Part shown: positions 1 to 27,586 of the stretch, in pieces
Position numbering within the stretch: the first letter of the stretch is position 1
Layout of the letters: every line of letters starts with the position of its first letter
Source: a virus
Virus record (IMG/VR): IMGVR_UViG_3300028025_000610
Coordinates: 1-27,586 of that record
Reading direction: 5' to 3' (one strand)
Length of the DNA: 27,586 nt
Notes under the pieces: model-generated
What the model saw: the letters and a program-made list of their open reading frames with translations, nothing else
The model's database searches: none
What the model was told of the DNA's origin: nothing
Position numbers and translations under genes: made by a program

Positions 1-690
1 AATATTAGAGGTCAAGCCCAAATTGTGCAAATGAATGGCTACGTTCCCACAAGGATTTCCACCCATGCGGTTGAAAATTCTTTGACAAATCAAGTGGTTA
101 GCAATGCTGTTGCATGGACTTATCAGCTTGAGGGCCACGAAGTTTATGTAATCAGCTTTCCATCAATTAACCTGACATGGGCATATGACGTTGCATCAGG
201 AATGTGGCATAAGTGGTTGTATACAAACAACTTAGGCCAATATGAACGGGCAAGGGGCAATTGCTGCGCCCAGTTTCAAGGTTTGGTAATGGTTGGTGAT
301 TACGCCAACGGCAAAATATACAAACTTGACCCACTGAACTACACGGATGATGGTCAAAACGTTAGGCGCTTGCGCCGCGCACCGCATTTGGTAGCAGACT
401 TCCAGCGGGAATACTTTGATGAATTGCAGATTCAGTTCCAGCCCGGCGTTGGTCTATCCACAGGACAAGGGGAAAACCCTCAAGCCATGCTGCGGTGGTC
501 AGACAATGGCGGTTCTACTTGGTCAAACGAACATTGGACAACGATTGGCCTGATTGGTAAGTATGCAAACCGTGCCATCTGGCGGCGGTTGGGTACAGCG
601 CGGGATCGTGTGTTTGAAGTTTCAATTTCTGACCCTGTTAAAGCGGTCATCATTTCAGCCAACTTGAAATCTAGCGTAGGGGAAAACTGA
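1..690 (+). CDS. P22 gp10-like packaged DNA stabilization protein (5' partial)
   Basis: The frame is open to base 1 (codons from base 1 read N-I-R-G-Q), so the gene starts upstream and the GTG at 25 is only the first internal start. The visible 230 residues resemble the phage stabilization protein family (P22 gp10, a tail hub that plugs the portal after packaging). There is repeated aromatic beta-strand sequence such as ISFPSINLTWAYDV and GMWHKWLY, and the C-terminus RRLGTARDRVFEVSISDPV is typical of the family. It ends in TGATG, so the next gene starts on its stop codon. It opens the row of tail and ejection genes, as gp10 precedes gp14, gp7, gp20 and gp16 in P22. Family by recognition of sequence style, not a search. 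Confidence 0.75.
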   Translation, partial: NIRGQAQIVQMNGYVPTRISTHAVENSLTNQVVSNAVAWTYQLEGHEVYVISFPSINLTWAYDVASGMWHKWLYTNNLGQYERARGNCCAQFQGLVMVGDYANGKIYKLDPLNYTDDGQNVRRLRRAPHLVADFQREYFDELQIQFQPGVGLSTGQGENPQAMLRWSDNGGSTWSNEHWTTIGLIGKYANRAIWRRLGTARDRVFEVSISDPVKAVIISANLKSSVGEN

Positions 691-914
691 TGCTACCTAC
701 ACCACAAAGCCAGCCATATCCGCAGTCTGAGTTTTTAGACCCCAACACCAAAAGACCAACACGCACATGGCAGCAGTTCTTTATTAATTTGCTGAACTTC
801 ACCAGTGCCACAACTGCCACCGCAGGGTCAGCGACTTTGCCTGCAAACCCTGTGGGATTCATTAATGTGACCGTTAATGGTGTGGCGTACAAAGTGCCAT
901 ATTACGACCAATGA
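690..914 (+). CDS. Small virion-module protein, unknown function
   Basis: This 74-residue protein starts at the ATG overlapping the previous TGA, behind a good AGGGGA ribosome site. The N-terminus is rich in proline and polar residues (PQSQPYPQSEFLDP), followed by TRTWQQFFINLLNF and an Ala/Thr/Gly stretch ending in VNGVAYKVPYYDQ. It has no membrane segment and no catalytic motif. Similar small proteins follow gp10-like genes in other podoviruses, and the last part looks like a short beta-rich module, so a minor structural role is plausible. The function is not recognised. Its stop overlaps the next ATG (ATGA). Confidence 0.65.
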   Translation: MLPTPQSQPYPQSEFLDPNTKRPTRTWQQFFINLLNFTSATTATAGSATLPANPVGFINVTVNGVAYKVPYYDQ

Positions 915-1375
915 ACGACCTGATCTTAAATAATGTGCCAACCCGCGAGCAGATCGAAAGACTGCAAATGGAAATGTCTCAGATGCCTAGAGCAGATTTG
1001 CAATTGGCGGCTGATGCAATGCAAACAGAACATTATTTCCATGCGGGAATGTATGCAAGAAAGTTAACCCGACCAGCAGGCACATTGATTGTTGGCAAAG
1101 TACACAAGAAAGATCATTTCTTTTTGTGCGCCAAAGGTGAAATAATTGCGTGGACAGAGGGCGGCATGAAACACTTGTACGCTGGAGACATTGTGCAGAG
1201 TAAGCCCGGCACAAAGCGGGTGACGTTGGCGGTAACTGATGCAATTGGGATCACGTTTCACAATAGTGCAGAAACCGATTTGGACAAATTGGAAAAAGAA
1301 CTAATCGAACCAGATGAACTCGCGTTGTTTGATTCTTCTAATAAATTGAAAACGCTGGAAATTAAAGGGGAATAA
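911..1375 (+). CDS. Cupin-like small phage protein
   Basis: A 154-residue protein with a helical, charged N-terminus (about 1-45) and a central beta-rich segment (about 46-120). That segment, with KLTRPAGTLIVGKVHKK, FFLCAKGEIIAW, LYAGDIVQSKPGTKRV and IGITFHNS, follows the strand order and Gly/Pro spacing of a single-domain cupin barrel. The metal-binding histidines of enzymatic cupins are only partly visible, so a structural or binding role is more likely than catalysis. It starts on the ATGA overlap with the upstream gene and lies where P22 carries the small head-assembly gene 14. Similarity to gp14 is positional only. Confidence 0.6.
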   Translation: MNDLILNNVPTREQIERLQMEMSQMPRADLQLAADAMQTEHYFHAGMYARKLTRPAGTLIVGKVHKKDHFFLCAKGEIIAWTEGGMKHLYAGDIVQSKPGTKRVTLAVTDAIGITFHNSAETDLDKLEKELIEPDELALFDSSNKLKTLEIKGE

Positions 1376-1376
1376 T

Positions 1377-2138
1377 ATGACTTGGACAACAGTAGCATTG
1401 ATAGGCGCTGGCGGCAGTATTGCAGGCGGTCTTTTAGGCGCAAGTGGGGCGCAAAAAGCTGCTAACACGCAAGCCGCTGCCACAAGGGAAGCTATTGCCC
1501 AACAGCAAAGAATGTTCGATATTCAAAACGAACAGCAGCGCCCTTACAGAGAAGCTGGTTACAGTGCATTGAGTGACATTGCTAGCATGAAACCTTATTT
1601 GACCAAGCAATTTGGTGCAGAGGAATTTCAAGCAGGGATTGATCCAAGTTACAACTTCAGGCTTGCCCAAGGCAATTTAGCAACCACAAATGCTCTAAAT
1701 CGGGCTGGTGGATTGGTTAGCGGTAATGCTTTGCAAGGTTTGACAGATTACGGGCAAGGCGCTGCAAGTACAGAGTTTCAGAATGCGTTTAACCGTTTTC
1801 AAACGCAAAGAAGCAACATTTACAACACATTGGCAGGCATTGCTGGGATTGGGCAGACCGCACAAAAGCAGACTTCAGACCTTGCCCAAAACGTTAGTGG
1901 CAACATTGGTCAAGCCACCATTGGAATTGGTAATGCTATGGCTGGCGGTCAGATTGGCGCAGCAAATGCCTTGTCTGGTGGATTCCAAGGTGCTGGTAAC
2001 GCATATATGTTAAGTAATATGTTGGGATCAAAAGGTGGTGCACCCACAAATTACGGTATCACACCAACAAATTATGGGATTGGGCAAAACAACCCAGACA
2101 TGGGTGGGGCGCAAGGTTTAAGATTTAGCCCATCATAA
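1377..2138 (+). CDS. Ejection-type virion protein (P22 gp7-like by position)
   Basis: This 253-residue protein starts at ATG 1377 behind AAAGGGG. The first 25 residues are glycine/alanine-rich and hydrophobic (VALIGAGGSIAGGLLGASGA), a GxxxG-type segment that could insert in a membrane. A Gln-rich helix follows (REAIAQQQRMFDIQNEQQRP), then a long Ala/Gly/Gln-rich region and a low-complexity tail with two TNYGI repeats. This matches small phage DNA-transfer proteins such as P22 gp7, which leave the capsid to help form the periplasmic channel. It is the first of three consecutive genes of this kind. The role is inferred from order and composition. Confidence 0.6.
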   Translation: MTWTTVALIGAGGSIAGGLLGASGAQKAANTQAAATREAIAQQQRMFDIQNEQQRPYREAGYSALSDIASMKPYLTKQFGAEEFQAGIDPSYNFRLAQGNLATTNALNRAGGLVSGNALQGLTDYGQGAASTEFQNAFNRFQTQRSNIYNTLAGIAGIGQTAQKQTSDLAQNVSGNIGQATIGIGNAMAGGQIGAANALSGGFQGAGNAYMLSNMLGSKGGAPTNYGITPTNYGIGQNNPDMGGAQGLRFSPS

Positions 2139-2148
2139 GGATAAAAAA

Positions 2149-3807
2149 ATGGCAGATTTTTCAGTTACCCCTGTTGCACAAAACTTAAAACCACCCACAC
2201 CCATGACGTTGGGTGAAATGCTTAACTTTGCCAGTGGCGTACAACAATATAAACAAGCGCAACAATTGAACCCTTTGGCGGTTCAAAGAGCTGGCGCTGA
2301 ATTGCAAACACAGCAACAACAATTGCAAAATTTGCAACAAACTTACGAACAAGCGCAACAAATAAACCCTTTGGCAGTTCAAAAAGCAACGCAAGAAGCG
2401 CGAGTAGGTGAAATTGCATTAAGTGTTGATGAACAAAAAAACATTGAACGCACGAATATGCAAACGTTCTTTGCTGACCCAAATAATTTTCAAACCAATG
2501 GTCGAATTGATTTAGACAAGATTAATACTGCTGTTCCAAAAATTGCGCCTTTAACTGGCTCAGAATACATCAACAAATACACCACATTAGGAACAGCACA
2601 AACGCAAGCTATTGAGGCCAAACAAAAGCTAACCCAAGATCAACGAGCAATGATTGCTCAAAGATTTAGTATTTTGGGCAGAATGGGCGTTCAAGACAAA
2701 AATGCTTACATCAATGAAATGCAATTGATGAAAAAGGAAAACCCAAACAATCGTGATTTGCATGATTTGCTTGATGCCTACATGACCACATGGAATTCAG
2801 AGATGCAGTCTGGCCCTGATTTGCCCGAAAAAGCAATTGCAGGCGCGGCAACTTTAATGACTCCAGAACAACAACAAGCACAGTTTTCGACTAAAGCCGC
2901 AATGGATGCCCAAGGTCGAGTGTTGACAACAACCCAAAGCGTTACTGGCGGCAAACCAATTGTTGAAGTTAGTCTGCCTCAAGGTTTGCAACCCCAAACA
3001 CCACAAGGCACAAATGCACCGGGCGCGGCGGTTGGCGCGGCTGGTTCTGAAATTGCACCAAGCGTTAGATTGCCATACCCAGTTCGCAGGGCAGATCAGC
3101 CTTACACATTAATGCCAACTGAAGACAAAGACACAACAGCTGGATTTGATTACAGAAACAACTTAGTCAATGCCCAAAGTAATTTAGCTACAAAGCGCCG
3201 CAATGTTGAAGAAGTAATTAATCAGGCCAATAAAATTAGTGAATCGTTAGTCGTACCTAATTTTTTGGCTAAGTTTGGATTTGAAAAAGGTGGCGCACCA
3301 GAAAAAATGGAACGTGCTGTTCGTCAGTTTTTTGGAAGCGAACAATACGATTTACTTGCCAAAGACTTGGCAAAAATGGCAATTGACAATTCCCAAGCAA
3401 TGGGAAATGTTGGTGGAACTGTTGCTGGCTTGGATATGGCATCGGTTGCAAATGGCACGATCAAAGTCACGCCTGATGTGTTGGTAAAAATTGCCCGTAG
3501 GGTGCAAGCAGACCAAAGAAATCTTGATATGCAAGCAAGTGGCGCACAACAGTTTGGTCAAAAATTTGGCGACAATAACATGAAAGCATTTCAGCAAGCA
3601 TGGGGTGCAAATTCTAGAGATACCAAAATTTTTGAAGCCATGAATATTTTGGAAACAGAATCTGACCCTAAAAAAATGGAAAACAAATTTAAAGAATTAT
3701 TTCCATCTGAAAAAAAACGCAAAACAATTTTGAAGCAATACAAAAACTTAAAAAGTATGGCAGCTACTGGCTTGCCAGTAGAACCACTTGGCCCAGAGGA
3801 CTTTTAA
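2149..3807 (+). CDS. Ejection-type virion protein (P22 gp20-like by position)
   Basis: A 552-residue, Gln/Ala/Asn-rich protein with SD AAGGA before ATG 2149. Residues about 35-90 are coiled coil and contain a duplicated unit (AQQLNPLAVQ and AQQINPLAVQ). A helical region follows (90-230), then a Pro/Gly/Ala linker (about 270-310, ending near RLPYPVRRADQPYTLM) and a second helical domain with many lysines. There is no enzyme motif and no signal peptide. Size, Gln-rich helices and position between a gp7-like and a large gp16-like gene fit the internal ejection proteins of P22-type phages. The next ATG follows its TAA with no gap. Confidence 0.55.
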   Translation: MADFSVTPVAQNLKPPTPMTLGEMLNFASGVQQYKQAQQLNPLAVQRAGAELQTQQQQLQNLQQTYEQAQQINPLAVQKATQEARVGEIALSVDEQKNIERTNMQTFFADPNNFQTNGRIDLDKINTAVPKIAPLTGSEYINKYTTLGTAQTQAIEAKQKLTQDQRAMIAQRFSILGRMGVQDKNAYINEMQLMKKENPNNRDLHDLLDAYMTTWNSEMQSGPDLPEKAIAGAATLMTPEQQQAQFSTKAAMDAQGRVLTTTQSVTGGKPIVEVSLPQGLQPQTPQGTNAPGAAVGAAGSEIAPSVRLPYPVRRADQPYTLMPTEDKDTTAGFDYRNNLVNAQSNLATKRRNVEEVINQANKISESLVVPNFLAKFGFEKGGAPEKMERAVRQFFGSEQYDLLAKDLAKMAIDNSQAMGNVGGTVAGLDMASVANGTIKVTPDVLVKIARRVQADQRNLDMQASGAQQFGQKFGDNNMKAFQQAWGANSRDTKIFEAMNILETESDPKKMENKFKELFPSEKKRKTILKQYKNLKSMAATGLPVEPLGPEDF

Positions 3808-6393
3808 ATGGATGCCTTAGAAAAATTCCTTGGTGGTGGGCAAGCTGTTGCTGAACCGCCTAAAAAAGCAGGCGGCAAGATTCCATCTGATGTTCAGGCT
3901 AAACGCGATCAAGATGCGTTGGCAATCATCAAAGAGGAATTGCGTAAAAACCAAGAATTGGCTGCAAAAGGTGACGAAAATGCAAGATTAAATGTTGCTG
4001 CATTAAACCGTGAAATTGCCCGTTTTGAAAAGAAATCACCAGCCACATTAAAAGCTGTTGCTGCCGCCCCTGCCGTTCCTGTTGCCGCTGCTGCTGCCCC
4101 TGTTGCCCAAGCTGCCACACCTGATCCGCTAGAAGCATTTTTATCTGGCAAACCTGTGCCCCCTGCACAACCAGTAGCGCAACCAACAACGCAGCCAGCA
4201 GCGCAGCCAACAACACAACCAGCGGCAATTTCTGGGTCTAATCGTTATCAAGGTTATTCTGCTGAAGAAGAACAAAAAGCTGGCAAGGTCAAACAAAAAG
4301 TGCCAATGGTGCGTCAGATTCTGACCAATGCTTTGACAATGGCAACGCCAATGGTGCAACCCAAATCACCAGAATTGGCGCAAAGAATTGCTGGCGCAGT
4401 TGATACTCTTTATGAGGTTTTGCCTACTACTTATGGTGCGGTGCAACAAGCTATTGTGCGCCCATTTACTACACCTGAAAAAGCTGAAGAATTAGGCAAA
4501 CAAGCTGGTCAATTTATGTTTCCAAGCCAGCCTTTAGGTAAGGTTTTTGGTATTACAGAAAAAGAGGCTTATAAGCAACCATTGGGTGGTGTGACTGAAC
4601 CTATTGCTGAACAAATCAATAAAATGTTTAATGTGTTGGGTATGACCCCAGAGCAAATTTCAGAAAAAACTGGAATCCCTGCGGCTGACATTAGAAACAT
4701 GGTAGTTATTGGATCAGCAGCCATACCGCAAGCACTTAAAGAAGTTAAAAGCGCCACACAACCTTTGCGTCAAATGGCAAAAGATTTGGAAATTGTGCGC
4801 CCTGACGCTACTTTGAACCAGCCTGCTAAAAGTGGCGGATTAACGTCAGAACAATTGCAAGCGCAATTTGAGGCTAGGGGTGGCAATTTAAAACAAAATG
4901 CCGAGCAATTAAATCAAAATTATGAACAACAACGGGCAAGTGCAAATGCGCCCGAATCAGTTCAACAACCAATTTTAGATGCAAATGGTCAAGCAATTGG
5001 TATTGCTGATCTTGGAACAGCAAAGCCAACCCGCGCAGATTCTGAATTTAAGCCTGTTGAATATGCTGAAAATGGTCTGCCATTAGATGAACAGTTTGCA
5101 AGAACAAAAGCTGTGGGGCGTGTTTTTGGGGAAGATTATGCTGCTGATTTGGCTGCATTAGAGGGCAAAGGCAAAGAACGCGCAACAAACTATCAAGCTT
5201 CTAAATCTGATACACCATTAGGCAATTACCTTGCTGAACGGTTTAAAGATGAACAAAGGCGATTGCAAATATTTGCTGACCAGCAAGCACAAAAAACAGG
5301 CGGCATTGTTGGTTTGGATGAAAGCGCCAAATACAAACGTGGCGAGGCAATCCTTGACCCATTGAAAAAATTAGAAGATTACTTTAACAAAGAAACTAAA
5401 AGGATATATGCAGAAAGAGATGCACAAGCTGCAACTATTCCTGTTGAATCAAACAACATATTAAAAGTTTTAAATGATGATTCTTTGACTTTGGCAAACA
5501 CAGAAACCATTGGTTTGGCAAACATTGCTAAAGCAAGAATGCGTCAATTGAATATGATTGATAAAGATGGTAATTTGTTGCCTACTGATGCAAAAACCGC
5601 TGAAAACTTTAGACAATTTTTAAATGAAAATTTTGATAGAAAAAACGCAAATTTGCATCGTGCTTTAAAGTCGGCAGTAGATGAAGACGTATTGGCAAAC
5701 TTAGATACCAATTCGCCAATTTACAAAGATGCCAGAAGTTTGGTTGAATTGCGTAAAAACACATTGGACAATCCCAAAGGCATATCTGCAATTTTGGATG
5801 AAAGTGGGCCAAACAACATTAACCGCAAAGTTGACAAAGAAAAAATTTCTCAAAACATTGCCAATATGTCTGTTGAGCAATTTACCCATGTGATTAATAC
5901 TTTGAAAAATATGCCACCAGAATTGCGTGGTGCGGGTAATCAAGCCTTGGCAAATATCAAATCACAATTTGCAAGCAACATATCTGCTTTGGCTAGTAAA
6001 CCAAAAGATTTGACTAAGTTCATGAATGACAATCGTGAAGTTATGCAACGATTGTTTACGCCAGAAGAAATGAACAATTTTAGAGATTTGCATAATGTGG
6101 CGCACATCTTAAAAACAGACACTGGGTATCCCGGTGCGGCTGTTCAAAAAATAAACATAGAACAAAAACTGACTGGGAAAATTGGTCAGCAAATTTTGCA
6201 AAAAGGCGGGGCTGCTGGCGCTGAACTTATGACAGGCGGCGCTGGTGGTGGACTGCCTGCTGTTTTTGCACATGAATATATTGGTGCAAAATTAGAAAAA
6301 AGCAAGCTAAAGAAAATTGAAAAAGCTGAAGCTGAAGCATTTAAAAACGCACAATCACGTTTTGTACCAATCAAAGATTTGATAAACAAATAA
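3808..6393 (+). CDS. Large ejection-type virion protein (P22 gp16-like by position)
   Basis: An 861-residue protein starting directly after the previous stop, with GAGGA upstream. The N-terminus MDALEKFLGGG is echoed after an Ala/Pro/Val-rich linker by DPLEAFLSGK (about residues 107-116), then comes a PTTQPAAQ low-complexity stretch (to about 140). The rest is largely helical: a region with VRQILTNALTMATPMVQP, a charged middle rich in Ala, Gln, Lys and Asn, and a C-terminal segment with a Gly/Ala-rich hydrophobic patch (GGAAGAELMTGGAGGGLPAV) before a Lys/Glu helix. That patch could be membrane-active. No lytic transglycosylase motif was seen. The ejection role is inferred from position and size. 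Confidence 0.55.
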   Translation: MDALEKFLGGGQAVAEPPKKAGGKIPSDVQAKRDQDALAIIKEELRKNQELAAKGDENARLNVAALNREIARFEKKSPATLKAVAAAPAVPVAAAAAPVAQAATPDPLEAFLSGKPVPPAQPVAQPTTQPAAQPTTQPAAISGSNRYQGYSAEEEQKAGKVKQKVPMVRQILTNALTMATPMVQPKSPELAQRIAGAVDTLYEVLPTTYGAVQQAIVRPFTTPEKAEELGKQAGQFMFPSQPLGKVFGITEKEAYKQPLGGVTEPIAEQINKMFNVLGMTPEQISEKTGIPAADIRNMVVIGSAAIPQALKEVKSATQPLRQMAKDLEIVRPDATLNQPAKSGGLTSEQLQAQFEARGGNLKQNAEQLNQNYEQQRASANAPESVQQPILDANGQAIGIADLGTAKPTRADSEFKPVEYAENGLPLDEQFARTKAVGRVFGEDYAADLAALEGKGKERATNYQASKSDTPLGNYLAERFKDEQRRLQIFADQQAQKTGGIVGLDESAKYKRGEAILDPLKKLEDYFNKETKRIYAERDAQAATIPVESNNILKVLNDDSLTLANTETIGLANIAKARMRQLNMIDKDGNLLPTDAKTAENFRQFLNENFDRKNANLHRALKSAVDEDVLANLDTNSPIYKDARSLVELRKNTLDNPKGISAILDESGPNNINRKVDKEKISQNIANMSVEQFTHVINTLKNMPPELRGAGNQALANIKSQFASNISALASKPKDLTKFMNDNREVMQRLFTPEEMNNFRDLHNVAHILKTDTGYPGAAVQKINIEQKLTGKIGQQILQKGGAAGAELMTGGAGGGLPAVFAHEYIGAKLEKSKLKKIEKAEAEAFKNAQSRFVPIKDLINK

Positions 6394-6402
6394 GGACTTA
6401 TC

Positions 6403-7140
6403 ATGGCAGTTAATCTTTCGCCTATTGGCAACGGTCAGCAATTCTTTGACAACACAGGGTTGCCATTGAATGGTGGCTTGATCTATACCTACCAAGCTGG
6501 TTCAACCACGCCCTTGGCAACCTACACCGACATTAACGGCACTATTGCAAATTCAAATCCTATTGTGTTGGATTCGTCTGGTCGCACACCAAATGAAGTG
6601 TGGCTGACCTACGGGTTCTTTTACAAATTTGTTGTCAAAACTTCTGCTGGTGTAACACTTGGCACATACGATAACCTTTATGGAATCATTGGTGTGGCAG
6701 GCACAAGCACTGGCACAACCATTCCCACAGGCATGATTTCATTGTGGTATGGGTCAATCGGTAGCGTTCCAACAGGCTGGTATTTGTGTGATGGTACAAA
6801 TGGCACACCTGACTTGCGTGACAGATTTATTGTGGGCGCAGGATCGACTTATTCTGTAGCTGCTACTGGCGGTTCAGCAGATGCAATTGTGGTTAGCCAC
6901 ACACATACAGCAACTTCTGTTGTTACTGACCCCGGTCACAGTCACACTGTCAATTCATATAACACTACAGGTGGTTGTACGGCTGGCCCAAATGGAGTTG
7001 TTACTGTAGGGGGAACAGTAACAGCGGCTACTATTACCACGGGCATTACCGTTGCAACTACAAACGCATCTGCTGGTGTCTCTGGCACAAACGCAAATCT
7101 TCCACCGTATTACGCACTTGCGTATGTAATGAAAAGCTGA
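6403..7140 (+). CDS. Tail fibre / receptor-binding protein with collar domain
   Basis: A 245-residue protein with SD AAGGA before ATG 6403. The N-terminal ~95 residues (MAVNLSPIGNGQQFFDNTGL, GGLIYTYQAGSTTPLATYT, PNEVWLTYGFFYKFVV) match the virion-attachment domain found at the start of many podoviral tail fibres and tailspikes. Residues about 110-150 carry the phage tail collar pattern (IPTGMISLWYGS, PTGWYLCDG, TPDLRDRFIVGAG). A His/Thr-rich region with HTHT and HSHT follows, and the end LPPYYALAYVMKS is the usual tip of collar-domain fibres. The His-rich repeats may bind metal in the trimer. It probably sits at the particle tip and contacts the cell. It lies between ejection and lysis genes. 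Confidence 0.8.
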   Translation: MAVNLSPIGNGQQFFDNTGLPLNGGLIYTYQAGSTTPLATYTDINGTIANSNPIVLDSSGRTPNEVWLTYGFFYKFVVKTSAGVTLGTYDNLYGIIGVAGTSTGTTIPTGMISLWYGSIGSVPTGWYLCDGTNGTPDLRDRFIVGAGSTYSVAATGGSADAIVVSHTHTATSVVTDPGHSHTVNSYNTTGGCTAGPNGVVTVGGTVTAATITTGITVATTNASAGVSGTNANLPPYYALAYVMKS

Positions 7141-7142
7141 TC

Positions 7143-7367
7143 ATGGAAATTGACCCAGTTAAGTACGGTGTACTTTGGCAAAAAGTTCAAGACTATGAAC
7201 GCCGATTCGACCAAATGGAAACCAAAATTGATAAATTGGAATCATCCATTGAAAAGCTAGTAGCACTGGCAAATCAAGGTCGTGGCGGGTTCTGGGCGGG
7301 TATGGCCTTGGTGTCTGCTTTTTCGTCTATTGTGGGCTATGTAAGCCATTGGGTAGGTAAGAATTGA
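7143..7367 (+). CDS. Coiled-coil membrane protein, XhlA/holin-like
   Basis: A 74-residue protein starting at ATG 7143, just after the fibre stop; the same frame is open further upstream inside the fibre gene, but that is an unlikely start. Residues about 10-45 form a charged coiled coil (VQDYERRFDQMETKIDKLES), followed by Gly-rich GRGGFW and one hydrophobic helix (about 50-70, AGMALVSAFSSIVGYVSHWV). An N-terminal coiled coil plus C-terminal membrane anchor is the plan of XhlA-type holin-associated proteins, and it opens the lysis cassette. A helper role in lysis is likely but not proven. Confidence 0.65.
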   Translation: MEIDPVKYGVLWQKVQDYERRFDQMETKIDKLESSIEKLVALANQGRGGFWAGMALVSAFSSIVGYVSHWVGKN

Positions 7368-7413
7368 ACCTATCACACTGGCACTGGCTGCAATTGCTGG
7401 AATTAAGCAATCT

Positions 7414-7893
7414 GTGGCTTTGTATAAGGATGCGAAAGCTGCGGGAACAGACCTTTACAAGATAACCAAAGAAATTTCAGGTTTCATTGGGCAATTCTTT
7501 GAATCGCATGAAGAAATAAAAAAAGAAGTCAAAAAACAAGAACTTGACCCGCCCAAGACAAAATCAATGAAAGCACAGGCATTAGAGAATGTCTTTCACC
7601 AGATTGAACTGGAAAGGCAATCAGTAGAATTGCGTGAGTTTTTGATCTACCACACAGACCCAGCACTTGGTGCAGTCTGGTCGCGGTTTGAAGAAGAATA
7701 CAAAAAACTGAACGAGGAAAACGAAAAGCAAATCGAACTTGACCGCCAAATGGAGATGCAACGTAAATGGCTACGCAGAAAAAGACTCAACAATCTGCAA
7801 GACAAAACGCTAATAATCGCGGCAGTTCTGATAGTTACTATATACCTCCACCTCCTGTTATGGTCGATAAAGCAAATGACAACGGACAAATAG
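7414..7893 (+). CDS. Lysis-cassette protein with C-terminal membrane anchor
   Basis: From GTG 7414 this gives 159 residues, with a helical, charged body (KKEVKKQELDPPKTK; FEEEYKKLNEENEKQIELDR) and a C-terminal hydrophobic helix (about 131-152, LIIAAVLIVTIYLHLLLW). The frame stays open back to 7357. Translation from ATT 7363 would add I-E-P-I-T-L-A-L-A-A-I-A-G-I-K-Q-S, which resembles the N-terminus of a family I recall from other phages (x-x-P-[IV]-T-L-A). The GTG has only a weak ribosome site, whereas ATT 7363 has AGG 5 nt upstream and touches the previous stop. The true start may therefore be 7363. Function unknown; the last 127 bp also encode the next gene. Confidence 0.6.
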   Translation: MALYKDAKAAGTDLYKITKEISGFIGQFFESHEEIKKEVKKQELDPPKTKSMKAQALENVFHQIELERQSVELREFLIYHTDPALGAVWSRFEEEYKKLNEENEKQIELDRQMEMQRKWLRRKRLNNLQDKTLIIAAVLIVTIYLHLLLWSIKQMTTDK

Positions 7894-8051
7894 TTTTTCT
7901 GATTTCACTGATTGCGGTGATGCTGATTCTGCCGCTGTTCTTATACTTGATGGCTTCAATGTACTTTGATATGCTTGTTGTGCAGCAAGAAAACAAACAA
8001 CAGCAGGCCATTATTCGCCGCCTAATTATCCAGTTGGAGGAAAAAAAATGA
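7767..8051 (+). CDS. Small membrane protein, out-of-frame overlap with upstream gene
   Basis: A 94-residue protein that begins 127 bp inside the previous gene in another frame (GGAG about 10 nt before ATG 7767). The first 40 residues are polar and disordered (Ser/Asn/Gln-rich, then YYIPPPP). One strong membrane helix follows (about 43-70, VFLISLIAVMLILPLFLYLM), then a short Gln/Lys coiled-coil tail. It has no lipobox. The nested arrangement recalls Rz/Rz1 spanin pairs, but the sequence features (one inner-membrane helix, no lipoprotein) do not establish a spanin. Its stop overlaps the holin start (ATGA). Confidence 0.65.
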   Translation: MATQKKTQQSARQNANNRGSSDSYYIPPPPVMVDKANDNGQIVFLISLIAVMLILPLFLYLMASMYFDMLVVQQENKQQQAIIRRLIIQLEEKK

Positions 8052-8557
8052 TTCCCATAGTCGCGTCTCTTTTAGGTAGTCTTGCCCAGAACGGGCTGGG
8101 CCTGCTGTCAAGCGCCATCCAAGCCAAGGGCAAACAAGTCGTTGAAAACACCTTGGGCGTGAAAATCCCTGACAACCCAACACCTGAAGATGTATCTAAG
8201 CTGCGCCAGCTTCAGTTTGAACATGAAGAACGCCTGATGGAATTGGGTATTGAAAAAGCCAAAATGGAATTGGCTGAACTTGATTTGTTGGCAAAAGCCG
8301 CCCAGAGTGACGCAGACAACGTGACCGACCGCTGGCAAGCAGATATGTCCAGCGACTCTTGGCTATCAAAGAACATACGCCCCATGTCCCTTATAGCCAT
8401 CTTTTTGGGATACTTTTTGTTTGCCATGATGTCTGCCTACGGGTACAACGCAAATGAATCCTATGTCACTTTGTTGGGCAACTGGGGGATGTTGATCATG
8501 GGTGCATACTTTGGTGGGCGCACGGTTGAAAAACTAGCAGAAATGAGGAAAAAATGA
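8048..8557 (+). CDS. Three-transmembrane holin (GTA-type 3TM holin family)
   Basis: A 169-residue protein with strong SD GGAGG before ATG 8048. It has an N-terminal hydrophobic stretch (IVASLLGSLAQNGLGLLSSA), a charged helix (about 45-95), then the family's signature NVTDRWQADMSSDSWLSKNI leading into two C-terminal membrane helices (about 117-137 with MSLIAIFLGYFLFAMM, and 145-160 with GMLIMGAYFGG). This order fits the 3TM holin family first described from gene-transfer agents. The holin would open the inner membrane so that the endopeptidase at 8781 reaches the peptidoglycan. The next gene overlaps its stop. Confidence 0.8.
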   Translation: MIPIVASLLGSLAQNGLGLLSSAIQAKGKQVVENTLGVKIPDNPTPEDVSKLRQLQFEHEERLMELGIEKAKMELAELDLLAKAAQSDADNVTDRWQADMSSDSWLSKNIRPMSLIAIFLGYFLFAMMSAYGYNANESYVTLLGNWGMLIMGAYFGGRTVEKLAEMRKK

Positions 8558-8784
8558 AAGCCAAGCTAACCTTTTTTGTGACATTGATGGTCAGCTTCAC
8601 TCTATGCGTCGTGATTATTGGCATGGTAGCCGTACTGATGGCTGGTTTGTTTGACCCTATTGTTGACAACGCTGAAATCTTTAAACTCATATCACCGGCG
8701 TTTCAAACCATTGTTGGTGGCTTTATTGGCTTACTGGCTGGTGTGAAACTGTCGCACGGCGAAAAAGATACGGAGGAAAAATGA
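8554..8784 (+). CDS. Small two-helix membrane protein, holin-like
   Basis: A 76-residue protein, SD GAGG, starting on the ATGA overlap with the holin. It has two hydrophobic helices: about 5-32 (TFFVTLMVSFTLCVVIIGMV continuing into VLMAGLF) and about 46-66 (AFQTIVGGFIGLLAGVKL), with a charged C-terminus HGEKDTEEK. Two helices and a polar tail next to a 3TM holin and a lysin suggest a second holin, antiholin or pinholin. It could tune lysis timing with its neighbour. No family is recognised for certain. Confidence 0.65.
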   Translation: MKAKLTFFVTLMVSFTLCVVIIGMVAVLMAGLFDPIVDNAEIFKLISPAFQTIVGGFIGLLAGVKLSHGEKDTEEK

Positions 8785-9119
8785 GTTTAAGCACTGAACA
8801 AGCCGCATTCCTACTTGATGCCTGCAAACTGATCCAGTACGCCACAGAACAAGGTTTTATGGTTACTGGTGGGGAACTATCCCGCACACCAGAACAACAG
8901 GCCATTTACTTCAAAACAGGTCGTTCTAAGACCATGAAGTCTGTCCACCTGAAACGCTGCGCTATTGACCTAAACTTTTTCAAAGATGGCAAGATTATTT
9001 GGGACAAAGCCACCATTGAACCGCTGGGAATTTATTGGGAAAGCCTACACCCTAAGAATCGCTGGGGTGGTCACTTTTCCAATTTAGTGGATTGCCCACA
9101 CTTTGAACGCAACGTTTAA
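8781..9119 (+). CDS. Endolysin: M15-family peptidoglycan endopeptidase
   Basis: A 112-residue protein with SD GGAGG, starting on the ATGA overlap. It is a compact M15 zinc peptidase of the L-alanyl-D-glutamate type. Visible are GELSRTPEQQ (res 31-40), the zinc motif H56-x6-D63 in VHLKRCAIDLNFF, WGG at 95-97 and D104-C-P-H107-F-E, whose histidine is the third zinc ligand. There is no signal peptide, so export should depend on the holin. It cuts the peptide stems of the cell wall at lysis. It is the last gene of the rightward late block and ends against a convergent tiny ORF. Confidence 0.85.
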   Translation: MSLSTEQAAFLLDACKLIQYATEQGFMVTGGELSRTPEQQAIYFKTGRSKTMKSVHLKRCAIDLNFFKDGKIIWDKATIEPLGIYWESLHPKNRWGGHFSNLVDCPHFERNV

Positions 9120-9202
9120 TCAGCAAAAAGGTACAGCAGCAACACAATGCCGCCTATGCCTATTACCGCGCCGATTAACATTGCAATTATTGTGGCAATC
9201 AT
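9116..9202 (-). CDS. 28-residue hydrophobic microprotein
   Basis: The minus strand reads ATG at 9202 to TAA at 9116, with GGGGG nine or so bases before the start. It encodes one hydrophobic helix with Gly spacing (IATIIAMLIGAVIGIGGIVL) ending YLFAD. The start lies in an ATGA overlap with the stop of the 51-residue ORF upstream, and its stop interlocks with the endolysin stop. The coupling and ribosome site argue for a real gene despite the size. It is probably a single-pass membrane peptide; function unknown. Confidence 0.5.
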   Translation of the reverse strand: MIATIIAMLIGAVIGIGGIVLLLYLFAD

Positions 9203-9354
9203 ATTGACCCCCTTTGTCGTTCCCAGCGTTTGCAAATCTGTTTGATGTTTTTGCTTTTGCGAGGCTTATCACATACTTTGCTGACAGACTGCATTTTAGC
9301 TTTATAGATTAAATCGGCAGTGCTGGGCGGTTTGGGATTCCAGCTTACAGACAT
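9199..9354 (-). CDS. 51-residue basic protein, unknown
   Basis: The minus strand from ATG 9354 to TGA 9199 encodes 51 residues: MSVSWNPKPPSTADLIYKAK, then a lysine/arginine-rich second half with two cysteines (VCDKPRKSKNIKQICKRWER). It begins 11 bp after the stop of the next upstream operon gene and ends in an ATGA overlap with the 28-residue ORF. The ribosome site is weak, so expression probably depends on coupling. The strong positive charge suggests nucleic-acid or membrane-surface binding. No family recognised. Confidence 0.45.
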   Translation of the reverse strand: MSVSWNPKPPSTADLIYKAKMQSVSKVCDKPRKSKNIKQICKRWERQRGSI

Positions 9355-9365
9355 TGCTAAAAGAA

Positions 9366-9752
9366 TTAGCCAGCGCAATTTTTTTCCTTGAGTTTGGCTT
9401 CAATGGCTTGGGCAAAGCGTAAGGATTGCCAACTACTATCCCATCCGTTATCCAAACAAATTGTTTTAATCTCCTCATCCGTCAGCCCCTGCCATGTGCG
9501 TTGTGGTGGGTGGGGGGTGTGCTTTAAATGGAAGTCGGCGCTGTAACACTTTTTACAGGTTAAATCCGCGCACCAATATCCATCACGATGCGCCACAGGC
9601 TCTTGGCTTTCCAACTCTGCAATGGCTTTAAGACCCGCTTGGTAAGCCGCATACCCTTTGTTGAGCATTGATTGATTGGGCAAGCCAGCGTCAATTGTGT
9701 AGTAGTGATACTCCCTTAACGCTTTTTGCATCTGTTTCAATACTTCAATCAT
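9366..9752 (-). CDS. Phage protein of unknown function with Cys/His cluster
   Basis: A 128-residue protein with a helical N-terminus (MIEVLKQMQKALREYHYY), an Ala-rich helix ending LESQEPVAHRDGYWC, and a Cys/His cluster W-C-A-D-L-T-C-K-K-C-Y (about residues 60-70) that could bind zinc. The C-terminus has LTDEEIKTICLDNGWDSSWQ and a final helix. The 'ELESQEPVA' junction is familiar from many hypothetical proteins of betaproteobacterial phages, which is the main hint about the host. It overlaps the upstream gene by 4 bp (ATGA). Function unknown. Confidence 0.65.
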   Translation of the reverse strand: MIEVLKQMQKALREYHYYTIDAGLPNQSMLNKGYAAYQAGLKAIAELESQEPVAHRDGYWCADLTCKKCYSADFHLKHTPHPPQRTWQGLTDEEIKTICLDNGWDSSWQSLRFAQAIEAKLKEKNCAG

Positions 9753-9943
9753 TTTTGAAGACTCCTAAGATAAATTGCAATGCTGGACAGCGTATCCTTA
9801 CCAAACGCCTTAACAAATTCATTTTCAATCTTGATTGCTGCCATTTCTAGTGAATCATTCCAGCCAATCAAATACGCTGTTTCGGCACTTTGTTTCAAAT
9901 ACATGATTTCTTTTTCATCTTCAATCTGGCGCTTGCGAATCAT
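9749..9943 (-). CDS. Small early-operon protein, unknown
   Basis: A 64-residue protein read from ATG 9943, which overlaps the stop of the winged-helix gene (ATGA) and has a good AAAGGGA site 6-7 nt upstream. A longer in-frame start at 9976 would run into the upstream gene and is less likely. Sequence: MIRKRQIEDEKEIMYLKQSA, then YLIGWNDSLEMAAIKIENEF and a C-terminal helix ending LRSLQK. It is all-helical and charged, without Cys clusters or membrane segments. Similar short helical proteins are common in phage early operons. Function not recognised. Confidence 0.6.
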   Translation of the reverse strand: MIRKRQIEDEKEIMYLKQSAETAYLIGWNDSLEMAAIKIENEFVKAFGKDTLSSIAIYLRSLQK

Positions 9944-10239
9944 ATTAATTCCCTTTGCGTTGGCGTGATTTTCCATTCGCGTTCCATGCGCCCTGATTTG
10001 GATTTGACAACCTTACCTGTCAAACAGATTTCGCCATCACGTTCTAATTCGTGCAACCGTCTGGCTACTTGCATTGATTCCAGCCCTGTCTGGGCGGCAA
10101 TGCCATCTTTACCCAGTGCGCCATGTTTGGTCAAGCAATCCACAATGATCTGGGCATGGCGGCTGGCAAGGTCTTTAGCAGACCCTGCTGCCTGCCAACT
10201 GGTCAAAGGGTCGGTGTTTCTGACTCTTGGATGCAGCAT
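9940..10239 (-). CDS. Winged-helix DNA-binding protein
   Basis: A 99-residue protein from ATG 10239 (AAGGA six bases upstream; the TTG two codons earlier lies in the ribosome site and is rejected). After a short lead (HPRVRNTDPLTSWQAAG) it has helix HAQIIVDCLTKHGALGKDGI, recognition-type helix ESMQVARRLHELERDGEI and a basic wing (KSKSGRMEREWKI). This is the MarR-like winged-helix fold seen in many small phage proteins (HxxIxxxLxxHGxxGxxxIAxxTGL). It may regulate early transcription or act in replication. It sits downstream of the recombination genes in one operon. Confidence 0.7.
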   Translation of the reverse strand: MLHPRVRNTDPLTSWQAAGSAKDLASRHAQIIVDCLTKHGALGKDGIAAQTGLESMQVARRLHELERDGEICLTGKVVKSKSGRMEREWKITPTQRELI

Positions 10240-10248
10240 GGTCAATCC

Positions 10249-10503
10249 TTAAAAGGGTATGTCGCTGGGCATATCTTCAAAACCGCCTTTGGGTGCTTTG
10301 GGCGCTTCCCTTTCTTCCAATTCATAACAGTTTGCCCAGCCCGTCCAACCGCCATCCACAATAGGTATTGAATCTATTTTGATTTTTAGATTGTCGTTGT
10401 CATCTAAAAACACTGAACCAATGGTTTGGTAGCGTTTCTTTTCTTGTCCCTCGCGGGTTTTGTATGTGCCAGTAATAACAACAATATTTTTAAATTTTTT
10501 CAT
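10249..10503 (-). CDS. Small SSB-like protein with SSB-type C-terminal tip
   Basis: An 84-residue protein starting one base after the stop of the exonuclease gene. The body (VVITGTYKTREGQEKKRYQT, GSVFLDDNDNLKIKID) is beta-rich and could be a minimal OB fold. The tail is short and disordered (REAPKAPKGG) and ends in FEDMPSDIPF, almost the acidic DDDIPF tip through which bacterial SSB recruits exonucleases, RecO and PriA. At 84 residues it is much shorter than normal SSB (about 150-180). Given its place after an annealing protein and an exonuclease, a single-strand-binding or SSB-mimic role is likely. The fold itself is not proven from sequence alone. Confidence 0.6.
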   Translation of the reverse strand: MKKFKNIVVITGTYKTREGQEKKRYQTIGSVFLDDNDNLKIKIDSIPIVDGGWTGWANCYELEEREAPKAPKGGFEDMPSDIPF

Positions 10504-10504
10504 G

Positions 10505-11116
10505 TCAGTCTTTCAGTTTGTTAAGTTGGGTGATTTTGTATTCAACATCAAATAAGAAATTCAAAACTTCTTTTTCAAGGCTGGCTACATAGAGTGGGTC
10601 AAATTCAACCCGTTTGATAAACAATTGCAAACCCTCTGCCATGCGTGGATCAAAACTTACAAAGTCGCACCAATGGCGTTCTGTGCAAGCCATTTGCCAT
10701 TGCATCTGGGTGTTGTATTTTTCAGGCACTTTCTGATCTAGCAAAGTCTGAATGTGGGTGGCGGTGTTAGGGCATTTAATCTCCACCAATCCAAACAACC
10801 CTACAAGCCCATCAGGGGACGCACCAGCCTCTGAAATGTTAGGGTGCAATACAAACCCCACTTCTTCCACCAAAACGTCTTTAGCGGACTCATAGGCGGC
10901 TCTGGCAAAAGGTTCTTGGTCAGTACCCCATTGCATGGCGCTGTTTGAATATGACTCTGCGGGTTTGCCTGTCATGCGTTCACACACAATTTGGGCAAGG
11001 TAATTTTCCCTGCTAGTGCTGTAACCTGTTTTGGTCTTGGCAATAATGTCTGCCACGCGGCTGGCGGTGACTTTTCCGCACCGTGCAGCAAACCATTCAG
11101 TCGTTCCCTGTTCCAT
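10505..11116 (-). CDS. YqaJ-type / lambda-exonuclease-like recombination nuclease
   Basis: A 203-residue protein with the YqaJ viral recombinase pattern. It has GTTEWFAARCGKVTASRVAD at the N-terminus, then G64-T-D-Q-E68, GASPDG with D102, and E112-I-K114-C-P, which are the PD-(D/E)xK catalytic residues. The helix KYNTQMQWQMACT (about 133-145) is the usual QxQ element. It would resect double-stranded ends 5' to 3', giving single strands for the ERF-type annealing protein encoded immediately upstream. Start and upstream stop overlap by one base (TAATG), so the pair is translationally coupled. Confidence 0.85.
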   Translation of the reverse strand: MEQGTTEWFAARCGKVTASRVADIIAKTKTGYSTSRENYLAQIVCERMTGKPAESYSNSAMQWGTDQEPFARAAYESAKDVLVEEVGFVLHPNISEAGASPDGLVGLFGLVEIKCPNTATHIQTLLDQKVPEKYNTQMQWQMACTERHWCDFVSFDPRMAEGLQLFIKRVEFDPLYVASLEKEVLNFLFDVEYKITQLNKLKD

Positions 11117-11682
11117 TATTTGACCTCCAACTGTGTTTTCTTTTCATCCTTACGCGCAATGACTTTTTTCTGCCAAGCCGGGTCGCCATTGGCTGCGGCA
11201 TAAGCTGCTTTGTAGGTTTTCTGAAGTTCTTCTAGCGTGCTGGTTTCATCCATTGCAGCCATCAGGTCAGCTACTTGGCTTTCGTTAACCGTGGACTTGA
11301 TTTCGGTGCGTCTGCTGGCGCTGTTACCGTCATCATCTTCTGGGGCAATACCGCAAGCAGCCATCAGGGAATAGCGTCTAGCATAGGTCAGTGCTGACCC
11401 GTAGCCCTGTGGGTCTTGTTTGCTGGCAGGCACATGGAGAATGCCGCATTCCAGCATTTCGCCACTTTCATGCACAAACATGGTTTCCACCATCACGCCG
11501 TTGTCGCAGTCATAACATTTTTGAATCAGGGCTATGCCGTTGTCGTTTAAGCCTGTAATTACAGCTTCTACGCAGGCAGACAGGTCAGCGTAGCGCGACT
11601 TGAAATGCGGGTTTGTAGATGACTTTAGGGCTGGGCCAAAGGCTTTCTGTGCCTTAACAAGTGCGGTTGCAATCTGTTTCAT
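11116..11682 (-). CDS. erf: ERF-family single-strand annealing protein
   Basis: A 188-residue protein with excellent SD (AAGGAG, overlapping the stop of the lipoprotein gene). ERF-family features are clear: a long helix at 1-20, NPHFKSRYADLSACVEAV (24-41), GYGSALTYARRYSLMAACGI (93-112) and an acidic DDDGN (117-120). The C-terminal third is a variable linker and helix (TLEELQKTYKAAYAAANGD). P22 Erf and relatives anneal single strands and circularise or recombine phage DNA. Here it pairs with the YqaJ-type exonuclease and the SSB-like protein, which together form a complete recombination cassette. Confidence 0.85.
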   Translation of the reverse strand: MKQIATALVKAQKAFGPALKSSTNPHFKSRYADLSACVEAVITGLNDNGIALIQKCYDCDNGVMVETMFVHESGEMLECGILHVPASKQDPQGYGSALTYARRYSLMAACGIAPEDDDGNSASRRTEIKSTVNESQVADLMAAMDETSTLEELQKTYKAAYAAANGDPAWQKKVIARKDEKKTQLEVK

Positions 11683-11691
11683 GTTGTCTCC

Positions 11692-11979
11692 TTAGTATGC
11701 GTAACGTGGGCCGCAAGTCACTTCCACAACGGTTTCCACCGTGTAGCCATTGATCTTGCGTTTGGCATAAATGGGAACAGCGCGAAGCCCCGCGGACTCG
11801 CATTGTTTAACCCCATCAATTACTTCATTGCGACCCATTGGCTGGATTTGTTTATCCATTACCAGTTCCTGTGTGGTGTTGGCTACTACCACAGGCGGTT
11901 CAGGGCGTAGGTTGTAGACAGGCGCTGGGGGCTGGCTGGCGCAACCCACCAAGGCCAAAAGTAGAAGTGCGTATTTCAT
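11692..11979 (-). CDS. Small predicted outer-membrane lipoprotein
   Basis: A 95-residue protein with SD AAGGA. It has a classic lipoprotein signal: basic start MKY, a leucine-rich core and lipobox L-V-G-C with C13 as the lipidated cysteine. The +2 residue is alanine, not aspartate, so outer-membrane targeting is expected. After a Pro-rich stretch (PPAPVYNLRPEPPVVV) the mature domain carries two more cysteines (KQCES and EVTCGPRY), which could form a disulfide in the periplasm. It is located in an early recombination operon rather than the lysis cassette. Superinfection exclusion (as for Cor/Llp-type phage lipoproteins) is an inference; an o-spanin role is a weaker alternative. Confidence 0.7.
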   Translation of the reverse strand: MKYALLLLALVGCASQPPAPVYNLRPEPPVVVANTTQELVMDKQIQPMGRNEVIDGVKQCESAGLRAVPIYAKRKINGYTVETVVEVTCGPRYAY

Positions 11980-11988
11980 TTCAATTCC

Positions 11989-12261
11989 TTAAAAAGTTTT
12001 GTTGAGGTAACCATTAATTGCCTGCGCTACACGCTGGCGGCTTGGGGGCATATAGCCTGCAATTTCCTTGACTTCTTGTTCAATCCATTGGAAGTGCATT
12101 TTGGGCATGTCATAGGTAATGTCGATGCCATCTTTGCTGACAAAAATGTCAAAGAATCCATCGCATTCCCAATCGTCACCCTCGCACCATGTCCATTCGA
12201 CATGGACTTCATCCCAAATTAGGTAGGTGGTGAATTCGCCGTGGTCGCCATCGTTCAGCAT
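11989..12261 (-). CDS. Acidic, Trp-rich small protein, unknown
   Basis: A 90-residue protein starting at ATG 12261 with GGAGGG upstream; a TTG four codons earlier falls in that ribosome site and is rejected. The first half is acidic and aromatic (MLNDGDHGEFTTYLIWDEVH, WTWCEGDDWECDG), the second half helical (MHFQWIEQEVKEIAGYMPPS; AQAINGYL). The strong negative charge and aromatics are reminiscent of small phage inhibitors that mimic DNA, but nothing identifies a target. The start overlaps the end of the 40-residue membrane peptide. No family recognised. Confidence 0.6.
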   Translation of the reverse strand: MLNDGDHGEFTTYLIWDEVHVEWTWCEGDDWECDGFFDIFVSKDGIDITYDMPKMHFQWIEQEVKEIAGYMPPSRQRVAQAINGYLNKTF

Positions 12262-12377
12262 GATGCCCTCCAAACAAAAACGTCAAGGGCAACCACCACG
12301 ATGGCAGCTATGGATACCAAGTAAAGGGCGACTTGCGCCCAATCGGTTGGTTTTTTGTAGGTTTCAATGTCAAACAT
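12255..12377 (-). CDS. 40-residue single-pass membrane peptide
   Basis: The minus strand reads ATG 12377 to TGA 12255, with AAGGA six bases upstream of the start. It encodes MFDIETYKKPTDWAQVALYL followed by a hydrophobic run (VSIAAIVVVALDVFVW) and R-A-S-C. One membrane helix is clear at about residues 16-36. It overlaps the next gene's start by 7 bp, so the two are coupled. It is the second gene of the leftward operon. Function unknown. Confidence 0.5.
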   Translation of the reverse strand: MFDIETYKKPTDWAQVALYLVSIAAIVVVALDVFVWRASC

Positions 12378-12390
12378 GTTTGTTCCTTTA

Positions 12391-12404
12391 GGGGCTTGCG
12401 CCCC
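12391..12404 (-). other. GC-rich hairpin between first and second leftward genes
   Basis: GGGGC and GCCCC (5-bp stem, 4-base loop) lie just after the stop of the first leftward gene and before the ribosome site of the 40-residue ORF. No T-run follows on the minus strand, so it is not a standard terminator. It may stabilise the upstream message or damp downstream expression. Confidence 0.35.
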
Positions 12405-12410
12405 ATTTAG

Positions 12411-12599
12411 TTAAGCGTAAGACAAGCCTTGGAACTCGAAAGAATCCGCAAACTCTGGTGCAGCAGACTTGCGAATTTCAACAGACACACAACCAAGACC
12501 ATAGCGTTCTGCTAGGTATTGTTTAGCGTCTGGGGTGTTGGCAACCACAAGAATAGTGGTAGCGTTGAAATCAGTGAGGGAGAAAGTGAAATCGGTCAT
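12411..12599 (-). CDS. First gene of the leftward early operon, 62 residues, unknown
   Basis: A 62-residue protein with a near-perfect ribosome site (AGGAGG 5-6 nt before ATG 12599), so it should be strongly translated early after infection. The sequence begins MTDFTFSLTDFNATTILVVA, continues with a helix DAKQYLAERYGLGCVSVEI and ends with FADSFEFQGLSYA. It looks like a small alpha/beta protein and is acidic overall, without a membrane segment. First-position small early genes often encode host-takeover factors; here that is inference from position only. Confidence 0.65.
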   Translation of the reverse strand: MTDFTFSLTDFNATTILVVANTPDAKQYLAERYGLGCVSVEIRKSAAPEFADSFEFQGLSYA

Positions 12600-12644
12600 G
12601 TGACCTCCTAAAAGACCCTATGCGTTGTGCTGGGGAATGAATGT

Positions 12645-12673
12645 ATTGTTAAGCAAACTTAACCACAGGTCAA
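12645..12673 (-). promoter_or_regulatory. Leftward early promoter
   Basis: On the minus strand TTGACC (12673-12668) and AACAAT (12650-12645) are separated by 17 bases, a good sigma-70-type promoter reading into the 62-residue gene. A palindrome (12648-12663) overlaps its -10 and spacer, so a bound repressor would block it. Confidence 0.55.
12648..12663. promoter_or_regulatory. Operator candidate, GTTAAG-CAAA-CTTAAC
   Basis: A perfect 6-bp inverted repeat with a 4-bp centre, lying on the leftward promoter. Size and symmetry suit a Cro-type dimer. A related imperfect site (GTTAA, six bases, TTAC at 12723-12737) covers part of the rightward promoter, and a perfect 12-bp palindrome TAATTGCAATTA lies between them at 12678-12689. 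The adjacent Cro-like protein is the obvious ligand, which is inference. Confidence 0.5.
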
Positions 12674-12712
12674 GGGGTAATTGCAATTATTTTGTAGGAA
12701 CAAACCCTAATG

Positions 12713-12740
12713 TTGCTTTTCTGTTAATCCAGCTTACAAT
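12713..12740 (+). promoter_or_regulatory. Rightward promoter for the Cro-like gene, probably leaderless transcript
   Basis: TTGCTT (12713-12718), 16-base spacer and TACAAT (12735-12740). Transcription should start about 7 bases downstream, which is the A of the ATG at 12747. There is no ribosome site before that ATG, so the transcript is probably leaderless. An inverted repeat GCTTA-CAAT-TAAGC (12732-12745) overlaps the -10. Confidence 0.5.
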
Positions 12741-12746
12741 TAAGCC

Positions 12747-12911
12747 ATGACTAAACAAGAACTTATCAAACTCGCAGGTTCACAGAGTGAGCTTGCCAAG
12801 ATTTTGGGCATTTCCAAGCCAGCAATTTGCCAATGGAAAAATGTGCCAGAACTACGCCTGCGCCAGTTGAAAGACTTGCGCCCTGATTGGTTTACATTGG
12901 AGAAAACATGA
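12747..12911 (+). CDS. Cro-like helix-turn-helix repressor
   Basis: A 54-residue protein too short for most ORF cut-offs. It reads MTKQELIKLAGSQSELAKIL, then GISKPAICQWKNVPELRLRQ: the first helix of the helix-turn-helix is SQSELAKILG, the turn ISKPA and the recognition helix AICQWKN. The order and the Q-W-K motif are those of P22 Cro and YdaS-type regulators. It stands alone at the divergent control region, with operator-like palindromes upstream, and should repress the leftward operon and/or its own promoter. It ends in an ATGA overlap with the next small gene. Confidence 0.75.
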   Translation: MTKQELIKLAGSQSELAKILGISKPAICQWKNVPELRLRQLKDLRPDWFTLEKT

Positions 12912-13057
12912 AAAAAACACTTTTGGCAATTTGGTTTGCAGCATCCACCACAATGGTTTGGGCAGCTTGTTCGACCCATTCATATTATTCAAACGGTCGG
13001 TATGTGACTTGCCAAACTTGTTGCTATGGGAATAATTGCACGACCAATTGTTTTTGA
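12908..13057 (+). CDS. Exported cysteine-rich microprotein
   Basis: A 49-residue protein translated from the ATGA overlap with the Cro-like gene. It has a signal peptide (KK, then TLLAIWFAAS, cleavage expected after VWA at residue 19). The mature part of about 30 residues has six cysteines (21, 35, 38, 39, 44, 48) in the pattern C-x13-C-x2-C-C-x4-C-x3-C plus several Tyr, Asn and Thr. With W at -3, C21 is not a good lipobox cysteine, so a disulfide-rich periplasmic peptide is more likely than a lipoprotein. I recall similar short exported peptides but know no function. Coupling to the regulator suggests an early or lysogenic cell-surface role. Confidence 0.6.
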   Translation: MKKTLLAIWFAASTTMVWAACSTHSYYSNGRYVTCQTCCYGNNCTTNCF

Positions 13058-13065
13058 GTTATGAT
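13036..13065 (+). promoter_or_regulatory. Possible promoter for the structured RNA
   Basis: TATGAT (13060-13065) is a good -10; TTGCAC (13036-13041) with an 18-base spacer is a weak -35. It would start transcription near 13072, just before the first helix of the RNA element. If real, it makes a stand-alone transcript of about 108 bases. Confidence 0.35.
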
Positions 13066-13076
13066 TTGCAAAACGC

Positions 13077-13179
13077 TTGGCGGCGTTAATCGTAGTAGGG
13101 TTACACATGCTGTCTGCTGGTACTACGCCAGTCCGCCAACATCCGCAAGGATGAGACAGCAGGTGTAGCCCTTTTTTTT
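13077..13179 (+). ncRNA. Compact structured RNA / attenuator ending in a terminator
   Basis: Non-coding stretch with dense complementarity. TTGGCGG (13077-13083) pairs with CCGCCAA (13133-13139). CGTAGTA (13091-13097) pairs with TACTACG (13121-13127). GGGTTACAC-A-TGCTGTCT (13098-13115) pairs with AGACAGCA-G-GTGTAGCCC (13154-13171), which is 17 pairs with one mismatch, followed by eight T. A small hairpin CTGG/CCAG (13117-13131) would present TACTACG as its loop, and CATCC-GCAA-GGATG (13140-13153) is a GNRA-capped hairpin. Several elements abut exactly. The two first pairings cross the terminator stem, so they form either a pseudoknot or an alternative fold that competes with termination. It could be a stand-alone small RNA or a leader controlling the replication gene 11 bases downstream. 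Confidence 0.6.
13098..13179 (+). terminator. Long-stem intrinsic terminator before the replication gene
   Basis: The 17-pair stem formed by 13098-13115 and 13154-13171 is followed directly by T8. It lies between the cysteine-rich gene and the replication gene. Reading the replication gene from upstream promoters therefore needs readthrough, antitermination or a switch of RNA fold. Confidence 0.7.
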
Positions 13180-13189
13180 GGGCAAAAAA

Positions 13190-13906
13190 ATGAGAATCAA
13201 AAACTGGAACAAGTTTCAGCATTTCAAGGACAGGAAACCGCCTTGGGTCAAGCTGTATAGGGATTTGCTTGATGACATTGATTGGCATGAATTAGATGCC
13301 CAAGCCAGCAAAGTGCTTGTGATGTTATGGTTGATTGCAAGTGAAGAAGATGGAAACATCCCATCAACAAAAACACTTGCATTTCGTTTGAGAATGACAG
13401 AAAAGCAAACTATTGATTGCTTAAACAAGTTGTCTCATTGGCTGGAACAAGACGATATCAGCGTGATATCAGAACGATATCAAAGTGATGGTCTAGAGAC
13501 AGAGACAGAGACAAAGAAAGAGACAGAGAAGAAAGCCACTGTCGTGGCTACGCCTGTCGGCGTTTCACAATCTGTTTGGGATGACTTCAAAACCTTACGG
13601 AAAGCCAAGAAAGCACCAATTACCCAACGTGCCATTGATGGATTAATTGCGGAAGCAAACAAGGCAGGCTGGACATTGGAACAAGCATTGACTGAGTGCT
13701 GTGTGCGCGGTTGGCAGGCATTTAAAGCTGAATGGGTTGCTGACAAACCCAAGCTGGTCAACAGGTTTGATGTTGTGACCACCACAGTGCCATCACGAGT
13801 TGAACGTGACCCGGCATTGGTTAAGCTGGATGATGACAGCAAAAAGGTTGTGCCGCCAAGTGCTGAAATGCTTGAAAAATTCAAATTGCTGAGAGGGAGA
13901 AAATGA
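13190..13906 (+). CDS. Phage replication initiator-like protein
   Basis: A 238-residue protein from ATG 13190 (the TTG at 13178 lies in the terminator T-run and is rejected); no clear ribosome site is present. The N-terminal domain (about 1-95) begins MRIKNWNKFQHFKDRKPPWV and LYRDLLDDIDWHEL and is a winged-helix domain seen in phage O-type and DnaT-like replication proteins. A Glu/Thr/Lys linker (about 100-118) coincides with DNA repeats. The C-terminal helical domain (about 125-185, VWDDFKTLRKAKKAPITQRA, RGWQAFKAEWV) is familiar from the C-terminus of phage replication proteins. It probably binds an origin within its own gene and loads host helicase. Confidence 0.7.
   Translation: MRIKNWNKFQHFKDRKPPWVKLYRDLLDDIDWHELDAQASKVLVMLWLIASEEDGNIPSTKTLAFRLRMTEKQTIDCLNKLSHWLEQDDISVISERYQSDGLETETETKKETEKKATVVATPVGVSQSVWDDFKTLRKAKKAPITQRAIDGLIAEANKAGWTLEQALTECCVRGWQAFKAEWVADKPKLVNRFDVVTTTVPSRVERDPALVKLDDDSKKVVPPSAEMLEKFKLLRGRK
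13454..13482. repeat. Three GATATCA repeats, 11-bp phased; candidate replication origin iterons
   Basis: GATATCA occurs at 13454-13460, 13465-13471 and 13476-13482, a spacing of exactly 11 bp, about one helical turn. Because 11 is not a multiple of three the repeat is not produced by a protein repeat (residues are DISVISERYQS). They lie between the two domains of the replication gene, where lambda-type O genes carry ori iterons. Next to them are purine-rich AGAGAC repeats (13495-13512) and an AGA-rich tract to about 13535. Confidence 0.5.
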
Positions 13907-14727
13907 ATGAGCTGGCTTTATTCGCAGGCGCTGGTGGAGGAATACTTGGGGGAAAACTGCTTGGATGGAGAACAGTCTGTGCAGTCGAATGGGAAGCTTA
14001 CCCAGCTAGCGTATTGTGCGCCCGACAAAATGACGGAATTCTCCCGCCTTTCCCGATTTGGGATGATGTTCAAACCTTTGACGGAAAACCTTGGCGAGGA
14101 ATTGTTGATGTCGTATCTGGAGGATTTCCATGCCAAGACATCAGTGCCGCAGGAAAAGGCGCAGGAATTGATGGAGAACGATCAGGAATGTGGCGAGAAA
14201 TGGCGCGCATCATTTGTGAAGTACAACCCAGATTCGTGTTCGTGGAAAACTCACCAATGCTCACTTCTAGGGGACTTGGACGAGTTCTCGGAGACTTGGC
14301 CTCAATGGGGTTCGATGCGAAATGGGGAGTGCTGGGAGCAGCGGATGTTGGAGCAAATCATCAGAGGGACAGAATCTGGATTGTCGCCAAATGGCGTGGA
14401 CATCTTCCACACGCCCAACACAACAGGATTGGACGGTGGGAGCAACAGCAGACGAGCATTAAAGAAAAAATTGGAAAAATATCCAACTCCGAATACAGGA
14501 ATGTATCGAAATTTAAATTACAACAAGGAACTTTGCATCAAGAGAGCAGAAAAACATCAAACCGATTTAGCCATGATTTCGGTAATGAAATTTGGTGGTC
14601 AATTGAACCCGACGTGGGTAGAGTGGCTAATGGGGTGGCCGCTTCAGTGGACAGAATTAAAGCCATTGGAAATGGACAAGTCCCATTATGTGCAGCAACA
14701 GCATGGAGAATCCTAAGTGAATCATGA
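13903..14727 (+). CDS. DNA (cytosine-5)-methyltransferase, Dcm type
   Basis: A 274-residue protein starting on ATGA with the replication gene and sharing SD GGGAG. All main motifs are present: I (LFAGAGGGILGG, 6-17), IV (GGFPCQDIS with catalytic C77), VI (ENSP, 115-118), VIII (QRDRIWIVA, 154-162) and X (IGNGQVP, 255-261). The target-recognition part (about 165-235) is short and low-complexity. No restriction enzyme lies next to it, so it is an orphan enzyme that would protect phage DNA or act in regulation. Codon use is odd, with many GGA, CGA and AGA codons unlike the neighbours. The whole gene is read in a second frame as well. Confidence 0.85.
   Translation: MNELALFAGAGGGILGGKLLGWRTVCAVEWEAYPASVLCARQNDGILPPFPIWDDVQTFDGKPWRGIVDVVSGGFPCQDISAAGKGAGIDGERSGMWREMARIICEVQPRFVFVENSPMLTSRGLGRVLGDLASMGFDAKWGVLGAADVGANHQRDRIWIVAKWRGHLPHAQHNRIGRWEQQQTSIKEKIGKISNSEYRNVSKFKLQQGTLHQESRKTSNRFSHDFGNEIWWSIEPDVGRVANGVAASVDRIKAIGNGQVPLCAATAWRILSES
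13907..14716 (+). CDS. Second, fully overlapping long ORF in the Dcm gene (+1 frame)
   Basis: A 269-codon open frame from ATG 13907 (directly after the replication gene's TGA) to TAA 14716, inside the methyltransferase gene but in another frame. Its product has the features of a protein family I recognise from many phages near Dcm genes: MSWLYSQALVEEYLGENCLD, DKMTEFSRLSRFGMMFKPLT, SWKTHQCSLLGDLDEFSETW, HTPNTTG and YPTPNTG repeats, and LNPTWVEWLMGWPLQWTELK at the end. That N- and C-terminal signatures line up with methyltransferase motifs in the other frame suggests long-conserved dual coding. Function unknown; soluble, Trp-rich. Recognition is from memory, without a search. Confidence 0.6.
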   Translation: MSWLYSQALVEEYLGENCLDGEQSVQSNGKLTQLAYCAPDKMTEFSRLSRFGMMFKPLTENLGEELLMSYLEDFHAKTSVPQEKAQELMENDQECGEKWRASFVKYNPDSCSWKTHQCSLLGDLDEFSETWPQWGSMRNGECWEQRMLEQIIRGTESGLSPNGVDIFHTPNTTGLDGGSNSRRALKKKLEKYPTPNTGMYRNLNYNKELCIKRAEKHQTDLAMISVMKFGGQLNPTWVEWLMGWPLQWTELKPLEMDKSHYVQQQHGES

Positions 14728-15005
14728 ACATAGACAAATTGCCAATTCAATCCTTGCCAGACACAAAGACGGGGAACAATTTAGCCAATCTGCCATTGAC
14801 CAAGCGCTTAGAGATACAGGAGACATTGCGCCAGACGGAGGCGAGGTACTGGATCAAACGGTTCAAAAAGAAAGCAATGGAGGAGGGCAAAGCAGAGGCA
14901 TGGGCATGGTGGCAGAGAACCTTATCCGACTTAGTAAAAAAACGTGGACAACCCGCCGTTGAAGACCTACAAAAGAGGATGAATAATGAGGGCAGCAAAA
15001 ATTGA
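14724..15005 (+). CDS. Small helical phage protein, unknown
   Basis: A 93-residue protein starting on the ATGA overlap with the Dcm stop. It has a polar lead (MNIDKLPIQSLPDTKTGNN), a helix KRLEIQETLRQTEARYWIKR, a basic stretch and EAWAWWQRTLSDLVKKRGQP near the C-terminus. The last pattern (A-W-W-Q-R-T-L-x-D-x-x-x-x-R-G) is one I have seen in other phage hypothetical proteins next to nuclease genes, so this frame is preferred over the 81-codon frame that overlaps it. It lies between methyltransferase and nuclease genes and may be a DNA-associated accessory protein. Confidence 0.6.
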   Translation: MNIDKLPIQSLPDTKTGNNLANLPLTKRLEIQETLRQTEARYWIKRFKKKAMEEGKAEAWAWWQRTLSDLVKKRGQPAVEDLQKRMNNEGSKN

Positions 15006-15273
15006 TGCAAACCAAGATCAAATTGTCACGGTATTACGGGCGGCTGGCGCTACGGTTCAATCTTTGGCTGGTGTTGGCAAGGGTGTTCCTGATTTGTTGG
15101 TGGGCTATAAAGGCCAGACCCTGCTTATGGAAATTAAGGACGGCAATAAAAATCCGTCTGCGCGACTTTTGAACAAAGACCAGCTACGGTGGCATGGAAG
15201 CTGGTTAGGGGGCGCATTGGCGGTTGTAGACAGCCCTGATGCGGCATTACGAATGATTGGGGTGATTAAATGA
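14986..15273 (+). CDS. VRR-NUC domain nuclease
   Basis: A 95-residue protein overlapping the previous gene by 20 bp. The core GKGVPDLLVGYKGQTLLMEI and K-D-G gives the PD-(D/E)xK pattern of the VRR-NUC family: D36, E49 and K51, preceded by a helix with Q10/Q12. The C-terminal AVVDSPDAALRMIG is also usual. Such small stand-alone VRR-NUC proteins are thought to act as Holliday-junction resolvase-like nucleases in phages. It probably resolves replication or recombination intermediates made by the ERF/exonuclease set. The next gene overlaps its stop by 4 bp. Confidence 0.8.
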   Translation: MRAAKIDANQDQIVTVLRAAGATVQSLAGVGKGVPDLLVGYKGQTLLMEIKDGNKNPSARLLNKDQLRWHGSWLGGALAVVDSPDAALRMIGVIK

Positions 15274-15599
15274 AGCCAGAAGAAGCCACACAAGCCATTA
15301 GGGACAAAGCGCCATTGTATGGGGACGCAAAAGGTCAGCGGGTTTATCTTGAGGAATTTCGCAAATCTAAGAAAGCCATGCTGATGCGGGATGCTCTGCT
15401 GAACGGGATTGATGCCGCCAGCCACCAAGAACGCGAAGCCTATTCAAGCCCTGAGTATCAAAAACTGATCCAAGGGTTAGCCGCAGCGGTGGAAAAGGAA
15501 GAAACATTGCGTTGGGAACTAGAAAGCTACCGCCTTGAAGTCGAAATTTGGCGCACACGCGAAGCCACCAACAGGATGCAAGACAGGTCGCATCAATGA
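15270..15599 (+). CDS. Coiled-coil phage protein, unknown
   Basis: A 109-residue, highly charged helical protein: MKPEEATQAIRDKAPLYGDA, then KKAMLMRDALLNGIDAASHQ and EREAY, and a long coiled coil (AAAVEKEETLRWELESYRLE). I recall similar proteins in the replication region of other phages, where they are also uncharacterised. It has no catalytic motif. It starts on ATGA with the nuclease gene and ends in an ATGA overlap with the zinc-ribbon gene, so expression is coupled on both sides. Confidence 0.65.
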   Translation: MKPEEATQAIRDKAPLYGDAKGQRVYLEEFRKSKKAMLMRDALLNGIDAASHQEREAYSSPEYQKLIQGLAAAVEKEETLRWELESYRLEVEIWRTREATNRMQDRSHQ

Positions 15600-15781
15600 A
15601 ATGCCCAGAATGTGGCACATGGACAATCGTCAAAGAAACTAGAACTAGCACAGGAAACAGCCGCCGCCGCAGGCTGGAATGTGCCAACGAACACCGATTT
15701 ACAACCTTGGAGACAATAATTGTTTCAAAAACACGACTACGTCAGATCAAAAAAATTACTAAAACTGGTGGCGGGGCTTGA
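15596..15781 (+). CDS. NrdR-like zinc-ribbon protein
   Basis: A 61-residue protein from ATG 15596 (overlapping the previous stop). It resembles the N-terminal DNA-binding half of NrdR without its ATP-cone: MKCPECGTWTIVKETRTSTG, then NSRRRRLECANEHRFTTLET. The zinc ligands are C3 and C6 of CPEC, the next Cys in LEC and probably H in ANEH (NrdR has Cys there). The basic R-R-R-R lies where NrdR contacts DNA. NrdR represses ribonucleotide reductase genes, so a phage version could interfere with that control, but without the nucleotide domain this is speculation. It overlaps the next gene by 62 bp. Confidence 0.65.
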   Translation: MKCPECGTWTIVKETRTSTGNSRRRRLECANEHRFTTLETIIVSKTRLRQIKKITKTGGGA

Positions 15782-16052
15782 TTGCCAAGCCTGCGGTTCA
15801 GGTCAAATGGTGCAAGCCGCACACACAAACTGGGGTGGCGGCAAAGGTCGTGGCATCAAGGCTGATGACAATTTGGTCGCGGCGTTGTGCCTAAAGTGCC
15901 ATTTTGAGATTGACCAAGGCAATACGTTAAGCAAAGAAGAACGACAAGAAAAGTGGTTGGCGGCACACATGGGGACGGTTCATGCGTTAACCCAAGCGGG
16001 GCTATGGCCTGATGACGTTCCTTTGCCTACAATGGATACGCAGTTGTCTTAG
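15720..16052 (+). CDS. YbcO / DUF1364-type putative nuclease
   Basis: A 110-residue protein; the only good start is TTG 15720 (GGAG upstream), since an in-frame TAA precedes it directly. The family pattern is clear: HDYVRSKKLLKLVAGLDCQA then C-G, QAAHTNWGGGKGRGIKADDN, and LVAALCLKCHFEIDQG. This is the cysteine/histidine-rich HNH-like fold of the YbcO (DUF1364) proteins found in the late-early region of lambdoid phages, proposed to be structure-specific nucleases. Zinc would be held by CQAC and CLKCH. It is the last gene before a strong terminator. Confidence 0.75.
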   Translation: MFQKHDYVRSKKLLKLVAGLDCQACGSGQMVQAAHTNWGGGKGRGIKADDNLVAALCLKCHFEIDQGNTLSKEERQEKWLAAHMGTVHALTQAGLWPDDVPLPTMDTQLS

Positions 16053-16079
16053 GGGGGGTGTTGCAGCCCCCCTTTTTTT
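16052..16079 (+). terminator. Strong intrinsic terminator ending the early rightward operon
   Basis: GGGGGG(G) (16052-16058), an 8-base loop TGTTGCAG and CCCCCC (16067-16072) are followed by T7. It begins at the stop codon of the YbcO-type gene and isolates the downstream accessory genes. Confidence 0.85.
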
Positions 16080-16081
16080 GG

Positions 16082-16087
16082 TATATT
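16082..16087 (+). promoter_or_regulatory. -10 element of a probable leaderless promoter
   Basis: TATATT ends six bases before ATG 16094, and no ribosome site precedes that ATG. Any -35 is weak (TTGCAG in the terminator loop, 15-base spacing). The layout is the same as at 12735-12747, suggesting a leaderless message. Confidence 0.4.
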
Positions 16088-16093
16088 CCGAAC

Positions 16094-16453
16094 ATGAATG
16101 AAGAAGTAGCCGAATTCGTAGCGCACCTGTTGCACAGTTCAACGGTTACGCATTTTATGCACTGGTCAACGACCAGCTATGCAAAGCACGTTGCATTAGG
16201 GGAATACTATGTCCAAATTATTGAATTGGTTGACCAATTTGCCGAAGCGTATATGGGCAAATATGATCAGCTTAAAAACTTTCCTGATGAGTTTCACGCA
16301 GAAAAAAACCCCGTGAAGTATTTGGAAAACATGAAAGATTTTGTGGAAGAATCCCGCGAGGAACTGCCACAGGATAGCGAATTGCAAAATTTGGTAGATG
16401 AAATCGCCGACTTGATCAATTCAACCCTTTACAAACTGCGCTTTCTTGAATAA
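16094..16453 (+). CDS. Ferritin/Dps-like helical phage protein
   Basis: A 119-residue protein from ATG 16094; the frame extends upstream only through the terminator, so that start is rejected. The core THFMHWSTTSYAKHVALGEY then YVQIIELVDQFAEAYMGKYD has the His/Glu spacing and helical periodicity of Dps- and ferritin-like four-helix bundles, seen in a phage family of unknown function (I believe DUF5856). The histidines and glutamates may still bind metal. It has a promoter of its own after the terminator and could act in nucleotide or metal metabolism or simply be structural; unknown. Confidence 0.65.
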   Translation: MNEEVAEFVAHLLHSSTVTHFMHWSTTSYAKHVALGEYYVQIIELVDQFAEAYMGKYDQLKNFPDEFHAEKNPVKYLENMKDFVEESREELPQDSELQNLVDEIADLINSTLYKLRFLE

Positions 16454-16462
16454 GGAAAAATC

Positions 16463-16675
16463 ATGGCTCAAATTATGAAAAACCAACCCAAGGGTTATGG
16501 CACACACGCCACAATGTCTGGCAACCCAGCCGCATCTGATAAAACAGGTGAAAAAGGCAGCGCCAAAAAGGGCATTCCAGCCGCCAAAACCAACATGACA
16601 GGCCCAGACAAGGCGTTTGACGGTGGACGTTCTAGCGGCGTTTGCTACACACACGACCGCAAATGTAGCCAGTGA
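16463..16675 (+). CDS. Small Gly/Lys/Pro-rich protein
   Basis: A 70-residue, low-complexity protein with SD AAGGA before ATG 16463: MAQIMKNQPKGYGTHATMSG, a Lys/Ala/Gly-rich middle and the end GGRSSGVCYTHDRKCSQ, whose two cysteines and histidine may bind metal. It is probably largely disordered and basic. It belongs to a run of such small proteins (16463-17594) that I have seen before the terminase genes of other phages, perhaps minor virion or DNA-binding components. Its stop overlaps the next ATG by one base. Confidence 0.6.
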   Translation: MAQIMKNQPKGYGTHATMSGNPAASDKTGEKGSAKKGIPAAKTNMTGPDKAFDGGRSSGVCYTHDRKCSQ

Positions 16676-16926
16676 TGGCAAGCTGCGCCAACTGTAAATT
16701 CTTTTTGAATGCCCAGATCATGGGCAGTTGCCGCCGCTATCCTCAAACGATAAACAGGCACATGAATGATTGGTGCGGAGAACATATTGCACCGCAACAA
16801 ACAAAGCCAGAAGAACCAGAAATGGTGAAATTGCCTGTTTACGACATTTTGACCGACACGGTGGTTGAACCGCCGTTGAGAAAAAAGCCCGGAAGAAAGC
16901 CAAAATATGATCAAACCCCTGCGTGA
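16675..16926 (+). CDS. Small cysteine-rich zinc-type protein
   Basis: An 83-residue protein from ATG 16675 (TGATG junction; the GTG one codon earlier is rejected). The first 40 residues have the pattern C-A-N-C-K-F-F ... G-S-C-R-R-Y-P ... W-C-G-E, a metal-binding cysteine domain common in small phage and bacterial proteins with 'CxxCxFF...CRR.P...WCGE'. The C-terminal part is linker-like (QQTKPEEPEMVKLPVYDIL) and ends in a basic RKKPGRKPKY, an AT-hook-like motif. It may bind DNA. It overlaps the GroES-like gene by 20 bp. Confidence 0.6.
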   Translation: MASCANCKFFLNAQIMGSCRRYPQTINRHMNDWCGEHIAPQQTKPEEPEMVKLPVYDILTDTVVEPPLRKKPGRKPKYDQTPA

Positions 16927-17164
16927 CCGTGTAGTAGTTCGCCCCAATGTTCGCAAGTTGTCCGACATTATCTATGTCAACAACAAAGAAGCATTCAACG
17001 AGGGAACAGTTGTTGCGGTTGGGCCGATGGTTGATCAGACTTGCGTGGGCGACTTCATCAAATACGGTAACGGGGATTATCTAAACTGGCCTGTCCACAA
17101 CATTGATGGGCAAGACTATCAGATCATTCAAGAAGCAGACATTTGTGCAGTAGTGGAGGCGTAA
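16907..17164 (+). CDS. GroES-like co-chaperonin
   Basis: An 85-residue protein with the Cpn10 pattern from end to end: MIKPLRDRVVVRPNVRKLSD at the start, EGTVVAVGPM in the middle, then VGDFIKYGNG and QIIQEADICAVVEA at the end. The mobile loop (about residues 17-30, normally with the GroEL-binding I-V-L type tripeptide) is here DIIYVNN, so it keeps hydrophobic residues. No chaperonin gene is nearby; like T4 gp31 it should work with host GroEL, probably to fold the capsid protein. It starts inside the zinc-type gene and shares one base with the next ATG. Confidence 0.85.
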   Translation: MIKPLRDRVVVRPNVRKLSDIIYVNNKEAFNEGTVVAVGPMVDQTCVGDFIKYGNGDYLNWPVHNIDGQDYQIIQEADICAVVEA

Positions 17165-17325
17165 TGGCAAAAACTGGACTTTATGCAAATATTCATGCAA
17201 AACAAGAACGCATCGAAAAACAAAAGGCTGCGGGTAAAACGCCTGAACGCATGAGAACGCCGGGTTCTAAGGGCGCACCCACCGCAGCGGCATTTAAGCA
17301 ATCTGCAAAGACTGCCAAAAAATGA
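17164..17325 (+). CDS. Small basic phage protein (MAKTGLYANIHAK family)
   Basis: A 53-residue, very basic protein from ATG 17164 on the TAATG junction; a GTG/ATG further upstream lies within the GroES-like gene and is rejected. It reads MAKTGLYANIHAKQERIEKQ, then MRTPGSKGAPTAAAFKQSAK. This pattern (AK-x-GLYANI-x-AK and PGSKGAPT-x-x-AF) is familiar from many phages, always short and next to the DUF6321-type gene as here. Probably DNA- or RNA-binding or a virion component; no experimental role is known to me. Confidence 0.65.
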   Translation: MAKTGLYANIHAKQERIEKQKAAGKTPERMRTPGSKGAPTAAAFKQSAKTAKK

Positions 17326-17594
17326 AGAAGCACGACAAGCCCATTCCACATAAGACCACGGGTAAGGGTAAAACCTACAACCCAACAGAAAAGGGTGCTG
17401 GAATGACCGCTAAGGGTCGTGCTGAATACAACGCAAAGAACAATTCAAATCTCAAACCGCCTGCCCCCAACCCCAAGACTAAAGCAGATGCTGGACGAAA
17501 AGCCAGTTTTTGCGCTAGGATGGAGGGGGTTGTAAAAAATTCGAAAGGCCCAGCGGAACGGGCAAAGGCCAGTTTAAAAAACTGGAATTGTTAA
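17322..17594 (+). CDS. DUF6321-type basic phage protein
   Basis: A 90-residue protein on the ATGA overlap. It reads TYNPTEKGAGMTAKGRAEYN, then NSNLKPPAPNPKTKADAGRK, ASFCARMEGVV and PAERAKASLKNWNC. This is the family I know as DUF6321, found in phages before the structural module and often annotated as a virion protein. Lys/Arg-rich, with S-F-C-A-R-M as the most conserved part. A role in the particle or DNA binding is plausible and unproven. Confidence 0.7.
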   Translation: MKKHDKPIPHKTTGKGKTYNPTEKGAGMTAKGRAEYNAKNNSNLKPPAPNPKTKADAGRKASFCARMEGVVKNSKGPAERAKASLKNWNC

Positions 17595-17625
17595 TAACCC
17601 TTTTGGAAAAAATAAAGGAAACATC

Positions 17626-18222
17626 ATGGCAAATACAATCGCAACAGGCGTAGCTTACGCAGACCCCGAGTTTGTATCAGTACAGGTTGGCAATTCAGCC
17701 GTACCCGTAGCTGTTACATCTAGCGGCATCATCAACGGCGCTTATGCCACAACCAGCGCCACTAGTGGCGACACCCGTTTAACCTACCAAAAGCTGACTT
17801 TTAGCAGCACAGGTAGCGGTGAAACGATTCGGGCATTCTCCGTGGTTACAGGTGCTGGCGCTGCGGCTGGCGGCACAATCAATGGATCACACATCAGCAC
17901 ATCTATTAATGGATCAGGCACTATTGCTGGCGCTGCAAATGCGATTAGGGCAACCATTGGCGGTTCGTCAACAAACCCTGGCGGTACGTTGGCGGCGTTG
18001 CAATTGGATTCTGATTTTGCAACTGGCGGCACATGGTCAAACACATCATTTTTGCGTGTAACTAACTCAGGTACAGGTGAAGTGGGTAACTTTGCGGCAA
18101 TGCCTGCGGTTAGCGCAACAGGCGTGTTTAGAGCCAAAGTCGGTTCACCAGTGGTTACCCATACCATTCCCGTGACCAGCGGCGGCACAACCTACTACGT
18201 CATGGTTAGCACGGTTGCCTAG
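17626..18222 (+). CDS. Beta-rich protein, probably virion surface or head component
   Basis: A 198-residue protein with SD AAAGGA. The composition is Gly/Ser/Thr/Ala with strand periodicity and hardly any charge: MANTIATGVAYADPEFVSVQ, TRLTYQKLTFSSTGSGETIR, then a Gly/Ala/Thr-rich body and VTHTIPVTSGGTTYYVMVST at the end. Such sequences are typical of capsid decoration or fibre-like proteins. It resembles the small surface-type proteins downstream of the coat gene in style, but here it precedes the terminase. Family unknown. Confidence 0.6.
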   Translation: MANTIATGVAYADPEFVSVQVGNSAVPVAVTSSGIINGAYATTSATSGDTRLTYQKLTFSSTGSGETIRAFSVVTGAGAAAGGTINGSHISTSINGSGTIAGAANAIRATIGGSSTNPGGTLAALQLDSDFATGGTWSNTSFLRVTNSGTGEVGNFAAMPAVSATGVFRAKVGSPVVTHTIPVTSGGTTYYVMVSTVA

Positions 18223-18384
18223 ATGCTGAAACATCCCGACATTGATGTGCAAGCCTTAGTCGAGATGCTAGAGGGGCAGCGTGATAATGCAATGGTGCAA
18301 GCCGCTGCCCTTTTTAGGGAAAACACCGAGTTAAAGCAAAAGTTAGAAGAACATGACAACAGATCAAATCAAAGCGAGGATTGA
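18223..18384 (+). CDS. 53-residue coiled-coil protein
   Basis: It starts at the ATG immediately after the previous TAG, without a gap. MLKHPDIDVQALVEMLEGQR, then DNAMVQAAALFRENTELKQK and a charged end. The second half is a coiled coil. It overlaps the next small gene by 32 bp. Together these two and the following basic peptide form a tight string of mini-genes leading into the methyltransferase. Unknown function. Confidence 0.5.
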   Translation: MLKHPDIDVQALVEMLEGQRDNAMVQAAALFRENTELKQKLEEHDNRSNQSED

Positions 18385-18541
18385 AATTTTGACTGCCCAA
18401 GCCAAACAATTGGAATTAAACCTCCATGCGATTGGCGGGGCAATTCAGGACTGTCAATATTGGTTAAACGAATTGGAGAAACCAAATGCCGCTTATCAAG
18501 TCAATGACCCCCAAGGCGTTGAAAGCGAACATCAAGGCTGA
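18353..18541 (+). CDS. Small coiled-coil protein, unknown
   Basis: A 62-residue protein, MTTDQIKARIEILTAQAKQL then ELNLHAIGGAIQDCQYWLNE, with a polar tail. The heptad-like spacing of I/L/A residues suggests a dimeric coiled coil. An AGAAGAA-type purine run precedes the ATG as a weak ribosome site. It overlaps genes on both sides in other frames, so it is probably coupled to them. The pattern GGAIQDCQYWL is seen in other small phage proteins of unknown role. Confidence 0.55.
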   Translation: MTTDQIKARIEILTAQAKQLELNLHAIGGAIQDCQYWLNELEKPNAAYQVNDPQGVESEHQG

Positions 18542-18638
18542 AATAGAAGCTGGCAAGCCTGTTAAGCAGGCGGTTGCCATTGGCTATTCGGTCAAACGTG
18601 AAGCTGAGAAAGACAAAAAAGCAAAAGCCAAAAAGTGA
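18486..18638 (+). CDS. Small basic phage protein (MPL.KS..K..K.NI family)
   Basis: A 50-residue ORF from ATG 18486 inside the end of the coiled-coil gene: MPLIKSMTPKALKANIKAEI then EAGKPVKQAVAIGYSVKREA and a poly-lysine tail. The element NI-x-x-EI-x-AGKPxKQAVAI is a recognisable signature of short basic proteins in many phages and some plasmids, usually near terminase or DNA-metabolism genes. Its TGA overlaps the GTG start of the methyltransferase (GTGA). Function unknown, nucleic-acid binding likely. Confidence 0.6.
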   Translation: MPLIKSMTPKALKANIKAEIEAGKPVKQAVAIGYSVKREAEKDKKAKAKK

Positions 18639-19795
18639 AAATCACCCAAAAGAAAGTCACAGAACTAATCCCTTATGTAAAAAACAGCCGCACCCACAGC
18701 GATGAGCAAGTGGCACAAATAGCGGCAAGCATCAAGGAATTTGGCTGGACTAACCCAATACTGGTGGACGGAAGCAACGGCATTATTGCTGGGCATGGTC
18801 GTCTTATGGCGGCGCGTAAGCTGGGTTACAAAGAAGTACCCACCATAGAACTGGCAGACCTTACCGAAACCCAAAAGAAAGCCTACATCATTGCCGACAA
18901 TAGGCTGGCGTTAAACGCTGGTTGGGACAATGAAATGCTGACCATTGAGCTTAACGAATTGCTGGCAGATGGGTTTGCGTTGGAATTGCTGGGCTTTGAC
19001 CCCAAAGAATTAGACGCGTTGCTCGAGCCAGAAGTGGTCGAGGGTTTGACGGATGAGGACGCTGTTCCTGATGTGCCTGATGAGCCAAAAACCAAGCTGG
19101 GCGACATTTACCAATTAGGTAACCATAGACTAATGTGTAACGACAGCACCAGTGTGGATGCGGTACAAGAATTGTTAATGGGGCAACGTGCGGACATGGT
19201 ATTTACTGATCCGCCTTACAACGTTGCATTTAACGGTAGAAGCGGCAAGTTTGATGTAATAAAAAATGACGACTTGCCAGAAGATCAATTTGCAGAATTT
19301 ATAAAAGATTGGCTGCAAACCTTTGAAGCATTTAGACCAAACAGTTATTACATTTGCTGCAATTGGGCGTTTTATGGCATTTTGCAAACAGCATTAAAGC
19401 CAAAAGCCTGCATTGTTTGGGCAAAAAATGTGTTTGGTTTAGGCCGTGGGTACAGGCATCAGCATGAATTCATTATGTTTGATGGCCTAATTGACCCAAG
19501 CATTAAAAACGAATCTGATTTGTGGAACATTGCCAAAGACACCAAATATGTCCACCCTACACAAAAGCCAACAGCGTTAAGTGAACGTGCAATCAAAAAC
19601 AGCACCAAGGCAAACAACATTGTGTTGGATTATTTTGGGGGTAGCGGTAGCACATTGATTGCGTGTGAAAAGCAAAACCGCCATGCCCGACTGATGGAAC
19701 TAGACCCCAAGTATTGCGATGTGATAGTTAAACGGTGGGAAGACTTTACAGGCAAGAAGGCCGTACTGTTGACAGAAGTAACCGAAACTGTTTAA
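18635..19795 (+). CDS. ParB-like nuclease domain fused to DNA methyltransferase
   Basis: A 386-residue protein starting at GTG 18635. Residues 1 to about 110 are a ParB-N domain (LIPYVKNSRTHSDEQVAQIA, then IIAGHGRLMAARKLG with the GHGR box at 53-56). An acidic linker (about 131-155) leads to a beta-class amino-methyltransferase: motif IV DPPY at 192-195, then motif I FGGSGST at 334-340, with HPTQKP (307-312) between. It modifies adenine (N6) or cytosine (N4) in DNA. Such ParB-MTase fusions are common in phages upstream of terminases and may mark DNA for protection or packaging. No partner restriction enzyme is visible. Confidence 0.85.
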   Translation: MKITQKKVTELIPYVKNSRTHSDEQVAQIAASIKEFGWTNPILVDGSNGIIAGHGRLMAARKLGYKEVPTIELADLTETQKKAYIIADNRLALNAGWDNEMLTIELNELLADGFALELLGFDPKELDALLEPEVVEGLTDEDAVPDVPDEPKTKLGDIYQLGNHRLMCNDSTSVDAVQELLMGQRADMVFTDPPYNVAFNGRSGKFDVIKNDDLPEDQFAEFIKDWLQTFEAFRPNSYYICCNWAFYGILQTALKPKACIVWAKNVFGLGRGYRHQHEFIMFDGLIDPSIKNESDLWNIAKDTKYVHPTQKPTALSERAIKNSTKANNIVLDYFGGSGSTLIACEKQNRHARLMELDPKYCDVIVKRWEDFTGKKAVLLTEVTETV

Positions 19796-19822
19796 ATAAT
19801 AACCAGTTCCCCTTTATAAAAG

Positions 19823-20173
19823 ATGCCACTAATTCCACAAGAGCCGCACGAACCAACGGCAGAATCCCGCAAACTGGTTGAATCCAGCAGTGGGTTAGGC
19901 TTGCCGCATGAATCCATTGCAGTGCTGGTGGGCATAGATGACAAGACTTTGCGTAAGTATTACCGCCACGAACTGGACATGGGCAAGGCCAAAGCCAACG
20001 GGCAGATTGCTAAGACTTTGTATAGCAAGGCGGTTGCCGGCGACACAACCAGTTTAATTTGGTGGACAAAAAGCCAAATGCGGTGGTCTGAAACTGTACG
20101 CAATGAAATGACTGGCGCTGATGGCAAAGAATTAACAGGCATCCAAGTTACTTTTGTAAAGCCAAATGAGTGA
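19823..20173 (+). CDS. Small terminase subunit
   Basis: A 116-residue protein just upstream of the large terminase, overlapping it by 8 bp. It has a helix-turn-helix (LPHESIAVLVGIDDKTLRKY) followed by HELDMGKAKANGQIAKTLYS and GDTTSLIWWTKSQMRWSET, a pattern seen in TerS-like proteins that begin with a DNA-binding domain and continue with an oligomerisation helix. Role: recognise the packaging start site and stimulate the large subunit. There is no clear ribosome site before ATG 19823 (only AAAAG). Confidence 0.75.
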   Translation: MPLIPQEPHEPTAESRKLVESSSGLGLPHESIAVLVGIDDKTLRKYYRHELDMGKAKANGQIAKTLYSKAVAGDTTSLIWWTKSQMRWSETVRNEMTGADGKELTGIQVTFVKPNE

Positions 20174-21440
20174 TGTCGACCGCGCTATTGCCAATGCTGA
20201 GTTCCCAATTAAGCTACAAGGCTTGTTTAAGCCATCCCGCTACAAGGTAGCCTACGGCGGCAGGGGTGGCGCTAAGTCATGGGGCATTGCTAGGGCGTTA
20301 CTGATTAAGGGCGCTAAAGAACCGTTACGCATACTTTGTGCGCGGGAATTCCAAACCAGCATCAGGGATTCGGTACATAAGCTGTTATGTGACCAAATTG
20401 AAGGTTTAGGATTGCTGGGTTTTTATGAAATAACTCAAAATACCATTAGAGGCAAGAACGGTACAGAGTTTGCATTTGCCGGCTTAAAAAACAACATTGC
20501 CAACATCAAATCTTATGAGGGCGTAGACATTTGCTGGGTAGAAGAAGCCCAGACCACAAGCCGATTAAGCTGGAATGTGTTGATACCAACCATTCGTAAG
20601 CAGGGCAGTGAGATATGGATTTCGTTCAATCCTGAGTTAGAAACTGACGAAACCTACCAGCGGTTTGTGGTGAACCCGCCTGATGACTGCATCCAAATCA
20701 AAATCAACTGGTCGGACAACCCTTGGTTTCCTGAAACTTTAAAGCTGGAAAAGGATGCACTGAAGAACCGCGACCTTGAAGCCTATAACCAAGTCTGGGA
20801 GGGCTTATGCCGCCAATCAGTCGATGGGGCTATCTTTGCCAAGGAACTTCAGCAGGCAGAGATTGAGGGCAGGCTAACCCGTGTGGCCTATGACGCTACA
20901 AAGCCCGTCCACGCAATCTTTGACCTTGGCTGGTCTGACAGCACATCAATCTGGTTTTTGCAGTTTGTGGGCATGGAAACCCGCCTGATTCGGTACATTG
21001 AGGACAGCCAAAAGACCATGACGCATTACTTGGCGACTATGCAGACGTTTGGCTATGTGTACGACACTGTTTGGTTACCCCATGACGCTGAGAACCAGAC
21101 ACTGGCAGCGGCTGGGCGGTCAATTGATGACATCGTTAGGGCGGCAGGCTACAAGACGCGAATTCTGCCCAAAGTGCCAATCCTTGACTCAATCAACGCA
21201 GCCAGAACAATATTCCCAAGCTGCTGGTTTGATAGGGAACACGCCGCAGAGGGCATTAACTGCTTGCGCCACTACCGATATGAGGTTGACCCAGACACAG
21301 GTCAATTCAGCCGCAATCCATTACACGACCACTATTCGCACGGGGCAGACGCATTCCGCTACATTGCCCTGATGATTCAAGACACACCAAAGCGCAAGCC
21401 CAAGGCACAGGTTGCAATGGCTGGCGGTTGGATGGGATAA
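20166..21440 (+). CDS. Terminase large subunit
   Basis: A 424-residue protein with packaging ATPase motifs: Walker A GGRGGAKS (31-38), Walker B VDICWVEEA (120-128, catalytic Glu), then the SFNPELETD segment (153-161). The nuclease half has FDLGWSDST (252-260, D253 and D258) and the last acidic D394 in SHGADAFRY. The length and motif order fit the PBSX-type terminase_3 family. It cuts concatemers and drives DNA into the P22-type procapsid through the portal encoded next. Overlap with the small subunit suggests coupled synthesis. Confidence 0.9.
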   Translation: MSDVDRAIANAEFPIKLQGLFKPSRYKVAYGGRGGAKSWGIARALLIKGAKEPLRILCAREFQTSIRDSVHKLLCDQIEGLGLLGFYEITQNTIRGKNGTEFAFAGLKNNIANIKSYEGVDICWVEEAQTTSRLSWNVLIPTIRKQGSEIWISFNPELETDETYQRFVVNPPDDCIQIKINWSDNPWFPETLKLEKDALKNRDLEAYNQVWEGLCRQSVDGAIFAKELQQAEIEGRLTRVAYDATKPVHAIFDLGWSDSTSIWFLQFVGMETRLIRYIEDSQKTMTHYLATMQTFGYVYDTVWLPHDAENQTLAAAGRSIDDIVRAAGYKTRILPKVPILDSINAARTIFPSCWFDREHAAEGINCLRHYRYEVDPDTGQFSRNPLHDHYSHGADAFRYIALMIQDTPKRKPKAQVAMAGGWMG

Positions 21441-21458
21441 TTCCCAAAAGGGGCAAAT

Positions 21459-23663
21459 ATGGCATACCAAGACGCATCAGGCAAAGACGGAAGAATCAAC
21501 AAAGCCATAGAGTTTTGGCGGTTGGTCAATGACGCAGACTCCACCAATCGCGCCGAAGCATTGCAAGACATTAAGTTTGCTGCTGGCGACCAATGGCCTG
21601 TTGAGATTCAGAACAGCAGAAACGTGGAAGCACGACCCTGCCTAACCATCAACAAGATTGATGCCTATGTGCGACAGGTAACCAACCAGCAGCGGATGCA
21701 GCGCCCACGCATCAAGGTGCATCCTGTGAATAACTTGGCTGATTACAAGATTGCCCAAGTGATTGAGGGCATGACCCGCCACATTGAAGTCAATTCAAAC
21801 GCTGACACTGCTTACGACACAGCCTTTGACTACGCTGTGCGGATGGGTTGGGGCTACTGGCGCATTAATACTCGCTATGTCAGCGAAGATTCATTCGACC
21901 AAGAAATCTACATTGACACGATTGACAACCCGTTTACTGTGTACTTTGATCCCAATTCAATATTGCCTGATGGGTCAGACGCTGAACGTTGCCTGATCAC
22001 CACAGTGTTGGACAAAAAGGTTTTTAAGGATTACTACCCTAATGCTGATGACGGTGCTAACTTCACCCAGCGGTCGACAGGGGATGACACTGCAAGCTGG
22101 ATCACTAAGGAAGACATTCGCATTGCTGAATTCTTTTATGTTGAACGTGAACGGGCCAAGCTGTATCTGCTGAGTGATGGCACACGCCAATTTGCTGACT
22201 CTGACCGATTCTTTGAACGGGTTGAGGCCGCTGGCTTGACCGTAGTTGATGAACGCGACAGCTTCCGCAAGGCAGTTAAATGGGTCAAAATGACCGCGCT
22301 AGAAATCTTGGAAGAAAAGACATGGGCTGGCAAGTACATCCCTGTTGTTCCTTGCTACGGCGCACAGGTTATCGTGGACGATAAACGCAAAAAATACGGT
22401 CTGGTCAGGTTTGCTAAAGACCCACAGCGTATGTACAACTTCTGGCGCACCAGCATGACCGAATCGGTTGCCCTTGCACCAAAGGCCAAATGGTTGTTGG
22501 CAGAGGGTCAGGACGAGGGACACGAAAACGAATGGGCGCTGGCTAACATTAAATCTAGCCCCGTCCTACGGTACAAGCAGAAAGACATTGAGGGCGTACC
22601 AGCCCCAGTGCCGACCAGACTGCAACCAGAACCACCGCCTGCTGGCATCATGGAAGCTGCGGCAGCTATTTCCTCAGACTTACAGATGGTGTTGGGAATA
22701 CTTGATCCAAATCAATTGCCTAGCGGAAATATTTCAGGCAAAGCCTTGCAAGGTCAGCAAAACCAAACTGATCTGAGCAATTTCCATTTCTACGACAACA
22801 TGACCCGATCAATCAGGCATACAGGCAAAATCCTGTTGGACTTGATTCCTAAGATATACGACACCCAGCGAGTGATGCGGATCATTGGTTCGGATGGTCA
22901 GCCAGACATGACCGAAATCAACCAAAAGAATGAGGTTGGCGAAGTTCTGAATGATGTGACTGTGGGTGAATATGATGTGGTGATGGACACAGGCCCCGGC
23001 TTCCAATCCAAGCGCCAGCAAGCAGTTGAGGCCATGATGCCTTTGCTGACAGGCAACGAACAATTGTTCAACATTGCGGGTGATTTGGTGTTTAGGAACA
23101 TGGACTTCCCCGGTGCGGACGTTATCGCCGACCGCCTTGCCGCCATGAACCCAATGGCAAATATTGATGAGAAATCAGATATACCGCCTGAAATTCAAAT
23201 GCGTTTGGCCCAATCCCAGCAACAATTGCAAGAAATGCAACAGCAATTGCAAGCCGCTATGTTGGAAATTAACAACCGTGGTCAGGTTGCCCAAATCCGC
23301 GAAGAGGGCGCAACCAAGCGCAAACTCATGGACGTTACTGCACGGGCGCACAACACAGAAACCATTAACGAAGCCAAAGTCAATCAAACCAATCTCAATG
23401 CAATCACTAGCCAGAACAAGACTGAAGTTGATGCGTTGGTCAAAATGCTTATTGCAAGAATGCCAACTGACCAATTGATGATGGAAATTGAACGACTGAA
23501 CGCTGAACAACAACAGCTTGCAATGGCTGCTTCACAAGATATTTCGCACGAAGCAAACCCGTTCATTAATGCACAACAAATGCAACAACCGATGCAACAG
23601 CAACCAATGCAAGAACCGATGCAGCCGCCTATGCAACAGTCGTTTGAGCCGCCAATGCAATGA
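21459..23663 (+). CDS. P22-type portal protein
   Basis: A 734-residue protein with clear P22 gp1-type features: N-terminus with FWRLVNDADSTNRAEALQDI and KFAAGDQWP, PCLTINKIDAYVRQVTNQQR, the YDTAFDYAVRMGWGYWRINT stretch, and FTVYFDPNSILPDGSDAERC. The C-terminal part has a long helix and Gln-rich coiled coil (about 580-690, matching the long barrel in P22) and ends in repeats of M-Q-Q-P (about 705-734; DNA at about 23577-23660 is correspondingly repetitive). It forms the 12-mer DNA gate at one capsid vertex. It follows terL with a ribosome site. Confidence 0.9.
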   Translation: MAYQDASGKDGRINKAIEFWRLVNDADSTNRAEALQDIKFAAGDQWPVEIQNSRNVEARPCLTINKIDAYVRQVTNQQRMQRPRIKVHPVNNLADYKIAQVIEGMTRHIEVNSNADTAYDTAFDYAVRMGWGYWRINTRYVSEDSFDQEIYIDTIDNPFTVYFDPNSILPDGSDAERCLITTVLDKKVFKDYYPNADDGANFTQRSTGDDTASWITKEDIRIAEFFYVERERAKLYLLSDGTRQFADSDRFFERVEAAGLTVVDERDSFRKAVKWVKMTALEILEEKTWAGKYIPVVPCYGAQVIVDDKRKKYGLVRFAKDPQRMYNFWRTSMTESVALAPKAKWLLAEGQDEGHENEWALANIKSSPVLRYKQKDIEGVPAPVPTRLQPEPPPAGIMEAAAAISSDLQMVLGILDPNQLPSGNISGKALQGQQNQTDLSNFHFYDNMTRSIRHTGKILLDLIPKIYDTQRVMRIIGSDGQPDMTEINQKNEVGEVLNDVTVGEYDVVMDTGPGFQSKRQQAVEAMMPLLTGNEQLFNIAGDLVFRNMDFPGADVIADRLAAMNPMANIDEKSDIPPEIQMRLAQSQQQLQEMQQQLQAAMLEINNRGQVAQIREEGATKRKLMDVTARAHNTETINEAKVNQTNLNAITSQNKTEVDALVKMLIARMPTDQLMMEIERLNAEQQQLAMAASQDISHEANPFINAQQMQQPMQQQPMQEPMQPPMQQSFEPPMQ

Positions 23664-23722
23664 TTGACAGTAAAATGATTTCGTGGTAAAAACCACAAAA
23701 CCTTACCAGTTGGGTCAACTGG
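23664..23722 (+). promoter_or_regulatory. Promoter and two hairpins in front of the scaffold gene
   Basis: TTGACA (23664-23669), 17 bases, TAAAAA (23687-23692). The -10 lies in a GTGGT-AAAA-ACCAC palindrome (23683-23696), and CCAGTTG-GGT-CAACTGG (23706-23722) follows in the leader before the SD. No T-run, so these are not terminators. The arrangement could boost scaffold and coat output over portal. Confidence 0.45.
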
Positions 23723-23744
23723 GTGAATTCTTTGAGGAAACTCA

Positions 23745-24644
23745 ATGTCAGAAGTATCAGAACGACTTGCCGCCAATGTGGTGACAAGTGAAAATTTAGC
23801 TGAATTTAATGCCAAGAGAATGGGTTTAGCTGATCCAACGCCAAGCGAGGCTGCCAAACAGGCAGAGCCGCAAGAGGTTGATCAAGGACAGAGTGAACCA
23901 ACTGAGGCAGAAAATGATGCGACAGCAACAGAGGATAAAAAACAAAATCCTAAGCTGGAAAGACGGTTTTCAGAGATAACCAAGCAGCGCGAAGCCGCAC
24001 GGGAAGAAGCCCGAAAGGAACGCGAAGCAAGGGAAAATCTGGAAGCAAAGGTAAGGGACTTGGAGGCCAAGTTTCAGCCCAAAGCTGATCCAATAGCCGA
24101 AACAGAACCTTTGCCAGAGCAGTTCAGCGATATGTATGAATACGCCAAGGCGTTAACAGACTATCGAGTGGAACAGCGATTGCAGGAAGAAAAGCAAAAG
24201 GATGCACAGGCCAAAGCCGCCGCCGAACACGCCAAGTTAATAGACGCATGGGGTCAACGGGTAAAGGCAGCCAAAGCTGAAATGCCAGACTTTGATGACA
24301 TGGTTAATTCCACAGACGTTACGGTAAGTAACGAAGTGCGGGATGCAATCTTTGAATCAGATGTTGGGCCACGCATCCTGTATCACCTTGCTGAAAATCC
24401 TGACTTTGCTGTAAAACTGCAAGGCATGACCTTGACCGCCGCCTTGAGAGCAATTGGGAGGTTGGAAGCGCAGTACGAAAAGACTGATGCAAAGCCTGTT
24501 GTTGGGAAAAGTAAAGCACCCGCGCCGATCAATCCAATCAGATCAGCAGCTAACGGGCGTGATGTAAACCTGACCAGCGATGGTCAATTTCATGGTTCAT
24601 ATCAGGCTTGGAGAGCAGCACGATTGGCTGGAAAGATTCGCTAA
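23745..24644 (+). CDS. Scaffolding protein (P22 gp8-like)
   Basis: A 299-residue protein with SD GAGGA. It is acidic and disordered at first (AKQAEPQEVDQGQSEPTEAE), then strongly coiled-coil (ITKQREAAREEARKEREARE), then a mixed helical region (FDDMVNSTDVTVSNEVRDAI) and a basic C-terminus (YQAWRAARLAGKIR) that matches the coat-binding helix-turn of P22-type scaffolds. It lies between portal and coat genes, the P22 order. It templates procapsid assembly and leaves before packaging. Length is near P22 gp8 (303). Confidence 0.8.
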   Translation: MSEVSERLAANVVTSENLAEFNAKRMGLADPTPSEAAKQAEPQEVDQGQSEPTEAENDATATEDKKQNPKLERRFSEITKQREAAREEARKEREARENLEAKVRDLEAKFQPKADPIAETEPLPEQFSDMYEYAKALTDYRVEQRLQEEKQKDAQAKAAAEHAKLIDAWGQRVKAAKAEMPDFDDMVNSTDVTVSNEVRDAIFESDVGPRILYHLAENPDFAVKLQGMTLTAALRAIGRLEAQYEKTDAKPVVGKSKAPAPINPIRSAANGRDVNLTSDGQFHGSYQAWRAARLAGKIR

Positions 24645-24667
24645 ACCCATTCTTTTAAGGAAACAAA

Positions 24668-25915
24668 ATGAGCAACAATCTGCTTACCATCAGCATGATC
24701 ACCAACGAAGCGTTGATGGTCTTGGAAAACGAATTGACTTTCTCTAGCGAAGTCGAAAGAAACTATGACGATCAATTTGCCGTTACTGGCGCAAAGATCG
24801 GTGCTACTTTGAACGTCCGCAAACCCGGTCGTTTCATCGGCACAACTGGCCCTGCTTTGAACGTTGAAGATTTCAACGAAACATCAGTGCCTGTCACTTT
24901 GTCCACACAGTTCCACGTTGATACCCAGTTCACTAGCCAAGACTTGGCTTTGTCTTTGGATATGTTCAGCGACCGCGTGTTGAAGCCTGCTGTTGCAGCT
25001 ATTGCCAACAAGATCGACTTTGACGGTCTGACAATGGCTAAAAACAACACCGCCAACATTGTTGGTACTGCTGGCACACCGCCCACAGGTTTGATCACTT
25101 ACCTGACCGCTGGCGCATATCTGGACAGCGAGGGCGCACCCCGTGACGGTCGCCGTTCATGTATCGTTGAGCCGTTCACAGGCGCAACCATTGTTGACAG
25201 CTTAAAAGGTTTGTTTGTTCCCTCAGACAAAATTGCAAGCCAGTACACCAAAGGCATGATGGGTCGTGACTCCGCAGGCATGAACTGGAAGATGGATCAG
25301 AACGTTGTGGCACAGACATTTGGTTCTTATGCGACCGCTACACTGTCTTGCAACACCACCACTGGCACAGGTTTCATTTCAACTGGCTGGGCATCAACTT
25401 CCACCATTGCATTGACCGCTGCCACAGCTACTGCTGGCTTGAAACAAGGTGATGTGATTCAGATTGCAGGCATCTTTGCAGTCAACCCACAAAACCGTCA
25501 AGCCTACGGCAGCAACAAACTGCGTAACTTTGTTGTGACTGCACCTGTGACCGTGGCAACTTCTGGCACAACTTCTGTGACCGTTAGCCCTGCCATCATC
25601 ACTGGTGGTCAGTTCCAGAACGTTAGCTTGGCTTCCACCAGCGCATCTGCTGTTGTGACTCCATTCAACAACACTGGCACTGTGTCTCCACAGAATATCG
25701 TGATGCACAAAAATGCTTTCACTTTGGCCTGTGCTGACTTGGAATTGCCTGATGGCGTTCACTTTGCTGGTCGCGCAAGCGATAAGGAATTGGGTCTGTC
25801 AATGCGTGTGGTTCGTCAATACACAATCAACAACGATTCAATCCCGACTCGCGTTGATGTGCTATATGGCTGGGCCCCGCTGTACCCAGAACTTGCCTGC
25901 CGCGTTGCAGCCTAA
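24668..25915 (+). CDS. Major capsid protein (P22 coat fold)
   Basis: A 415-residue protein with strong SD AAGGA. It opens MSNNLLTISMITNEALMVLE and N-E-L-T-F, continues with GATLNVRKPGRFIG, then SQDLALSLDMFSDRVLKPAV, as in the P22 gene-5 coat family (HK97 fold). The middle (about 220-330) is Thr/Ser/Ala-rich, where P22 has its inserted I-domain. It ends RVDVLYGWAPLYPELACRVA, also typical. It forms the icosahedral shell with scaffold and portal; the GroES-like protein may help it fold. Codon use is biased to GGC/CGT, as for a highly expressed gene. Confidence 0.9.
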   Translation: MSNNLLTISMITNEALMVLENELTFSSEVERNYDDQFAVTGAKIGATLNVRKPGRFIGTTGPALNVEDFNETSVPVTLSTQFHVDTQFTSQDLALSLDMFSDRVLKPAVAAIANKIDFDGLTMAKNNTANIVGTAGTPPTGLITYLTAGAYLDSEGAPRDGRRSCIVEPFTGATIVDSLKGLFVPSDKIASQYTKGMMGRDSAGMNWKMDQNVVAQTFGSYATATLSCNTTTGTGFISTGWASTSTIALTAATATAGLKQGDVIQIAGIFAVNPQNRQAYGSNKLRNFVVTAPVTVATSGTTSVTVSPAIITGGQFQNVSLASTSASAVVTPFNNTGTVSPQNIVMHKNAFTLACADLELPDGVHFAGRASDKELGLSMRVVRQYTINNDSIPTRVDVLYGWAPLYPELACRVAA

Positions 25916-25923
25916 AGGTTAAT

Positions 25924-25947
25924 GGGGGCTTAAAACACCCCCGTTTC
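25924..25947 (+). terminator. Weak hairpin terminator after the coat gene
   Basis: GGGGG (25924-25928) and CCCCC (25938-25942) with a 9-base loop, followed only by GTTTC. With so few T it probably gives partial termination or protects the coat message. Confidence 0.5.
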
Positions 25948-25973
25948 ATCAAACAATTTAAGGAAAACATATC

Positions 25974-26396
25974 ATGGCAAATCCCGGACCAGCAACAACA
26001 AACACAAACCACCCAAGCAACTTAGCAACCAACCAAGCCCTGCGTTTGATTGCGTCTGCTGAAGGCGTAAATTTGAATTCAGTCGGCGACACCATTGCAC
26101 CTATTTTGGCAAGTGGTCGCGTTAGCGTTCAAAGCATCATTGTTACCAACGCATCTGTTGACCTGACCACAGCGCAATTAGCTGTGTACACAGGCGCTGG
26201 TGCTACTGGCACAGCGATCAAAACCGCCTATGCTTTAACTGGCAACACCACCGCAGCCAAAGTGGTCGTGACTGCTGCTACATCTACCGATGCAGTAACT
26301 GGCACACCCCTTTACATCCGCAACACAACCGCACAAGGCGCGGCTGCTACTGCTGATGTTTTCATCTACGGTTACGACCTGTCATTCCTGCCATAA
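25974..26396 (+). CDS. Small beta-rich head protein, possible decoration protein
   Basis: A 140-residue protein with SD AAGGA. An N-terminal polar stretch (NPGPATTNTNHPSNLATNQA) precedes strands LASGRVSVQSIIVTNASVDL and TTAQLAVYTG. The remainder is Ala/Thr-rich, ending GYDLSFLP. It is uncharged with a beta-sandwich look, like decoration or cement proteins that follow coat genes in many phages. The role is inferred from position and style. Confidence 0.6.
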   Translation: MANPGPATTNTNHPSNLATNQALRLIASAEGVNLNSVGDTIAPILASGRVSVQSIIVTNASVDLTTAQLAVYTGAGATGTAIKTAYALTGNTTAAKVVVTAATSTDAVTGTPLYIRNTTAQGAAATADVFIYGYDLSFLP

Positions 26397-26415
26397 ACCG
26401 CATGGAATAAGTGGG

Positions 26416-26444
26416 AAAGCCATCCTCAAAAGGGGTGGCTTTTT
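26416..26444 (+). terminator. Intrinsic terminator after the decoration-type gene
   Basis: AAGCCATCC (26417-26425) pairs with GGGTGGCTT (26433-26441), nine pairs with one G-T, loop TCAAAAGG-type, followed by TTTTT to 26444. It closes the coat unit. Confidence 0.75.
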
Positions 26445-26457
26445 CTATTTGTAAGCC

Positions 26458-26463
26458 TATAAT
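26458..26463 (+). promoter_or_regulatory. Consensus -10 (TATAAT) downstream of the terminator
   Basis: A perfect TATAAT lies 14 bases after the T-run; no good -35 is visible at 16-18 bp (the region is the terminator stem). It would give a new transcript beginning near 26470 for the genes at 26489 onwards. Confidence 0.35.
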
Positions 26464-26488
26464 TCATCAAACTACTGAGGGACTAAAC

Positions 26489-26827
26489 ATGGTCAACACT
26501 TCTGTAATGCGCCCAAGCGGTCGCACATACGCCCTAAATTTGACAACATCAGCTAGTGCCGCGCTGTTGATTGAAGCCACAACAAACGACCAAACCAACT
26601 ATGTTTCACTGTTGAACACAGGTTCTGGCGTTGCTGCGGTGGAATTGTCTAATTCCAGCACGGTGACCACCCCAACTGTGGCATCCACAGGTAACAGCGG
26701 TTCATTTGTGTTGCCAGCAGCCATGACTTTCCCTTTGTTGATTGCCGCCCCTAAAGCGCCTTTCTACATTAAAGCCATCAGTTCAAGCACAAACACGCTG
26801 TATATCACTGCTTGCCAAGCTGATTAA
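26489..26827 (+). CDS. Small beta-rich protein after the coat unit, unknown
   Basis: A 112-residue protein from ATG 26489 (GAGGGA upstream). The frame extends further back, but that part covers the terminator and is not translated. It has MVNTSVMRPSGRTYALNLTT, a Thr/Ser/Ala-rich middle with repeated strands and FPLLIAAPKAPFYIKAISSS near the end. Pattern and size resemble phage head or tail-surface proteins (Ig-like or jelly-roll). It is separated from the preceding gene by a terminator and a possible promoter. Function unknown. Confidence 0.6.
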   Translation: MVNTSVMRPSGRTYALNLTTSASAALLIEATTNDQTNYVSLLNTGSGVAAVELSNSSTVTTPTVASTGNSGSFVLPAAMTFPLLIAAPKAPFYIKAISSSTNTLYITACQAD

Positions 26828-26836
26828 GGGTTTGAT

Positions 26837-27586
26837 ATGGCAAATGAAGCCGCCAAAACCCAAACCATAAACATTGTCCCAGTTCAGGGAATATTTGAAC
26901 CTGAACCGACATTTGATTTAATCACGCTGATTGGCCCAGCGGGAACGCCGTTCTACGCCAAAATTGACCCAAATCAGTCTGGTTTAAATATAACCAACAG
27001 TACGATAAACAGCACCACAATTGGCGCGACTACCCCATCTACTGGGGTTTTCACCAATATTGCGACTACCACAGGCACAATTTCTAGCGCCCCTGCAAGC
27101 GCAAACGATATAGTCAACAAGCAATATGTGGATTATTTTGCTGCTGGGTTAAGCTGGAAACAACCCGCAAATGCCGCATCGACCGTAAATATTGCAAGTT
27201 TGTCAGGATTGCAAACGGTTGACACGGTTTCATTGGTGGCTGGCAACACGGTTTTGGTGAAAAACCAAACCAATGCGGCAGACAATGGCATCTATGTGGT
27301 TTCATCTGGCCCTTGGACGCGAAGCATTGGCGCTGACACATGGGATGAATACATTGGCGCAATTATTTTTATTGTGTCAGGAACGCAAGCGGATTCGGCT
27401 TGGTATTCCACGGCGCAGCCCGGCGGCACACTGGGCGTAACCGCCATTAATTGGTCAAATTTCACGGTTTCAGCAATTTACACCGCTGGCACTGGCTTAA
27501 CTTTAACTGGCACAGTTTTCAGCATCACCCCTGTGGGTACTGCTGGAACGTATGGTTCTGCGTCTGCTGTGCCTGTGTTTGTAACC
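26837..27586 (+). CDS. Tail or fibre-like virion protein (3' partial)
   Basis: An open frame from ATG 26837 to the window end, 250 residues and still open. It reads MANEAAKTQTINIVPVQGIF, then DLITLIGPAGTPFYAKIDPN. Next comes STTIGATTPSTGVFTNI, a common repeat unit of phage tail and fibre proteins. Then NDIVNKQYVDYFAAGLSWKQ and NTVLVKNQTNAADNGIYVVS, another phage-fibre element. The end GTGLTLTGTVFSITP is a beta repeat. It is likely a trimeric or beta-helical adhesin or a neck-region protein, continuing beyond the window. Family assignment is by style. Confidence 0.65.
   Translation, partial: MANEAAKTQTINIVPVQGIFEPEPTFDLITLIGPAGTPFYAKIDPNQSGLNITNSTINSTTIGATTPSTGVFTNIATTTGTISSAPASANDIVNKQYVDYFAAGLSWKQPANAASTVNIASLSGLQTVDTVSLVAGNTVLVKNQTNAADNGIYVVSSGPWTRSIGADTWDEYIGAIIFIVSGTQADSAWYSTAQPGGTLGVTAINWSNFTVSAIYTAGTGLTLTGTVFSITPVGTAGTYGSASAVPVFVT

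Follow-up and report, generated by a model that had tools for sequence, protein, structure and literature searches.

The window is the whole 27,586-base stretch of IMG/VR virus record IMGVR_UViG_3300028025_000610. A Cro-like regulator gene (12748..12912, plus strand; Pfam P22_Cro, E 1e-10) is overlapped at its end by ORF 12909-13058, which encodes a short, Cys-rich, secreted-looking peptide with features like those of a signal peptide (MKKTLLAIWFAASTTMVWAACSTHSYY...CCYGNNCTTNCF) and has relatives in many carrier phages. The segment from 13060 to 13190 consists of a -10 hexamer (TATGAT), an RNA of about 105-107 nt (13072-13179), a 10-nt gap and the ATG of a replication gene at 13190; an initial annotation had counted 11 bases between the T-run and this ATG. 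The replication gene (13190..13906, plus strand) encodes an O-like initiator by its similarity to PHROG 678 ('replication initiation O-like', E 5e-19) and PHROG 26426 ('replication protein', E 7e-16), and a Pfam search gave no match for it. Two long overlapping open frames, 13903-14727 and 13907-14716, cover the cytosine methyltransferase gene that comes next; the former matches Pfam DNA_methylase and the latter is open over 269 codons.

All parts of the RNA element are on the plus strand. A sigma-70-like promoter (13036..13065) combines TTGCAC at 13036-13041, an 18-nt spacer and TATGAT at 13060-13065, and places the predicted transcription start at about 13071-13073. The transcript begins with hairpin hp1 (13072..13087), formed by 13072-13076 with 13083-13087, whose loop TTGGCG belongs to strand A (TTGGCGG, 13077..13083). 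Strand B (CGTAGTA, 13091..13097) directly adjoins C, the 5' strand of the terminator stem (13098..13115). Hairpin hp2 (13117..13131) pairs CTGG at 13117-13120 with CCAG at 13128-13131 and presents B' (TACTACG, 13121..13127), the partner of B, as its loop. It is followed by A' (CCGCCAA, 13133..13139), the partner of A, by hairpin D (CATCC-GCAA-GGATG, 13140..13153), by C' (13154..13171), the 3' strand of the terminator stem, and by a run of eight U residues at the predicted 3' end (13172..13179). The G+C-rich stem spanning 13098-13171 and the T8 that follows it have the form of a strong intrinsic terminator, and the U-run is T6-T9 in 72/72 distinct copies and T8 in 52 of them. The initial annotation had described four complementarities (A/A', B/B', C/C' and D) that abut exactly at 13097/13098, 13139/13140 and 13153/13154, and both the pairings and the junctions are as it described. 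Its 18-base terminator strand pair does form a stem, although an imperfect one of 17 pairs and one A.G mismatch. Hairpins hp1 and hp2, which carry crossing strands A and B' in their loops, were absent from that annotation, and both covary. The single-sequence fold of the window RNA has an energy of -49.3 kcal/mol (z = -4.0), and 0/200 shuffled sequences were as stable.

Two alignments were used for analysis of covariation. Alignment A1 contains 62 distinct homologues aligned with MAFFT and was not fitted to any structure. Alignment A2 contains 47 copies, including eight much more distant ones (L317, L409, L443, L369, L370, L214, L300 and the second copy in L153) that score 48-69 bits with a model containing neither crossing helix. 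In A1, 99.6% of the cells pair and double changes occur at 15/44 pairs; with the distant copies in A2, compensatory double changes are present in 35/44 base pairs. The two alignments lead to the same conclusion. Double changes are found in 4/5 pairs of hp1, 4/6 counted pairs of A/A' (100% of cells paired), 7/7 pairs of B/B', 4/4 pairs of hp2, 4/5 pairs of hairpin D, which varies in length, and, in the wide set, 12/17 pairs of the terminator stem C/C'. The covariation score is 0.393 versus 0.146 for shuffled alignments and at most 0.071 for slid controls, and the observed scores were reached by 0/500 shuffles. The helices A/A' and B/B', which had been noted to cross the terminator stem, covary by themselves, with double changes in 11/13 pairs and 98.9% of cells paired compared with no more than 4 pairs in sliding controls. 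A/A' occurs as TTGGCGG/CCGCCAA, TTGACGG/CCGTCAA, TTGGTCG/CGACCAA, TTGGAGG/CCTCCAA and TTGGCAG/CTGCCAA. A further variant, TTGCAGG/CCTGCAA, was aligned by eye in L368, a significant match to the broader model (57 bits) that is outside A2. The initial annotation had judged the packing of complementarities to be beyond chance and had looked to homologous phage loci for covariation; the fold statistics agree with that judgment, and the strong covariation in these loci, both crossing helices included, is decisive.

The lengths of the fold are nearly fixed across copies, and the 18 positions of stem strand C are free of indels in the rows inspected. Sequence that is invariant in 47/47 rows of A2 gathers at the three-way junction as UCUG, UC ahead of A' and C...GAGA, with a junction core of U48-C49-U50-G51 / G102-A103-G104-A105 (A2 columns). 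In the main subfamily, pairing alone does not account for the invariance of the lower half of the terminator stem; the distant copies vary there, so this invariance reflects either recent relatedness or a contact specific to the subfamily. The RNA element is a real family, and its structure is supported as far as comparative sequence allows. In a subfamily (L366, L368, L369, L409 and L448), the stretch from the promoter to hp1 contains an additional conserved hairpin (ACGAATGAAARTTCG), and a TTGACT -35-like site is present upstream of the RNA.

The RNA motif is carried by at least 119 stretches in a scan of viral contigs. A search with the replication protein, in which the RNA sequence was not used as a query, gave 80 virus loci, of which 79 were scored. 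The RNA lies directly before the replication gene in 48 of them and in L040, a contig-edge copy recognized by eye; it is one endonuclease gene upstream in 6 loci, and in 2 loci it again lies one gene upstream, while a second RNA type immediately precedes the replication gene. Counting L040, the RNA is thus directly before the gene or one gene upstream in 57/79 loci. Two divergent copies occur in L153 on opposite strands about 0.7 kb apart (2850-2958, minus; 3622-3726, plus). The named phages with the RNA are MW202462 and MW202544, both Manatee Spring records, and the sole annotation over the RNA in MW202462 is an antisense hypothetical protein. Among bacterial genomes, the RNA was found in one contig of a Betaproteobacteria MAG; with the broader model 2/300 genomes of the MAG's order matched, including the MAG itself, and in the second the RNA precedes a primosomal-type gene on a contig of 37 kb. 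No homologue of the RNA was detected among 72,556 plasmids. A search of the 4227 Rfam families returned no match at the gathering threshold, and under permissive settings no score rose above about 16 bits, which is chance level; the family is absent from Rfam release 15. No description of the RNA was found in the open-access literature, where absence is weak evidence. The carriers are probably a large group of freshwater phages that infect Burkholderiales, and the RNA is probably an unrecognized element at the head of phage early genes, either an RNA switch or a small RNA.

The promoter is conserved together with the RNA. Of 41 upstream sequences with a mutual similarity below 60%, 38 carry TAnnnT at the promoter position; 8.8 would be expected, and no more than 16 occurred in any of 200 shuffles. 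For the same set the combined -35/-10 score is 8.3, against 5.9 for shuffled sequences (maximum 6.5). This comparative evidence backs the earlier proposal of a small RNA of about 105 nt with its own -10 at 13060. The genes upstream of the RNA are diverse and include several Cro types, genes for Cys-rich peptides and, by eye, HNH, MazG-like and RusA-like genes. The promoter sits in the tail of these different genes and is therefore part of the RNA module rather than of any one upstream gene.

Downstream spacing was counted in 169 placements, duplicate contigs included, of which five end too soon to judge. In all judgeable placements but one (L155) an ATG begins no more than 14 nt past the U-run, with one ambiguous case of 0 nt, and the gap is 8-14 nt on the same strand in nearly all copies, whichever gene comes next. 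Clustering of the proteins encoded downstream gave about ten groups unrelated to one another, comprising several replication-initiator families, GIY-YIG-like and HNH endonucleases, ParB-like proteins and small unknown proteins. The initial annotation's placement of the RNA in front of the replication gene is correct for this virus, but the element also precedes other genes and is not specific to replication. Its remark that no ribosome site is visible agrees with a weak or absent Shine-Dalgarno sequence in most relatives, except that a canonical core is present in 3/49 distinct spacers; GGG is found in 33/49. The gap between terminator and gene is too short for a promoter, so the downstream gene is presumably expressed by read-through, which could start at the RNA's own promoter or farther upstream. 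ORF clustering of 51 loci identified no dedicated protein partner beyond replication and the usual recombination genes, and the one other common cluster is the antisense frame across the RNA and the beginning of the replication gene.

Homing-type endonuclease genes of several kinds (GIY-YIG-like and several HNH) lie directly after the RNA at a spacing of 8-17 nt in L001, L004, L014, L016, L017, L031, L116, L135, L214 and L317, and in some loci the endonuclease gene is between the RNA and the replication gene. This arrangement suggests that the module moves as a unit or is tolerated as one.

Related replication genes without this RNA mostly have another structured leader. RNA2 is a second, unrelated and widespread phage pseudoknot family that takes the same site in most of these loci, with the core GAAAC..GGCTA..GAAAAG..CTGCC..GTTTC (L205, L225, L211, L208, L031:4296-4390, L043:2796-2890 and others). 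Its own -10 (TAnnnT) is present in 35/35 distinct copies, and the ATG is 8-35 nt past the core. The RNA2 segment before CTGCC is complementary to the bases just past GTTTC, a pseudoknot partner, and more weakly to the ribosome-site region; the matched pairs beat 200/200 permutations in both pairings by a modest margin. RNA2, which has no Rfam match, looks like a translational switch. By eye, L024 and L064 have leaders of other sequence upstream of 5001 before related replication genes, and in each the loop of a 5' hairpin (GGACAA; GTGCGAG) can base-pair with the apical loop (TTGTCC; CTCGCAC) of a terminator hairpin. Because other structured leaders stand at the same gene, control at the level of the leader appears to be a common theme, and leader control of the replication gene looks general. 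This is the main reason to prefer a reading in which the RNA acts in cis. Replication-gene leaders may be a place at which one regulatory RNA is exchanged for another, and this element is placed where many phages probably decide the amount of replication protein.

We lean toward the view that the element, promoter included, is a cis-acting attenuator module that yields a small RNA as a by-product. The sigma-70 promoter would start a transcript of about 105 nt that folds into a compact three-way-junction RNA, in which the loops of hp1 and hp2 would pair back to strands across the 18-position terminator stem. The transcript would end at the intrinsic U8 terminator, and expression of the early genes, the first of which is usually the replication initiator, would need read-through. 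The element would thereby set the amount of transcription that reaches the early genes, and the terminated product would likely accumulate as a stable small RNA. Sequence comparison shows that the fold with both crossing helices, the promoter sequence and the position are conserved, whereas transcription, termination, read-through and the regulation of read-through are inferred. The balance could be tipped by the order of folding during transcription, by a factor from host or phage, or by the small RNA itself. The layout is that of an attenuator: a promoter, a terminator in the leader, a gene directly behind it and no further promoter. Against this reading, a gene in a compact phage genome can directly follow a small-RNA gene with no regulatory reason. 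The observations in the initial annotation are confirmed, and its interpretation as a regulatory leader is backed in part.

Folding of transcript prefixes bears on the attenuator reading. At 70-90 nt, the lowest-energy fold is a helix of A/A' and B/B' with strand C in its loop, and from 95 nt onward the terminator together with hp1 and hp2 becomes the predicted fold (-48.7 kcal/mol at 105 nt). This change upon synthesis of C' is the order of events that an attenuator would need and favors that assignment. A and B' are also the loops of hp1 and hp2, which makes a kissing type of pairing between loop and strand possible while the terminator stands. In a coarse rigid A-form model, hp2 with B/B' fits beside C/C' without strain to about 16 bp and is marginal at 18; adding hp1 with A/A' leaves compatibility with the stem unchanged, and at most 1-2 pairs would be frayed. 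Mutual exclusion of pseudoknot and terminator is not strongly supported by this model. The crossing helices and the terminator can nearly coexist in it, so these helices do not have to act as an antiterminator and may simply make the RNA rigid. The RNA could be either one rigid object, with the foot of the terminator possibly strained, or a two-state switch. The tuning of an intrinsic terminator by tertiary structure becomes testable in this system.

A possible but rather unlikely alternative is a free-standing small RNA that acts in trans, the rigid pseudoknot binding either a protein, of host or phage origin, or another RNA, with the next gene incidental and the terminator serving only to end the RNA. 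Its own promoter and terminator, the almost fixed fold lengths with no indels seen in the stem, the junction core invariant in all 47 copies and the varied gene contexts are consistent with such a molecule. What argues against it is that a start codon follows in almost every copy, on the same strand and at a distance of 8-14 nt; moreover, a strong terminator in an early operon would starve the replication gene if there were no read-through, and no complementary target beyond chance length exists within the window. A more ambitious proposal gives the element a dual role, in which the terminator-built double pseudoknot attenuates the early or replication operon and also acts on it as a feedback small RNA. 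It would be a new RNA class, a sense-strand counterpart of plasmid antisense copy control and one of at least two unrelated pseudoknot families exchanged at this site; we regard this as unlikely and rather speculative. The feedback could take the form, recalling IsrK and P4 CI RNA, of terminated RNA acting in trans on a nascent or read-through leader of the same sequence, for example by pairing A of one molecule with A' of another, and would tune the operon with genome copy number. The RNA does contain self-complementary pairs of loop and strand, and published precedents include a phage small RNA whose transcripts extend into mRNA as well as termination under RNA control ahead of replication genes (PMC4825925); intramolecular pairing alone explains the covariation, however, and feedback of this form is improbable. 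It is very improbable that the feature works as DNA or in replication, as a primer transcript or an origin hairpin beside the initiator gene. A replication gene is near the element in 47/51 long loci, but some copies are directly before endonuclease or ParB-like genes, and G-U pairs are conserved in the stems (A1 columns 32-100 and 74-83), which points to RNA rather than single-stranded DNA. Chance complementarity, refuted by the covariation, and a coding origin in antisense ORF 12989-13288 or in a short ORF from the conserved ATG at 13107 have a negligible likelihood, since every frame is shifted by indels (1, 2 or more bases) within the linker, the hp2 loop and D, despite the antisense protein annotated in MW202462 and the AGGG upstream of the ATG in strand C. 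Both reading frames were rejected individually: the peptide encoded from the inner ATG is conserved in neither sequence nor length, being frame-shifted among copies and 12-35 codons long, and the antisense ORF is explained by conserved DNA.

The IsrK, P4 CI and IncI/IncL/M systems are published precedents for the logic, and none of them is shown to be a homologue by the sequence tests applied. In the HK022 put system, a nascent antitermination RNA renders polymerase resistant to downstream terminators. We know of no sequence relation between IsrK and this RNA, and of no double pseudoknot in IsrK. IsrK of Gifsy-1 has its own promoter, a Rho-independent terminator and partial read-through into downstream phage mRNA, and its action in trans is published (PMC4825925). 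The two are alike as phage RNAs with a promoter and a terminator in a layout compatible with a dual small and messenger RNA; IsrK differs in being a Salmonella prophage RNA before an anti-repressor gene. P4 CI RNA is likewise an element before phage replication genes and is described as controlling premature transcription termination ahead of them (PMC4825925). CI acts by antisense complementarity to seqA/seqC in the same operon, whereas here there is an intrinsic U8 terminator, and the longest antisense match of the RNA within the window is 11 nt (shuffled mean 10.45, maximum 13).

The loop of ColIb-P9 is a U-turn-type UUGGCG that pairs with CGCCAA, the same letters as in A/A' here. This resemblance is only a lead, and A/A' covaries away from those letters in the distant copies. 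In IncI and IncL/M plasmids a leader pseudoknot controls the replication genes (Asano and Mizobuchi 1998, cited in PMC10724649; PMC8125031), and the present RNA likewise places a pseudoknot in a replication-gene leader. The plasmid pseudoknot serves to activate translation, which an antisense RNA blocks, whereas the phage element has a built-in terminator and precedes an O-like initiator. A consensus scan, which weak promoters could escape, gave no promoter-like minus-strand site near 13070-13200, and the RNA had no match to such leaders in the 72,556 plasmids.

The phage c4 antisense RNAs (RF01695, PMC2864571) are also small, structured and phage-borne, but this RNA matches no Rfam family at either the gathering threshold or the permissive setting. 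In riboswitch-type terminators such as the crcB and pfl motifs, a conserved structured RNA overlaps a terminator before genes; the terminator is variable and the overlap partial (PMC2864571). Here no ligand logic is visible in the controlled genes, and the terminator stem itself belongs to the conserved core. A terminator stem locked in two pseudoknots is an unusual and very well supported architecture for an added RNA family.

Follow-up and report, generated by a model that had tools for sequence, protein, structure and literature searches.

A reading frame nested within a phage C5-cytosine methyltransferase gene very probably encodes the second part of the same enzyme. In the window, meaning the whole 27,586-nt stretch of viral DNA that was analysed, a catalytic polypeptide read in frame 0 (alpha, 274 aa, 13903..14727, +) and a polypeptide read in the +1 frame (beta, 269 aa, 13907..14716, +) share an overlap of ~807 nt. 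Comparison of this locus with its homologs argues strongly for a single C5-cytosine DNA methyltransferase made as two polypeptides from nested frames and acting as a heterodimer. Alpha would supply the catalytic domain, comprising motifs I-VIII and X, and beta would supply the target-recognition units and motif IX, its translation beginning at a separate ATG, 4 nt 3' of the alpha ATG, after a ribosome site common to both. Produced from one message and in one place, the two chains are expected to assemble into an active enzyme, which may modify the phage genome, probably as a protection against host restriction. A broader reading is offered tentatively: such pairs may form a class that is widespread among phages, bacteria and archaea. 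Specificity would then reside in exchangeable cassettes that only the +1 frame encodes, swapping them would change the specificity while frame 0 is passive there, and the N-terminal half of beta would have been overprinted on the catalytic motifs.

Organization of the two chains

Alpha matches PF00145 (E=2.7e-34, profile positions 4-227 of 324) and PHROG 363 (E=1.1e-68), and it scores 86.5 bits against the Dcm model TIGR00675, below the curated cut-off of 100.65. According to the PF00145 match and an alignment to M.HhaI, the SAM-binding motif I and the catalytic PCQ (IV) and ENx (VI) motifs are all located in alpha. The catalytic Cys codon within motif IV (GGFPCQDIS), read from the sequence, lies at 14131..14133 (+), and motif VIII (HQRDRIWIVA), read from the translation, at 14359..14388 (+); both were aligned to M.HhaI. 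In the usual PF00145 order, motif VIII is followed by the target-recognition domain (TRD), motif IX and motif X, all in one polypeptide. Alpha departs from this order, as the TRD and motif IX lie in the +1 frame: it shows no motif IX and carries motifs I-VIII and X, the latter being KAIGNGQVPLCAATAWRI at 14659..14712 (+) in frame 0. The corresponding stretch is filled in the +1 frame by the C-terminal half of beta, which contains two target-recognition units, FHTPNTTGLDGGSNSRRALKKKLEK (14405..14479, +) and YPTPNTGMYRNLNYNKELCIKRAEKHQTDLAMISVMKFG (14480..14596, +), followed by a motif IX equivalent, LNPTWVEWLMGWPLQWT (14603..14653, +).

Both genes are preceded by one Shine-Dalgarno-like AGGGAG (13894..13899, +), which is situated 3 nt 5' of the alpha ATG and 7 nt 5' of the beta ATG; the beta stop ends 11 nt upstream of the alpha stop. 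The ORF list and the sequence bear out the coordinates of both frames and the single ribosome site given in an earlier note on this DNA. The window itself represents a P22-like tailed phage, with a terminase, a P22-type portal and a P22-type coat protein at 20166-25915 (+). It also encodes a second DNA methyltransferase (18635-19795, +), in which a ParB N-terminal domain is fused to an N6/N4 methylase, and a GroES-like co-chaperonin (16907-17164, +; Cpn10 E=6.6e-09).

Coding constraint and probable initiation in the +1 frame

Two separate IMG/VR searches, one with the +1 protein and one with the frame-0 protein, supplied the homologs, and because 82 of the 119 distinct genes were chosen by frame-0 similarity alone, most of the set is unbiased towards an open +1 frame. 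Each of the 111 intact homologs is free of internal stops in the +1 frame, whereas shuffling synonymous codons gene by gene predicts ~5.6 per gene (0.58, 2.9, 0.93 and 1.22 for alpha residues 1-64, 65-165, 166-232 and 233-270, respectively); the third frame (+2), used as a control, contains about 17-19 stops per gene. The +1 frame is thus open far beyond chance. The homologs are related rather than independent, which overstates count-based probabilities, though the selection test used disjoint pairs.

Constraint is also evident at synonymous sites. Among genes compared at 65-75% amino acid identity, conserved residues with fourfold-degenerate codons keep the same third base in 72% of cases, versus 42% in flanking genes, and in pairs from the same contigs this identity reaches 74-78% in each of four methyltransferase regions, against 42% in the flanks. 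The earlier note had suggested that both reading frames are conserved and kept by dual selection, a view to be refuted by frequent +1 stops in homologs; that test has now been run, and the suggestion is upheld by the zero count among 111 homologs together with the strong synonymous-site constraint.

Substitutions were further sorted as synonymous or nonsynonymous in each frame over 48 disjoint pairs. Across the whole gene, dNN/dNS is 0.43 for the +1 frame, with a +2 control of 1.16. Flanking genes provide a baseline, their unused +1 frame having a ratio of 0.73 (0.61-0.85), presumably owing to unequal constraint at codon positions 1 and 2, so that the whole-gene value is not convincing by itself; dSN/dSS was likewise discounted as evidence, its control being 0.43 rather than 1. 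By region, the +1 ratio is 0.72 for alpha residues 1-64, which is indistinguishable from the baseline, 0.56 for residues 65-165, somewhat lower, and 0.32 (CI 0.25-0.39) and 0.28 for residues 166-232 and 233-274, both clearly lower. Amino acid constraint on the first ~60-64 residues of beta, considered on the basis of dNN/dNS, was consequently dropped, since 0.72 equals the unused-frame baseline. The frame-0 ratio (dNN/dSN) shows a complementary distribution, being 0.11 and 0.17 over motifs I-VIII, close to neutral (0.87) in residues 166-232, and 0.23 in residues 233-274. Between motifs VIII and X, where frame 0 evolves almost neutrally and +1 is constrained, the coding role thus falls mainly to the +1 frame.

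In a few bacterial homologs (L187, L191, L192 and L204/L331), alpha is broken by one stop and beta is still open. The stop directly follows motif VIII in L191 and L192 and lies near residue 40 in L187, a pattern that fits near-neutrality of frame 0 at that place for some of these genes, or else decay or sequencing error; these few cases count as evidence against the two-chain model.

The start of beta is more tightly conserved, in both its ATG and its spacing from the ribosome site, than the frame-0 start. The beta ATG requires that Asn2 of alpha be encoded by AAT, which is the case in 113 of 116 genes, compared with 582 of 1351 (43%) other Asn codons. The first codon of alpha varies among ATG, TTG, GTG and a non-start codon, alpha then starting upstream; L088 and L092, which have such a non-start codon, keep the ribosome site 5' of the beta ATG. 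The median gap from ribosome site to start in homologs is 8 nt for beta and 4 nt for alpha. From these features, we infer that beta is translated from its own ATG. In L089, L091, L099 and similar homologs, the beta start lies another 27 nt upstream and reads MSWLIS or MTWLIS; the usual beginning of the beta N-terminus (MSWLFS/MSWLYS) is retained despite the shift relative to alpha.

Motif X does not always reside in the same chain. Alpha ends right after motif VIII in L231 and L235 and lacks motif X in L031 and L074; in these four homologs, beta continues into motif X (IGNGQVPLCAATAWRVL and similar), to be compared with the alpha-borne motif X of the window, and the pair keeps every motif. This re-assortment between alpha and beta is otherwise hard to explain, and the two chains are therefore likely to be one enzyme. 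It also bears on programmed frameshifting, by which a single polypeptide would be made, with motifs I-VIII read in frame 0 and a slip to +1 for the recognition units and motif IX (and motif X where it lies in +1). One slip would suffice to produce a canonical enzyme in L231 and L235, where alpha stops after motif VIII and the TRD and motifs IX and X are in +1, but two would be required in the window, where motif X returns to frame 0. Moreover, the +1 frame upstream of motif VIII, for which a slip has no need, is open and constrained at third bases. Because the beta ATG is near-invariant and the ribosome-site spacing is tuned to it, separate initiation of beta is the more likely route, and frameshifting is considered improbable. 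A side observation concerns L229:2996-3984, in which the frames swap roles near position 3250 in an indel-like manner; the ORF that begins as beta goes on as alpha, and beta proceeds in another frame.

Probable recognition units and motif IX in beta

The C-terminal half of beta is built of units that begin with PTP, whose kinds, numbers and orders differ among homologs, followed by LNPxWVEWLMGWPxGWTDL. The variable recognition region of C5-methyltransferases is located between motifs VIII and IX (PMC3404938). A single-frame relative, the methylase of a Mycobacterium abscessus prophage (L260; L263 is an identical protein), displays motifs I-VIII, LLPTP units, RLAAPFSEWMQGWPLGWV and motif X (IIGNGVVPQQ) in one polypeptide, and the PTP units and LNPxWVEWLMGWP of beta sit at the place of its TRD and motif IX. 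The RLAAPFSEWMQGWPLGWV stretch aligns, by eye, with motif IX of M.HhaI (RKLTPRECARVMGYP). When the profiles of beta and of the C-terminal part of the single-frame family are compared, hhalign gives a probability of 96.9% (E=2e-10), carried mainly by the PTP and motif IX stretches. PHROG 1008 provides a further connection, matching residues 209-412 of the monomer (E=9.5e-63), the window beta (E=9e-23), and the annotated nested betas of phage K1ind2 (E=1e-64) and phage Bloom (E=6e-72). The C-terminal half of beta thus probably comprises TRD units and a motif IX like those of this enzyme type, and because of this match, both frames are most likely subunits of one methyltransferase.

Structure prediction is informative mainly outside the recognition region. 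The AlphaFold model of the L260/L263 monomer is confident for the catalytic core and the motif IX-X stretch and unconfident for the PTP/target-recognition region, and Foldseek searches with it return M.HhaI and M.HaeIII as the best PDB matches, mostly over the core only. Modelled alone, beta reaches a mean pLDDT of 55 and is confident only at the motif IX helix, which would fit a subunit that folds on its partner. A profile search of beta against PDB sequences gave chance-level matches only, and Pfam searches of beta chains, including those bearing motif X, gave nothing significant. Among other phage methylases, L274, L275, L276 and L278 each have, in a single gene, PTP units in frame 0 as well as in +1, and are possibly intermediates between the nested and single-frame forms.

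Beta has also been considered as an independent overprinted protein whose function lies outside the methyltransferase, for instance in anti-defence. The absence of any recognised domain in its N-terminal half, which lies over the catalytic motifs, and of any matching Pfam family would agree with such a role, but the match between its C-terminal half and the TRD-motif IX part of the single-frame relative, the shifting of motif X between alpha and beta, and the occurrence of beta with alpha throughout make it very unlikely. On the same grounds of TRD and motif IX content, the second, separate family that the earlier note envisaged as having arisen over the methyltransferase gives way to a subunit of the same enzyme. 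The accompanying idea of overprinting holds up in part: it is plausible for the N-terminal half of beta, whose first ~60 residues are absent in many distant relatives and show a dNN/dNS no lower than that of an unused frame, and is abandoned for the rest. In distant relatives beta often starts ~60 residues later, which suggests that its N-terminal part may have been added afterwards by overprinting.

Consistent with beta as the recognition subunit, its units travel as +1-frame protein. A unit common to L168 (Comamonadaceae) and L249 (a Paenibacillus polymyxa plasmid) is 64% identical in the +1 frame and 19% in frame 0, with 24, 16 and 45 changes at beta codon positions 1, 2 and 3, respectively, and this difference between frames underlies the interpretation; the alpha cores of the two loci share 37% identity over 168 residues. 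That the +1 ORF is an untranslated by-product of conserved methyltransferase codons and composition is scarcely credible, for although other frames of conserved genes look conserved, as the flanking value of 0.73 illustrates, the absence of stops in 111 homologs, the third-base identity far above that of same-contig flanks, the C-terminal dNN/dNS of 0.28-0.32 with frame 0 near neutral in the recognition region, and the 64% versus 19% identity of the L168/L249 unit all contradict it.

Relation to known enzymes and distribution

C5-methyltransferases composed of two polypeptides are already known, namely M.AquI and M.EcoHK31I. M.AquI (CYCGRG) is divided into chains with motifs I-VIII and IX-X (PMC3404938). 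The homologs L231 and L235 resemble it in being split in the stretch from motif VIII to motif IX, and motif X is also held by beta in L031 and L074; unlike M.AquI, the window has motif X in alpha rather than beta, and its genes overlap over their full length. For M.EcoHK31I (YGGCCR), PMC3404938, citing Lee et al. 1995, describes a large chain with motifs I-VIII and X and a small chain with motif IX, and assigns the predicted TRD to the large subunit. The window agrees with this enzyme in motif content, its alpha likewise having I-VIII and X and its beta IX. The small gene of M.EcoHK31I is reportedly nested inside the large one in a different frame, with chain lengths said to be 176 versus 309 aa, and the window would share this nesting. 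It differs in that beta covers nearly all of alpha (269 vs 274 aa) and that the recognition region is constrained in beta and near neutral in alpha.

Several phage loci provide additional comparisons. The K1ind2 pair ORF29/ORF28 (methylase/'Mte8-like', GU196280) and the Paenibacillus phage Bloom pair gp56/gp57 (MH454077) resemble the window in having a +1 CDS within a methylase and a second CDS that belongs to PHROG 1008, but their alphas are distant and beta starts inside alpha, not at its start. Both nested genes in these phages have already been called by annotators. Gp17 of the Mycobacterium abscessus prophage prophi104-2 (MW584162) has the same order of motifs I-VIII, PTP units, IX and X, with every part in one frame, unlike the window. 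In ShiLan, an out-of-frame HNH endonuclease within mycobacteriophage methylases has been described (PMC11855218); here, too, a phage methylase gene conceals a further protein in a different frame, but this protein is an inserted homing endonuclease restricted to its insert rather than an enzyme subunit. The present alpha-beta family was not described in any paper returned by literature searches for phage methyltransferases that are nested or overprinted. As far as the literature searched shows, the new elements are the near-full-length gene overlap, the comparative evidence for both frames, and the evidence that the recognition domain lies in beta.

To our knowledge, few long dual-coding genes with both frames on the same strand are on record in prokaryotes, and they are disputed. 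The window case offers ~807 nt of overlap, more than 100 homologs, and flanking genes as an internal control, together with a plausible purpose for the overlap, namely that a single DNA segment yields both subunits of an enzyme. It may also serve as a test bed for how two frames divide constraint region by region.

The alpha-beta pair is present in phages of many hosts, in several bacterial phyla and in Poseidoniaceae archaeal bins, and beta matches occur in 14 of 369 genomes sampled from one bacterial class. Among 321 non-redundant beta segments, 315 are in the +1 frame relative to an overlapping alpha; one (L301, from the single-frame-protein search) is in alpha's own frame, and five are C-terminal segments with no overlapping alpha match, three of which are beta extending past alpha. 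A free-standing beta family lacking alpha was rejected, as only weak or run-on fragments were present among these segments. The +1 frame is usually unannotated, and the recognition half is therefore missing from most annotations; target prediction from frame 0 would use the wrong protein. On a Roseicitreum plasmid (L262:2375-3124), the label 'DNA methyltransferase' is placed on the PTP/motif IX frame instead of the catalytic frame. In Mycobacterium phage Jinglebell (L257:2392-3097), alpha is divided over two frames, and the genes annotated in this stretch, on the opposite strand, are probably miscalled.
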